From Pseudomonadota bacterium (GTDB lineage Bacteria; Pseudomonadota; Gammaproteobacteria; Burkholderiales; Burkholderiaceae): DNA of 51,683 bases. The position numbers and the translations under genes were made by a program. The notes under the pieces are model-generated. The model was not told where the DNA came from. It ran no database searches and saw only the letters and a program-made list of their open reading frames with translations. The stretch is taken from positions 1 through 51,683 of the forward strand of contig JAJXUC010000007.1 of the NCBI GenBank assembly GCA_021783435.1. Direction: 5' to 3'. Positions 1 to 51,683 of the stretch are shown here, piece by piece; within the stretch, counting starts at the first letter, position 1, and each line of letters begins with the position of its first letter.

Positions 1-1698
1 CAGCGTGGCCAGGCCGAGGAAGTCGAACTTCACCAGGCCGATGGCCTCGACATCGTCCTTGTCGAACTGCGACACCGCGTCCGTGCTGCCGGGCTGAGCG
101 TACAGCGGGCAGAAGTCGGTCAGCTTGCCGGGGGCGATCAGCACCCCCCCGGCGTGCATGCCCACGTTGCGCGGCAGCCCCTCGAGCTGCTGCGCCAGGG
201 TCAGCAGGTGGCGCACCTCGTCCTCCTGCTCCATGCGCGCCTTGAGCTGCGGCTCGACCTCGATGGCCTGGGCGATGGTGATGTGCTGCCCCGGCTTGTT
301 GGGAATGAGCTTGGCCAGCGCGTCGCAGAAGTTGTAGCCCAACTCCTGCACCCGTCCCACGTCGCGCAGCGCGGCGCGCGCTGCCAGGGTGCCGAAGGTG
401 GCGATTTGCGACACCGCGCCTGCGCCGAATTTCTGCTTCACGTAGTCGATCACGCGATCACGGTTTTCCTGGCAGAAATCGATGTCGAAGTCGGGCATCG
501 ACACCCGCTCCGGGTTGAGGAAGCGCTCGAAAAGCAGGTTGTAGGCCAGTGGGTCGAGGTCGGTGATGCGCAGGCTGTAGGCCACCAGCGAACCGGCGCC
601 GGAACCCCGCCCCGGTCCCACCGGGCAGCCGTTGTCCTTGGCCCAGTTGATGAAGTCGGCGACGATGAGGAAGTAGCCCTCGAAGCCCATCTTCGCGATG
701 GTGCCGAGCTCGAATTCCAGCCGCTCTGCATAGCGCGCGCGCTGCGCCTCGCGCTTGGTTGCGTCGGGGTAGAGCTGCTGCAAGCGGCGCTCCAGGCCAT
801 CGAACGACTGCGCCCGGAAATAGGCCGCCATGGGCATGCCGTGCGGCGTGGGGAATTCGGGCAGTTGCGGCTTGCCTAGCGTGAGCGTGAGATTGCAGCG
901 CTTGGCAATTTCCACCGCGTTCGCAAGCGCCGAGGGAATGTCGGCGAAAAGCGCCTGCATCTCCGCCTGGGTCTTGAAATATTGGTCGGCGGTGAAATGC
1001 CGCTGCCGCCTCGGATTGCCCAGGGTTTCGCCCTCGGCGATGCACACCCGCGCTTCATGCGCCTCGAAGTCGGTGGCCTGGAGAAACTGCACCGGATGCG
1101 TCGCCACCACCGGCAGGCCGAGGTCGGCGGCCAACCGCACCGTCGCAGCCACGTGACGCGAACACTCCGCATGCCCGCTGCGTTGCAGTTCCAGATAGAA
1201 ACGGCCCGCGAAGACGCTCGCATGACGCTGGGCCAGCAGGCGCGCGCGCACCCCATCTCCCGCCAGCAGCGCCTGGCCGATGGCCCCTTGGCGGGCGCCA
1301 CACAAGGCGATGAGCCCAGCGTTCAAACCCTCCTGTTCAAGCCAGGCCCACTGAACCTCCGCTTGACCGTTGCGCTGGCCCTCGAGCCAGGCGCGGCTGA
1401 GCAGGTCGCAAAGGTTGAGATACCCCTGCCGATTCGCAGCCAGCAGCAGCAAGCCGGTGTTGGGCGCCTGGGGTGATGGCTCCCCCGGAGCGACCCGCAC
1501 ATCGCAACCGATGATGGGCTTGACGCCTGCGCCGCGTGCCTCGGAATACAAGCGCACGGCGGCGAACAGGTTGTTCAGATCGGTGATGGCCAGCGCGCCC
1601 TGGCCGTCAGCGCGGGCCGCTGCAACAGCGGCGTCGACCCGCAAACTACCGTCGACGATGGAGAACTCGGTGTGGGTGCGCAAGTGGACGTAGGACAT
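1..1698 (-). CDS. dnaE: DNA polymerase III alpha subunit, N-terminal 566 residues (runs off window)
   Basis: Catalytic subunit of the replicative polymerase. The start at 1698 gives an opening (M-S-Y-V-H-L-R-T-H-T-E-F-S) typical of the DnaE N-terminal PHP domain, followed by A-L-A-I-T-D-L-N-N and G-V-K-P-I-I-G-C-D. Further along come the polymerase motifs P-G-R-G-S-G-A-G-S-L-V-A-Y and F-L-N-P-E-R-V-S-M-P-D-F-D-I-D-F, whose P-D-F-D-I-D carries two metal-binding aspartates. The frame is open without a stop to base 1, ending in the conserved V-K-F-D-F-L-G-L segment, so about half of a roughly 1150-residue protein is present. A TACAAT hexamer sits six bases before the ATG and no Shine-Dalgarno sequence is visible. 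Confidence 0.97.
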   Translation of the reverse strand, partial: MSYVHLRTHTEFSIVDGSLRVDAAVAAARADGQGALAITDLNNLFAAVRLYSEARGAGVKPIIGCDVRVAPGEPSPQAPNTGLLLLAANRQGYLNLCDLLSRAWLEGQRNGQAEVQWAWLEQEGLNAGLIALCGARQGAIGQALLAGDGVRARLLAQRHASVFAGRFYLELQRSGHAECSRHVAATVRLAADLGLPVVATHPVQFLQATDFEAHEARVCIAEGETLGNPRRQRHFTADQYFKTQAEMQALFADIPSALANAVEIAKRCNLTLTLGKPQLPEFPTPHGMPMAAYFRAQSFDGLERRLQQLYPDATKREAQRARYAERLEFELGTIAKMGFEGYFLIVADFINWAKDNGCPVGPGRGSGAGSLVAYSLRITDLDPLAYNLLFERFLNPERVSMPDFDIDFCQENRDRVIDYVKQKFGAGAVSQIATFGTLAARAALRDVGRVQELGYNFCDALAKLIPNKPGQHITIAQAIEVEPQLKARMEQEDEVRHLLTLAQQLEGLPRNVGMHAGGVLIAPGKLTDFCPLYAQPGSTDAVSQFDKDDVEAIGLVKFDFLGLATL

Positions 1699-1704
1699 GG
1701 TCAC

Positions 1705-1710
1705 ATTGTA
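1705..1710 (-). promoter_or_regulatory. possible -10 box (TACAAT) directly before dnaE
   Basis: On the minus strand TACAAT is followed by six bases and then the dnaE ATG at 1698. If used, transcription would start at or next to the A of the ATG, giving a leaderless message. No good -35 is visible 16-18 bases further upstream, so this is a weak call. Confidence 0.3.
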
Positions 1711-1823
1711 GGAAGTCGGGGGCTCTCGGCATGGCTTGACAAATGCAGAAGAACCGGAATTGTGAGTAGGCACTCTCACGTCATCTCCCTGTTTTCAATG
1801 GGTTTTCAATTTTCCGATGCTGA

Positions 1824-1852
1824 ATGGATGTGTCATGACGGCTTCCTATAAT
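1824..1852 (+). promoter_or_regulatory. putative sigma-70 promoter for the antiporter-ybdK pair
   Basis: A perfect TATAAT lies at 1847-1852 with a poor -35 (ATGGAT) 17 bases upstream. It is in the 322-base gap 1699-2020 between dnaE and the antiporter and would give a leader of about 160 bases. A TTGACA at 1736-1741 in the same gap has no matching -10. Nothing else was recognised in the gap. Confidence 0.4.
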
Positions 1853-2020
1853 CGACTGGCCATTCGCATGGCGCAGACAGCTTGATGGCGCATGGCTCAC
1901 CACGACACGGCCTCGATCCGACCGTGAGACAGCCGCTTGAGCCGGCCATCAACGCGCCTTGCGCCGATCCCCGCGCCGACATCTGCGGCTTGGTCTGCCC
2001 CTTCACGAGCCCCGCACCCG

Positions 2021-3247
2021 ATGCCCGAATTCCACGCCCTGCCCCTGCTCTCGCTGCATGCCGACGGCGTGCTGTGGGTGGGCTTGGCATTGGTGCTGGC
2101 GACGCTGATGGGCGAATCGGTCTTTCGCTTCCTGCGCTGGCCGCGACTCATCGGCTACACCGCCGCCGGGCTGGTCATCGCCGCCGGCGGCGGTGGTCTG
2201 CAGGCGCTGGCGCTGCAGCCCAGTGCGCGCGCCATCGTCGACGCCGCGCTGGCGGTGCTGCTGTTCGAAATTGGCCATCGCGTCAACCTGCGCTGGCTGC
2301 GCGCCAATCCTTGGCTGATCTTCATCAGCCTGGGCGAATGGGCGCTCAGCCTGATGGCGATGTGGCTGGTGCTGAGCTGGCTGGGTCTGGGCGGGCTGCA
2401 CGGCCTGGCCACCGCCGCCGCGCTGGCGTGCACCGCGCCTGCGGTGGCGCTGCGCCTGAGCGGCGAGTTCAACGCGCGCGGCCAGGTGACCGAGCGCCTG
2501 CTGCTCGTCTCCGCCCTGGGCACCATCCTGTCCATCCTTGCCGTGGGGGTGCTCACGGCGTGGATGGGAGCGCAGGCCAGCGTGCAATGGTGGAACGCGC
2601 TGCTGCTGCAGGTTTACGGCATTGGCGGCGCGGTACTGGCAGCGGCGGTATTGGCCTGGGCAGTGAACTGGGTGGAGCGCCATTTCGACTTCGCCGACGA
2701 GGGCGCCGCGCTGCTGCTGGTGGGGCTGATCCTGCTGGTGCTGTCCATCACCCGCATGCTGCATTGGTCCACCCTGCTCACGCCGCTGCTGGCCGGGTTG
2801 CTGCTGCGCGCCCGCAGCCAGCGCCCAAGGGTCTGGCCGCGCCATTTCGGCACGGCCGGCGGCGTGCTGGTGGTGCTGCTGTTCCTCATTCTCGGCCTGA
2901 GCCTGAACTGGGCGGCGCTGGCCAGCGGCATGGCCATGGGGCTGGCGCTGGCCGGCGTGCGCGCGCTGGCCAAGCTGGCCGTGCCGCTGGCGCTGGGCAA
3001 ACCCTCGGGCCTGAGCTGGCGGCAATCGACAGCGCTGGGGCTGGCGCTGAATCCGGCAGCCGGCGTGAGCTTCGTGCTGCTGCTCGACCTGGCGCAGGCC
3101 GTGCCACAGTTTCCTCACATGCTGATTGCCGCGGCCTTCGCCGCCATCGTCGTGCTGGAACTGGCCGGCACCTTGCTCGCGCGCTGGGCGCTGGGGCGCT
3201 CGGGCGATATTGCAGCCGTGCGCAAGAAACCACAAGGATCGGCATGA
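2021..3247 (+). CDS. CPA2-type cation:proton antiporter (Kef-like membrane domain)
   Basis: 408-residue integral membrane protein with about a dozen hydrophobic segments and the layout of the Na+/H+ exchanger (CPA2/Kef) fold; conserved-looking pieces include [11 protein letters not shown] near residue 40 and [11 protein letters not shown] near residue 80. It lacks the cytoplasmic RCK/TrkA-N nucleotide-binding domain of full KefB/KefC. The frame opens with a TTG at 1937, but the first ATG (2021) precedes the first hydrophobic stretch and is the better start. The stop overlaps the ATG of the next gene (ATGA at 3244-3247), indicating translational coupling to a gamma-glutamyl ligase-like enzyme. 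The ion transported cannot be told from sequence. Confidence 0.85.
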
Positions 3248-4368
3248 GCCTGGGCCCGTTTTCGCAATCGGCGGCATTGAGCATCGGCATCGAGCTGGAG
3301 TTGCAGATCGTCAGCCGTCACAACTACGACCTCATGCCCTGTGCGCCCGACCTGCTGCGCCTGCTGGAAGGCCGCAAGCTGCCCGGGTTGGTGACGCCGG
3401 AGATGACCGAGAGCATGATCGAACTCTCCACCGGCATCTGCACCGGCTATGACGACGCGCTGGCCCAGCTCACCGAAATCCAGGGCGCGCTGGTGGACGC
3501 GGCGAACAAGCTGGACGTGGGTCTGGCGGGCGGGGGCACCCATCCTTTCCAGCACTGGGCGCAGCAGCGCATTTTCGACAAGCCGCGCTTCCTGCAACTC
3601 TCCGAGCTGTACGGCTACCTCAGCAAGCAGTTCACCGTGTTCGGCCAGCATGTGCACCTGGGCTGCCCGGACGCCGACACCGCCCTCTACACCCTGCATT
3701 GCGTTTCGCGCTTCATTCCGCATTTCATCGCGCTGTCGGCCTCGTCGCCCTACGTGCAGGGCGAGGACACGGGCTTTCACTCGGCGCGGCTGAACTCGGT
3801 GTTCGCCTTCCCGCTCTCGGGCCGCGCGCCCTTTGCGCTGACCTGGGACGCATTCGAGCGCTACTTCGAGAAAATGACCGCGACCGGCGTGGTCAAGAGC
3901 ATGAAGGATTTCTACTGGGACATCCGCCCCAAGCCCGAGTACGGCACCATCGAAGTGCGGGTGATGGACACGCCGCTGACCATCACCAAAGCGGCGCGCA
4001 TCGCCGCCTACATCCAGACCCTGGGCCGCTACATCCAGACCGAGCGGCCCTTCACCCCGGAGGAAGACGATTACCTCGTCTACACCTTCAACCGCTTCCA
4101 GGCCTGCCGCTTCGGCTTCGACGGCACGTTCGTCGACCCCGCCACGCGCGAGCACCGCACCCTGCGCGAAGACCTGATCCGCACCATCGTCAAGCTCGAA
4201 GGCCACGCCGCAGAACTGAAGTCCGACACCGCCTTGCGCGAACTGCTGGCCGACGTCGGCAACCGCGGCAATGACGCGCAATGGATCCGCGAAACCTTCA
4301 GCCGCGAAAAACACCTGCCCGAAGTGGTGCGACAGCAATGCGGCCAATGGATGGGGCGCGGCAGATGA
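3244..4368 (+). CDS. ybdK: YbdK-type carboxylate-amine ligase (glutamate-cysteine ligase 2 family)
   Basis: 374 residues, the usual length for the GCS2/YbdK family, which carries weak gamma-glutamyl-cysteine ligase activity. Visible family features are the N-terminal G-I-E-L-E-L-Q metal/ATP-site motif, [17 protein letters not shown] near residue 97, Q-H-V-H-L-G-C and [10 protein letters not shown]. The ATG at 3244 overlaps the antiporter stop, so the two proteins are probably made together. Kef-type efflux systems are known to be gated by glutathione; coupling a Kef-like channel to a gamma-glutamyl ligase homologue suggests a functional link, but that is inference. Confidence 0.88.
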
Positions 4369-4414
4369 TGCCTTGCACCCACATGTGAATCTCAACCGAG
4401 ACGCATCGGCCGCG

Positions 4415-6232
4415 TCAATCGACAGTCTGCGACGCGACGGTTGGCGCTTGACCCGCCTGCGCCGTGAACTGCATGCGATGCAACTGCGCGTACAAGCCCT
4501 CGTGCGCGAGCAACTCAGCCTGCGTCCCCAACTCCACCAGGCAGCCTTCGTCAAGCACCGCGATGCGGTCGCAATGGGCAATGGTGGCGAGGCGGTGGGC
4601 GATGACGATGGTGGTGCGGCCCTGCATCAGCCTGTCGACCGCCTGCTGCACCAGGCGCTCGCTCTCGGCGTCGAGCGCGCTGGTGGCTTCGTCCAGAATG
4701 AGCAGCGGCGCATCGCGGTACAGCGCGCGGGCGATGGACAGGCGCTGGCGCTGGCCGCCGGAGAGCTGCGAGCCGTTATGCCCCACTTCGGCCCGAAGCC
4801 CGCCAGGCAGGCCACGCACGAAGTCGGCCAGCGCGGCGGCCTCCAGCGCGGCCCAGGCGCGGGCCGCATCCACCGGCTCGCCGAAGCTGACGTTGATGCC
4901 CACGGAATCGTTCAGCAGCACCACCTCCTGGCCGACGTAGGCGATTTGCTGGCGCAGGCTGTGCAGGGTCCAGTCGCGCAGCGGCACGCCATCGAGCAGC
5001 AGGCGGCCGGCCGTGGGCTCCAGCAGGCGCGGAACCAGGCGCATGAGCGTGGTCTTGCCCGCGCCGGAAGGCCCGACCAGCGCGAGGCTTTCACCCGCAT
5101 GCACCCGCAGGCTGACGCCATCCAGCACCGGGCGATCGAGCGCGCCGATGCGCACGGTCACGTCGTCGAACTCCAACTCGCCCCGCACCCGCTCCACCGC
5201 ATGGCTGCCTGTGTCCAGTTCCTGGGGCGTGTCGACGATGCCGCGCAGGCGCTGCAGCGAACTGAGCGCGCGCATCATCGGCTGCACGATGTCGGACACC
5301 CGCCGCAGCGGCGACAGCGTCATCAGCATGGCGGTGATGAAGGACACGAAACTGCCAACGCTGTGCTGGCCCGAAACATCGCTTTGCCACATGGCGTAGA
5401 CCATCACCACTGACACCGCCAGCGCCGACAGCCACTGCGACACCGGCGTGGTGGACGAGCCCGACACCAGCGTCTTCACCGTGGTGCGGCGCAGGTTCTG
5501 GTTGATGGTCTCGAAGCGCGCGGCGAACCCTTCCTGCGCGTTGTGCACCCGCACCACCGGCGCCGCCAGCATGCCCTCTTCCAGCGCATACGACACCTCC
5601 TCGGCGGCACCCTGCATCTGCGCATTCAACCGCTTGGCGCGGCGGCTGATGCGGCGCATGACGAACAACAGCGGCAGCAGCACTGCCAGCGTCAGCAGCG
5701 TCAGGCTCCAGTTCACCCACATCAGGTAGCCGAACAGCGCCAGCAAGGTCAGGCTGTCGCGCACCAGGGTGAGCAGGCCGGGGAAGATCATGCCCAGCGC
5801 CAGTTGCGCCTCGTACACCGCCGCGCCAATGAGGCTGCTGGCGCTTTCGCGCTGCAGCCCGGCAAGCTGCGCATGCACGATCTGCCCATACACCAGCGTG
5901 CGAACCCGCGCCAACACGTTCTGCGTCAGCCACTGTGTGAGAAACTGCGAGGCCAGCCATGCCAAACCACGCACCGTGAACAGCCCGAGCAACACCGCCG
6001 GCACGGCCCACAGCGGAAAATCGCGCTTCGTGGTGAAGCCGACATCGAGCACATGCTTCATCAACGCCGGCAGCACCGGTTCCGTCGCCGCAACGATGGC
6101 GGCGAACAACACGATGAGCAATGCGGCCGAACGGTTCCGAGGGTTGGCCGCAAAGAGGCGGCGAAGCAGATCCAAGGCAGCTCGGTGATCCCACGCCCCC
6201 TTATTGGCCAGGGGCCGATTGTTGGATTGCAT
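4415..6232 (-). CDS. msbA: lipid A export ATP-binding/permease protein MsbA
   Basis: 605-residue half-transporter: an N-terminal six-helix ABC exporter membrane domain (residues about 30-320) followed by a nucleotide-binding domain with Walker A G-P-S-G-A-G-K-T-T, signature L-S-G-G-Q-R-Q-R, Walker B L-L-I-L-D-E-A-T-S-A-L-D and H-loop V-I-A-H-R. It flips lipid A-core across the inner membrane. The frame extends upstream to 7216, but that part is antisense to the neighbouring glycosyltransferase; ATG 6232 gives the expected family length. LPS-type glycosyltransferases diverge from it, consistent with an envelope locus. Confidence 0.92.
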   Translation of the reverse strand: MQSNNRPLANKGAWDHRAALDLLRRLFAANPRNRSAALLIVLFAAIVAATEPVLPALMKHVLDVGFTTKRDFPLWAVPAVLLGLFTVRGLAWLASQFLTQWLTQNVLARVRTLVYGQIVHAQLAGLQRESASSLIGAAVYEAQLALGMIFPGLLTLVRDSLTLLALFGYLMWVNWSLTLLTLAVLLPLLFVMRRISRRAKRLNAQMQGAAEEVSYALEEGMLAAPVVRVHNAQEGFAARFETINQNLRRTTVKTLVSGSSTTPVSQWLSALAVSVVMVYAMWQSDVSGQHSVGSFVSFITAMLMTLSPLRRVSDIVQPMMRALSSLQRLRGIVDTPQELDTGSHAVERVRGELEFDDVTVRIGALDRPVLDGVSLRVHAGESLALVGPSGAGKTTLMRLVPRLLEPTAGRLLLDGVPLRDWTLHSLRQQIAYVGQEVVLLNDSVGINVSFGEPVDAARAWAALEAAALADFVRGLPGGLRAEVGHNGSQLSGGQRQRLSIARALYRDAPLLILDEATSALDAESERLVQQAVDRLMQGRTTIVIAHRLATIAHCDRIAVLDEGCLVELGTQAELLAHEGLYAQLHRMQFTAQAGQAPTVASQTVD

Positions 6233-6337
6233 AGAGTCTCGCAATGATGAAATATGCCCATGCCCGGCTATCGGGGCCGCCTTTCTACCATACAACCCAT
6301 TGGTCTCTCGATCCAGGCCATCCAACCCCAATCCTCC

Positions 6338-7264
6338 ATGTTCAGCATCCTGATTCCGACTTGGAATAATCTTCCCTACCTGCAACTGTGCATCGACAGC
6401 ATCCGGCGGCACAGTTGCATGGAGCACGACATTCTGGTGCACGTCAATGACGGCTCCGACGGCACATTGGAGTGGGTTCGGGATCAGGGCATTGCGCACA
6501 CGCATTCGACCGCCAACGTGGGCATCTGCCTCGCGGTCAATCAACTCGCCAGCATGGCGACTCGCCAGTGGTTGGTCTATCTCAACGACGACATGGTGTG
6601 TTGCCCCGGATGGGACGCGGCGCTGATCAACGCCATCGATCGCCAGCCGCACGATCTCGTCTATCTCTCGCCCATCATCATCGAGCCGCGCTCGACCGTC
6701 AATCCACTCACCATCGTGCAGGACTTCGGTTCGACCGCGGAAACCTTCAATGAGGCCGCCATGATGGAGCAGTTCGCATCCGATCCGCGCGGCGACAGAC
6801 TCGGACAAGCTTCGCCGGTCAGCGTTGTAAGCAGGCGCTGGTGGCATATGGTTGGCGGTTACAGCATCGAATTCAGCCCAGGCATGGGCAGCGAAGACGA
6901 CTTGATGATGAAATTCTGGGTTGCCGGCTGCCGCCACTATGCCGTGATCGGCAGCAGCCGCATCTATCACTTTGCCTGCCGCAGCACGGGACGGGTGCGG
7001 CGCAACCACGGAGCGCGGACCTTTGTCACCAAGTGGGGCGTGACGCAGGGAGACTTCAAGCGCCGCTCGCTTGCACCCAGCGCGACCCCGCAAGTGCCTC
7101 CACAGCCCATGCCCCAGCCGACGCCGATGGGACGCCTCAAGCGCGCCGTCTATGGCCTCACCGGCAATTTCCCGCTGGGCGATCTTTCCGCCTGGGATGC
7201 GACGCCAGGCCAACATATTCCTCCCGAGCAGGTGTCAAAAGAAAAATGTCCAGATGCCAAATAA
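6338..7264 (+). CDS. family 2 (GT-A) glycosyltransferase
   Basis: 308 residues beginning M-F-S-I-L-I-P-T-W-N-N-L-P-Y-L, the classical N-terminus of GT2 enzymes. An acidic metal/nucleotide-sugar motif is visible as Y-L-N-D-D-M-V, and a second acidic cluster as G-S-E-D-D-L-M-M-K-F-W. The frame is open from 6254, but ATG 6338 places the start directly at the Rossmann-type strand. Residues about 245-265 form a proline/glutamine-rich linker. It is divergent from msbA (105 bases between starts) and likely acts on LPS or another surface glycan. Donor and acceptor are unknown. Confidence 0.82.
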   Translation: MFSILIPTWNNLPYLQLCIDSIRRHSCMEHDILVHVNDGSDGTLEWVRDQGIAHTHSTANVGICLAVNQLASMATRQWLVYLNDDMVCCPGWDAALINAIDRQPHDLVYLSPIIIEPRSTVNPLTIVQDFGSTAETFNEAAMMEQFASDPRGDRLGQASPVSVVSRRWWHMVGGYSIEFSPGMGSEDDLMMKFWVAGCRHYAVIGSSRIYHFACRSTGRVRRNHGARTFVTKWGVTQGDFKRRSLAPSATPQVPPQPMPQPTPMGRLKRAVYGLTGNFPLGDLSAWDATPGQHIPPEQVSKEKCPDAK

Positions 7265-7313
7265 TATAAACCTGCACTCATCAAGAATTTCACCTTAAAT
7301 TCAAAAATTGAAA

Positions 7314-8087
7314 ATGCAAAAAATTAGCGCAATCATTGTAGCCAAAAATGAAGCTCATGACATCATGGCATGCATCGAGTCCGTCAAGAATTTTGCAGAA
7401 GAAATAATTGTTTTTGATTCCGGCAGCACAGATGGCACGCAAGATATTTGCAGAGCTTCCGGCGTAAAACTATTTGAAACCGACTGGCCAGGCGATGGCC
7501 CTCAAAAAAATCGTGCCTTAGATCAAGCCACATCAGAATGGGTGCTCTGCCTCGATGCTGACGAGCGCATTAGCGCAGAATTGAAAACTGAAATTATTTC
7601 AATTTTAAGTGCGGAATCAACGCATAACGCTTTTAGCATGCCACGCTCATCAAGTTTTTGCGGGCAATTTATGCAGCATAGCGGATGGTGGCCTGACCGC
7701 ATTGTTCGACTTTTTCGGCGTGGCTCTGGACGTTTTTCCGAACTCAGAACCCATGCAAGCTTAGAAATTAATGGAAGCGTTGGTAAACTCAAGGGTCCGC
7801 TGATACATTATTCAGACAGGGATATTGATGAGGTTCTTCAAAAAATAAATGTTTATTCAACCGAGGGCGCCCTAACATTGTATAAGCGTGGGCGGCGCTC
7901 GTCCCTGTCAAAGGCGATTGGAAAATCAATTTGGGCATTTGTTCGAACTTACATTTTTCGTCTAGGAGTACTAGATGGCAGGATGGGTTTGGTTTTGGCG
8001 TTCGCCAACTCACAAGAAACTTACTATCGCTATCTAAAACTATGGTTACTTCATCATCCCACGCTCTCGAAAAAAACCGCAAATTAA
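7314..8087 (+). CDS. LPS core-type glycosyltransferase (WaaE/KdtX-like GT2)
   Basis: 257 residues: I-S-A-I-I-V-A-K-N-E-A at the N-terminus, F-D-S-G-S-T-D-G-T-Q near residue 37 and W-V-L-C-L-D-A-D-E-R-I near residue 80, the pattern of the WaaE/KdtX group that adds a glucose-type residue to LPS inner core. The frame also offers TTG 7308 two codons earlier; ATG 7314 is preferred. The gene and its flanks (about 7240-8320) are visibly much richer in A+T than everything around, with A/T-ending codons common, which suggests recent transfer. It follows the first glycosyltransferase after 49 bases. Confidence 0.82.
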   Translation: MQKISAIIVAKNEAHDIMACIESVKNFAEEIIVFDSGSTDGTQDICRASGVKLFETDWPGDGPQKNRALDQATSEWVLCLDADERISAELKTEIISILSAESTHNAFSMPRSSSFCGQFMQHSGWWPDRIVRLFRRGSGRFSELRTHASLEINGSVGKLKGPLIHYSDRDIDEVLQKINVYSTEGALTLYKRGRRSSLSKAIGKSIWAFVRTYIFRLGVLDGRMGLVLAFANSQETYYRYLKLWLLHHPTLSKKTAN

Positions 8088-8324
8088 TATTGATGCATAG
8101 ATAACAAGCTGTAATACATGGCTAACATTCTGTTCTAGGATTCCCCTCAAGTCGCATGGCTTCGAATCCTTGCCCCTGATCTTGTTGCATACTCTTACCT
8201 CTGCACGGGTCGCTGCTACATAGAATGCAACCGTCATTCATCGCGTTTGAAGTGACAATCCCTTTCAAGCATTTTTCTTAGGCATTTCACATCCCACACA
8301 TGGGAATTTGACCTCCATCCATAG

Positions 8325-9665
8325 ATGAAACGACGCCACTTACTGACCGCCCCACTTGCCTATGTAACCAACATACTGGCCCGCCCTTCATTTGCACTCA
8401 GTGGCCTGGGCGCGGCTGCCACCCTGGGCCTTCCCGCGCTCGCCCAGGCCCAGTTCAAAATCGACGTTTCCGGCATTGGCGCCACGCAGATTCCCGTCGG
8501 GATTGCGCCCTTCAAGGGGCAGGACTCCTGCCCGCAGCCGATTGCCGACATCGTCCGCGCCGATCTCACGCGCAGCGGCCAGTTCCGCACCACCAACCTC
8601 GGCGGCGCGGTGCTCACCGAGCAGGGGCCGCCGAACTATGCGGCTTGGCGCGCGCAGGCGCTGGAAGCCGCGGCCGGTGGCAGCATCACGCCCCAGGGCC
8701 CCAACCGCTGGATGATCCGCTTCCGCTTGTGGGATGCGGTGAAACAGGCCGATCTGGGCGGCGAGATCTACCAGGTGGTCACGGGCGACCTGCGCCTGGC
8801 CGCCCATCGCATCGCTGACTTCATCTACCAGAAGCTCACGGGCCAGCGCGGCGTGTTTGCCACGCGCATTGCCTACATCAGCAAGGCCGGACAGCACAAT
8901 TTCGCGCTGATCGTGGCCGATAGCGATGGCGAAAACGCCCGCACCGCCCTGCGCAGCCGCGAGCCGCTGCTCTCCCCGGCCTGGGCACCCGACGGCAGCA
9001 CCCTGGCCTACGTCTCGTTTGAAACCGGCAAGCCGGTTGTGTTCATGCAAGACATCCGCAATGGCGCACGCCGCATGCTGGCCAACTTCAAAGGCACAAA
9101 CAGCGCTCCGTCGTTCTCACCCGACGGCCGCACCATGGCCGTGGTGCTGACGCTCACGGGACGTTCGCAAATTTTCCTGATGCCCAGCTCCGGCGGTCAG
9201 CCGCGCCAGCTCATGCGTAGCGGATCCATCGACACCGAGCCGGTCTTCGCGCCCGACGGCAAGAACATCTACTTCGTGAGCGACCGCGACGGCTCGCCGC
9301 AGATCTATGTGGTGGGACTGGACGGCAGCAGCGTGCGTCGCCTGACGTTCAGCGGCGGCTACAACGTCAGCCCCGCCATCAGCGCGGACGGCAAGAACCT
9401 TGCCTACATTTCGCAGCAGGGCAACAGTTTCCAGCTTTGGCTGCAAGACGTGGCTTCCGGCAATGCCCGGGCTCTGGACAATGGCACCGACGATGGGCAC
9501 CCGAGTTTTGCCCCGAACGGACAAATCCTGCTGTACTCTGCCCATGAAGGCGGCTCGGAAGTGCTGAAAACCGTGTCGCTGGACGGCAGTGTTCGCACCA
9601 CGCTGGCTGCGGCAGGGCTGCAGGTCCGGGAGCCTTCCTGGGGCCCGTGGACGCCTGGCAATTGA
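8325..9665 (+). CDS. tolB: Tol-Pal system periplasmic beta-propeller protein TolB
   Basis: 446 residues. A long signal peptide ends near A-L-A-Q-A-Q (about residue 42), then an N-terminal domain with V-G-I-A-P-F-K-G and A-D-L-T-R-S-G-Q-F, then repeated propeller blades carrying the P-A-W-A-P-D-G, S-F-S-P-D-G, V-F-A-P-D-G and S-F-A-P-N-G signatures (WD40-like PD40 repeats). TolB shuttles between Pal and the inner-membrane TolA. It heads tolB-pal-cpoB-queC. tolQ, tolR and tolA, usually directly upstream, are absent; an AT-rich 237-base gap and glycosyltransferases occupy that place instead. Confidence 0.96.
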   Translation: MKRRHLLTAPLAYVTNILARPSFALSGLGAAATLGLPALAQAQFKIDVSGIGATQIPVGIAPFKGQDSCPQPIADIVRADLTRSGQFRTTNLGGAVLTEQGPPNYAAWRAQALEAAAGGSITPQGPNRWMIRFRLWDAVKQADLGGEIYQVVTGDLRLAAHRIADFIYQKLTGQRGVFATRIAYISKAGQHNFALIVADSDGENARTALRSREPLLSPAWAPDGSTLAYVSFETGKPVVFMQDIRNGARRMLANFKGTNSAPSFSPDGRTMAVVLTLTGRSQIFLMPSSGGQPRQLMRSGSIDTEPVFAPDGKNIYFVSDRDGSPQIYVVGLDGSSVRRLTFSGGYNVSPAISADGKNLAYISQQGNSFQLWLQDVASGNARALDNGTDDGHPSFAPNGQILLYSAHEGGSEVLKTVSLDGSVRTTLAAAGLQVREPSWGPWTPGN

Positions 9666-9850
9666 AACCCCATACCCCGCACGTCTGGGGGCCGATCGTT
9701 GTCTCGTTCGGCATCCCTGCTGCGCTGCCCACCGTTGAATTCTTCCCGAATCCTCTGCAAAATTCATTGTTGCACCGTAGTTGTTGAACCTCGTCTGACC
9801 CACAACACCCTTTTCCACCACGTACAACCCTGACCATTTGGAGAATCACG

Positions 9851-10396
9851 ATGAACCAACGCTCTGCCCTTCTGCTCACGGCCCTCGCCGCAGCACTCAC
9901 CCTGGGCGGCTGCGCCTCGGGCGTGAAAATGCATCCGGCTCCTGTCGAATCCCAGACCGCTGCACCCGTGAGCAGCACTGCGGGCGCCAACTCCCAAGGT
10001 GCCGGGCAAAGCCAGGTCGCGGCTGTGCAGGCACCGGCCGAGAACAACGTCGGCCCCGGCCCTGACGTCCCCAAGAGCGTGTTTTTCGCCTTCAACAGCT
10101 ATGTGGTCGAGGGCAAATACCGCCCGGTGCTGGAAAACAATGCGCAGTACCTGACCGGCCACCCGGCCGCGCATGTGCAACTGCAAGGCAACACCGACGC
10201 CCGTGGCAGCCGCGAATACAACCTGGCGCTGGGTCAGAAACGTGCCGATGCCGTGATGAAGGGCATGGAACTGCTGGGCGTGAAACCCAGCCAGATGGAA
10301 GCCATCAGCTACGGCAAGGAAAAGCCCAAGGCACTGGGCAACACCGAAGCTGACTACGCCGAAAATCGCCGCGTGGACATCGTTTACCAGAAATGA
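9851..10396 (+). CDS. pal: peptidoglycan-associated lipoprotein Pal
   Basis: 181 residues. Lipoprotein signal with lipobox L-G-G-C, cysteine at residue 21, then a low-complexity Ala/Gln/Ser linker and a C-terminal OmpA-like domain with Q-G-N-T-D-A-R-G-S-R-E-Y-N and L-G-Q-K-R-A-D-A-V, which binds diaminopimelate in peptidoglycan. The start is supported by TTGGAGAA upstream. The 185-base gap after tolB allows a separate promoter. The TGA overlaps the next ATG (ATGA, 10393-10396). Confidence 0.96.
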   Translation: MNQRSALLLTALAAALTLGGCASGVKMHPAPVESQTAAPVSSTAGANSQGAGQSQVAAVQAPAENNVGPGPDVPKSVFFAFNSYVVEGKYRPVLENNAQYLTGHPAAHVQLQGNTDARGSREYNLALGQKRADAVMKGMELLGVKPSQMEAISYGKEKPKALGNTEADYAENRRVDIVYQK

Positions 10397-11214
10397 TGCA
10401 GCACAACGCGATGAAAGTGCCCCGCCCTGCGGGGTTTCACCGGCTGCGCCGCGGGGCTCCGGCCCTGCTGCTCAGCCTGGGGCTCGGGCTGGCGTGGCTG
10501 CCGCAGGCGCAGGCCGACATGTTTCCGGACAACGAAGCGCGCCGCGCCATCCTGGACCTGCGTGGGCAGATGGCACAAAACCAGCAGGCCAACCAGGCCC
10601 AACTGGCGCAGCAGGCGCAGCAAATTCAGCAGATCCGCAGCTCGCTGCTCGACCTGGCGAACCAGATCGAACAGCTCAAAACTGAAATCGCCCAACTGCG
10701 TGGCCAGCAGGACACCACCACGCGCCAGCTCAACGACACCATCGCCAAGGTGGCCGCAAGCCAGAAAGACCTGACCCAGCGCATGGCGCCGCTGGAACCG
10801 GTGGCGGTGCAGATCGGAGGCAAAAGCTACACCGTGCAGCCGGCTGAAAAAGCGGCTTACGAACAAGCGCTGGCAGCCTTCCGCAGTTCCGATTTTGCCG
10901 GGGCCGGTAGCCAGTTCAAGGCGTTCCTGGCCCAGTACCCATCGAGTCCGTATGCCTCGGAGGCCCAGTACTGGCTGGCCAATTCCCTGTACGCACAAAA
11001 ACAGTACAGGGATGCCGTCTCGGCCTTCAACGGCCTCATCAATGGCTACCCGGGCAGCAGCCGCATCCCCGAGTCCATGCTCGGCTTGGCCAATTGCCAG
11101 GTGGAATTGCGCGAAGTGCGTGCAGCCAGACTCACGCTCCAAAAGCTGGTGAAGAATTACCCGCAGTCCGAGGCCGCGCAAGCCGCCAAGGACCGCCTGG
11201 CCAAGCTGCGCTGA
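10393..11214 (+). CDS. cpoB: cell division coordinator CpoB (YbgF)
   Basis: 273-residue periplasmic protein that links peptidoglycan synthesis with Tol-driven outer membrane constriction. A signal peptide (A-L-L-L-S-L-G-L-G-L-A-W-L, cleavage near A-Q-A-D) is followed by a glutamine-rich heptad coiled coil (about residues 50-130, the trimerisation region) and C-terminal TPR repeats (A-Y-E-Q-A-L-A-A-F, A-Q-Y-W-L-A-N-S-L-Y). Three ATGs compete at 10393, 10396 and 10411; the first overlaps the pal stop and suggests coupling. It is the third gene of the tol-type operon. Confidence 0.93.
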   Translation: MMQHNAMKVPRPAGFHRLRRGAPALLLSLGLGLAWLPQAQADMFPDNEARRAILDLRGQMAQNQQANQAQLAQQAQQIQQIRSSLLDLANQIEQLKTEIAQLRGQQDTTTRQLNDTIAKVAASQKDLTQRMAPLEPVAVQIGGKSYTVQPAEKAAYEQALAAFRSSDFAGAGSQFKAFLAQYPSSPYASEAQYWLANSLYAQKQYRDAVSAFNGLINGYPGSSRIPESMLGLANCQVELREVRAARLTLQKLVKNYPQSEAAQAAKDRLAKLR

Positions 11215-11220
11215 AGGCGC

Positions 11221-11943
11221 ATGGCTGAAGCGACGGCGCCGGTGGGAACCGGTGGCACACCCGCTGTGGTGCTGCTGTCCGGTGGCCTGGATTCAGCCAC
11301 CGTGCTGGCCTGCGCACGCGCCCAGGGCTTCATCTGCCACGCGCTTTCGGTGCATTATGGCCAGCGCCACGGCGCCGAGCTGGATGCGGCGCGGCAGGTG
11401 GCCCAGGCCTTGGGCGCTGTGCGGCACGAAATCATTCAACTGGATCTGGCGCGTTTCGGCGGCTCGGCCCTCACCGATACGGCGCTGCAGGTTCCCACTG
11501 CCGGCGAACAGGATGGCATTCCTATCACCTACGTGCCCGCACGCAATACCGTGTTGCTGGCACTGGCCCTGTCGTGGGCCGAGGCGCTTGGAGCCCGCGA
11601 CGTGTTCTATGGCGCCAACGCCGTCGATTATTCCGGCTACCCGGACTGCCGCCCGGAGTTCGTGGCGGCGTTCGAGACCCTGGCCAACCTCGCGACCAAG
11701 GCCGGCGTCGAGGGTGGCCACATCCGCGTGCATGCGCCCATCATCCAGTTGAGCAAGGCGCAGATCATCCGTGAAGGACTGCGCCTGGGCGTTGACTTCA
11801 GCCAGACCGTGAGCTGTTACCAGGCCGACGATCAGGGCCGCGCCTGCGGGCGTTGCGACTCCTGCCGCATCCGCGCCGCTGGCTTCGCCGAGGCGAGAGT
11901 GCCCGACCCCACGCGCTACCAGCCCAGCAATCGACTTGCCTGA
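11221..11943 (+). CDS. queC: 7-cyano-7-deazaguanine synthase QueC
   Basis: 240 residues. Makes preQ0 from 7-carboxy-7-deazaguanine using ATP and ammonia, in queuosine biosynthesis. The PP-loop [14 protein letters not shown] is near residues 16-29, P-A-R-N-T-V-L near 105, Y-S-G-Y-P-D-C-R and the C-terminal zinc-binding cysteines C-Y-Q plus A-C-G-R-C-D-S-C-R are all visible. It starts 6 bases after cpoB and follows the common proteobacterial order tol-pal-cpoB-(queE)-queC, but queE is missing here. Confidence 0.96.
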
Positions 11944-11995
11944 CCTCGGCCCTGATGCTCACCAATCCCGAGCTGCCGGCGCCCGGCCGTGTTGC

Positions 11996-12029
11996 GTGTC
12001 AGCGGGTCGGCTCTCCGACCCGCTGACAC
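11996..12029. repeat. perfect 15-bp inverted repeat (hairpin) after queC
   Basis: GTGTCAGCGGGTCGG is followed by a CTCT loop and its exact complement. It lies 52 bases after the queC stop, in the 314-base gap before the transporter gene. A very stable hairpin would form in either transcript. There is no T-run after it, so it may be a processing/stabilising hairpin or a factor-assisted terminator rather than a classical intrinsic terminator. Nothing else was recognised in 11944-12257. Confidence 0.75.
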
Positions 12030-12257
12030 GAGGAGATCAAAACTTGGGGCGGCCCTGCATCCATTCGAGACGCGCTGGAGCCGTGGGACCTTCAAGGGTC
12101 CGTTCCCCCGAGTCGGCATGCCCTTGCTGGCCCGAATCGTTTTACCCGCAACGCTGCCGCGTGTGACAATTCCTGCTTGTGACGCGGCGTCGCCGGCAAA
12201 GGGTTCGTCTCGCCCTGCCGCAAACCGGATCATTCCGCAACATCCATCAACACTGCC

Positions 12258-13373
12258 TTGCAAGAGATCTCCACCGCTGCCCTCAACGCTACCGTACTGT
12301 GGTGGACGTTTCTGCTGAGCGTGGCCTTCGGCGCCATCATGCACCGCTCGCAGTTCTGCGCCATGGGCTCGGTTGCCGATATCGTCAATTTCGGCGACTG
12401 GACACGCATGCGCATGTGGGTGCTGGCGATTGCGACGGCCCTTCTGGGCACCAGCGTCCTGGCGGCCATGGGTCTGATCAACACCGATCAGACCATCTAC
12501 ACCGCCAACCGCGTGCTGTGGCTGTCAGCCCTGCTGGGTGGGGTGATGTTCGGCTTCGGCATGGTGCTGGCTTCAGGCTGCGGCAGCAAGACCCTGGTAC
12601 GTCTGGGCGCGGGCAGTCTCAAGGCGCTGGTCGTTTTTGTCATGTTGGCCGTGGGTGCCTACGCCACGCTGCGCGGCATCACCGCCGAGGTGCGGGTCTA
12701 CGGGCTTGACCGTGTGGCGGTCGTGCTCAACGGCGCGCAAGACCTGCCCTCGGTCCTGGCCCGGCTTACCGCCATCGCCCGCCCCACCTGGCTGCTCGTC
12801 CTTGGTGTCGGCACGGCACTGGTTCTCGGGACCTGGGCACTGTGGCCGCGCGAAGCGCGCAGCCCGCGGCAGCTGCTCGGGGGCATCGGCATCGGTGCGC
12901 TGGTCGTGGCGCTGTGGTGGGTGTCGGGTCACCTGGGATTCGTGGCGGAAGACCCGCAGACGCTGCAGCACGCTTACATCGGCAGCACCGGGAACCACCT
13001 CGAGTCCTTCACCTTCGTTGCACCACTGGCCTACACGCTGTATTGGTTCCTCATGTACTCCGACGCCAGCAATGTGCTGAACATCGGCATCGTCTCGGTG
13101 TTCGGGGTCATTGCCGGCTCCGCGCTGCACGCCCTGAGCACACGGCGTTTTCGCTGGGAGGGGCTGGCAGGCGTGGAGGACACCGCCAACCACATCGTCG
13201 GCGGCTTGTTCATGGGCATCGGCGGAGTCACCGCCATGGGCTGCACCATTGGCCAGGGCATCACCGGCGTGTCCACCCTGTCCATCACAAGCTGGATCGC
13301 GCTTGCCTCGATCATCGGAGGCGGCGTGCTGGGCGTGAAGTTCCAGGCCTGGCGACTGGATCGGGCGGGTTAA
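12258..13373 (+). CDS. YeeE/YedE (TsuA-like) thiosulfate/sulfur transporter
   Basis: 371-residue membrane protein with about nine or more hydrophobic helices and the family's conserved cysteines: S-Q-F-C-A-M-G-S (C34), A-S-G-C-G-S-K-T-L-V-R (C108) and M-G-C-T-I-G-Q-G-I-T-G near residue 325. In TsuA such cysteines line the thiosulfate path. The frame has no ATG before the first helix; a TTG at 12258 is the only reasonable start. A small TusA/SirA partner, often next to these genes, is not present. Thiosulfate uptake is known for characterised members; the substrate here is inferred. Confidence 0.87.
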   Translation: MQEISTAALNATVLWWTFLLSVAFGAIMHRSQFCAMGSVADIVNFGDWTRMRMWVLAIATALLGTSVLAAMGLINTDQTIYTANRVLWLSALLGGVMFGFGMVLASGCGSKTLVRLGAGSLKALVVFVMLAVGAYATLRGITAEVRVYGLDRVAVVLNGAQDLPSVLARLTAIARPTWLLVLGVGTALVLGTWALWPREARSPRQLLGGIGIGALVVALWWVSGHLGFVAEDPQTLQHAYIGSTGNHLESFTFVAPLAYTLYWFLMYSDASNVLNIGIVSVFGVIAGSALHALSTRRFRWEGLAGVEDTANHIVGGLFMGIGGVTAMGCTIGQGITGVSTLSITSWIALASIIGGGVLGVKFQAWRLDRAG

Positions 13374-13427
13374 GCCGCGCGCCACGCTCGAAGTTGCGGC
13401 CTGTGAGTCGCTGCGTTCATCCCTCCC

Positions 13428-14234
13428 ATGTCAGCCCCGCCCTGCACCGTCAGTCAGCCTGACCCTGACCGCCGCTTCGGTGGCGTGGCGCGGCTTTATG
13501 GCGCGCAGGCCGCAGCGCGGATCGGCACAGCCCATATCGTCATCGTCGGGCTTGGCGGTGTTGGCTCCTGGGCCGCCGAGGCACTGGCACGCAGTGGCAT
13601 CGGCGCGCTGACGTTGATCGATCTCGACCACGTCGCCGAGTCCAACATCAACCGCCAGATTCAGGCGCTCGACTCCACGCTCGGCATGGCCAAGGTTCGC
13701 GCTCTGGCATCCCGCATCGCCGACATCAACCCTGCGTGCAGGGTGCACGAACTGGAAGACTTCGCCAGCCCCGACAACCTCGCCAGCCTGATCCCTGCGA
13801 ACGCACAAGCCCTGCTCGACTGCTGCGATCAGGCCCGCACCAAAGCCGCGCTGGCCGCACACGCGCTGCAGAACGGAGTGGCCATCATCATGGCCGGCGC
13901 CGCAGGCGGCAAACGCCAACCCCAGCAGGCGCAGATCCTGGACCTGGCCGCGGTTCGCCACGACCCTCTGCTCGCCAAGGTGCGCTATCGCCTGCGCCGT
14001 GTACATGGCGCGCCGCGCAACGGCCCCATGGGCGTGCCCTGTGTCTGCTCCGCCGAGCCCGTATCCATGAACACGCCGGGCGATGGTGCTCAGGCCGGCG
14101 AGGCCCCGCAAGGCCTTAACTGCGCTGGCTATGGCTCCAGTGTCATGGTCACAGCCACTTTCGGCATGGTTGCTGCCAGCCTGGCACTCGAAGCCGTGAT
14201 GCAGCCGATGCGCCCACCATGCGAGCGCATGTGA
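13428..14234 (+). CDS. tcdA: tRNA threonylcarbamoyladenosine dehydratase TcdA (CsdL)
   Basis: 268-residue E1-like/ThiF-fold enzyme that uses ATP to cyclise t6A37 to ct6A in ANN-decoding tRNAs. The nucleotide-binding loop I-V-G-L-G-G-V-G-S-W (about residues 38-47), L-I-D-L-D-H-V-A-E-S-N-I-N-R-Q near 62-76, D-C-C-D and the C-terminal G-Y-G-S-S-V-M-V-T-A-T-F-G segment match the family. It begins with R-R-F-G-G-V-A-R-L-Y-G, also typical. By chance or not, it sits just upstream of a tRNA-Lys(UUU), one of the tRNAs that carry this modification. Confidence 0.95.
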   Translation: MSAPPCTVSQPDPDRRFGGVARLYGAQAAARIGTAHIVIVGLGGVGSWAAEALARSGIGALTLIDLDHVAESNINRQIQALDSTLGMAKVRALASRIADINPACRVHELEDFASPDNLASLIPANAQALLDCCDQARTKAALAAHALQNGVAIIMAGAAGGKRQPQQAQILDLAAVRHDPLLAKVRYRLRRVHGAPRNGPMGVPCVCSAEPVSMNTPGDGAQAGEAPQGLNCAGYGSSVMVTATFGMVAASLALEAVMQPMRPPCERM

Positions 14235-14294
14235 ATCCTCCACGCCATTGGTCCAAGAAGCTGCTCCATGGCCTTTGCTATCATGATGAGCTTT

Positions 14295-14370
14295 GGGTCG
14301 TTAGCTCAGTCGGTAGAGCAGCGGACTTTTAATCCGTTGGTCGCGTGTTCGAGTCACGCACGACCCACCA
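14295..14370 (+). tRNA. tRNA-Lys (anticodon UUU)
   Basis: 76 bases including an encoded CCA. The acceptor stem GGGTCGT pairs with ACGACCC; the D-arm TAGCTCAGTCGGTAGAGCA, anticodon loop CTTTTAA and T-arm GTTCGAGTC are all clear. A TATCAT with upstream TG (about 14275-14282) could act as an extended -10. The 3' side is the edge of the integrated-element remnant. Confidence 0.97.
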
Positions 14371-14380
14371 ATGAATTCAA

Positions 14381-14411
14381 CGGCTTAGGCTACTTTCGGC
14401 CTAGGCCGTTT
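14381..14411 (+). terminator. hairpin terminator after tRNA-Lys(UUU)
   Basis: CGGCTTAGGC pairs with GCCTAGGCCG (10 bp with one T-G wobble) around an 8-base loop, then TTT. It starts 11 bases after the tRNA CCA, where an intrinsic terminator is expected. The 3' arm lies within a 12-base palindrome at 14397-14408. Confidence 0.5.
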
Positions 14412-14564
14412 GGCCTTTCGGCTTCCTCGCACTGTTCATGTAGGCACTGTGGTGTAGGTTTTGGCGGGGGATGCTTGGCGCATCGCAAGCGGCCAGCCGG
14501 AACCGTTGCGTAACCCTTTCGGAACCCATGCGAAACCCGTCGAGTTTCCTGGCGGGTCGCGATG

Positions 14565-14580
14565 GTGTCACGCGTGACAC
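14565..14580. repeat. perfect 16-bp palindrome
   Basis: GTGTCACGCGTGACAC is its own reverse complement. It lies in a 437-base stretch (14371-14807) with no gene that I recognise, about 200 bases inside the element from the tRNA. A palindrome of this length could be a dimeric regulator site or a recombination or transfer signal; no function is assigned. Confidence 0.7.
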
Positions 14581-14807
14581 GCTCGGACACAAGCCCCCAC
14601 CTTGCCGCCAGAGGCATGCGCCAAATCTGGCCTTTGGCCGGCGCTGCCGGCAGCAGCGAGGCGACATGCTCGCGGCCTCCCGCGGCCGGCAGTTCGCCGC
14701 GCGTCCGAAGGGGCGCGATTGGAAATCTCACCCTTCAAAGCCCCTGCAGTTTTGCGTCGCGCGCTCGCCTCTCAGCGCCAAGTCTCGCAGCACCCCACGC
14801 GCGCCTG

Positions 14808-15038
14808 CTACCCGCGCAGCTTCTTGAGCGCTTGGCGCTGCTTCCGCAGCAAGAGCGTGAACACGCTTCATCAGGTCGCGGCTCTGCGCGTCGACAGGCC
14901 ATGCACCAGGCTATTCGCTGCGGCCCTGGACTTCCCCTCGGGCGTCGTTGGGCCTGTACTGCGCTCCCAGGGCTTCCAGTGCTGAATCGCCTCGCGCTGA
15001 CGCTGCTTGTGTTCCGGTTTCCAATGCGCTCAACTCAT
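14808..15038 (-). pseudogene. decayed small gene with the W-K-P-W-x-R-S-T-G-P motif, three TGA stops
   Basis: Read through from ATG 15038 to TAG 14808 the frame gives 76 codons containing E-A-I-Q-H-W-K-P-W-E-R-S-T-G-P-T-T-P-E-G-K-S, a pattern I know from small uncharacterised proteins of proteobacterial accessory regions, ending K-Q-R-Q-A-L-K-K-L-R-G. The frame is broken at codon 3 and twice in a row near codons 53-54, each time by TGA. A single C-to-T change in a CGA arginine codon would explain each. The match to a family is from memory of the motif; function unknown. Confidence 0.6.
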
Positions 15039-15181
15039 TCGGAGACTCCAGGCGTGATTGTTCGTTGGCGAGTTACGCTGTTTTTCCCGCATGCGAGGCA
15101 GGCGCCCCGTTGTTCACCTGCTGCTGGGCGATGTTGGCGGAGATGTTCTGGCATTCCAGCGGCGGGGGTACGGGCAGGACT

Positions 15182-15778
15182 TCAAGACCGCTTGCAAGGC
15201 TTTGGACTGTTGGGTGGAGGCCGCACGCTGAGCGCCGTCATAGACCGCACAGAAACTCCGCAGCAGGCCGCACGGCGCTTGTCAGCACCTGCGCTGCGCG
15301 ACGGCTTGCCCTTCGGCCACGGTTCCCGGTTCGGCCATTGCAGCAGCAGTAAGTCGTCGGCTGCTGCCGCTAGCGTGCGCAGGTTGTTTGCCCTGGCGGC
15401 AAGCCGCATTTGCTCGCCACGCGGGCCCGCCCATCCTTGGCGCTCGGCTGCTTCTGTCGCCAGCACGTCGGCCCACCATTCGGGCGTTCTAGGTTTGTCC
15501 CAGCTTGGCCCATGTGCGGTAAGCCACTCGGCGCGGCTGTCGTATTCCGTCCAGTCCATGTGTTCGGCTTCGTGGGGGAAACCAACAGCCTCGGAAAACA
15601 GCCGGGCGGCCTCGGCTTTGCGCACATACTTGGAAAACCCGCTAGCGGCTCGTTCGCGCTCTGCCTGCTGGCGCTGCGCTTCAATCTGCGCCTCAGAGCA
15701 ACCCAGTTCGCGCATTGTGGCGATGGCTCCGGGCGTCAAGGCGTCGCCTTGTTCGTCCGCCTTGTTTTGCTTCGTCAT
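15182..15778 (-). CDS. hypothetical protein of the integrated element
   Basis: 198 residues from ATG 15778, chosen because AAGGA lies seven bases upstream; ATG 15817 in the same frame is possible. The protein is Ala/Arg/Glu-rich and looks soluble: L-G-C-S-E-A-Q-I-E-A-Q-R-Q-Q-A near residues 25-40, then K-Y-V-R-K-A-E-A-A-R-L and W-D-K-P-R-T-P-E-W-W-A. The last 35 residues lose this character (runs of Arg, Ser, Cys and Pro), so the true C-terminus may have been altered by a frameshift. No family was recognised. It lies 99 bases after the antitoxin chain and may be co-transcribed with it. Confidence 0.5.
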   Translation of the reverse strand: MTKQNKADEQGDALTPGAIATMRELGCSEAQIEAQRQQAERERAASGFSKYVRKAEAARLFSEAVGFPHEAEHMDWTEYDSRAEWLTAHGPSWDKPRTPEWWADVLATEAAERQGWAGPRGEQMRLAARANNLRTLAAAADDLLLLQWPNREPWPKGKPSRSAGADKRRAACCGVSVRSMTALSVRPPPNSPKPCKRS

Positions 15779-15877
15779 GTCTGCGTCCTTCGCGTGCTGG
15801 CCTTCATTCATGGGCACCAGGCAGGCGGGCGAAGGTTCCCGCTTTTCTCTCCGTCGGGATAGCCTGACGCGAAACGG

Positions 15878-16162
15878 TTACGCGGCCCGCTGCATGGGCT
15901 TGATGTTCGGCAGGCGCACCTTGCGGGCTTGCCACAAGTCCCAGGCGGCTTGCATGCCCATCCATGATTCGGGCGAAGTGCCCAGCCATGCGGCAAGTCG
16001 GCGGGCCATGACGGCGGAAATGCCAGCTTGCCCATTCAGCACCTTGGATAGCGTCACGCGGGCAATGTGCAATTCTTCGGCGGCCTGCGTCATCGTCATG
16101 CCCTCGGGCAGCCATTCGCGCAGCACTTCGCCGGGGTGCGCTGGGTTGTGCATCATGCTCAC
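15878..16162 (-). CDS. HigA-family addiction-module antitoxin (orphan)
   Basis: 94 residues with H-P-G-E-V-L-R-E-W-L near the N-terminus, the hallmark of HigA/VapI antitoxins, and an XRE helix-turn-helix (T-M-T-Q-A-A-E-E-L-H-I-A-R-V-T-L-S-K-V-L-N-G) followed by S-A-V-M-A-R-R-L-A-A-W-L-G-T-S-P-E-S-W. HigA normally follows a HigB toxin; none is adjacent here. Instead its ATG overlaps the stop of another HTH gene by four bases, making it the last of four chained genes. It probably binds DNA; toxin-neutralising activity is uncertain. Confidence 0.85.
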   Translation of the reverse strand: MSMMHNPAHPGEVLREWLPEGMTMTQAAEELHIARVTLSKVLNGQAGISAVMARRLAAWLGTSPESWMGMQAAWDLWQARKVRLPNIKPMQRAA

Positions 16163-16497
16163 GCCTCCAAGCGCACCACGGCCCGCGCTCCCACGGCCTG
16201 CGCGTAACGCTGCACACTGCGCAGGGATGGCGGGCGCTTGCCGCTCTCCAGCCGTGCAACCACGCTTTGCGTTGTGCCCATGCGCTGCGCAACTTCGGCT
16301 TGCGACAGTCCAGCGCGGGCGCGGGCGGCAATCATTTCGCGGGCAATGGCGAACTCCGGCCCCAGGGCGTCATACTCGGCCCGCACTTCGGGCACGGCCA
16401 GTAGGGTGCGCTTGATGCTGTGCACAGTCTTGCCAGCGCGTGAGACGGCTAGAACTTGCATGCCCTCTGTCAGTTCGGCGGCAAGGTTGCGTTTCAT
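16159..16497 (-). CDS. XRE helix-turn-helix antitoxin-like protein with hybrid N-terminus
   Basis: 112 residues. The C-terminal two thirds is an XRE DNA-binding domain (E-F-A-I-A-R-E-M-I, G-L-S-Q-A-E-V-A-Q-R-M-G-T-T-Q-S-V-V-A-R-L-E-S-G-K-R-P-P-S-L) of the kind paired with RelE/HigB toxins. The first 25 residues (M-K-R-N-L-A-A-E-L-T-E-G-M-Q-V-L) resemble instead the start of NadS/COG2944-type antitoxins, so the protein may be a fusion of two antitoxin types. It overlaps its upstream and downstream neighbours by four bases each. No cognate toxin is present. Confidence 0.8.
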   Translation of the reverse strand: MKRNLAAELTEGMQVLAVSRAGKTVHSIKRTLLAVPEVRAEYDALGPEFAIAREMIAARARAGLSQAEVAQRMGTTQSVVARLESGKRPPSLRSVQRYAQAVGARAVVRLEA

Positions 16498-16802
16498 GCG
16501 TGCGCCTTTTCCACCCGCAGGCGCAAACCGGCTGCATGCGTCACGGCCATGAGCGTGCGCAATGTGGGATTGCCACGCGGCGAAAGCGTGCGATAGAGCG
16601 TTTCACGCGAAAGCCCGGTTTCCTCGGCAATGGCGCGCATGCCCTTGGCTTCGGCAATGCTGCGCAGGGCGGCTAGCAGTGCTTCGCGGCCTCCGGGTTC
16701 GTCGGCTTCGTCGATGGCTGCATTCAGCAGCTCCTCGGCAAAGCCTTCATCCTGCCGCAGGAGCTCGACGATGGTTTGATTCAGGGGGCGTGATGCGTTC
16801 AT
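16494..16802 (-). CDS. HI1420-type addiction module antidote protein
   Basis: 102 residues from ATG 16802. The sequence L-L-N-A-A-I-D-E-A followed by A-L-L-A-A-L-R-S-I-A-E-A-K-G-M and the HTH E-E-T-G-L-S-R-E-T-L-Y-R-T-L-S-P-R-G-N-P-T-L-R-T-L is the classic pattern of the DNA-binding antidote that pairs with HI1419-like killers. The ATG overlaps the toxin stop (ATGA at 16799-16802), so toxin is translated first and the antidote is coupled to it, the usual order for this HigBA-like class. Confidence 0.9.
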   Translation of the reverse strand: MNASRPLNQTIVELLRQDEGFAEELLNAAIDEADEPGGREALLAALRSIAEAKGMRAIAEETGLSRETLYRTLSPRGNPTLRTLMAVTHAAGLRLRVEKAHA

Positions 16803-17125
16803 GGTGCGTTCCTTTGTTGCCAGTCTGTCCAATGGCGCCGGGCGGTTGCTATGTCGGCTTGCTGGGTGCGCTTGTCACCACCAGCCAGCAGCAGCACCAG
16901 GCGGGCACCGGCGTGGGTGTAATACACCCGGTATCCCGGCCCCCAGTCAATGCGCAATTCCAACAGTCCACCCGATAAGGCTTTGCAGTCTCCCGGATTG
17001 GCAGCTTCCAGGCGCATCAACCGGGTTGCAATGCGGGCGCGGGCTTGTCTGTCGGGCAGGGCGGCCAGCCAGTCTTGCACGGGGCATTGCCCTTCGTCTG
17101 TCAGGTAGCTTTGCACTTCAAACAT
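16799..17125 (-). CDS. HI1419/RelE-HigB-type addiction module killer protein
   Basis: 108-residue toxin of the RelE/ParE superfamily. Characteristic pieces are D-W-L-A-A-L-P-D-R-Q-A-R-A-R-I, G-G-L-L-E-L-R-I-D-W-G-P-G-Y-R-V-Y-Y and L-L-L-A-G-G-D-K-R-T-Q-Q-A-D-I. Members are mRNA interferases acting at the ribosome. ATG 17125 is chosen; an upstream TTG at 17143 would lie inside the predicted -10 box. It begins 29 bases after the recombinase stop and heads the chain of four overlapping genes. Confidence 0.9.
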   Translation of the reverse strand: MFEVQSYLTDEGQCPVQDWLAALPDRQARARIATRLMRLEAANPGDCKALSGGLLELRIDWGPGYRVYYTHAGARLVLLLAGGDKRTQQADIATARRHWTDWQQRNAP

Positions 17126-17131
17126 GGGCAG

Positions 17132-17150
17132 ATTGTAGCGCAAAGGCTAC
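17132..17150 (-). promoter_or_regulatory. promoter and operator of the toxin-antitoxin chain
   Basis: An inverted repeat GTAGC-(6 bases)-GCTAC at 17135-17150 overlaps a -10 hexamer TACAAT (17132-17137, minus strand), which is only six bases from the toxin ATG. The arrangement fits autorepression by the HTH proteins encoded downstream. The message would be leaderless or nearly so. No convincing -35 is seen. Confidence 0.5.
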
Positions 17151-17154
17151 TGAT

Positions 17155-17967
17155 TCACTGCACCCGGCGCAGCGTCGGCAGGGCTTGCGCGGCGGCAAAC
17201 GCGATACCGGCCTGCTCCAGCATCCACGCCTCGATGCGCTCATGGTGAACCCGCAGCAAGTCGAGTGGGCGCACCTTGTAATGCCGCTCTGCCGTGGCGC
17301 TGGGTTTGTGGCCCATGATTTGCGCCACCGGCCCGGCGGGAATCTCCAGCCATTCCGTGAGCGTGGAGAAACTGCGGCGCAGGCCGTGCAGCGTCAAATC
17401 GTCCAGCCCAGCGGCTTTGCAGGCGTTGGTATGCGGCGCTTGCGGCCTCGATAGTTGCCCGCTGGCACTGGTGGCGCTGGAAAACACCCAGGCATTGCGG
17501 CGCGGCAGGCAGGCCAGCAGGTGCGCCACATAGGGCGTCAGTGGAATCATGCGCTCGCCTTCCACCTTGTCCCGAATCGTGATGCTTTTCCATTGCGTGT
17601 TCATGTCCTCCCAGCGCAGGGATAGCACCTCACCAGGGCGGGCACCTGTCAACAGCATGATTTGCAGCGCGGCGGCGATGGCCGGGTTTTGAATCTGGCG
17701 CACATGGGCGAACCAGGCGGGCAATTGTTCCCGCGTCAGCACGTCCGATTTCGTGCCGGGCTTGCCCAGGGCTTCGCGGGTGCGGCGCGTCTTGGCCGGG
17801 TTCGGCGTCTGCACGATGTCTGCATATTGCGGATGCTCTGCGCACCACGTCAGGAAGGCGCGCAGCAGTCGCCATGCCAGCCGTGCCGATGTGGGGCGCG
17901 TCTGGCCTTCACGGGCGGCCCATGCCTCGATTGCGGCGGCGTCCAACTGCGCCAGCGGCAAGGGCAT
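17155..17967 (-). CDS. tyrosine recombinase/integrase, N-terminally truncated
   Basis: 270 residues containing the core-binding region and a complete catalytic domain: T-G-A-R-P-G-E-V-L-S-L-R-W (first catalytic Arg), L-T-L-H-G-L-R-R-S-F (His-x-x-Arg) and M-G-H-K-P-S-A-T-A-E-R-H-Y (His and nucleophilic Tyr). Phage/island integrases of this type are about 400 residues with an N-terminal arm-binding domain; here an in-frame TGA lies 12 codons before the ATG and the codons between them still read as integrase, so the N-terminus has been lost. It probably integrated the element at tRNA-Lys but is unlikely to work now. Confidence 0.88.
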   Translation of the reverse strand: MPLPLAQLDAAAIEAWAAREGQTRPTSARLAWRLLRAFLTWCAEHPQYADIVQTPNPAKTRRTREALGKPGTKSDVLTREQLPAWFAHVRQIQNPAIAAALQIMLLTGARPGEVLSLRWEDMNTQWKSITIRDKVEGERMIPLTPYVAHLLACLPRRNAWVFSSATSASGQLSRPQAPHTNACKAAGLDDLTLHGLRRSFSTLTEWLEIPAGPVAQIMGHKPSATAERHYKVRPLDLLRVHHERIEAWMLEQAGIAFAAAQALPTLRRVQ

Positions 17968-18015
17968 GAACCCGGCCAGCGGCGCGGCGGCTTTGACACC
18001 GCCTCAGTAGCCTCG

Positions 18016-18046
18016 GCCCGTGGCTGCATGGTCTGCATCCACGGGC
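18016..18046 (-). terminator. hairpin between the yidB-like gene and the recombinase
   Basis: GCCCGTGG and CCACGGGC form an 8-bp stem with a TGCA...TGCA inner pairing. It lies 41 bases beyond the stop of the yidB-like gene in its direction. No T-run follows, so the terminator role is tentative. Confidence 0.4.
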
Positions 18047-18087
18047 TTCTGCTTTCGCCGGGACTCCAGGAACAGCGGCACGAAACC

Positions 18088-18489
18088 TCAGCCGAACAGC
18101 TTGCCCTTGAGCATGCCAAGACCCTGCGACAACAAATCGCCCTCTGGAATTTGGCCGCTTGGCGTGAGTTTGTCCACCAACTGCGGCAGCACTTCCGATA
18201 GGCCCGAAGCGGCCTGTGCTGGATCGATACCGGCCTTGGCGGCAAGTTGCTTGACCGCATCGCTCCCCAGAACTTGCTGGATCTGATCAGCGGAGACAGG
18301 CTGGTTCTGGCCAGTGCCAATCCACGACTGCACAACATCACCCAGCCCGCCGCTCTGGAATTTCTCGGCCAACCCAGCCAAGCCCCCAGGCTGGTTCTGA
18401 ATCAGGCTCATCGCAGCACTCAAGATGGAGTTCGGGCTGGTTCCAGAGCCACCAGTCAGAGCAGACAGCGCATCGTCGAATAGACCCAT
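18088..18489 (-). CDS. YidB-like DUF937 family protein
   Basis: 133 residues starting M-G-L-F-D-D-A-L-S-A-L, then a Gly/Gln-rich segment (G-G-L-A-G-L-A-E-K-F-Q-S-G-G-L-G-D-V-V-Q-S-W-I-G) and Q-I-Q-Q-V-L-G-S-D-A-V-K-Q-L-A-A-K-A-G-I near residues 69-88, the characteristic DUF937/YidB layout. The function of the family is unknown; members are small soluble proteins. It is monocistronic here, between the recombinase remnant and tRNA-Lys(CUU), and probably belongs to the ancestral chromosome rather than to the element. Confidence 0.85.
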   Translation of the reverse strand: MGLFDDALSALTGGSGTSPNSILSAAMSLIQNQPGGLAGLAEKFQSGGLGDVVQSWIGTGQNQPVSADQIQQVLGSDAVKQLAAKAGIDPAQAASGLSEVLPQLVDKLTPSGQIPEGDLLSQGLGMLKGKLFG

Positions 18490-18588
18490 TTTCCAGTCCT
18501 CCTCAAGTTGACCAACGAGTGTCCAGAATAGCCGACCCCCTGTTTTTCAACCACCATTGTCAACAGCACATGATCAGCCATTGCTAGG

Positions 18589-18628
18589 GCCTCGTCTTTT
18601 GTCAGGATGATCTGGCAAAAGACGAGGC
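18589..18628. repeat. 16-bp inverted repeat upstream of tRNA-Lys(CUU)
   Basis: GCCTCGTCTTTTGTCA is complementary to TGGCAAAAGACGAGGC apart from one T-G pair, with an 8-base loop. It lies between the start of the yidB-like gene and the tRNA and has no T-run on either strand. Possible roles are a regulator site, a transcription barrier or a leftover end of a mobile element. Confidence 0.7.
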
Positions 18629-18654
18629 GAAATACGCTATGCTGTTTGGTTTTC

Positions 18655-18730
18655 GGGGGTATAGCTCAGTTGGTAGAGCAGCTGACTCTTAATCAGTAGG
18701 TCCTGGGTTCGAGTCCCTGTGCCCCCACCA
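18655..18730 (+). tRNA. tRNA-Lys (anticodon CUU)
   Basis: 76 bases with encoded CCA. The acceptor GGGGGTA pairs with TGCCCCC (one T-G), the D-arm is TAGCTCAGTTGGTAGAGCA, the anticodon loop is CTCTTAA and the T-arm GTTCGAGTC. It is the second tRNA-Lys in 4.4 kb and lies beyond the other side of the element remnant. Confidence 0.97.
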
Positions 18731-18851
18731 CATTTTTGCCGGTAAAGGCCGCGTGCGCTTGAGCAATCAACGTCATGCGGCCTTTTGTTTCGTGGGCGTT
18801 GGTTTTGTTGACTTACAGTTCATGGCATTCAGCACTTTGAAAGGCTTGTCC

Positions 18852-19871
18852 ATGTCTGCAACCATCCTCGTCACCGGCGGCGCCGGCTACATCGGCTCGC
18901 ACACATGCGTCGCGCTGATCAAAGCTGGCTACAAGCCTCTGGCCTATGACAACCTGTGCAACAGCAGCGCGGAATCCCTGGCCAGGGTGGAACGCATCAC
19001 CGGGGTCAGGCCTGACTTCATCCAGGCTGATATCCGTGATGCCTCGGCGTTGGACAGCGCTTTCAACGCGCATGACGTTCAGGCTGTCATCCATTTCGCC
19101 GGGCTGAAGGCGGTAGGCGAATCGGTGGACAAGCCGCTGAGCTACTACGACAACAACGTGGGCGGGACGGTCGCGTTGCTGCAGGCCATGCAACGCACGG
19201 GGCTGAGGACCATCATCTTCTCGTCTTCCGCGACGGTGTACGGGGACCCGGCCTCGGTGCCCATCCGTGAAGACTTTCCACTCAGCGCGACCAATGCCTA
19301 CGGGCGCAGCAAGCTGATGATCGAGGAGATTCTGGGCGACCTGCATCGCGCCGAGCCGCAGTGGCACATCGCCCGGCTGCGCTATTTCAACCCTGTGGGG
19401 GCTCATGAAAGCGGACTCATTGGCGAAGACCCCCTCGGCATTCCCAACAACCTCATGCCCTATGTCACGCAAGTGGCGGTGGGCAGCTTGCCTCGACTGC
19501 GGATCTTCGGCGGCGACTGGCCGACGGTCGACGGCACCGGAGTGCGCGACTACATCCATGTGATGGATTTGGCCGAGGGCCATGTGGCGGCACTGCGACA
19601 TGTGCTCGCGCACGATGGCATGTTCACTGTGAACCTGGGCACAGGCCGAGGCTACTCGGTGTTGCAGATGGTTCAGGCTTTCGGCCGCAGTATCGGCCGC
19701 GAACTGCCGTACGACATCGTCGCACGACGGCCCGGCGACATCGCCGAATGCTGGGCCGACCCGACCGCCGCTGAACGTTTGCTGGGTTGGAAAACCAAGC
19801 GAGGGTTGGACGCCATCTGTGCCGACGCCTGGCGCTGGCAACAGGGCAACCCGCAGGGCTACGGCGGCTGA
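18852..19871 (+). CDS. galE: UDP-glucose 4-epimerase
   Basis: 339-residue short-chain dehydrogenase-type epimerase that interconverts UDP-glucose and UDP-galactose. The NAD-binding G-G-A-G-Y-I-G-S-H is at residues 9-17; S-S-S-A-T-V-Y-G-D-P, the catalytic Y-G-R-S-K (Tyr-x-x-x-Lys), R-Y-F-N-P-V-G-A-H and G-T-G-V-R-D-Y-I-H-V-M-D-L-A are typical. The frame is open from 18753, but ATG 18852 places the Rossmann strand correctly. It probably feeds surface polysaccharide synthesis, as does the glycosyltransferase pair further upstream. Confidence 0.96.
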   Translation: MSATILVTGGAGYIGSHTCVALIKAGYKPLAYDNLCNSSAESLARVERITGVRPDFIQADIRDASALDSAFNAHDVQAVIHFAGLKAVGESVDKPLSYYDNNVGGTVALLQAMQRTGLRTIIFSSSATVYGDPASVPIREDFPLSATNAYGRSKLMIEEILGDLHRAEPQWHIARLRYFNPVGAHESGLIGEDPLGIPNNLMPYVTQVAVGSLPRLRIFGGDWPTVDGTGVRDYIHVMDLAEGHVAALRHVLAHDGMFTVNLGTGRGYSVLQMVQAFGRSIGRELPYDIVARRPGDIAECWADPTAAERLLGWKTKRGLDAICADAWRWQQGNPQGYGG

Positions 19872-19992
19872 ATGCCCTGCGGCCGCATGACCGAGCAGCC
19901 GTCATCTCCAACCAACCCACCGAGCTGGCCGCGTTCGGGCCACACTGCACAAGGTCGCGTATTCGCCTGAACTTGTTCAGTGTGACCTCCGT

Positions 19993-21246
19993 TCATGCCC
20001 CGGCGGAATACACCGGATGGGCATCTGCCAGGGCCTTGACTGCTGCCTGCACGCGCGTCATGCGTGCTGCGTCTTGCGGCGCGTCCAGGATGTCGGCGAT
20101 GAGATGAGCGGTCTGCACCACTTGTGCCGCGCCAAAACCGCGTGTGGTCATGGCCGGTGTGCCGACGCGAATGCCGGAGGTGATCATGGGTTTTTGCGGA
20201 TCGTTCGGGATGGCGTTCTTGTTCACCGTGATGTGGGCCTGGCCGAGCAAGGCCTCGGCTTCCTTGCCGGTGATCCCCTTGGCGCGCAGGTCCACCAGGA
20301 TCAGGTGACTTTCGGTGCGACCCGAGACAATGCGCAGGCCACGTTGCTGCAGCGCCAGCGCCATGGCTTGCGCGTTGGCGAGAACCTGCTGCTGATAGGT
20401 CTTGAACGCGGGAGCCAGCGCCTCTTTGAACGCCACGGCCTTGGCCGCAATCACATGCATCAGCGGTCCGCCCTGCAGGCCCGGGAAGATGGCCGAGTTG
20501 ATCGCTTTCTCATGCTCGGCCTTCATCAGGATGATGCCCCCGCGCGGCCCGCGCAAGGTCTTGTGCGTGGTGGAGGTGACGACGTCGGCATGCGGTACGG
20601 GGTTGGGGTAGATGCCTGCGGCGATGAGGCCGGCGTAATGCGCCATGTCCACCATGAAAATGGCGCCCACGTCCTTGGCCACCTTGGCGAAGCGGGCGAA
20701 GTCGATGCGCAGGCTGTAGGCAGAAGCACCGGCGATGATGAGCTTGGGCTTGTGTTCGTGTGCCAGCGCTTCCATACGGTCGTAGTCGATCTCTTCCTGC
20801 GCGTTGAGTCCGTAGGGCACGATCTTGAACCACTTGCCGCTCATGTTCAGCGCCATGCCGTGGGTGAGGTGGCCGCCTTCGGCCAGGCTCATGCCCATGA
20901 TCGTGTCGCCGGGCTTGAGGAACGCGAGAAACACGGCCTCGTTGGCGGAGGCGCCGCAATGCGGCTGCACATTGGCGGCCTCGGCACCGAACAGTTGCTT
21001 GACGCGGTCGATGGCGAGCGCCTCGGCGACATCGACGAATTCGCAACCGCCGTAGTAGCGACGGCCGGGATAGCCCTCGGCATATTTGTTGGTGAGTTGC
21101 GTGCCCTGCGCCTGCATGACTGCGGGCGAGGCGTAATTTTCGGAGGCGATGAGTTCCAGATGTTCGTGCTGACGCTGGTTCTCGTTCTGGACCGCCGTCC
21201 AGACTTCAGGATCGGCTTGCGCGATGGTGATGTTGCGGTCAAACAT
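19993..21246 (-). CDS. glyA: serine hydroxymethyltransferase
   Basis: 417 residues, the standard length. Converts serine and tetrahydrofolate to glycine and methylene-THF with PLP. The N-terminus has [15 protein letters not shown]; the PLP lysine is in [28 protein letters not shown] and G-G-H-L-T-H-G are conserved. It is convergent with galE (121-base gap). Confidence 0.98.
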
Positions 21247-21579
21247 GAGTGACGTCCTTGCAGGCTGCTGTGAAGTACGCAGGTAGGCCCGTGAGCGGGC
21301 TGGCTTGCGCTAGGGAGCGCCCAGGCGAACGGCAAGATACGCTGCGCTTCCCGATGGTTCGTCCACCTCGACGGGCCGTGGCAGCGCCAGAGCCGCCATG
21401 CCGTCTTATCGCCAGTCGCGCAACGGGAGAAATGGTAGCGCAGGCAAGCTGCGCCACCTGGGCCCGGTCCTGGCTACCCGGCTGCGCCAAGGAAAGGCCG
21501 GGGACCGACGGCAGCAGCCCCGCGGAACCGCCAACAATCCAACCGCGCGCTGCCGGCTGACCAGGGTTCTGCAAACACC
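21247..21579 (-). other. 333-base gap between the transglycosylase gene and glyA
   Basis: No open frame with coding character was found. It must hold the glyA promoter and leader, but I see neither a strong sigma-70 promoter nor a riboswitch fold that I can name. Only short G+C-rich inverted repeats are present. Confidence 0.4.
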
Positions 21580-22431
21580 TCAAGTGCTGCGTTTGGCGGG
21601 TTCGGCCGCCACGATGGCCTGGGCTGTTTGCTCGACCTTGGGCGCTGGCTGGGGCTTGGCTTCGGGCGCGGCAGCCGTCACGGCTGCGTTTGCGGCTGGC
21701 TTGCTGCTGGCGACGATCTGCGCCAGGCGCGCCTGCTCGGCCATCACCTTGGCGGCGTAGCCTCCTTCGGTCGCATCGCTGGTGGCGCCCACATACATGC
21801 GCAGACCAGCCTGCAAAGAACCACCGCGGACGATCGCATCCTTCAGGACCAGGGCGCCGACACGCACATTGGCCAGAGGATCGATGCTGGCACGCGGGCC
21901 GCCGTAAGGGGCGAACTTGTCGCGGTGCACATTGGCCATGACTTGCATCAGGCCCGTGGCGCCGACACTGCTTTGCGCATAGGGGTTGAACGAGGATTCG
22001 ACCGCCATCACCGCCAGAATGAGGGTGGGGTCGAGCTGCTCCTGCTTGCCCACCTGCCACGCGCTGCTCACCAACTCCTGCATGGCCAGCGGGGCAATGC
22101 TGTAGCGGCGCGACAACCAGTTGGCCACGGCCATTTGCGTACGGTTGAGTTGCGGACCTGCGGGCATGGCGACTTCAACCACCGGCTCGGCCGCAGCGGC
22201 TTGCTGGCCCAGGGCCTGCAATTCCTCGACTGCTGCTTTGCGAGCAACCACCCATTGGGTGACGCCCTTTTCCAGCGACAGCACGGTTTGCGGGTGCATA
22301 TAAAGATACGCACCGGCGGCAACCACGAAAAAACCCACCATCATCAGCGTGTGATGGGTCCACTCCAGGACTTCGGCGCCGAAGGTGCGCCAGCTCGGGA
22401 GCTGGGCTTGAACCTGTGAGGCATTCGACAT
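21580..22431 (-). CDS. membrane-anchored SLT-type lytic transglycosylase
   Basis: 283 residues from ATG 22431, chosen because AGGAGAG precedes it closely; 22449 is an alternative. One N-terminal membrane helix (T-L-M-M-V-G-F-F-V-V-A-A-G-A-Y-L-Y) is followed by a periplasmic domain with L-I-L-A-V-M-A-V-E-S-S-F-N-P-Y-A-Q-S, where the Glu is the catalytic acid, and V-G-A-T-G-L-M-Q-V-M, the SLT (goose-lysozyme-like) signature. The C-terminal 50 residues are Ala/Pro/Lys-rich. It cleaves peptidoglycan glycan strands; the specific cell-wall role is unknown. Confidence 0.87.
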   Translation of the reverse strand: MSNASQVQAQLPSWRTFGAEVLEWTHHTLMMVGFFVVAAGAYLYMHPQTVLSLEKGVTQWVVARKAAVEELQALGQQAAAAEPVVEVAMPAGPQLNRTQMAVANWLSRRYSIAPLAMQELVSSAWQVGKQEQLDPTLILAVMAVESSFNPYAQSSVGATGLMQVMANVHRDKFAPYGGPRASIDPLANVRVGALVLKDAIVRGGSLQAGLRMYVGATSDATEGGYAAKVMAEQARLAQIVASSKPAANAAVTAAAPEAKPQPAPKVEQTAQAIVAAEPAKRST

Positions 22432-22664
22432 CTTGCTCTCCTGTGTCAAATCGCATCGGTGTGGCAGGCCATGCTGGGAAGCACGACAGGTTGAACACCA
22501 ATGCTGGGCACAGATCCGGAACGGGCTCTAGGTGGAGCCTCACGCCTAAGATGCATTGGCATCTTTGCCGGCTTGTCTCTTGCCGTTGGCATTTCCGGGA
22601 CGTTTTGTTGGCACGCCGCGCGATGTTGGCGGTCTGTTGTGCGCAATCAAGCTGAATTTTAGGG

Positions 22665-22705
22665 TTTGCTTATTTCTTGTCAATCTATAAAAAGTAGAAA
22701 AATAA
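22665..22705 (+). promoter_or_regulatory. AT-rich promoter region of the ubiD-like gene
   Basis: The last 45 bases before the ATG at 22713 are strikingly A+T-rich against a GC-rich background. Candidates are TTGTCA (22677-22682) with AAATAA after 17 bases, or TATAAA (22686-22691). The exact elements cannot be fixed by eye. The 263-base gap is shared with the divergent transglycosylase gene. Confidence 0.35.
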
Positions 22706-22712
22706 AACTATT

Positions 22713-24263
22713 ATGTCTATTAAATACCGTGACCTTCGGGATTTCCTGGGTCTGTTGCAAACCCAGGGCGAACTGATGGAGGTGGACGAGCCAGTCTCTC
22801 CGCACCTGGACATGACAGCGGTGTGCGACGCCATGCTGCGGCGCGCAGGCCCTGCCCTGCTGTTTCGCCAACCCACGGGTTACACCATGCCGGTGCTCGG
22901 CAACCTGTTCGGCACGCCCAAGCGCGTGGCACTGGGCATGGGGGTGAGCGATGTGGGTGAACTGCGCCGTATCGGCCAGGTGCTGGCGCGGCTCAAGCAG
23001 CCCGAGCCGCCACGCGGCCTGAAGGATGCGGGCGAGTTGCTCCACCTGGCGCGTGCGGTGTGGGACATGCGCCCGCGCGAAATCCGCAAGCCGCCCTGCC
23101 AGCAAGTCGTGCTGGCCGGCACCGAGGTGGACCTGAACACGCTGCCCCTGCAAACTTGCTGGCCAGGCGACGCCGCGCCGCTGCTGACCTGGGGGCTGGT
23201 GGTCACGCGCGGACCGCGCAAGACACGGCAGAACCTGGGCATCTACCGCCAACAGCGCATCGGCCGGCGCCGGCTCATCATGCGCTGGCTGGCGCATCGC
23301 GGCGGTGCGCTCGACTTCCGCGACCATGCCGCCGCTCATCCCGGCCAGCCCTTTCCCATGGCCGTGGCGCTGGGGGCGGACCCAGCCACCATCCTCGGCG
23401 CCGTCACGCCGGTGCCGGATTCGCTGTCGGAATACCAGTTTGCCGGGCTGTTGCGCGGCGGGCGCACCGAGCTTGCGCGCTGCATCGGGCTTGATTTGCA
23501 GGTGCCGGCGCATGCGGAAATCGTGCTTGAAGGGCATATTCCGTCTGCCGCGCCGGGCTATGCCGGCACGAGCGAGACCGGCACCAGACTCAAGGACATT
23601 GGCGGCTACCTGCACGCCCTGGAAGGGCCGTTCGGCGACCATACCGGCTATTACAACGAGCAGGACTGGTTCCCGGTGTTCCAGGTGGATCGCATGACGC
23701 AGCGCGAAGGCGCGATCTACCACTCCACCTACACCGGCAAGCCGCCGGACGAGCCGGCCGTTCTTGGCGTGGCGCTCAACGAGGTGTTCGTGCCTTTGCT
23801 GCAACAGCAGTTCCCTGAAATCACCGACTTCCACCTGCCTCCCGAGGGTTGTTCCTATCGTCTGGCCGTGGTGTCCATCCGCAAACAATATGCCGGCCAC
23901 GCCAAGCGGGTGATGTTCGGGGTGTGGAGTTTCCTGCGCCAGTTCATGTACACCAAGTTCATCATCGTCACCGACGACGACATCGACATTCGCGACTGGC
24001 GCGAGGTGATCTGGGCCATCACCACCCGCATGGACCCGGTGCGCGACACCACGTTGATCGACCAGACGCCCATTGACTACCTGGATTTCGCTTCACCCGA
24101 ATCAGGGCTGGGCGGAAAAATGGGGCTGGACGCCACCCACAAATGGCCGGGCGAGACGCGGCGCGAATGGGGCCGCGCCATCGTGCCCGACGACGGCGCC
24201 ACGGCGCGCGCCGCGGCGCTGGTGAAGCGGCTGTGCGCCGGCGCGGACACGCCGCCGCGTTGA
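22713..24263 (+). CDS. ubiD: UbiD-family prenylated-FMN decarboxylase
   Basis: 516 residues, close to UbiD length. It begins [12 protein letters not shown] and contains [20 protein letters not shown], the catalytic-region E-I-V-L-E-G-H-I-P with [10 protein letters not shown], and [14 protein letters not shown]. The family removes carboxylate from 4-hydroxy-3-polyprenylbenzoate in ubiquinone synthesis, and other members act on aromatic acids. The UbiX flavin prenyltransferase it needs is not adjacent. It is followed after 10 bases by nnr. Confidence 0.92.
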
Positions 24264-24273
24264 GGTTGACGCC

Positions 24274-25918
24274 ATGCTCAAACGCCTGACCTCGCAGCAT
24301 TCAGAACCGATTTACAGCACGCAGATGCTGCGGGAACTGGAAACTGCAGCCGTGCGCGCACTGCCCGCCCATGCCCTGATGCAGCGCGCGGGAACCGCAG
24401 TGGCGCGACTGGTGCAGGCGCGCTTTCCGCATGCTCGGCGCATCCTCGTACTTGCTGGCGCAGGCAACAACGGCGGCGACGGGCTCGTGGCCGCCACGCA
24501 GCTCCAGCGCGCCGGGCGCAACGTTTACGTGCTGGCCTGCGGCGCGGGCTCGTGGCCGCAGTGGATGGGTCGCCTGCCGCCCGATGCCGCCTGGGCCTGG
24601 GCCTGGGCCTGGGCCTGGGCCTGGGCCTGGGCCTGGGCCTGGGCCTGGGCCTGGGCCTGGGACGCGGCGCAGACGCCATGCGCCGTGCTCGCTCCGGGCG
24701 CCCCGCTGCCCGAGGCCGATCTGTATGTCGATGCGCTGCTGGGCATCGGCCTGGGCGGTCCGGTGCGGGAGCAGACCGCCGCCATCATCGCGCAGCTCAA
24801 CGCCCAAGGCCGCGCGCCGGTGCTCAGCGTGGATCTGCCCTCTGGCCTGGATGCAGACACCGGAGACGTCGCCGGGCCCTGCGTGCGCGCCACGGCCACC
24901 CTCAGCCTGCTCGGGCTCAAGCCGGGCCTGTGCACCGGGCTGGCGGCGGCGCTGTGCGGGCACGTTGTGGAGCGACGACCTCGACCTGCCCACTGACCCG
25001 GCAGCCGCCGGGCCCCGGTGCGAGGCAGGCTGGCTGGGCGCAGACCAAATCCGCCCCTTGCTGCCCGATCTGGAGCGGGCCGCGCACAAGGGACAGCGCG
25101 GCGACGTGGGCGTGATCGGCGGTGCGGCCGGAATGGCGGGCGCCGTGCTGCTCGCCGCCCATGCGGCGGCGCGGCTCGGGGCAGGCCGGGTGTACGCCGG
25201 GCTGCTCGATGCGCGGGCGCCCACAGTGGATTGCGCCGCGCCGGACTTGATGCTGCGTCCGCCCGCCAGCCTGCTGGAGACCCAGAATGCGCACGCCTGC
25301 CTGCTCCTCGGCCCCGGCGGCGGCACGGAGGCCCCCTTCCGCAGCCATCTGGCGCAAGCCCTGACCTTGCCGATTCCCCTGGTGCTCGACGCCGACGCAC
25401 TCAACCTGCTGGCCGATTCTGCCGATGCGGACGCGGCAGCGCCGCTGCAGGCCCTGCTGCGCAAGCGCAAGCAAGCCACGGTACTGACCCCGCACCCGCT
25501 CGAAGCCGCCCGGCTGCTCGGCAGCTCGGCGCGAGCGGTGCAGGCCAACCGGCTGCTGGCCGCCCGCACCCTGGCGCAACGCCATGCCGCCTGGGTGGTT
25601 CTCAAGGGACAGGGCACGGTCATCGCCAGCCCGCAGCAGCAGGTCTGGATCAACCCCACCGGCAACGGCCTGCTGGCCACGGCAGGCAGCGGCGACGTGC
25701 TCGCGGGCGCGATCGCCGCCTTGCTCGCCGTCACGGGCAAGCCGCAGTCCGTGCTCGCCGCCGTGTGGCTGCATGGCTGCGCCGCCGAGCGCTACGCCCG
25801 CTGTCACGGCGCCAGCGGCCTCACCGCAGCCGATCTGCCCCGGTGGATGACTCGCTGCTGGGCGGACCTGGCCACCGCCGACGGTGGCCAGGCGCCTCAA
25901 CCCGCCCTGCTGTCCTGA
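24274..25918 (+). pseudogene. nnr: bifunctional NAD(P)H-hydrate epimerase/dehydratase, frameshifted
   Basis: Repairs hydrated NAD(P)H. The N-terminal YjeF epimerase domain (L-A-G-A-G-N-N-G-G-D-G-L, V-D-A-L-L-G-I-G-L-G-G-P) is in one frame and ends at a TGA at 24994-24996. The C-terminal ADP/ATP-dependent dehydratase domain (G-V-I-G-G-A-A-G-M-A-G-A, V-L-D-A-D-A-L-N-L-L, T-P-H-P-L-E-A-A-R-L-L-G, N-P-T-G-N-G-L-L-A-T-A-G-S-G-D-V-L-A-G) is in the +1 frame. Dropping one G from the GGG at 24958-24960 restores continuous sequence (L-C-G-T-L-W-S-D-D-L-D-L). Both halves are otherwise intact, so this is a single-base lesion, a sequencing error, or two proteins; a TTG at 24965 could start the second half. 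Confidence 0.85.
24589..24660 (+). repeat. hexanucleotide tandem repeat (GCCTGG)12
   Basis: Twelve perfect copies of GCCTGG encode (Ala-Trp)12 in the nnr frame, in the variable loop between the nucleotide-binding loop and V-D-A-L-L-G-I-G. Because the unit is six bases, copy-number changes keep the frame. This is the only long simple repeat noticed in the window. Confidence 0.97.
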
Positions 25919-26121
25919 ATCGCCTGCACCAGCCAGTCAGCCACCGGGCCGCCATCGAGTGCTGGCGACGTGGACGCCGCAGCATGTGCCGTCAAGCCGC
26001 CTTCCCCGGCGGGCTGCGGGTTCAACGCCGAGGCGCCGCCGTCGAGGGCTGCTGTCACCACGGACGGTGGAGCGTGAACGGCCGGGCCTTGCACGCCCTC
26101 GGTTTCGATGAGGATTCTCAT
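25897..26121 (-). CDS. 74-aa peptide, last gene of the subtilase operon
   Basis: ATG 26121 has a strong Shine-Dalgarno (AGGAGAG) and lies 25 bases after the subtilase stop; the 3' end overlaps the convergent nnr by 22 bases. The peptide starts M-R-I-L-I-E-T-E-G-V, is rich in Ala, Gly and Pro, repeats A-L-D-G-G (A-A-L-D-G-G-A-S-A and P-A-L-D-G-G-P-V-A) and ends W-L-V-Q-A-I-Q-D-S-R-A-G. It has no cysteine and no signal peptide. Position, ribosome site and size suggest a substrate, precursor peptide or partner of the protease; I do not recognise a family. Confidence 0.65.
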   Translation of the reverse strand: MRILIETEGVQGPAVHAPPSVVTAALDGGASALNPQPAGEGGLTAHAAASTSPALDGGPVADWLVQAIQDSRAG

Positions 26122-26146
26122 GCTGCTCTCCTGTCATGCGCCGTGT

Positions 26147-27982
26147 TCACCAGCCGAGCACGGCGTACCGCGCCTCGACGTTCACCGGCTGCGCCGTCAG
26201 ATTGGTGATGCTGATCCAGTAGGTGATATAGGCGTCCGTGGCGCGTTCCACCTGCACCTTCCATTCGATCTGCGACCCGCCCTGTTGCGGCGTGGTCGGC
26301 ACCACCGTCCACACCACATGCCAGTGCGCAGGCCAGCGGAAGGTGAACCAGCGCTGGGTCTGATGCGCCGCCAGGCTGCCGCTGAACTGCACGCCGATCC
26401 ACTCGCGCGTCTGCAGCGCCGCAGCCGTCAACTGGCGCAGATTGGGGCGGTTGCCGATGCGCTGGGTGCGAGGCCGCGTCGGATGGTTTTGCGCATAGCC
26501 CGAGCCGGCCATGTTCGGCTGGAAGGTGAAGCCCGGCGCGTCCTGCTGCGGCGAGCCGGTGTTGCGCAGCAGTTCGATCGCGCGCGCCGGTGACAGCGGA
26601 ATGCGCCCCTGCGCGCGCAGCACACCCTGCACCGACGCCAGGGCGCCGACGACGATGGGCGACGCGCTGGAGGTGCCGCTGAACTGATCGGTGTACCAGA
26701 GGTCGCGGTTCGCGCCGCCTTGCAGGTCGCCATAGCCGGTGGAGGTCACTTCCCAGCCCCAGCCCTGCGCATCCACCCGCGCGCCGTAGTTGGAAAAGAA
26801 GCAGCGGCCGCGATCCGCATACACATCGCCCCAGCCTGGATGGGCGATGCGCCCGTGCGTGCCGGCCGGCGGCATGCCGGCACCGGCCAGCACCGCACCC
26901 GAGCTGGGGTTGGCGGGGTTGAACGGATTGGACCAGTTGGCGGGAAACCCGGCTGGCCGCATGTTGTAGACCGCGTCATCGAGGTTCTGGCCGCCGTTGC
27001 CCGCGGCTTCGACCACGATCACGCCGCGCCCCACGGCGTAGCGGATGGCGGCGAAGTCGTCCGGCCACCACTCGATGCCGATATAGCCGAACTGCCCGTT
27101 GCCCGAAGCCGCGCGCGGCCCAGCGCGGTGCACTTCGAGCAGGATGATGTCGCCCGGGCGCAGCCGGTCCGCCGCGATGCGAATCGCCTGCGCTGTGGAA
27201 TGGCTGACCAGAGACACCGCAGCCACCTGCGCATCCGGGCTGATGCCGGTGATGCCGAAGGCGTTGATGTCGCCGCTGAATTCGCCCAGCACCGCGGTGC
27301 CGTGGTTGTCATCGGCTGCGCTCACGCCGGACACCACGCCGCCTTGCGCATGGCGCAGGTCCTCGTGGTTGAAGCGCCAGCCCCACTCGACATCAATGAT
27401 GCTGACCCCGGCACCACGCCCACCCGGCAAGGTCCAGGCGTACTGCGCGTCGATGCCCGTGGGCGCGGCGTTGAGATAGAGCTGGCGCGGCGTGAAGTCC
27501 GGCGTCATGGCCGGGGGCGCGCTGCCCAGCGCGGCCATGGCATTGAGGCCGAAATCGAAATCCGCAGGCAGGGCCGGCGGCTTGACGTAGGCCGCGGCAA
27601 TGCCCTGCACCTTGCACAGCCGGGCCGCCAGCGCCTCCATGCGGTCTTCGGAAACCTCGACGCGGTAATAGATCGACAGGTCGGGAAGGGCTTCACCCGT
27701 TTCCGCTGCCGCTGCGCTGGCCTGGGCGTGCAGGCGCTCCACGCTGTCGCCGAACAGCGGCTGCAATTGCAACTGCTCATTGGCCAGCAAGGTGTTGAGG
27801 GCGCGCACATTCGCGCCGGAAGCCGAGGCCATGTCCGCGCTGTCGGTGGACTGCAGCGCGAACTCCGCGTCGGCCACGACGATCAGTTCGCTGGGGTAGT
27901 TGGAAGACGAAGCGGACGCTTCAGTCTCCAACGCGGATTTGCCGTTGCTCCCGCCCGGGCGGGCTCTGCCGGGTTTGGCCAT
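26147..27982 (-). CDS. S8 family subtilisin-like serine protease with N-terminal prodomain
   Basis: 611 residues from ATG 27982, preceded by AAAGGAGA. The catalytic triad is visible: Asp197 (V-S-I-I-D-V-E-W), His227 (D-D-N-H-G-T-A-V-L-G) and Ser438 (F-S-G-T-S-S-A-S-P); the oxyanion Asn is in V-E-A-A-G-N-G-G (N329). Residues about 30-140 form a prodomain ending I-A-A-A-Y-V-K-P-P, like the end of an I9 inhibitor domain. After the catalytic domain about 120 residues form a beta-rich tail ending A-R-Y-A-V-L-G-W. There is no signal peptide, only a Gly/Arg/Ser-rich N-terminus, so it is either cytoplasmic or exported by another route. It is fifth in a six-gene operon. Confidence 0.92.
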   Translation of the reverse strand: MAKPGRARPGGSNGKSALETEASASSSNYPSELIVVADAEFALQSTDSADMASASGANVRALNTLLANEQLQLQPLFGDSVERLHAQASAAAAETGEALPDLSIYYRVEVSEDRMEALAARLCKVQGIAAAYVKPPALPADFDFGLNAMAALGSAPPAMTPDFTPRQLYLNAAPTGIDAQYAWTLPGGRGAGVSIIDVEWGWRFNHEDLRHAQGGVVSGVSAADDNHGTAVLGEFSGDINAFGITGISPDAQVAAVSLVSHSTAQAIRIAADRLRPGDIILLEVHRAGPRAASGNGQFGYIGIEWWPDDFAAIRYAVGRGVIVVEAAGNGGQNLDDAVYNMRPAGFPANWSNPFNPANPSSGAVLAGAGMPPAGTHGRIAHPGWGDVYADRGRCFFSNYGARVDAQGWGWEVTSTGYGDLQGGANRDLWYTDQFSGTSSASPIVVGALASVQGVLRAQGRIPLSPARAIELLRNTGSPQQDAPGFTFQPNMAGSGYAQNHPTRPRTQRIGNRPNLRQLTAAALQTREWIGVQFSGSLAAHQTQRWFTFRWPAHWHVVWTVVPTTPQQGGSQIEWKVQVERATDAYITYWISITNLTAQPVNVEARYAVLGW

Positions 27983-28029
27983 GATGATCTCCTTTGCGTG
28001 GATGAAACAGAGTGAGGGAAGGGAAGGCT

Positions 28030-28302
28030 TCAGGGGGGAGCGTCGTCTGGTTTGACATAGGCGGCGACGATGGCCGCGCAGGTGCGCAGCCGCGTGATCC
28101 CCCGCTGGCTCTGCGGGGTGTCGGGCACGTCGGCGAGATAGAAGGCCTGCAGCGCCGCATCGGCCACGCCGGGATGCATGGGGCGCAGGGCGGCGCCGAT
28201 GTCCTGCGCCACTTGCAGCAGCACCTGGACATCGACATCGGCCAGATCGCGCCGCTGCAGCGCCTGCGCGGCCTGCGGGGTGAGTTGAAGGGTGAGTTCC
28301 AT
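28030..28302 (-). CDS. 90-aa protein resembling the subtilase prodomain (possible stand-alone inhibitor)
   Basis: ATG 28302 follows GGAGGA and lies 7 bases after the previous stop. The C-terminus (L-R-T-C-A-A-I-V-A-A-Y-V-K-P-D-D-A-P-P) matches the end of the adjacent protease prodomain (L-C-K-V-Q-G-I-A-A-A-Y-V-K-P-P-A-L-P). Upstream both share a weak L-(R/Q)-P segment and an aromatic-rich strand. I9-type prodomains fold proteases and inhibit them, ending in a strand that fills the active site. A free prodomain copy next to its protease would be a natural inhibitor or chaperone. The similarity is seen by eye and not scored. Confidence 0.72.
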   Translation of the reverse strand: MELTLQLTPQAAQALQRRDLADVDVQVLLQVAQDIGAALRPMHPGVADAALQAFYLADVPDTPQSQRGITRLRTCAAIVAAYVKPDDAPP

Positions 28303-28309
28303 GGCGCGC

Positions 28310-30517
28310 TTAGTCCTCCGGGTCCGGGTGCTGCTCGGCCAGGGCGAAGGCAATCAGTCCCGAGGCATCCAGCCCCAGCCGGCCGTAGCCATTGGTCGCC
28401 TTGCCGTACACGCCCAGGCTGGCGGCGAAGGCGGCGTTGACGCAAGAGCCGACCAGTTCCGTCGGCGCGAAGTCGCGCTGGTAGTCGCCTGCCACCTTGA
28501 CATAAGGCGTGGTGGTGGTCGGTGCGTTGGCGGCGGCCACTTCGACATACGGCGCCAAGGTGGAGGCCGTTGGCATGCCGTGCGAGCCGCGGGTGATGCC
28601 GAAGCCGAACACGGCGTGGTTGTTGGGATGCGCCGCGTGGTATCGCACATGCACCAGATCGCCCGGTGCGTAGCGCAGGAAGCCGCAGTCGTCGCTCGCC
28701 GCCACGCCGCTGATGCTGGGTTGCGGCAAGTCGGCGCTCACGCCGTTGTTGTCCACATGCACCCGCAGCACGTAGGCGCCACCGGCGATTTCGGCGGTGG
28801 TCGACAGCCGGGTGGTGGTGCCGTCGGCATTGCGCGCGAGGAACTGGAAGGTGGACGCGCCCGGCATGACCTGGTTGCCCGCGGGGTCGAACACTTCGAT
28901 CTTGACCTCGAACACCCCGGCATCGTCGCTGGCGTTGTCGGCCGACAGCGGCGGCGCGGCCAGCAGGGTGTTCCAGCTCGCCGCGACTTCACTCACATTG
29001 CCGCTGAGCCATTCGCTCGCCACCACCGTGCCGCCGGGGTTGGGTGGCTGCTGCGGCTTGAATTCGAACAGGCCGGTGTTAGCGCCGCGCGTGACCGGAC
29101 CGACGGGATAGCTCTCGTAGGTGGGCAGGCGCCCGCCGGAATATTCCAGCCGATAACCGCGCGCCAGCGGGGTGGTGATGGACGTCCAGCTCGTGTCTTC
29201 AGCGCCGGTGTTGGGAGTGCTGCTGGCGCGTCGGTACGCGTAGCGGTAGTACTTGATGCCGCTGGAGGGAATGAAGTAGGAGTCGTCGTGCAGGACGTTG
29301 AGCGTGCCGCCGAAGGGGGCGTTGAACAGCATGCCGAGCGAAGAATCGGAGTCGTAGTCGATCATGCCGTCGGGCCGCACCCAGCCGGCGGGGGCAGCGG
29401 GCGCGCCGGGCGGAATGCCCCAGATCGGCGCGTTGGCGATGGACCAGGGCAGCACGAACAGCGTGACCCCCGGCGGCACGCCGTAGGGCGGCTCCTCGCA
29501 GGCCACGGCGCGCGGCAGGTTGAGCACCACCTCGCTGCCGCACACATAGTCCCAGTAGGTGCCGCAGCCGATGCTCGGGCGGTAGACCGTCTGCCAGGCG
29601 CCGCCCTGGAACTGTTCGACCCAGAAGTACAGATCGGGCTGATCCCCGCAGTCGTGGAAGAACAGCGCGCCAAAGCGGCCCTGACTGTCGACGTCGATGA
29701 CGCGAAAGCAGTTCACCTGGAAGTAGCGCCAGAAATAGGCCAGATCGCAGAGGTGGATGGCGATGAGCTGCGACAGCTCGCGCAACCGGGCGCGGGTCTG
29801 CAGCGCCGAACCGGCACTGGCCAGCGCCGAAACGGCAAACTCCATGGCTTGCGGTGGCGCCGCGCTGAGGGCCGCAGCGGGCACTGCCAGCATGGCGCTG
29901 CGCACGCCCAGGAGGCCAGGAAATAGACCGGAGAATGGGCCTGGCAGTGGACCGGTCAGCGGCCCGGGGTCGGGGATGGGGATGGGTGGCCAAGGCACCT
30001 GCCGCAGTTTGTCCAGCAGGTCGTCGCGCAGCTTGAGGATGTCGCGATCCGGAATTCTGTCGATGACGATGCGGATGGCATCGACCTCGCACACATGCAC
30101 CCGGGCATGGCACACCGGCAGGGTCTTGACCGTGCCAGTGGGCAGGGTGAAGCGCTTGACCAGGCGGCCGCGCACCACGCAGCGGCACCAGCGCGGGAAC
30201 ACGGCAATCGGCATCTGCAGTTCCAGCAGGGGCCGCTCGCTCAGCAGGCGCGCAGGCTGGGCATAGGCACCCAAGCGCTGCAGTTCGGCCGCGGTCGGCG
30301 CCGCCTCCCCCTTGTCGAGCTGCGGGCCGAGAAACATCTGCAGCATCTGGCCGTTGAGTTCCGCGGGCACGTCGACCGCGGCGGCGCCCTTCTCCACCGC
30401 GGCGCTGCCGAGCAACCGGCCCTGGGCATCGAAGGCATAGGCCTGCAGCGGCGGCGCTTCCCCTGGCCCGGTGAGCTGGGCCTTGATCTGCAGGCGAACG
30501 GTTTTGTCGGTTTTCAT
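28310..30517 (-). CDS. 735-aa protein of the subtilase operon, unknown function
   Basis: ATG 30517 follows GGAGG. The N-terminal 100 residues (V-R-L-Q-I-K-A-Q-L-T-G, L-Q-A-Y-A-F-D-A-Q-G-R-L-L-G-S-A) look like a beta-sandwich; residues about 130-175 have L-P-V-C-H-A-R-V-H-V-C-E-V-D-A-I-R-I-V, reminiscent of carboxypeptidase-regulatory folds, then a Pro/Gly-rich linker (about 180-205). The middle is aromatic- and cysteine-rich (D-C-G-D-Q-P-D-L-Y-F-W-V-E-Q, G-C-G-T-Y-W-D-Y-V-C-G). The C-terminal third looks like beta-sandwich repeats. There is no signal peptide or membrane helix. It is probably structural or a binding protein. Confidence 0.8.
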   Translation of the reverse strand: MKTDKTVRLQIKAQLTGPGEAPPLQAYAFDAQGRLLGSAAVEKGAAAVDVPAELNGQMLQMFLGPQLDKGEAAPTAAELQRLGAYAQPARLLSERPLLELQMPIAVFPRWCRCVVRGRLVKRFTLPTGTVKTLPVCHARVHVCEVDAIRIVIDRIPDRDILKLRDDLLDKLRQVPWPPIPIPDPGPLTGPLPGPFSGLFPGLLGVRSAMLAVPAAALSAAPPQAMEFAVSALASAGSALQTRARLRELSQLIAIHLCDLAYFWRYFQVNCFRVIDVDSQGRFGALFFHDCGDQPDLYFWVEQFQGGAWQTVYRPSIGCGTYWDYVCGSEVVLNLPRAVACEEPPYGVPPGVTLFVLPWSIANAPIWGIPPGAPAAPAGWVRPDGMIDYDSDSSLGMLFNAPFGGTLNVLHDDSYFIPSSGIKYYRYAYRRASSTPNTGAEDTSWTSITTPLARGYRLEYSGGRLPTYESYPVGPVTRGANTGLFEFKPQQPPNPGGTVVASEWLSGNVSEVAASWNTLLAAPPLSADNASDDAGVFEVKIEVFDPAGNQVMPGASTFQFLARNADGTTTRLSTTAEIAGGAYVLRVHVDNNGVSADLPQPSISGVAASDDCGFLRYAPGDLVHVRYHAAHPNNHAVFGFGITRGSHGMPTASTLAPYVEVAAANAPTTTTPYVKVAGDYQRDFAPTELVGSCVNAAFAASLGVYGKATNGYGRLGLDASGLIAFALAEQHPDPED

Positions 30518-30580
30518 GGCGAGCCTCCGGGATGGGCGGGTGGTGCGGGGTGGTACGCAATGCGGTGGCGAGGCTGCGCG

Positions 30581-31939
30581 TCAGGGCGTGGGCGCAAGCA
30601 CGGGCGCGGGCGGGCAGCAGCGGTATTCCTGCGCCTTGTCCAGCAGATCGATCCGGCGCTTGAGCAACTGGTTCTGCAGGTCGAGCTGGGTGAGTTCGAG
30701 CTGCATCTTTTTCTGCAGTTCGGGCTCGCAGATATTGCAGTCGTCGAAACAGCCCTTGACGATGACCCCGGCCGTGGGCAGCGAGCTTTCGCGGGTGTAC
30801 TCGAACTGGGTGCGGATCTCGGTGGTGAAGCCGCCGGTCTTGGGGTCGAGCAGCCGGCGCTCGGCGAGCTGCTTGTCCACTTCGGCCAGGGCCGCCTTGC
30901 GCAGCGCGTCGCTCATGGGCGTCTGCACCGGCTCGGCGGCGGCCTGCGCCGCGCCAAGTCCGGCCGCCAGACCGAATCGGCCGACAGCCAGCAGTTGCGG
31001 CGAGCCCTGGGCGTACAGCGCTTCGCTCTGCAGCCCGCGGGTCTCGATGTCCAGGCGCTTGGCATGGGTCGCCGGCACTTCCTGCGGCATCACCGCCACG
31101 GCGCCGATGGCGCGGATGGGATTGGCCAGCACCGGCGCCGGCGCCACCGGATCGAGCACGCGGCGCTCGATGGCGACGAACTCGAAGGAGATGGTCTCGA
31201 TCTTGTTGATGCGGTAGAACAGAAACGTCAGCGCGTGGCAGGCGTTGGGGTTGGAAAACTCGCGCGACGAAGCCTCGTACTGGTCCTGGCTCTCGCCCTG
31301 CTGGTGGCTGCGGCTGGAGACCTCACCGACCGACACCGAATGCGCCTTGCGCGTGGCCTCGACCGAAAGGTTGTCGGCCATGCGCGCCTGCGCCGAATGC
31401 TGCTGCAGGTACTCGAAGGTGGACTCGGCGTTGTGGCTGCCTTTGGCATTGGCGTCGGCGCTGGCCGACATGAAGCCGATGGAGCCGCTGGCGTCGCCGT
31501 GAAAGTCCCACGAGCCTTTGTCCGTGCTGCGGCTGGAGCCGTTGTCCTGGCTGTTCTGGTCCGACATGAAGGAGCGCAGCGAGGACATGCGGTACTGCTC
31601 TTCCGACATTTGCTCACTGCGATAGCTGAGGTTGGATTCGCTGTCAAAGCTGAAGCGGCTGCGCCGATCGGTGCTGGCAAGCCGCACCTTCTCACCCGGC
31701 AGCAGCGTGGTGGTGTAGACCACATCGCCGAGCGCCAGCGGTCCCGAGCAACGTTTGAAGCGGGTGTGCAGCACCACTTCGACCAGCACCTGCTGCCCGC
31801 TCTGCGTGCGCACCGAGGTGGGAAACAGCAGCCTGCGGCGCATGTCCATGACGTCGCACACCGGCTGGGTGTCGAGGTTGGGACAGCAGGGAATGTCCTT
31901 GTACTTGGTCAGCGGGTTGGCGCTCGACGTGGTGGCCAT
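30581..31939 (-). CDS. 452-aa protein of the subtilase operon, unknown function
   Basis: ATG 31939 follows AAGGAGA; the frame is open to 32014, but that start lacks a ribosome site. The N-terminus has paired cysteines (D-I-P-C-C-P-N-L-D-T-Q-P-V-C-D-V), then G-E-K-V-R-L-A-S-T-D-R-R-S-R-F-S-F-D-S. Residues about 115-240 are a long Ser/Gln/Asp/Asn-rich stretch, followed by S-S-R-E-F-S-N-P-N-A-C-H-A-L-T-F-L-F-Y-R-I-N-K. The C-terminus contains K-G-C-F-D-D-C-N-I-C-E and a coiled-coil-like K-K-M-Q-L-E-L-T-Q-L-D-L-Q-N-Q-L-L-K. It looks like an assembly or scaffold protein. No family name can be given. Confidence 0.8.
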   Translation of the reverse strand: MATTSSANPLTKYKDIPCCPNLDTQPVCDVMDMRRRLLFPTSVRTQSGQQVLVEVVLHTRFKRCSGPLALGDVVYTTTLLPGEKVRLASTDRRSRFSFDSESNLSYRSEQMSEEQYRMSSLRSFMSDQNSQDNGSSRSTDKGSWDFHGDASGSIGFMSASADANAKGSHNAESTFEYLQQHSAQARMADNLSVEATRKAHSVSVGEVSSRSHQQGESQDQYEASSREFSNPNACHALTFLFYRINKIETISFEFVAIERRVLDPVAPAPVLANPIRAIGAVAVMPQEVPATHAKRLDIETRGLQSEALYAQGSPQLLAVGRFGLAAGLGAAQAAAEPVQTPMSDALRKAALAEVDKQLAERRLLDPKTGGFTTEIRTQFEYTRESSLPTAGVIVKGCFDDCNICEPELQKKMQLELTQLDLQNQLLKRRIDLLDKAQEYRCCPPAPVLAPTP

Positions 31940-32035
31940 GATGATTCTCCTTCGGGAGTTTCGGGGCCGCATCCGGCTGCCCCGTGCGCGCAGGCAGATG
32001 CGGCGGTTGTGCAAGAAAGCCTTGCCGCCTGAGGT

Positions 32036-32461
32036 TCAGTCGTTGCCCGCCGCCCCCCATTGGCCGGTGACGATGTTGGAATCGGCCGTGGACCCCGACG
32101 GCGCGAACGGCGTCAGGGTGATGCGGGCGTACAGCTCGTCACGGTCGGCATTGCGGAAGATGACCTCGCCGCCGATGATGATGAGGGTGTCACCGTCCTC
32201 GTCGAGAGTGCTGCGCGACACGTTGACCGCAACCTTGCGGTCCTGGCACTTGTCCGTCGCCTTGGCACAGCGGCGGCTCAGGGTGATGAGGTTGTCGTCG
32301 AAAAACGGATCGTCGCCGCGTAGCAGCACGGTCTCGACGAAGGTCGAACCCGCCAGCGCCTCGCATGAGGTGAAACAGAGTTTGTAGCTGACCGTGACCA
32401 GGCGCCGTGAACCGCCGCCGCCCTTTTGCACATGAAGAACCACGTTGCTGATCGTTGCCAT
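32036..32461 (-). CDS. 141-aa protein, first gene of the subtilase operon
   Basis: ATG 32461 follows AAGGAGAAAAAAC, the strongest ribosome site of the cluster. The sequence is predicted beta-rich: S-N-V-V-L-H-V-Q-K, L-V-T-V-S-Y-K-L-C-F-T, T-F-V-E-T-V-L-L-R-G-D-D, D-T-L-I-I-I-G-G-E-V-I-F-R-N, ending G-Q-W-G-A-A-G-N-D. It has four cysteines and no signal peptide. It is separated by 96 bases from the 452-aa gene. The upstream continuation of the frame to 32749 is not coding. Function unknown; the size and fold would fit a small structural subunit. Confidence 0.78.
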   Translation of the reverse strand: MATISNVVLHVQKGGGGSRRLVTVSYKLCFTSCEALAGSTFVETVLLRGDDPFFDDNLITLSRRCAKATDKCQDRKVAVNVSRSTLDEDGDTLIIIGGEVIFRNADRDELYARITLTPFAPSGSTADSNIVTGQWGAAGND

Positions 32462-32475
32462 GTTTTTTCTCCTTG

Positions 32476-32499
32476 CATCGGTTGAGAACATCGGTTGAG
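32476..32499 (-). repeat. 11-bp direct repeat in the operon leader
   Basis: CATCGGTTGAG (plus strand) occurs twice with a 13-base period, ending about 15 bases before the ATG of the first operon gene and just upstream of its ribosome site. It could be a regulator or translational control site. Confidence 0.7.
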
Positions 32500-32544
32500 C
32501 CCAAGAGCAGTGCGCAAAACCACCGTCCTGCGACGACGGCATTG

Positions 32545-32564
32545 GCCGGTCTGCGCCGGTCTGC
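32545..32564. repeat. 10-bp tandem repeat in the operon promoter region
   Basis: GCCGGTCTGC occurs twice back to back, one helical turn apart, about 85 bases upstream of the first operon gene. It could be a tandem binding site on one face of the helix. Confidence 0.6.
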
Positions 32565-32586
32565 AATGCAGCCCCCCCTTGTCCTC

Positions 32587-32618
32587 CGTCACCGGTCGTC
32601 ATGCGGCCGTCATGCGAT
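32587..32618. promoter_or_regulatory. three CGTCA direct repeats with 10-11 bp period
   Basis: CGTCA starts at 32587, 32597 and 32608; the last two copies extend to CGTCATGCG with exactly 11 bases between starts. SARP-type regulators with a winged-helix/BTAD output bind direct repeats spaced 11 bp. The site lies 126-158 bases upstream of the operon's first ATG, next to the gene of a BTAD-domain regulator. Confidence 0.5.
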
Positions 32619-32792
32619 CCTTGGCTGGTCATCTTCCGGCCGGCTATCGCGCAGCGATGTCTGACCCGTTCACGCCACCAGGCACTGGAGGGATCGGACT
32701 TCTCCCTGAGGCATCGTTGCATCGGCACCCGGATGAGTGCAGCCTGCATGGCCCATGGAACTCAGCTTAGGAAGTCGCCCCTCGTCACACAA

Positions 32793-32819
32793 GGTACAGT
32801 TTGGTTACATATGCGTTAC
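32793..32819. promoter_or_regulatory. three G(G/T)TAC direct repeats with exact 11-bp period
   Basis: GGTAC at 32793 and GTTAC at 32804 and 32815 recur at exactly 11 bases, inside a locally A+T-richer stretch. This set is near the 3' end of the regulator gene. It is another candidate SARP-type site. Apart from this and the repeats above, I see nothing coding in the 417-base gap 32462-32878. Confidence 0.5.
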
Positions 32820-32878
32820 CGATCCGATGTGCGGAGCTTCGGCGGCGGTCGCAGGGACGTACCGTCTTCGCGCCTCGC

Positions 32879-35800
32879 TCACCTCGTCGGCGCAATGGGC
32901 AGATCGAGCGGCGCGGGAATGGCTGCGGCGAATGCAGTCGCGTTTGCAGCGGGCATGCGGTCGATACAGTGCAGATAGGTTGCCTGTGCAGCGCGTGCAT
33001 CTTGCGGCCGGTCGAGCTCGAGGCAGGCCTCGATCAGGCCGAGATGACAGGCCTCGTCATGGGGGTCCAGCGTCAGACCGAACTGGCCGCATGTCAGCAC
33101 CCGCTCCCAGGCGCCTGCTGCGCGCCAGGACGCCAGGCCGGCGCGCAGAGCAAGCAAAAGGCGCCTGCGCAGGGATGCACGGACCGCTGCGGCCCATTCG
33201 GCGCCGCAGTCTTCCGTGAACACACCGCCTGCATGCTGCCGCAGCAGTGCGAGCAACAAATCGCCATGCTGCGCCGGCGCCGCCTCCACACGCTCCAGCA
33301 TGGCGAAAAATTCCAGCAAGTCGACGCGACAGCGATGCGTGTCGAGCGCAACTCTGCCGGCGTGGCAAAGCAAGGCATCGTGCCCGATGAGCTTGCGCAG
33401 GCGGTGCAGTGTGACCTTGAGCACCTGCTCACCGGCGGCATCGTCCAGATGCGGCCAGAGCAGGGTTGCAAGCTCGGTCCTGCGGCCCAGGCCGCCATGG
33501 GCGATGATCAGCTTGAGCAATTCCAGAGGCTTCTTCGGGATCTTGCCGCTCGCGGCCACGCTGCGACCATCGAGGGTGATGCTGAAGCGGTCGATGACGC
33601 TGATGTGCAGTGACAGCGGCCAGGCCTGTGGCACCGGCTGATCCTGCGGTGGCAGCAGCCGGCGGGCGCGGATGATCTTGCGCACGAACGCACTCTCGAT
33701 GTCCTGTTCTAGCGCGCGCGCACACAGCCTGGCGACCACCTCGCTGCGCCACCAGGGAAAGTTATGAAAACCGCAGCGGCGCCACAGTTGCATCCAGGCC
33801 GCCAGCGTCGCATCCGCGCCGGTCCGGCCTTGTTCTTGATCGAAGCCGAGTTCCAACCTGGCAAGCAGCACGTCGAAATGCACCGTGTCGCTGGCGATGC
33901 TGCTGGCCAGGCGTTCGGCTTCGTCCAGGCTGATGCGTGCGGCGCTGGCGTCGCCCTGCAAGGCCTGGCCTCGCGCCACGGCGCACAGCACCACACCCTC
34001 GGCCCAGGGCACGCCGGCTTCGCGGGCAAAGCGCAAAGCCGCCTGGGCATGGGCGCGCATGGCGGCGAGATCGGCATCGTGCAGGGCCAGCACGGCGTTC
34101 AGGCAGTGGTAGTAGCTGTGGTCGAGATGGCGCCGGGGCTGCAGGCTGCGGGCCATACGCCGCACCTGGATGCGCGCAACGTCGAGATGGCCGGTGGTCA
34201 GGCTGCACCACAGACTCTGACCCAGCAGCAGGCTGTCCCACAGATGAACGTGGCTGCGTTTGGCCAGTGCCAGCGCGGTGTCGAGCTGGGCAGTGGCCTG
34301 GGCGGCGTCGGTGTTCATCAAACCGCCGTAAATGGACTGCACCGCGAGCCAGGCGATGCGCACGGCAGGTGCATGCTGCGCGCCCGTCTCGAGCCCTGGC
34401 GCCAGCTCGGCCACCAGACGCCCGGCTGCCATGTCGCCGCGCCACCAGCATTGGTACAGCAGCAATTGCGCCGCGGCATAGGCACGCAAGGGCTGATGCA
34501 GGCAGCGCTCGGCAAGGTCCTGCATGACACCGGCCAGTGGCGCGAGGCCGGGATTGCCGGGTTGGCGGTACATCATCGCCATGAACAGCGCGAGTTGCGC
34601 GCGCTGCACCACGTCTTCGGGCAGCTTCAGGCCGGCCTCCAGCAGTCGGCTCATTTCCGGAATCCAGCGGTCCAGCGGGTGAAAGTCGCCCCACTGGTTG
34701 ATGAAACTTTCGATGATGCCGGTGAGCGCGCCCATCGCCCCCAGGGCGTCACCGCTCTCGGTCAACGCGGGATAGGCCCGCTGCAGCAGCTCGCGCGCTT
34801 CGGCCGGGGTCTGCGCCACGCTGCAAAGTCCGTCCCAGCAATCCAGCCAGGGCTGCGGCCGGACGGACGGATGCGACCGCGGCCGCATCCAAGCCTGAGC
34901 CCGTCGCAATTGCGGCGCGCTGAGCCAATCGGGGAATATCGTGGGCAGACGCCGCATCAGTTCGGCATGCAAATCATGCTGCAGCCAGAGCTCGGCGGCC
35001 TCGTCCTCGCGGCCCTGCGTCCACAGCACCGTGGCGATGCGCCGATCCATGTCGCGCAGGCGGTGCGTCCCCAAGGTCCGCAGTGCATGCTGCTGCAGGG
35101 CATCACGAAACATCGGGTGCAGCGCGTAGGCCGGGCCGGTGCCGGCATCCGCATCGCCGGCGCCACAACGCGCGACGAAGCCATGGTCGCGACACAGGTC
35201 GTCGAGCGTGGCCGCACCATCGGCCCCCGGACGCAGGCCCTCGACGAGTGCCGGGGTGATGGTCCGCAGCCGCGCCAGCTCGTCGAACATACGCAACAGC
35301 GTAGCCGGCAGGTACGGCAGCACGGCGCCGGCAAAGTAGCCGTACACGGCCTCCGTGGGCATCACCTCCACCTGCAGCAGCGGCTGCTCCAGCAGCAGGG
35401 CCAGGCCCGCGGCCCAGCCGGCACTGGCCTGCTGCATGAACGCCAGGGTTTGCGGCGCAAGCTCACGGTGGCCGTGCTGCAGCGCCAGTTGCCGGATTTC
35501 GTCGGCGCACAGCGCCAGAGCCTGCGCGTCCAGCGCCGTGGCCAGGCCCTGGCTGCGCAGCACGGCCAGGACGGGGGGCGCGGGGGCGCGGCTCAACACC
35601 AGAGCGTTGCGACCGGGGGGCAGCCGGCACAGGCCCATCTCCAGCAGGTCAATGAGCAGCGGCACATGCCTCAAGGTACGGCCCTGCGCGTCCACGTCGT
35701 CCAGCACCAGCAGAGCCTGTTGCGGCAAGCTGGCGGCCGCAGCCTCGAACAGGCGGCCGATGGCGTCGCGCAGCGCCAGCGGAGTATCGGCCGGAGGCTG

Positions 35801-36127
35801 CGGCAGCTCCGCTGGAGGCAGGCCACACAAGGCAGCGAGACCCCGTGTCAGAACGGCCAGAATCGCCAAAATATGGGCATCGGAGTCACCACGGGGCTGA
35901 CCATGGAATGCGCCTTCACCGTCTTCGACGCGCAACCACAGGCATGGTCGATGCCGCAGCCGCGCATAGCCTCGGGCCAAGGTCGATTTGCCGGCGCCTG
36001 GCACCGCGGCAAGCCAGATCAGGGGTCGGGTGCAGGCGCGGTCGAGATCCTGCAGCGCCCGCTGCGGCAGTACCACAGGACTCGAGCGCGAGTCCAAGTG
36101 CAGGAGCGGAAGGAGTTCAGCTTTCAA
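32879..36127 (-). CDS. STAND ATPase transcriptional regulator with C-terminal winged-helix/BTAD (SARP-like) domain
   Basis: 1082 residues from TTG 36127 (M-K-A-E-L-L-P-L-L), preceded by AGGAAC; GTG 36154 is an alternative, and the frame further upstream is antisense to the next gene. Walker A A-V-P-G-A-G-K-S-T is at about 41-49 and Walker B A-L-L-V-L-D-D-V-D at about 138-146, as in MalT/STAND proteins; the middle is helical TPR-like repeats. The C-terminus holds a winged-helix domain (F-S-I-T-L-D-G-R-S-V, K-K-P-L-E-L-L-K-L-I-I-A-H-G-G) and a BTAD domain. Actinobacterial SARPs carry these at the N-terminus, so the order is reversed. It lies upstream of the subtilase operon in the same direction and is its likely activator. 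Confidence 0.88.
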   Translation of the reverse strand: MKAELLPLLHLDSRSSPVVLPQRALQDLDRACTRPLIWLAAVPGAGKSTLARGYARLRHRPCLWLRVEDGEGAFHGQPRGDSDAHILAILAVLTRGLAALCGLPPAELPQPPADTPLALRDAIGRLFEAAAASLPQQALLVLDDVDAQGRTLRHVPLLIDLLEMGLCRLPPGRNALVLSRAPAPPVLAVLRSQGLATALDAQALALCADEIRQLALQHGHRELAPQTLAFMQQASAGWAAGLALLLEQPLLQVEVMPTEAVYGYFAGAVLPYLPATLLRMFDELARLRTITPALVEGLRPGADGAATLDDLCRDHGFVARCGAGDADAGTGPAYALHPMFRDALQQHALRTLGTHRLRDMDRRIATVLWTQGREDEAAELWLQHDLHAELMRRLPTIFPDWLSAPQLRRAQAWMRPRSHPSVRPQPWLDCWDGLCSVAQTPAEARELLQRAYPALTESGDALGAMGALTGIIESFINQWGDFHPLDRWIPEMSRLLEAGLKLPEDVVQRAQLALFMAMMYRQPGNPGLAPLAGVMQDLAERCLHQPLRAYAAAQLLLYQCWWRGDMAAGRLVAELAPGLETGAQHAPAVRIAWLAVQSIYGGLMNTDAAQATAQLDTALALAKRSHVHLWDSLLLGQSLWCSLTTGHLDVARIQVRRMARSLQPRRHLDHSYYHCLNAVLALHDADLAAMRAHAQAALRFAREAGVPWAEGVVLCAVARGQALQGDASAARISLDEAERLASSIASDTVHFDVLLARLELGFDQEQGRTGADATLAAWMQLWRRCGFHNFPWWRSEVVARLCARALEQDIESAFVRKIIRARRLLPPQDQPVPQAWPLSLHISVIDRFSITLDGRSVAASGKIPKKPLELLKLIIAHGGLGRRTELATLLWPHLDDAAGEQVLKVTLHRLRKLIGHDALLCHAGRVALDTHRCRVDLLEFFAMLERVEAAPAQHGDLLLALLRQHAGGVFTEDCGAEWAAAVRASLRRRLLLALRAGLASWRAAGAWERVLTCGQFGLTLDPHDEACHLGLIEACLELDRPQDARAAQATYLHCIDRMPAANATAFAAAIPAPLDLPIAPTR

Positions 36128-36401
36128 GGTGCCGGGTTCCTGTGCATGCGACACCCATGCCGACAGACCGCCATCGGCCGCATGCTTGTTGCTACCCCCC
36201 AGCTTGCGGCCTCGTCTGTGCAATCGGGTACTGCGGTGGGCCGCTGCCCTGTCCAGACATTCTGGAAGCATCCTGTCACATCGGCAAGCCGAACCCACCG
36301 ATTGAAGGGGGTGGTGCTGCGCAGGCCGATGCGTGCCAGCAAGCGCCTGCCGGCGCGGCACGACAGTGCAATGGCCGGGTCGGGCACGCCATAATGCGGC
36401 C

Positions 36402-39400
36402 ATGCTCGCCATCCGCTCGAAAACGCTGCATCGACTGCTCTGGCTTTTGCTAGGCCTGCTCGTGCTGCTGATCCTGGCCTTCGTCACGACGCCGCTCACC
36501 GTGCCCGCCTTGCTGCGCGACAGGGCGGCGCAATGGATCGAGCAGGGCACAGGGCGGCAAGCCAGCATCGGCGACATCGCATTCAACCCCTGGAGCCTGC
36601 GGCTGCGGGTGGACGACCTGCGGTTGCGCAATGCCGCCAACACGGCCGACAGCCTGCGCCTGGGCAGCGCGCAGGTGCGTCTGGCATGGCGCACGGTGTG
36701 GACCGGCAAGCCGCAGATTGCATCGCTGTTGCTGGAGGCGCCGCAACTGCGCATCGTGCGCGCGCCCACGGGACGGATGGACTTCGACGACATCCTCGCG
36801 CACCTCGCCAAGACAACGAGCAAACCCTCCAGCGGCACCCCAGTCTTTGCGCTCCATGACGCGCGCATCCGCAACGGCAGCGTGACCTTCGACGACCAAC
36901 AAGCAAAAGTCACGACCCACCTCACCGGACTGAACGCCAGCCTGCCGGCGCTGTCCACCCTGGCGGGTAACAAGGGGCGCATGCAGTTCAGCGCCAGTGC
37001 CAAGCTCAACGGTGCACCGCTGGAATTCAGCGCCAGCGGCATGCCGTTCGCCACCAGCACGCCACTGGCCATGACGGCGCAGTTGCAACACCTGGCCCTG
37101 GCCGCCTTCGCGCCCTACCAGCCAGCCACCCTGCCCGCGCGCCTGCAAGGCGGCGAGCTCAGCACGCGCTTGCAGCTCAGTCTCGTGCCGGCACACCTGG
37201 ACAGCCTGGCGCTGAGCGGCACGGCGCAGGTGCGCAACGGTGTCGTGAACACGCCGGCCGCACCACTGGCCGACTGGAAGACTCTGATGCTCACCTTCGC
37301 TCGGGTGCGCCCGCTGGCTCGGATGGTCGAGGTCAGCTCGGTGCAGGTCTCCGGTCTCTCGGCCGAGATCGACCGCGGCCCGCAAGGTCTGCTCGGCATC
37401 GGTCGGACGCCTGGCAAAACGGCAAGCCAGGGGCCCGCCACGGCCGCCGGTGCGTCGCCCGCCGCGCGGGCAACACGGGGCGCGAACCCTGCAAGACCCG
37501 GCACCAACCCCTGGAGCATCCAGATCGGCAGCGTGACGCTGGCCGATAGCCGGATGCGCTGGCGTGACGCGACGGTCAAGCCCGCGGTCGACTGGAGCTT
37601 CGCGGTGCCCAAACTGGAGGTCCATCACATCGGCTGGCCACTGACGGCGCCGGCGTCTTTCTCCGCCGACATCACCGGCCCACAGGGCCTGCAGTTGCAA
37701 CTGCAAGGCCAGGGCAATTTGCAGCAGGCGCAAGCATCGCTCACGGCCACGCACATCGACCCCCAAATCGCCGCCCCCTACGCGACCCCAGTCCTGCATG
37801 GCATGGCCCTGCCGCGCGGTCTGCTCAGTGCGCAGGCCGACTTGCAATGGCAGGCTCAAAACCGCAGCGCCGTGATCCAGATGCATCGGCTGCACTGGAC
37901 GGGTTTCGCCTTCGGCCCGGCTGGCGGTCTGGTGGCGCACGACCTTGCCGTGCGTGATGCCAGGCTGCACTGGGCCGCCATGCCGCAAACCTTGACGCTG
38001 GACATCGGCCAGGCGCAGATCGACGGCTTCGCCGCGGGCCAGAACGCCGCGCTGCGCGCCGCGCAGCTGAGCGTGCGCCAGGCGAAGGTTGATTTGAGCG
38101 CGCACACGGCGCAGTTCGGCCTGGTGCAAGTGCTGAATCCGCAAGCCAGCGTCGCGCGCGACTCCACCGGGCAATGGTCATTCCGGCAGTGGCTGCCGCA
38201 GGGTCTGCTGCCGCCCCCCGGCAAGGCCCCGTCAACCACCCGGCGAGGCCAAGCGGCACAGCCATCCACACCCTGGCGCGTGCAGGTACAGCAGGCCGAG
38301 GTGAACGGGGGGCGTTTCTACCTTGCCGACTCCAGCCCGAAAAAGCCGGTGGTGGTGGCTATCACCGGCTTCCATATCGGCCTGCGCAACGTCGTCTGGC
38401 CGCAGACCCAGCCGGCCGACGTGACCCTGGCCGCGCAGATCAGCGACGAGTTGCCCGTTGATCTGGCGCAGGGGACCGCCACGCCCACAGCCCACACCGC
38501 CAGCAGGCCATCAAACGCGGCGGGCACCGCCGCCGCCAGCGCGCCGCAGGCAATCGTGGCCCCTGGGACTGAGAACGCGGCACCTGGCAATCCCGGTCAA
38601 GCCACAGGGATGACGACGGCGAATACGGGCTCGGAGCCGATCCCCGTGGCGGGCTCGTTGCAATTCACCGGACAGGTGCAGGCCAGCCCCTTCAGCCTGC
38701 ACGGCAAGCTCGATGCGCGCGACCTGCCAGCGCAGATTGCCGATAACTACCTGCCACCGCGCGTGAACGCCGAAGTGCTGCGCGCTCCGGCCAGCGCTTC
38801 GGGCGCAGTTGCCCTGAGCCAGGGACCCGCCGGGCTTGCCTTCAGCTTCGACGGCAGCGCCGGCTTGAGCCATTTCGTGGCCGACACCCTGGAACCGCGC
38901 GAGCGCCTGCTGGGCTGGAACAGCCTGCAACTGAAGGGCCTGCACTTTGCGCACACCCCGCGCACCGGCCTGAGCCCGACCACCAAGGTCGTGGTGAACC
39001 AGGTGGCGTTACGCGACTTCTATGCCCGCGTCATCCTGAGCAAAGATGCGAAGCTCAACCTCGCACAGGTGTTCAAACCCCTGCCGGCGCCAGCTACTGC
39101 AACCACAAGCATCGCCGCGAACACGACCGCGAACTCAGGCGCATCCACCACCAAAGACACAAACAATCGCGCGGCCGAAGGCGCCGCCGGACACAACGGC
39201 GCCGGGTCGCCCTTCGGTGGCCGCAACAGCGCAACGCCATCGGCCGCGCGCAATGTGGTGGTCGACGTTGGCGGCATCACCCTGGCCGGCGGCCAGGTGG
39301 ACTACACCGACCATTTCGTTCAGCCCAATTACTCCACCAGCCTTTCGGGCGTCGAAGGCAGCATCGGCGCTTTCGGCACGTCCACGGTCCAACCTGCTTC

Positions 39401-40457
39401 GGTGGATCTGCGGGGCACGGCGGAGGGCACTGCGGCGGTGGTGCTGAGCGGCACGGCCAACCCACTGCTGTCACCACCGCAACTCGATCTGCGCGGCAAG
39501 ATGACCGACCTGCAACTCGCGCCGCTCTCACCCTATTCCGGGCGCTATGCCGGCTACGACATCAAGCGCGGCCTGCTGTCCATGGACGTGCATTACGACA
39601 TCGACGCAAACGGCCGGCTGAAGGCCGACAACCAACTCGTACTCAACCAGCTCACCTTCGGCAAGCGGGTGAACAGCCCGACGGCCACGAAGCTGCCCGT
39701 GTTGTTGGCGGTGGAATTGCTGAAGGATCGCAACGGCAACATCAACGTCAACATTCCCATCTCCGGTTCGCTCAACGACCCGGAGTTCAGCCTCGGCTCC
39801 GTCATCAGCCGCGCCATCGTGAACTTGCTGGTGCGCGCCGTCACGGCACCGTTCAGCCTGCTCGGCAACCTGATCGGCAGCGATCGGTCAGCCGATCAGC
39901 TCAGCCAGGTCGCCTTCGTGCCGGGAACCGCCGTCCTCCAACCGCAAGACCAGGCCAAGCTGGCTGACGTCGCCAAAGCCCTGAAGGCCAAGTCCGAGCT
40001 CATCCTCACCATCACCGGCGAGGTGGATCCAGCCGCTGAAGGCGAGCCCTACCGCGAAGCCCGCTTGAATCAGCAGATGTTGGCACTGTGGAAGCGCGAC
40101 CTGCCGCGCGCCGAAGCCTATGCCAACGCCAAGGCCGAGGTCGTGCCGCGGGCCGACTACGCCAAGGTGCTGGCCGCCGTCTACCGCCAAACCCCGCTGC
40201 CCGACAAGCCGCGCGACGCCATCGGACTGCCCAAGACCTTGCCCGAGGCCGAGATGCAAAAGCTGCTGCTGCAGAACATCCCGGCGTCGAGCGATCGCCT
40301 GCAGGCATTGGCCATGGAGCGTGCGGTGAGCCTGCGCGCCGCGCTCGAAGCGCTGGGCGTGCCCGGGGCGCGCCAGTTCATTGCCGCACCCTTGCTGCTG
40401 GACAAACCTGCTGCCAGCTGGACGCCGCAGGCCAGCCTGTCGCTGACCTTGCCGTGA
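36402..40457 (+). CDS. large DUF748/AsmA-like envelope protein
   Basis: 1351 residues from ATG 36402. One N-terminal membrane anchor (L-L-W-L-L-L-G-L-L-V-L-L-I-L-A-F) is followed by a long periplasmic, beta-rich region with A-S-I-G-D-I-A-F-N-P-W-S-L-R-L, R-M-D-F-D-D-I-L-A and, near the C-terminus, Y-D-I-K-R-G-L-L-S-M-D-V-H-Y, G-N-I-N-V-N-I-P-I-S-G-S-L-N-D-P-E-F-S and the F-V-P-G-T-A-V-L-Q-P-Q-D segment typical of DUF748. Ala/Thr/Gly-rich low-complexity inserts occur at about 345-365, 700-760 and 900-950. AsmA-like proteins bridge the periplasm and are linked to phospholipid transport; for this family that is inference. It diverges from the regulator gene across 274 bases. Confidence 0.9.
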   Translation: MLAIRSKTLHRLLWLLLGLLVLLILAFVTTPLTVPALLRDRAAQWIEQGTGRQASIGDIAFNPWSLRLRVDDLRLRNAANTADSLRLGSAQVRLAWRTVWTGKPQIASLLLEAPQLRIVRAPTGRMDFDDILAHLAKTTSKPSSGTPVFALHDARIRNGSVTFDDQQAKVTTHLTGLNASLPALSTLAGNKGRMQFSASAKLNGAPLEFSASGMPFATSTPLAMTAQLQHLALAAFAPYQPATLPARLQGGELSTRLQLSLVPAHLDSLALSGTAQVRNGVVNTPAAPLADWKTLMLTFARVRPLARMVEVSSVQVSGLSAEIDRGPQGLLGIGRTPGKTASQGPATAAGASPAARATRGANPARPGTNPWSIQIGSVTLADSRMRWRDATVKPAVDWSFAVPKLEVHHIGWPLTAPASFSADITGPQGLQLQLQGQGNLQQAQASLTATHIDPQIAAPYATPVLHGMALPRGLLSAQADLQWQAQNRSAVIQMHRLHWTGFAFGPAGGLVAHDLAVRDARLHWAAMPQTLTLDIGQAQIDGFAAGQNAALRAAQLSVRQAKVDLSAHTAQFGLVQVLNPQASVARDSTGQWSFRQWLPQGLLPPPGKAPSTTRRGQAAQPSTPWRVQVQQAEVNGGRFYLADSSPKKPVVVAITGFHIGLRNVVWPQTQPADVTLAAQISDELPVDLAQGTATPTAHTASRPSNAAGTAAASAPQAIVAPGTENAAPGNPGQATGMTTANTGSEPIPVAGSLQFTGQVQASPFSLHGKLDARDLPAQIADNYLPPRVNAEVLRAPASASGAVALSQGPAGLAFSFDGSAGLSHFVADTLEPRERLLGWNSLQLKGLHFAHTPRTGLSPTTKVVVNQVALRDFYARVILSKDAKLNLAQVFKPLPAPATATTSIAANTTANSGASTTKDTNNRAAEGAAGHNGAGSPFGGRNSATPSAARNVVVDVGGITLAGGQVDYTDHFVQPNYSTSLSGVEGSIGAFGTSTVQPASVDLRGTAEGTAAVVLSGTANPLLSPPQLDLRGKMTDLQLAPLSPYSGRYAGYDIKRGLLSMDVHYDIDANGRLKADNQLVLNQLTFGKRVNSPTATKLPVLLAVELLKDRNGNINVNIPISGSLNDPEFSLGSVISRAIVNLLVRAVTAPFSLLGNLIGSDRSADQLSQVAFVPGTAVLQPQDQAKLADVAKALKAKSELILTITGEVDPAAEGEPYREARLNQQMLALWKRDLPRAEAYANAKAEVVPRADYAKVLAAVYRQTPLPDKPRDAIGLPKTLPEAEMQKLLLQNIPASSDRLQALAMERAVSLRAALEALGVPGARQFIAAPLLLDKPAASWTPQASLSLTLP

Positions 40458-40804
40458 TGCGGGTGCCGGCACATCGCATTTGAACTGGCTTCAGGCTTGT
40501 GCGTGACGCAAAGTGATCTGAATCAAGCGTTTGTGCGGCATGCTGAAGGTGTGTCCCGCAATAACCCAGTTGCAAGCATCAGTTTGGTTGACGCCGGGAG
40601 CGCGACAGGCCTACATTGGACTGACCGAGGCGGTGCAGCCGCAGCGGTGGCCGGACCGGGTGAAGCTCGGGCCGGAGTCCCCCCAAAATCCCTGCATCCC
40701 TGCGGGGTTGGCACCTGGCAACAAACCCTCGTGCCGTGCTGAACCGGGCCGCGTCACCGCAAGGTACGCGGCCTTCTCATGCGGCTCTTGGCTGCGCGGC
40801 AGCC
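40458..40804. other. 347-base gap with a hairpin, between converging genes
   Basis: No convincing gene. The 81-codon plus-strand frame starting at 40497 has no recognisable content. The only structure found is the hairpin at 40747-40773, so the gap probably serves termination for the converging DUF748 and diguanylate cyclase genes. Confidence 0.5.
40747..40773 (+). terminator. possible terminator hairpin
   Basis: GGCCGCGT and ACGCGGCC form a perfect 8-bp stem with an 11-base loop, then TTCT. It is positioned between two convergent genes and could work for either. The T-run is poor. Confidence 0.45.
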
Positions 40805-42229
40805 TCAGCCTGCCGCATAGAAGGCTTGTTTGGCCTGGTACATCTGCTGGTCGGCGGCGTGATGGGCTTGCTCCAGGGCCATGCCGGCGTAGGCGGTGGC
40901 GCGACCCACGGCGTAACTCAGGCGGGCACCGGTGTAAAACTGGTTGTTGACTTCGGCCATGTGCAGGATGCGGTTGTGCACCTGCTGCGCGGCGCGCTCG
41001 TCCTGGTAGGGCAGCAGCATGGCGAACTCATCGCCACCGATGCGCGCCACGACGTCATTCGCCCCGGCAGCCTTGAGCAGCACCTCGGCGGCGCGGCGCA
41101 GCAACTGGTCGCCGGCCTCGTGGCCTTGGGCGTCGTTGATCGGCTTGAGACCATTCAGATCCAGCACCAGAACGCTCACCGGCACGCGCTGCTCGGCCTG
41201 CAGGCGGTGCAACGCATCTTCATAAAATGCGCGGTTCTTCAGCCCCGTCAGCACGTCGTGCGTGCCCAGGTATTGCATATAGCTCTCGGCTTTCTTGCGC
41301 GCCGTGATGTCGCTGATCGCCACCAGCACCCGCTGCCAGCTGCGTTCCGAACCCGGCAGCGCGGTGCGGCGCAGCAGGATGTCGACCGGCTCGCCATGCA
41401 GGGCGTAGTTGATGCCTTCGTATTCGGCCGTGATTTTGCCGTCCCACAGGTCCACCAGCTCGGTCTCGAAATGCCGCCGCGCCTCGTCACGGAACACGCG
41501 GTGCAGGTTATCGATCAACGCCGTTTTGCTCGCTGCGCCGAACAGCTCCAGGGTCTGCTGGTTCACATCCACCACGCGAATGCGCTGCATGGATTCGAGC
41601 ACCACCTCGGGATGCTCCACCAGGTGCCGGCGGATATTGGTGATGCCCTGCGCGCGCAAACCCTCCAGATAACTGCGCAAGGCGCTGTAATCCTCCAGCC
41701 AGAGCGACACGGGCGAGTGCTCGAACAGACCCTGGGCATGCAGCTCGGATGCCGCCAGGCGCTCCATGGCGCGCTTGCGCTCGGTGATGTCGGTGATGGA
41801 AATGAGCACGCGGCTCCAGTCCTGCTCGTGTCCTGGCAGCAGGCTGCGGCGCAACAGCACCTGCACCGGCATGCCGTCGAGCGCATAGTTGATCCCCTCG
41901 ATCTCGATGTCCACCTGCCCGTCCCACATGCGCTTGAGCTCGTAGGCGAAGTGTCGCGACATGTCGTCGCGAAACACCCGGTGCAGATTGGCGAGCAACG
42001 CGTCCTGGCTCTCGGCCTTGAACAGCTTGAGCGTGGTGGCATTCACCTCCACCACGACGATGCGCGCCATCGCCTGCCCAAGCACGTAAGGATGGGCTTC
42101 GAGATGGGCTTCGAAATCCGTCACGCCCTGCTGGCGCAACGCGTCGAGCAGCGCACGCACGGCGCTGTAATCCTCGATCCACAACGACACCGGGGCGTTC
42201 TGAAACACATCGTGAAAGTTCATGACCAT
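40805..42229 (-). CDS. diguanylate cyclase with two tandem PAS domains
   Basis: 474 residues from ATG 42229 (42223 also possible; neither has a clear ribosome site). Two similar PAS modules (N-A-P-V-S-L-W-I-E-D-Y-S-A and H-S-P-V-S-L-W-L-E-D-Y-S-A), each ending in an I-(T/S)-D-I-T-(E/A)-R-K sequence, precede a GGDEF domain with D-L-N-G-L-K-P-I-N-D-A-Q-G-H and A-R-I-G-G-D-E-F-A-M-L-L-P. The active site is complete, so it should make c-di-GMP. The inhibitory RxxD site before GGDEF is absent (Gly at the Arg position), so product inhibition is probably lost. There is no membrane helix; it is a cytoplasmic sensor of unknown signal. Confidence 0.93.
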   Translation of the reverse strand: MVMNFHDVFQNAPVSLWIEDYSAVRALLDALRQQGVTDFEAHLEAHPYVLGQAMARIVVVEVNATTLKLFKAESQDALLANLHRVFRDDMSRHFAYELKRMWDGQVDIEIEGINYALDGMPVQVLLRRSLLPGHEQDWSRVLISITDITERKRAMERLAASELHAQGLFEHSPVSLWLEDYSALRSYLEGLRAQGITNIRRHLVEHPEVVLESMQRIRVVDVNQQTLELFGAASKTALIDNLHRVFRDEARRHFETELVDLWDGKITAEYEGINYALHGEPVDILLRRTALPGSERSWQRVLVAISDITARKKAESYMQYLGTHDVLTGLKNRAFYEDALHRLQAEQRVPVSVLVLDLNGLKPINDAQGHEAGDQLLRRAAEVLLKAAGANDVVARIGGDEFAMLLPYQDERAAQQVHNRILHMAEVNNQFYTGARLSYAVGRATAYAGMALEQAHHAADQQMYQAKQAFYAAG

Positions 42230-42402
42230 GCAGACAGTGCGGTTCGGGCTGCCATTGTGCGTGATGCACAACAAGCCCAGCCCAGCAACCGCGCCGCCAA
42301 TGCCCGCCCTCCCCCGTGAGTTCAGGCATGACCCGCATGCCGACGCCGGGGGCCAAAACTGCGCACAATGCGAACTGTTCGCAGACCCACCGGAGCACCA
42401 CC

Positions 42403-42987
42403 ATGCAAGCCGCCAGCCCCGCTTTCACGCCCCCCCAGGCGACGAACGCCAAACTTGAAACCATCACCCTCGCCGGCGGCTGTTTCTGGTGCGTGGAGGC
42501 CGCGTTCAACGCGGTGGATGGGGTGTTCGAAGCCACCAGCGGCTATGCCCAGGGCCAGGTGCAACAGCCTAGCTACGAGCAGGTTTGCGGCGGACGCACC
42601 GGACATGCCGAGGCAGTCCGCATCCGATTCGATCCCGCCAAGCTCAGCCTCGACGACGTCCTGGACCTGTTCTTCACCATCCACGACCCGACCACGCCCA
42701 ACCGCCAAGGCGCCGATGTCGGCCCGCAATACCGCTCCGGCATTTACTTCGAGCTGCCCGAGCACGAAGCCGGGGTGCGGACCTACATCGCCCGACTCGC
42801 CGCCAGCGCATACGACGGCGCTGCGCCCATCGTCACCGAAGTCGAGCCGCTGCGTGTGTTCTGGCCCGCCGAGCCCTACCACCAGCGCTACTTCGAGCGC
42901 CATCCCGAGCAGGGCTATTGCCAGGCGGTGATCGCGCCCAAGATGCACAAACTGCAGCATCGCTTCGCCGACAAGCTGCGCGCCTGA
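42403..42987 (+). CDS. msrA: peptide methionine (S)-S-oxide reductase MsrA
   Basis: 194 residues from ATG 42403, with CGGAG upstream. The catalytic motif G-G-C-F-W-C-V-E-A is near residue 25, with S-Y-E-Q-V-C-G-G-R-T-G-H-A-E-A, T-I-H-D-P-T-T-P-N-R-Q-G-A-D-V-G-P-Q-Y-R-S and the C-terminal resolving region E-Q-G-Y-C-Q. It repairs oxidised methionine. The frame is open further upstream (42316), but those residues have no family character. There is no signal peptide, so it is cytoplasmic. Confidence 0.96.
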   Translation: MQAASPAFTPPQATNAKLETITLAGGCFWCVEAAFNAVDGVFEATSGYAQGQVQQPSYEQVCGGRTGHAEAVRIRFDPAKLSLDDVLDLFFTIHDPTTPNRQGADVGPQYRSGIYFELPEHEAGVRTYIARLAASAYDGAAPIVTEVEPLRVFWPAEPYHQRYFERHPEQGYCQAVIAPKMHKLQHRFADKLRA

Positions 42988-43068
42988 GCCGGCATTCCGA
43001 GGTCTGGCTACCGAGGAGGCCCGCGCCGATCGGATCGCGCTCCGCCTGGCTGAAGGGTTCCGGCGCCT

Positions 43069-43677
43069 TCAGCGCACCGAGCGCAAGATGCTGCTCAACG
43101 CGGCAGCCGAGGGTACCCCGGTGAGCAATGCGGCGCTGCCGTCGACCTTGGTCCAGACCATCACCGGCACCCCAAACAGCTTGTTGCTGCTGTAGACGGC
43201 CAGATTGCGCGCCAGATCCTGTCGCACCTTCGGCGTGATCGCGGTGGCCGGCTCGATCCCGCCGCCGGGCTGGCCATTGGCGGCAAAGTCGTAGTCGTTC
43301 TCGTTTTGATGAAAGGCCTGCAGCGGGTCCTTGGCCTGCAAAATGGCTGCAGCCTTGGGCAGGCTGCTCGGGGTGAGCATGCCCAGCGGAACCCAACGCA
43401 ACTGCAAATCATCCTTGCCGACATCCGCACGCAGCATGCCGTACAGCTTGTGGCAGTAGGGGCAGTTGGGATCGAAAAAAATGGTCAGCACCCGCTTGCC
43501 CTGGCCTTCAGCGATCCACGTGGTTCCGTGGATTTGCGCCAGCACGCCCTCCGCCTGGCGCATGTCTTGCGCCGCGGCCGGAACCGCGGTGGACACCAGA
43601 ATCGCCGCCAGCGGCGACAGCGCCAAGGCGCGCAGGGTGAAGCGTCGATCAGGTCTGAAACGCGGATGCTGCTGCAT
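43069..43677 (-). CDS. periplasmic DsbC/DsbG-type thiol:disulfide protein (copy 1)
   Basis: 202 residues from ATG 43677, preceded by GGAGATA. A signal peptide (L-A-L-S-P-L-A-A-I-L-V-S-T-A-V-P-A-A-A-Q) is followed by a thioredoxin fold with [15 protein letters not shown], the DsbC/DsbG-type active site CPYC. The N-terminal dimerisation domain of true DsbC/DsbG is almost absent, as the active site comes only about 45 residues after the signal. Q-L-R-W-V-P-L-G and A-A-A-I-L-Q-A-K-D are shared with the second copy. It is convergent with msrA, another redox-repair gene. Confidence 0.87.
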   Translation of the reverse strand: MQQHPRFRPDRRFTLRALALSPLAAILVSTAVPAAAQDMRQAEGVLAQIHGTTWIAEGQGKRVLTIFFDPNCPYCHKLYGMLRADVGKDDLQLRWVPLGMLTPSSLPKAAAILQAKDPLQAFHQNENDYDFAANGQPGGGIEPATAITPKVRQDLARNLAVYSSNKLFGVPVMVWTKVDGSAALLTGVPSAAALSSILRSVR

Positions 43678-43829
43678 GGCTATCTCCGGTGTGGTGCGGG
43701 TGAGTGAAGGCGCGGGCGACTGCAGGCGCGTGGCGCGAACACGGAAGATGGTGGACGCTGCGGTGGTTGCAAGGCTCGCACGTTGGACGTCGGGTGACCG
43801 CGATGCGGCGTGGCGTGCCAGGCGCCGGT

Positions 43830-44468
43830 TCAAGGCGCCAGTCGCTGTCGCAGCCACGTCCCGTCGCGCTGCATCCGATACGCCAGCCGGTCGTGCAGGC
43901 GCGAGCGGCGGCCCTGCCAGAATTCCCAGGCATCCGGCACCAGGCGGTAACCGCCCCAATGCGGCGGGCGCGGCGGATGCAGGCCGAACTTCAAGCCATA
44001 CTCGGCGGCGCGTTTGACCAGCACTTCGCGGCTGTCGATGACTTCGCTTTGCGGCGAAGCCCAGGCGCCGATGCGTGAGACCAGAGGCCGGCTGGCGAAG
44101 TAGGCATCGGCCTCGTCAGCATCCCCCAACTCCACGCGTCCCTCGACGCGCACCACCCGCTCCAGTTCAACCCAATGGAACTGCAGCGCGGCAACGGGAT
44201 GTGCCGCCAGTTCACGCCCCTTGCGGCTGGCGTAGTTGGTGTACCAGACGAGGCCGCGGGCATCGAACCCCTTGATCAGCACGACCCGGGTCGACGGCCG
44301 GCCATCCTCCCCCACCGTCGCCAGGGTCATGGCATTGGGTTCGGGGACTTGCGCCTGCACCGCCTCGGACAGCCAGCGCTCGAACAGCTTGAACGGATCG
44401 GCATCGGCTTGCCCCTCGTCCAGTTCGGCGCGGGTGTAATCCTTGCGTAAATCAGCGAGTGTCTGCAT
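43830..44468 (-). CDS. pdxH: pyridoxamine 5'-phosphate oxidase
   Basis: 212 residues from ATG 44468. The FMN enzyme makes pyridoxal phosphate. Conserved segments are L-R-K-D-Y near the N-terminus, [48 protein letters not shown] and the C-terminal [25 protein letters not shown]. The upstream extension of the frame to 44741 has no family character. It lies between the two CPYC protein genes. Confidence 0.97.
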
Positions 44469-44682
44469 GGATTCGAGTATAGGGAGGACGATAGGCCGAC
44501 GTCGCACCAGTTCCCACGATGGGGCTGCAACGGCAGCTTTGGCGACAGGCCAACACTGTGGCGCCGTGCAGCGTCGCGTTGTTGCCACGTTGTTGCCATC
44601 CCGGCATGCCCCGGCAGCAACCACTGTGCCAAGCGCCGATTTCACCCTGACGAGCATCTCCAGCAACGACTGGCACCCCCGC

Positions 44683-45303
44683 TTACGGCCCGACCGTCTG
44701 CAGTAACTCGGCCAGCGCCTTGTCCCCGTGCGGCACGCCAAGCAGGAGCTGCGGCTGGCCTTCGCGATCGCGAAACACGGCCAGGGGCACGCTGGAATAG
44801 ATCCCGGCGCGCTGGAGAACAGCGTCGTTGGCCTTCAAGGCCCGCCGCGTCTGGGCGCTGATCTGTCCGGCCGAGGGTTGGGTGGGTGCTGGCCGATTGG
44901 GGTCGAGTCCGTGGTCTTCGGTTGCACGAAAAGCCCGCAAGCGATCCTTCGCCTGCAAGATGGCGGCGGCCTGACCCAGGCTGGACGGGGCGAGGATGGC
45001 CACGGGCACCCAGCGCAACTGCAATCCGTCCTTGCCGGCGAAGGGGCGCAGATCCGCATCAAGCTGGCGGCAATAGGGGCAGTTGGGGTCGAAGAAGATG
45101 GTGAGCACCCGCGCACCCCGGCCTTCGCTGATGGCAGTGGCTGCGTCCAGATGCCGCAGCACCCGAGCCGCGGCCACCATGTCGGGCGAGGGTTTGGCCA
45201 CCACCACGGTTGTGCCTGGCTGTTGGGCCCTGGCAGGTTGATCGGGCAGCAGCCCGGCCGCCAGCGCGATGCCGAGCAGGAGGGCCGATTTGTTGGGTTT
45301 CAT
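44683..45303 (-). CDS. periplasmic DsbC/DsbG-type thiol:disulfide protein (copy 2)
   Basis: 206 residues from ATG 45303. The signal peptide ([13 protein letters not shown], cleavage near A-R-A-Q) precedes a thioredoxin fold with [26 protein letters not shown] and A-A-A-I-L-Q-A-K-D match copy 1, so the two are paralogues separated by pdxH. It diverges from the ECF sigma gene by about 155 bases. Its substrate is unknown; its C-terminal half is shortened relative to DsbC. Confidence 0.86.
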
Positions 45304-45457
45304 GACGTGTTCGTGGCTGACGCCACTGGGGATACATGACCGGCAGCTTACGCGCCACGCCGGGTTTTCAGTCCTCGTTCGGCCGTCCACTGGCCCCGCA
45401 TCCACGGCGCCACGGTCTTGACCACGCACGGCGCTATGGAAGAATGGACGGATCCGC

Positions 45458-46090
45458 ATGCAACAGGCCTGCGCCACGCATCTCGCCCTGGCCGATTTCG
45501 CATCCCCCATGCCCGCTGAAACCGCCGATACGCTTGCCGAGCTGCACCGCCGCGTCGAGGCCCTGCGCCCCACGCTGCTGCGCCTGGCCCAACTGCAGCT
45601 GCGCAACCTGGCCTGGGCGGAAGATGCGGTGTCGGAGACCATGCTGGCGGTGCTCGAAGGAGCGTCGGGCTTCAACGGCAAATCCCAATTCAAGACCTGG
45701 GTGGTGGGCATCCTCAAGCACAAGGTGCTCGATCAATTGCGTCTGCGCCAGCGCGAGGCGCAATACGACACCGACGATGACGGCGAGGTGCTCGACGACC
45801 TGGTGTTCGCCCCGGACGGCCATTTCCGCAACTTCCCGCAAACCTGGGACACGCCCGCCGACGCCCTGCAGCAGCGCCAGTTCTTCGAAGTGCTCGAAGC
45901 CTGCATGGACGCCCTGCCCGGTCAGATCGGCCGCGTGTTCCTGATGCGCGAATGGCTGGAACTCGACACCGACGCCATTTGTCAGGAATTGCGTATTTCT
46001 TCGACCAATGTCTGGACGATGCTGCACCGCGCCCGCATGCGCCTGCGCGAATGCCTGCAACTCAACTGGTTCGGGACTCCTGCCAAGTGA
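45458..46090 (+). CDS. ECF-type RNA polymerase sigma factor
   Basis: 210 residues. Region 2 is visible as L-R-P-T-L-L-R-L-A-Q-L-Q-L-R-N-L-A-W-A-E-D-A-V-S-E-T-M with the -10-contacting K-F/K-T-W-V type segment (F-K-T-W-V-V-G-I-L-K-H-K); region 4 is L-P-G-Q-I-G-R-V-F-L-M-R-E-W-L and I-S-S-T-N-V-W-T-M-L-H-R-A-R-M-R-L. Start 45458 is used; ATG 45509 is possible. The stop overlaps the GTG of the zinc-binding protein gene downstream (GTGA), so the pair is a coupled sigma/anti-sigma unit. Confidence 0.93.
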   Translation: MQQACATHLALADFASPMPAETADTLAELHRRVEALRPTLLRLAQLQLRNLAWAEDAVSETMLAVLEGASGFNGKSQFKTWVVGILKHKVLDQLRLRQREAQYDTDDDGEVLDDLVFAPDGHFRNFPQTWDTPADALQQRQFFEVLEACMDALPGQIGRVFLMREWLELDTDAICQELRISSTNVWTMLHRARMRLRECLQLNWFGTPAK

Positions 46091-46305
46091 ACTATCCCCT
46101 GCGCCGTACCTGCCGCGAAGTCGCTGCGCTCATCCTGGCGCGGGAGGACCGCGCCCTCGCCTTCCCCGAGCGCCTGGCCATTCGCATTCACTTCCTGGTG
46201 TGCAAGGCCTGCCCCAACTTCGCGCAGGAAGTGCGAACCCTGCGGCACGCGCTGGGCCGCTGGCGCCATTACAGTGAGCACGACAACGATCCATCCCAGA
46301 GCTGA
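46087..46305 (+). CDS. small zinc-finger anti-sigma factor
   Basis: 72 residues from GTG 46087, overlapping the sigma stop by four bases. It carries a Cys near the N-terminus (R-T-C-R-E-V-A-A-L-I) and H-F-L-V-C-K-A-C-P-N-F, the His-x3-Cys-x2-Cys zinc anti-sigma (ZAS) signature. There is no membrane segment, so it is a cytoplasmic, probably redox- or metal-sensitive regulator of the preceding sigma factor, as in RsrA/ChrR-type proteins. Confidence 0.88.
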   Translation: MNYPLRRTCREVAALILAREDRALAFPERLAIRIHFLVCKACPNFAQEVRTLRHALGRWRHYSEHDNDPSQS

Positions 46306-46420
46306 GCGCTGCGGGTCGAGCGATACTCGGCTCTGCGCACCCCACCCTTTCGAGTTGCTGAAGACCGTCCTGCATGCAGCAGTACTCGGCCCCAGGCAGT
46401 CCAACCGGAGCGACATCCCC

Positions 46421-46867
46421 ATGCCCCACGCGACACAAACCCAGCCCCCGTTCCATTTGGCCTTCCCAGTGCATGACCTTGCCGAGGCAAGACGCTTCTA
46501 CGGTGGCCTGCTCGGCTGCGCCGAGGGGCGCAGTGCGCCGGACTGGGTGGACTTCAACTTCTACGGCCATCAGATCGTGGCCCACCTGGCCCCCGGCGAA
46601 TGTCGTCCGCAGGGTTCTGCCGCGGCCACCAGCACGGTGGACGACCACCAGGTTCCGGTGCGCCATTTCGGCGCCGTGCTCGGCATGCCGCAATGGCGGG
46701 AACTGGCCGACAAGCTGCAGGCTGCAGGGGTGCGTTTCATCATCGAACCGCACCTCCGCTTCCAGGGCGAAGTGGGCGAGCAGGCCACCATGTTCTTTCT
46801 CGACCCCTCGGGCAACGCCATCGAGTTCAAGGCCTTCGCCGACATGGCGTCGCTGTTCGCGAAGTGA
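46421..46867 (+). CDS. VOC/glyoxalase-fold protein
   Basis: 148 residues from ATG 46421. It begins P-P-F-H-L-A-F-P-V-H-D-L-A-E-A-R-R-F-Y, a typical glyoxalase/bleomycin-resistance fold start, with H-F-G-A-V-L and ending F-F-L-D-P-S-G-N-A-I-E-F-K-A-F, where the Glu of I-E-F is a usual metal ligand. Two paired beta-alpha-beta modules are expected. The substrate is unknown. It follows the anti-sigma gene by 115 bases and may be independent. Confidence 0.87.
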   Translation: MPHATQTQPPFHLAFPVHDLAEARRFYGGLLGCAEGRSAPDWVDFNFYGHQIVAHLAPGECRPQGSAAATSTVDDHQVPVRHFGAVLGMPQWRELADKLQAAGVRFIIEPHLRFQGEVGEQATMFFLDPSGNAIEFKAFADMASLFAK

Positions 46868-46894
46868 GGACAACAAGCCCGGAGCGAGTCGACG

Positions 46895-47830
46895 CTACGC
46901 AGCGTCCTCGTCGACGCCGGATCGCGTTGTGGATGGAGCCGGCCTCGTGCTGCGTCCTCTCGAAGCGAACGCTCCCATCCATCCTGGCTTTGCGCTCGAC
47001 AGGGTGATGCCCAGAAGCACGATCACACCCCCGCCGAGCATGCTCGGCGTGATCGGCTCTCCCAGGAACACGGCGCCCCAGAGCACGCCGAAGATCGGGA
47101 TGAGCAAGGTGACGGACGCGGCATAGGCGGCACCGGCGCGGGCGATCAACCTGAAGTAGAGAACATAGGCAAACCCCGTGCAGACGACGCCCAGGGCCAC
47201 GGTGCACGCCCAGGCCAGGGGCGTGACCGCATGGCTTGGCCACAACACCCAGGCCGCGGGCAGCAGGACGAACGCGGCGAACGCCTGGCTGCCGAACGCA
47301 ATGACCAAAGGCTGGACGCCCGCGAGATGCCGCTTGCTGTAGTTCACCGCGAAGCCGTAGCACAAGGTGGCGAGCAGCGCGGCTGCCACGGCAAGGGGCA
47401 CCCCCGCACCGCCGCTGTCGAGGGTGTCCCAGACCAGCACGAGAACACCCACGAAGCCGAGCAGCAGACCCGCGACTTGTTGCCGGCCGAGCACGACCTT
47501 GTAGCCCACGGCCATGATCAGCGCGGCCCAGAGCGGTGTCGTCGCATTCAGAATGGAGTCGAGGCCGGCATGCACGAACAGCGTGGAATAGGCAAACAAG
47601 CTGAACGGAATGGCGGAGTTGGTGACGCCGACGACGAACAGCGGCCATGCCTTGGCGCGGCACTGCCGCCTGGCCGCCGCGGACCGCAGCACGGGTGCCA
47701 GGAGGACCGCCGCGATGCCGACGCGCAGCGCGATCAGCGCAATCGGGCCGAGTTCAGGAGCAGCCACGCGCATGAACAGAAACGACGCGCCCCAAATGGC
47801 GGCCAGCAACAACAGTTCGATCAGACTCAT
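46895..47830 (-). CDS. EamA/DMT-family exporter
   Basis: 311 residues with ten hydrophobic helices in two EamA repeats: it starts M-S-L-I-E-L-L-L-L-A-A-I-W-G-A-S-F-L-F-M-R, and G-V-T-N-S-A-I-P-F-S-L-F and P-I-F-G-V-L-W-G-A-V-F-L-G-E-P-I-T are typical. Members export amino acids or metabolites. The ATG (47830) overlaps the ogt stop by four bases (ATGA), so it belongs to the alkylation-repair operon; its relation to that function is not clear. Its 3' end is convergent with the VOC gene. Confidence 0.9.
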   Translation of the reverse strand: MSLIELLLLAAIWGASFLFMRVAAPELGPIALIALRVGIAAVLLAPVLRSAAARRQCRAKAWPLFVVGVTNSAIPFSLFAYSTLFVHAGLDSILNATTPLWAALIMAVGYKVVLGRQQVAGLLLGFVGVLVLVWDTLDSGGAGVPLAVAAALLATLCYGFAVNYSKRHLAGVQPLVIAFGSQAFAAFVLLPAAWVLWPSHAVTPLAWACTVALGVVCTGFAYVLYFRLIARAGAAYAASVTLLIPIFGVLWGAVFLGEPITPSMLGGGVIVLLGITLSSAKPGWMGAFASRGRSTRPAPSTTRSGVDEDAA

Positions 47831-48357
47831 CCGCGCGCTCCGGCGTGGGCTTGCCGTGTCGGCTCGGGCCGCATGCCAGCCGCGCCGGCTTCCAGTGCGA
47901 GCAAGGCCTGCTTGCGATCCACACCTCCCGCGTAACCGGTCAGTTGGCCGCTGGCACCGAGGACGCGGTGGCAGGGAATGATGATGGACAGGGGATTCCT
48001 GCCGACTGCGGCGCCCACGGCGCGGGCGTATCCCGCGGCCAGACCCAGGCGCTTGGCGATGGCGCCGTAGGACGTGACGGTGCCGTAGGGAATGGTGGCG
48101 AGCTGCTGCCACACCGCACGCTCGAACGCCGACCCCTGCAACTGCAGCGGTAGCTCGAAGACCTGCCTGCGCCCGGCGAAATAAGCCTCGATCTGGGCTT
48201 GCGCCAGCCATGCCGGTGGTGGCGCATCGCTGCGCAGCGGACCGAAGGGCATGTCGGGAAAGTATTTCTGGCCGACGAAAAACAGGCCGGTCAGGTGCTC
48301 GTGCTCGATGCGCAGGGCGATGTCGCCCAGCGGACTGTCTACCCAATAGGCTTGCAT
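47827..48357 (-). CDS. ogt: methylated-DNA--[protein]-cysteine S-methyltransferase
   Basis: 176 residues from ATG 48357. The methyl-acceptor motif I-I-I-P-C-H-R-V-L-G is present, preceded by A-F-E-R-A-V-W-Q-Q-L and G-T-V-T-S-Y-G-A-I-A-K-R-L-G, all typical of Ogt/AGT. It removes methyl groups from O6-guanine by self-alkylation. It overlaps the upstream Ada-AlkA gene by 19 bases and the downstream exporter by 4. Confidence 0.96.
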   Translation of the reverse strand: MQAYWVDSPLGDIALRIEHEHLTGLFFVGQKYFPDMPFGPLRSDAPPPAWLAQAQIEAYFAGRRQVFELPLQLQGSAFERAVWQQLATIPYGTVTSYGAIAKRLGLAAGYARAVGAAVGRNPLSIIIPCHRVLGASGQLTGYAGGVDRKQALLALEAGAAGMRPEPTRQAHAGARG

Positions 48358-49805
48358 GATGCGCGTGCCTCCTCGTGTTGGCGCCATAGGTGGAGTGTGG
48401 CGTAGGCGCGCCACGGCTCCCACTGGCTGGCGTGTTGCCTGAGCGCGGCGGCGCTCGTACAGCCCAGTTGTCGTTTCAGCACGGCATCGCCTTCGGGAAA
48501 GGCGTTCGGCCAAGCCAGCGCGCGCATGGCAATGTATTGCACCGTCCATTCGCCAATGCCGGGAATGCGCCGCAATGCGGCCAGCGTCTGGTCCAGCGGC
48601 GCCAGGGGCTCGGGCATGATGCGGCCGGCCGACACCTCCCGCGCAACCGCGATGAGCGCTTGCGCGCGCATGCGGGTGATGCCGCACGCCTGCAAGGCGT
48701 CGGGCGTCAAGCCGGCGAACACCGCTGCGCGAGGAAAGGTCGTCCGCAGGGCTTCCGGGGCCGCACCGACCTCGAGGCCGAAGCGCTGAGCCATGCGCGC
48801 CAAGATCCCCCTTGCGTTGACGACCGAGATTTGCTGCCCGACGATGGCGCGCACGATGATCTCGAAGCCGTCGAAGGCGCCGGGCACCCGCATGCCAGGG
48901 TGTCCGGCGGCCAGGGAACCGAGTTGCGCGTCCACCAGATCCGGGTTGGCGCTCAAGTCGAGCAGGCGCCGCACCCGCGCGAGGATGGGGCCGACCACCG
49001 GGGCCAGGGAGGCCGGCAGCGTGACGTCAACGGCGTAGCGCGCTGGCGCGTGGGTCACGCGCAGCCACCCGGCAACGTCGCGCCCGTCGTGCGTCAGCAC
49101 GAGGGTGCGCGCGTAGCCAGCGTGATCGATGGTCTCGACGCCATCGATACGGCGCTGCGCCAGAAAGTCGAGCAGAGCGGACCAGGCCAGGGGCGGGCGA
49201 TAGCCAAGGGCGAAGGTCATGGTGTCGGCCGGTCTGGCGTCCGTTCGCAGGCGCAGGCGGCGCGGATTCAAACCATAGCGCTGCAGAAACACGGCGTTGA
49301 AACGCCGCACGCTGCCGAAACCCGCCGTGAGCGCCACCGTCGTGATCGGCAAGGGCGTCTCGGTCAGCAAGCGCTTGGCCAGCAGCAGGCGCTGGGTCTG
49401 GGCAAAATCGACCGGGCAGACGCCGAACTCCGCCAGAAAGATGCGCCGCAGGTGCCGCTCGCTCACGCCGATGCGCGCCGCCAGTTGCGCCATGGTGGCG
49501 TGATTCAAAAATCCCTCGTCGATGCGCAGCGCCGCAGCCTGCGCCAGGCGGCTCGACACATCGAGCACCCCATGGCCGGGCGCCAGTTCCGGCCGGCAGC
49601 GCAGGCAGGGCCGGAAACCGGCTTTTTCCGCCGCCGCGGCATTGCCAAAGAAATGGCAGTTCCGGCGCTTCGGGCTGCGCACGGCACAGACCGAGCGGCA
49701 GTAAATGCCGGTCGAGGAGACGCCGACAAAAAACCAGCCATCGAAGCGTCGGTCGCGCGCCAGCAGGGCTTCGTAGCAGATGTCCGGATCCGGGTTCATG
49801 CCCAT
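48339..49805 (-). CDS. Ada-AlkA fusion: alkylation regulator and 3-methyladenine DNA glycosylase
   Basis: 488 residues. The N-terminal Ada zinc domain has Y-C-R-S-V-C-A-V and C-L-R-C-R-P-E (metal ligands and methylphosphotriester acceptor). An AraC-type HTH follows (L-A-A-R-I-G-V-S-E-R-H-L-R-R-I-F and A-F-G-S-V-R-R-F-N-A-V-F). The C-terminal half is an AlkA glycosylase with P-G-I-G-E-W-T-V-Q-Y-I-A-M-R-A-L, the HhH motif and following acidic residue (F-P-E-G-D). Ogt lies directly downstream, so an inducer, a base glycosylase and a methyltransferase form one adaptive-response operon. ATG 49799 is an alternative start. Confidence 0.95.
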   Translation of the reverse strand: MGMNPDPDICYEALLARDRRFDGWFFVGVSSTGIYCRSVCAVRSPKRRNCHFFGNAAAAEKAGFRPCLRCRPELAPGHGVLDVSSRLAQAAALRIDEGFLNHATMAQLAARIGVSERHLRRIFLAEFGVCPVDFAQTQRLLLAKRLLTETPLPITTVALTAGFGSVRRFNAVFLQRYGLNPRRLRLRTDARPADTMTFALGYRPPLAWSALLDFLAQRRIDGVETIDHAGYARTLVLTHDGRDVAGWLRVTHAPARYAVDVTLPASLAPVVGPILARVRRLLDLSANPDLVDAQLGSLAAGHPGMRVPGAFDGFEIIVRAIVGQQISVVNARGILARMAQRFGLEVGAAPEALRTTFPRAAVFAGLTPDALQACGITRMRAQALIAVAREVSAGRIMPEPLAPLDQTLAALRRIPGIGEWTVQYIAMRALAWPNAFPEGDAVLKRQLGCTSAAALRQHASQWEPWRAYATLHLWRQHEEARASCKPIG

Positions 49806-50021
49806 ACTCTAGAGCCATCACGAGAAAAGGACTGGCCGGATTCGGACATCAGTTTTTTTGCCTTGGGCAGGCGCCGAACGGGCGGCTTCATGGGTCATGG
49901 GCGGAGCGGCCATCAAAACCTCGAAGCATGTCCTGATTGGATCGATTCTGGTCCCACAACGGCACGCAGAGATCGCCGCCTCGGTGAACAATGCAGTTCC
50001 CAACTTCCAAGGAATTTCGCG

Positions 50022-50588
50022 ATGAACACCTGTCTGCTGGTGATCGATGCGCAGGAGTCGTTCCGGCATCGCACCTATTTCGCGGCCGAGCGCGCTGCGC
50101 CTTACCTTGCTGCGCAGAACGCCCTCATTCAGGGGTGCGTGGCCGAAGGCATTCCCATCGTGCGCGTGCTGCACAGCGATGGCCCGGAGCATGCCGGCAA
50201 TCCCTTCGCCCGAAGCTCAGGCCTCGTGCGGCCGCTGGAGGGGTTGGCCGTGTTCGAGCCAGCGGCCGAATTCGTCAAGACCCGGCACAGCGCCCTGGTC
50301 GGTACGGGGCTCGATGTCTGGCTGACGCGGCACGGAGTGCGCAAGCTGATCGTCAGCGGCATTCGCACCGAACAATGCTGCGAAACCACCACGCGCCATG
50401 CCTCCGACCTGGGTTGGGAAGTGGACTTCGTCGCCGCCGCCACGCTCACCTTCGACATGCAGCAAGCCGACGGCAGCACCCTGCCCGCCGACGCCATCGT
50501 GCAACGCACGGCCACCGTGCTGCAGGACCGGTTCGCCACGGTATGCGGCGTTGACCAGGCGCTCGCGCGTGCGCGGGCCATGCGTTGA
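50022..50588 (+). CDS. isochorismatase-family cysteine hydrolase
   Basis: 188 residues from ATG 50022 with AAGGAA upstream. The catalytic triad pattern is clear: Asp in L-L-V-I-D-A-Q-E, Lys in F-V-K-T-R-H-S-A and Cys in G-I-R-T-E-Q-C-C-E-T-T-T-R-H-A. The family hydrolyses amides such as nicotinamide or carbamates; the substrate here is unknown. The stop lies inside the start of a fragment that looks like the end of a DJ-1/GlxA-type gene, a common neighbour of such hydrolases. Confidence 0.92.
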   Translation: MNTCLLVIDAQESFRHRTYFAAERAAPYLAAQNALIQGCVAEGIPIVRVLHSDGPEHAGNPFARSSGLVRPLEGLAVFEPAAEFVKTRHSALVGTGLDVWLTRHGVRKLIVSGIRTEQCCETTTRHASDLGWEVDFVAAATLTFDMQQADGSTLPADAIVQRTATVLQDRFATVCGVDQALARARAMR

Positions 50589-50704
50589 GCAACCGCGTGT
50601 TCGTCGGCAGCGGCGCCATCTGGTGCAGCGCCGGCGTGACCACCGGTATCGATCCGATGCTGCATCGCATTGCGGGGGTATGCGGGCCGGGGGTGGCGGC
50701 CCGA
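50585..50704 (+). pseudogene. fragment of a DJ-1/PfpI (GlxA or isonitrile hydratase-type) gene
   Basis: Directly after the hydrolase the plus strand reads N-R-V-F-V-G-S-G-A-I-W-C-S-A-G-V-T-T-G-I-D, then M-L-H-R-I-A. This resembles the S-x-G-V-T-A-G-I-D segment near the end of the DJ-1/PfpI fold in GlxA regulators and isonitrile hydratases. Everything before and after it is missing, so it is probably what is left of a gene deleted by an event fusing its 3' part to the hydrolase stop. The right end is approximate. Confidence 0.55.
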
Positions 50705-51011
50705 GGGTGGCGGCCATGCGCGACGGGCGGGCCCAACACCCAGGGTGATGGAGCAAGCCCGGCCGACAAGCTGGCACAGCGCGAGGAACGGATCGACACC
50801 ATGGCCTCGCTCGGCAATTCCGGCACGCGGGCGATGTCGCCACGCACCTGGTTGCCGATGAGGTCAGTTGGAAAGTACGCCATTGCGCCACCGTCCTTGC
50901 ACGGGTCGGGAAACCCGCGGATGGCAAACACCGATCCACGGATCGCGTGTGCGCAAAATTCGGCATCCATCCAAGTCCCCAGTGCTGGTGTAGAAAGAGC
51001 GTGAACAGGCC
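50705..51011. other. 307-base stretch without an assignable gene
   Basis: On the minus strand a frame reads M-A-Y-F-P-T-D-L-I-G-N-Q-V-R-G-D-I-A-R-V-P-E-L-P, which looks coding for about 50-60 residues, but it then runs into sequence antisense to the hydrolase and I recognise no family. It may be the rest of another decayed gene. Confidence 0.35.
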
Positions 51012-51632
51012 CTAAACCAGCTTGCAACGTCCCGCCAGATGCATGATGCGCTCGATCTCGGCGTCGCGAATGCCGATCGTGCGCAGGGCGTGCGCAGTGC
51101 GTGCAACGTAGTCGAGCGTGGTGCCGTAGCGCCCACGGCAGTCGCGCAGGATGGCGAGGATCCGCGCGTCGTCGAGTTCGCCGGTGTAGCTGGGGCTGGC
51201 GCGGTCCAGGGTGAAGGCCAGCGCCCGCACCGGGCCGTGTGGCGTATGGCAGCGCAGCCAGCGCGGGTCGTACACGGCGCGGGGCATTTCCCGCTTCCAC
51301 AACAGGCGCAGCTCGCGCTCGGCGCGGGCCTGCGGCACGCGCAGGGCGATGCCGCTGCAGGATCCTCCGGCCATGAGTGCAAACACCAGGCCGGGTTCAT
51401 GCTCGGTCCCGCGGTTGATGCGCGACCACATGCGCAAGGTGCGACGCCAGCCCCAAACACGCGCCGGACGCATTTCCACATGCGCGACTTCAGGGTTCCA
51501 GATCAGCGAGCCGTAACCGAACACCCACAGGTCGCCCGCCGGCCGGGTCACCAGCGCCGCCTCCAGCATGTCCTGCGGATCGCGCCCAGGGAACTGGGGC
51601 AGATCGTGGGCGTCGGTGATGTCGGGGCTCAT
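51012..51632 (-). CDS. ChaC-type gamma-glutamylcyclotransferase
   Basis: 206 residues from ATG 51632; a GTG at 51656 in the same frame is possible. The substrate-loop motif V-F-G-Y-G-S-L-I-W-N-P is near residue 38, followed by R-V-W-G-W-R-R-T-L and the L-W-K-R-E-M-P region carrying the catalytic Glu, then Y-T-G-E-L-D-D-A-R-I and a helical C-terminus. ChaC enzymes release 5-oxoproline from glutathione. With the YbdK-type ligase at the other end of the window, glutathione metabolism appears twice. It is complete in the window. Confidence 0.93.
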   Translation of the reverse strand: MSPDITDAHDLPQFPGRDPQDMLEAALVTRPAGDLWVFGYGSLIWNPEVAHVEMRPARVWGWRRTLRMWSRINRGTEHEPGLVFALMAGGSCSGIALRVPQARAERELRLLWKREMPRAVYDPRWLRCHTPHGPVRALAFTLDRASPSYTGELDDARILAILRDCRGRYGTTLDYVARTAHALRTIGIRDAEIERIMHLAGRCKLV

Positions 51633-51683
51633 GACGCCGATGTGCTCGCCTGGCACCCGTGCTCAGCGCGGCAACTCGCTCGA

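What the first reader, a model, noticed from the sequence alone, without database searches (positions are those of the whole stretch)
25897..36127. Subtilase operon with its own SARP/STAND regulator: candidate undescribed proteolytic system
Six tightly spaced minus-strand genes, each with a good ribosome site (141 aa, 452 aa, 735 aa, 90 aa prodomain-like, 611 aa S8 protease, 74 aa peptide), lie directly after a 1082-aa STAND ATPase ending in a winged-helix/BTAD domain. None of the protein products has a visible signal peptide, and three are large or structured proteins that I cannot assign. Such a set suggests a regulated protease whose partners are a scaffold, an inhibitor and a peptide substrate. 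Possible roles are peptide maturation, a conditional killing or defence module, or a surface assembly; the sequence does not decide between them.
Basis: partly seen in the sequence, partly recalled or inferred. Interest (0 to 1): 0.85.

Follow-up and report, generated by a model that had tools for sequence, protein, structure and literature searches.

The report
Conserved protein pair with swappable proteases
A six-gene cluster in a Thiomonas-like bacterium combines two undescribed, cysteine-rich protein families, which recur together in distant bacterial groups, with a protein-cutting enzyme whose place is taken elsewhere by quite different proteases, which suggests a carrier pair with an exchangeable enzyme load.

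Summary
The six minus-strand genes behind a STAND/winged-helix regulator are real and under purifying selection (weakly for the 74-aa peptide; p141 not measured). The system is not subtilase-specific. Its core is p452 plus p735, two families without Pfam, NCBIfam or PADLOC match. A p735-type beta-rich partner lies within 1 kb in 35 of 80 p452 loci (kinship weak for some). Without such a neighbour, p735 is still found elsewhere in 4 of 28 p452 genomes (7 with weak hits), against 2 of 399 genomes of the order. The window's subtilase was seen beside the core only in Thiomonas; elsewhere other proteases stand there: C2, C11, C70, M6, A4, S1, another S8, possibly M35; most seem leaderless. For most p452 loci no protease is known, so the link is facultative. 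p90 is a stand-alone copy of the subtilase's prodomain, a likely inhibitor. A close relative lacks the whole 12.1-kb segment. Twice, in Rhodanobacter and a relative, a core gene sits in a contractile-injection locus. Best reading: a leaderless two-protein carrier with exchangeable protease payload. The mechanism is inferred.

The parts
32879..36127 (-). STAND-type regulator, 1082 aa (TTG start), C-terminal winged helix; SARP/BTAD-like
   Evidence: NCBIfam MalT 3.9e-12 (45 bits, far below its cut-off), Pfam Trans_reg_C only E 0.13; homologue upstream of p452 in L001, L002, L003 and, as a 483-aa protein, in L056
32462..32878 (-). 417-bp intergenic region, possible promoter/regulatory region of the operon
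   Evidence: gap measured; short direct repeats, not tested; no sigma-70-type match
32036..32461 (-). p141, 141-aa accessory protein, unknown
   Evidence: found only in L001 among 80 loci; no family match
30581..31939 (-). p452, core protein 1; ten near-invariant cysteines, paired CC motifs near both ends
   Evidence: 1689 homologues among 8000 scored candidates; 80 loci; Cys columns in 75-81 of 81; model pLDDT 61.6
28310..30517 (-). p735, core protein 2; chain of beta-sandwich domains, cysteine-rich
   Evidence: 329 homologues among 7999 scored candidates; model pLDDT 82.9, pTM 0.64; fold matches of single domains only
28030..28302 (-). p90, stand-alone copy of the subtilase prodomain; candidate inhibitor/chaperone
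   Evidence: hhalign to S8 residues 53-139, probability 95, E 2.7e-8
26147..27982 (-). leaderless S8 subtilase, 611 aa, own prodomain and C-terminal beta domain
   Evidence: PF00082 8.2e-11; D197, H227, S438 invariant in 22 sequences
25897..26121 (-). pep74, 74-aa peptide
   Evidence: 71-aa counterpart in T. delicata (L003:16035-16250), 43% identity over 69 codons, weak purifying selection
24274..36387 (.). segment absent from the closest held genome G001 (133 bp there)
   Evidence: blastn of the window against L092

Best explanation
p452 and p735 are the two structural proteins of a cytosolic, cysteine-rich assembly that leaves the cell without the Sec pathway (by lysis or by an injection device) and becomes disulfide-stabilised outside. 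The protease beside them is an exchangeable payload: S8 in Thiomonas, C2, C11, M6, A4, S1, C70 or others elsewhere. In Thiomonas, p90, a spare copy of the protease's prodomain, keeps the enzyme silent in the producing cell, and the STAND/SARP-like regulator switches the operon on under an unknown signal. Shown: gene order, families, recurrence of core with different proteases, prodomain homology, no signal-peptide-like stretch in most (crude test). Inferred: assembly, export route, payload role, inhibition, regulation.
For: Core pair recurs: beta-rich partner within 1 kb in 35 of 80 p452 loci; in 28 genomes whose p452 has no such neighbour, a p735 relative lies elsewhere in 4 (E <= 2e-105) or 7 (weak hits included), against 2 of 399 genomes of the window's order (Fisher 2e-4 and 8e-8; taxa and profile differ between the two searches). 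Proteases beside the core: S8 in the window, L002, L003, S8-VWA L050, C2 L004, C11 L008, C2 L107, C11 L011, M6 L017 and M35-like L080, the latter below cut-off, C70 L027, A4 L077 55 bp after p452, S1 upstream of p735 by 25 bp in L138 and 388 bp in L139, with C70 near it in L139. Nine of 58 called same-strand neighbours within 400 bp, against 1 of 44 control genes (Fisher 0.024). In a crude test no hydrophobic N-terminus in the neighbouring proteases tested except C70, the C11 pair being borderline (2.09). Ten near-invariant cysteines in p452.
Against: For most of the 80 p452 loci no protease is known beside the core; of the 19 loci with beta partner, DUF1360-like and 86-aa protein (18 Bacteroidetes, one Burkholderiales) only L017 is known to have one. 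Of the 58 neighbours 13 were Pfam-scanned one by one, some called ones are visibly antisense shadows, the control lists were cut at 25 of 42 and 25 of 45 families, and two control members match PF12146, named serine aminopeptidase, which I did not count. The families were noticed before the test. No assembly, export or payload relation is shown. p452 has no confident structure. Four Thiomonas genomes searched have no eCIS cap gene, so no export device is known there.
Confidence: 0.36

Rival explanations
1. Protease-activated killing, working like bacterial gasdermin systems: the neighbouring protease cleaves p452 or p735 and so releases a membrane-active form that kills the cell or stops phage.
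For: Bacterial gasdermins are reported to lie beside caspase-like and other proteases that cleave them (passages of PMC9612521). p452 has a Ser/Gly/Ala-rich middle stretch with alternating pattern, residues about 143-170 (by eye), and the weak fold rows include pore formers. STAND-type regulator.
Confidence: 0.17
2. The core is part of, or cargo of, extracellular contractile injection systems (eCIS) and has become independent in Thiomonas.
For: L055 (Rhodanobacter sp. Soil772): sigma-54 activator, p452, 92-aa protein, sheath, tube, T4_baseplate, Pvc16_N, AAA. L004 and L107 have activator, p452, p735, C2; L004 also keeps a 92-aa-like gene. Pvc16_N in 5 of 5 p735-only genomes.
Against: A sixth p735-only genome, G1009, is not among the Pvc16_N genomes; G171 was not tested. 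Pvc16_N in only 8 of 51 p452 genomes searched, 0 in four Thiomonas genomes and 0 in the L004 and L107 genomes. In the 147-genome family sample 4 of 7 p735 genomes have it against 31 of 140 others, Fisher 0.056. No sheath, tube, baseplate or cap homologue of the L055 set in any window frame.
Confidence: 0.12
3. One reading: a subtilase-centred system in which S8 matures or degrades the 74-aa peptide and the other proteins serve it.
For: Conserved order of p452, p735, p90, S8 and peptide in the window and T. delicata.
Against: Core without this S8 in most of 80 loci; S8 relatives widespread, six plasmid loci without p452 or p735; pep74 weakly conserved.
Confidence: 0.1
4. The proteases are unrelated neighbours in variable, horizontally acquired regions; p452 and p735 do something else, such as a surface or storage structure.
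For: For most p452 loci no protease is known; 18 Bacteroidetes loci have a DUF1360-like protein and an 86-aa protein beside the pair; patchy distribution.
Against: Enrichment estimate; A4 and S1 genes sit 55 and 25 bp from core genes; normally secreted families appear leaderless.
Confidence: 0.25

Closest known systems
Bacterial gasdermin operons (PMC9612521, passages read)
   Same: a constant protein beside caspase-like and other proteases
   Different: no gasdermin homology found for p452 or p735 (inconclusive test); partner is a pair; proteases include A4, M6, C2, C11; prodomain copy p90
Polymorphic toxin systems (PMC3482391, search listing and start of abstract only)
   Same: constant part with exchangeable enzymatic part; small inhibitor-like gene (recalled as typical)
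   Different: payload is a separate gene, not a C-terminal domain; core unrelated to carriers known to me
Extracellular contractile injection systems (PMC8213781 and PMC11297309, passages read)
   Same: peptidases among associated toxins; direct neighbourhood in L055 and L106
   Different: no homologue of the L055 sheath, tube, baseplate or cap proteins in the window; no Pvc16_N in four Thiomonas genomes
Peptidase-bearing NTP-dependent conflict systems (PMC7159879, passages read)
   Same: STAND proteins and trypsin, caspase or subtilisin peptidases in one operon
   Different: their effector-associated and NucA components were not looked for; core families have no Pfam match
Widespread S8 peptidase relatives (Haloferax H1, Nostoc H2)
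   Same: 57.2% and 55.6% identity to the window protease; Haloferax has the C-terminal domain both in the protease and free-standing (by reading)
   Different: no p452 or p735 in those loci

Membership tests
Peptidase S8 (window 611 aa) | subtilase domain over Pfam cut-off | tested here: met
   42.2 bits against 21.8
Peptidase S8 (window 611 aa) | Asp-His-Ser triad conserved | tested here: met
   D197, H227, S438 invariant in 22 sequences; their assignment as the triad is by recalled motifs
SARP/BTAD regulator | OmpR-type winged helix followed by BTAD domain | tested here: inconclusive
   Trans_reg_C E 0.13, TPR_19 E 0.012, no BTAD match
SARP/BTAD regulator | STAND/MalT-like ATPase part | tested here: inconclusive
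   NCBIfam MalT 45 bits, cut-off 537; Walker A-like stretch by eye
eCIS | Pvc16_N cap protein in the genome | tested here: inconclusive
   0 in Thiomonas genomes G001, G795, G1014, G1015; the window's own assembly is not held
eCIS | sheath, tube, baseplate and cap genes beside the core | tested here: not met
   phmmer with the L055 proteins against 562 window frames: no match at E <= 1e-3; among 80 loci only L055; also L106
Bacterial gasdermin system | gasdermin-fold pore former | tested here: inconclusive
   no significant sequence match in PDB; weak, non-significant fold rows from a low-confidence model
Bacterial gasdermin system | cognate protease cleaves the pore former | not testable with these tools
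   needs biochemistry
Polymorphic toxin system | constant carrier with exchangeable toxic enzyme | tested here: inconclusive
   exchange seen at gene level; toxicity and carriage unknown
Polymorphic toxin system | adjacent immunity/inhibitor gene | tested here: inconclusive
   p90 is a prodomain copy, detected in the window, L002 and L003 only; inhibition not shown
Known anti-phage defence system | match to a PADLOC model | tested here: not met
   0 families for 7 proteins at E <= 1 (models of 2023)

The most novel reading that the evidence does not exclude
p452 and p735 form a previously unknown class of leaderless, disulfide-locked extracellular particle, spread by horizontal transfer over many phyla, that delivers whichever protease its host has acquired (serine, cysteine, metallo or glutamic), with a private prodomain inhibitor in some hosts and an alternative mounting on contractile injection loci.
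Probability: 0.15. Interest if true: 0.88.

Novelty: new variant of a known kind. Interest (0 to 1): 0.6.

Why it matters
Two widespread protein families without a Pfam or NCBIfam model, p452 keeping about 40-66% identity between phyla, are a real gap in annotation. That unrelated proteases of serine, cysteine, metallo and glutamic type occupy the same place beside them points to a need for proteolysis as such, not for one enzyme, and gives a handle for experiments: the Thiomonas operon can be deleted, the closest relative without it is a natural control, and p90 predicts a specific inhibitor. If the payload reading holds, it is a new route by which bacteria export proteases without a signal peptide.

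Tried and rejected
Considered and rejected: (1) phage or plasmid gene set: p452 has no tblastn match at 1e-5 in 72,556 plasmid and 50,697 phage records; p452 and p735 no confirmed match in viral contigs. p735 was not searched in plasmids or phage records. (2) PHROGs: only the S8 has significant matches (phrog_3677, protease, 3.9e-20; phrog_9158, 6.7e-5); rows for p452 and p735 are E 0.22 and 0.11. (3) Source names: one p452 relative is called DUF2382 and one p735 relative transglutaminase-like by a source; Pfam at E <= 1 supports neither for the window proteins. (4) p735 as alpha-2-macroglobulin or transglutaminase: matches cover single beta-sandwich domains, TM about 0.1. (5) p452 as pore former or Ena fibre: rows not significant. 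(6) Regulatory direct repeats in the 417-bp gap: short and untested. (7) L040 S8 (968 aa, opposite strand, hydrophobic N-terminal stretch) was left out of the protease count as a probable unrelated secreted enzyme. (8) L085 997-aa neighbour of a p735 relative has an HExxxH-like stretch but no Pfam match.

Limits: the gene calling is a home-made script (timed out); it misses small genes and calls some antisense ORFs, and was used for the neighbour counts without removing shadows. Only one genome-contig scan was allowed, so p735 loci come from p452 loci and a few genome searches. The literature searches cannot find unnamed families; that the pair is undescribed rests on Pfam, NCBIfam, PADLOC and PHROGs.
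Full report
1. Observation. Gaps between the six operon genes are 96, 63, 7, 47 and 25 bp; the regulator is separated by 417 bp. Six of the seven genes could be compared with T. delicata and show dN below dS, pep74 only weakly.

2. Host and site. The window's assembly is not held. The closest held genome, G001, is 96% identical over the flanks but lacks window 24274-36387: 12,114 bp are replaced by 133 bp. In the genus sample 1 of 28 genomes has p452 (the two Thiomonas MAGs of L001 and L002 were not in it), in the family 1 of 60, in a phylum draw 0 of 398. The gene set is patchy; loss in G001 or gain elsewhere is not decided here.

3. Families. Pfam names only the S8 at its cut-off. NCBIfam, PADLOC and PHROGs add nothing significant for p452, p735, p141, p90 or pep74. 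p452 has 1689 homologues among 8000 scored candidates, p735 329 among 7999; the 120 listed of each carry no precomputed Pfam domain.

4. Distribution of p452. One genome-contig scan gave 139 relatives, of which 80 loci were returned. Record titles name Proteobacteria, Nitrospira, Chloroflexi, Leekyejoonella (an actinobacterium, recalled), Bacteroidetes, Chlorobi, Acidobacteria, Verrucomicrobia, KSB1 and Calditrichaeota. tblastn of the window proteins on these 80 loci finds p452 in 80, p735 in 19, regulator in 4, S8 in 2, p90 in 2, p141 in 1, pep74 in 1. With profiles and clusters, a beta-rich partner of the p735 type lies on the same strand within 1 kb in 35 of 80. Profile comparison joins p735 with the Bacteroidetes f4, L045, L080, L084 and L085 proteins (probability 98-100) and f391 (94); families f18 and f27 are linked only weakly (66 and 35), so the 35 include proteins whose kinship is not proven. 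DUF1360-like proteins are in 25 loci and the 86-aa cysteine protein in 20; 19 loci have both plus the beta partner (DUF1360 confirmed by Pfam for one example).

5. Linkage without adjacency. Of 28 genomes whose p452 locus lacks p735, seven have a p735 relative elsewhere, four at E <= 2e-105, two of these with one stop codon inside; the five control entries, one genome entered twice, all rang (profile A3). In the order of the window's kin it was 2 of 399 (profile A1). Fisher 2e-4 (strong only) or 8e-8 (all); taxa and profile differ, so this is indicative.

6. Proteases. Beside the core stand: S8 (window, L003, cut off in L002), S8 with VWA (L050, 1.1e-28), C2 calpain-like (L004, 1.3e-20; L107, 2.3e-20), C11 clostripain-like (L008, 4.2e-11; L011, 2.5e-12); M6 (L017, 1.5e-25) and an M35-like protein below cut-off (L080, 8.5e-4); C70 (L027, 2e-8); A4 (L077, 9.4e-38), S1 (L138, L139) and a second C70 (L139). 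L138 and L139 are the p735 contigs of the L027 and L028 genomes. Among 58 called same-strand neighbours within 400 bp (35 downstream, 23 upstream), nine are these proteases; 13 of the 58 were Pfam-scanned singly. Among 44 random flanking genes one peptidase (M56) was visible, with family lists cut at 25 of 42 and 25 of 45 and two PF12146 members not counted. Fisher 0.024; Poisson for eight lineages 7e-5 at the control rate, 5e-4 at an assumed 3%, 0.01 at 5%. The families were noticed before the test, so it is partly post hoc.

7. No signal peptide. By a crude hydropathy scan of the first 45 residues, the operon proteins and the proteases of L050, L077, L080, L107, L138, L139 (S1) and L017 have no hydrophobic N-terminal core; the C11 proteins reach 2.09 over ten residues, and the C70 proteins clearly have one (2.74, 3.30). 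Several of these families are normally secreted (recalled).

8. p90. Three p90 sequences align to S8 residues 53-139 with probability 95, E 2.7e-8; direct BLASTP is weak, E 0.022. Subtilase propeptides, and a propeptide-like protein of malaria parasites, are reported as inhibitors (PMC10580911 and PMC6993865, title and start of abstract only). In Haloferax the C-terminal domain of the related protease is the free-standing one (by reading).

10. Contractile-injection link. L055 and L106 carry p452 or p735 between a sigma-54 activator and an eCIS operon; Pfam confirms sheath, tube, baseplate and Pvc16_N in L055, sheath in L106, and Pvc16_N lies in the L106 contig (G885). L004 keeps activator and 92-aa-like gene with p452, p735 and C2, but its genome has no Pvc16_N. 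Overall 8 of 51 p452 genomes and 5 of 5 p735-only genomes have Pvc16_N; a sixth p735-only genome, G1009, does not. Within the 147-genome sample the association is 4 of 7 against 31 of 140, Fisher 0.056. The link is real at two loci, weak as a rule, and not seen in Thiomonas; the window holds no homologue of the L055 eCIS proteins.

11. Verdict. I favour a leaderless carrier with protease payload (0.36), with unrelated neighbourhood (0.25), protease-activated killing (0.17), eCIS part (0.12) and peptide maturation (0.10) as rivals.

Noticed in passing
window 24274-25918: The two halves of a usually fused NAD(P)HX epimerase/dehydratase (YjeF_N 4.6e-40 and Carb_kinase 1.1e-51; fusion recalled) are in different frames; a perfect (GCCTGG)12 array at 24589-24661 lies in the first, so repeat slippage may have split or may switch the gene.
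   Followed up: partly
L122:6749-7003 (Haloferax mediterranei plasmid): A free-standing 84-aa copy of the C-terminal domain of the neighbouring S8 protease, mirroring the free-standing prodomain in Thiomonas.
   Followed up: partly
L021:13625-14214 and similar Bacteroidetes loci: A DUF1360-like protein and an 86-aa cysteine-containing protein accompany p452 and the beta-rich protein in 19 loci; neither has a known function.
   Followed up: partly
L041:4846-5793: TIR-domain protein (PF13676, 2.5e-16) on the opposite strand near a p452 locus.
   Followed up: no
L085:190-3183: 997-aa protein with an HExxxH-like stretch and a cysteine-rich end beside a p735 relative; no Pfam match.
   Followed up: partly
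window 15878-16802: Two short antitoxin-like genes: a 92-aa helix-turn-helix protein and a 102-aa probable addiction-module antidote (PF21716, 1.5e-17).
   Followed up: partly
L031, L046, L052 downstream of p452: A different family of large beta-rich proteins (weak GEVED match in L031) takes the p735 place in three betaproteobacterial loci.
   Followed up: partly
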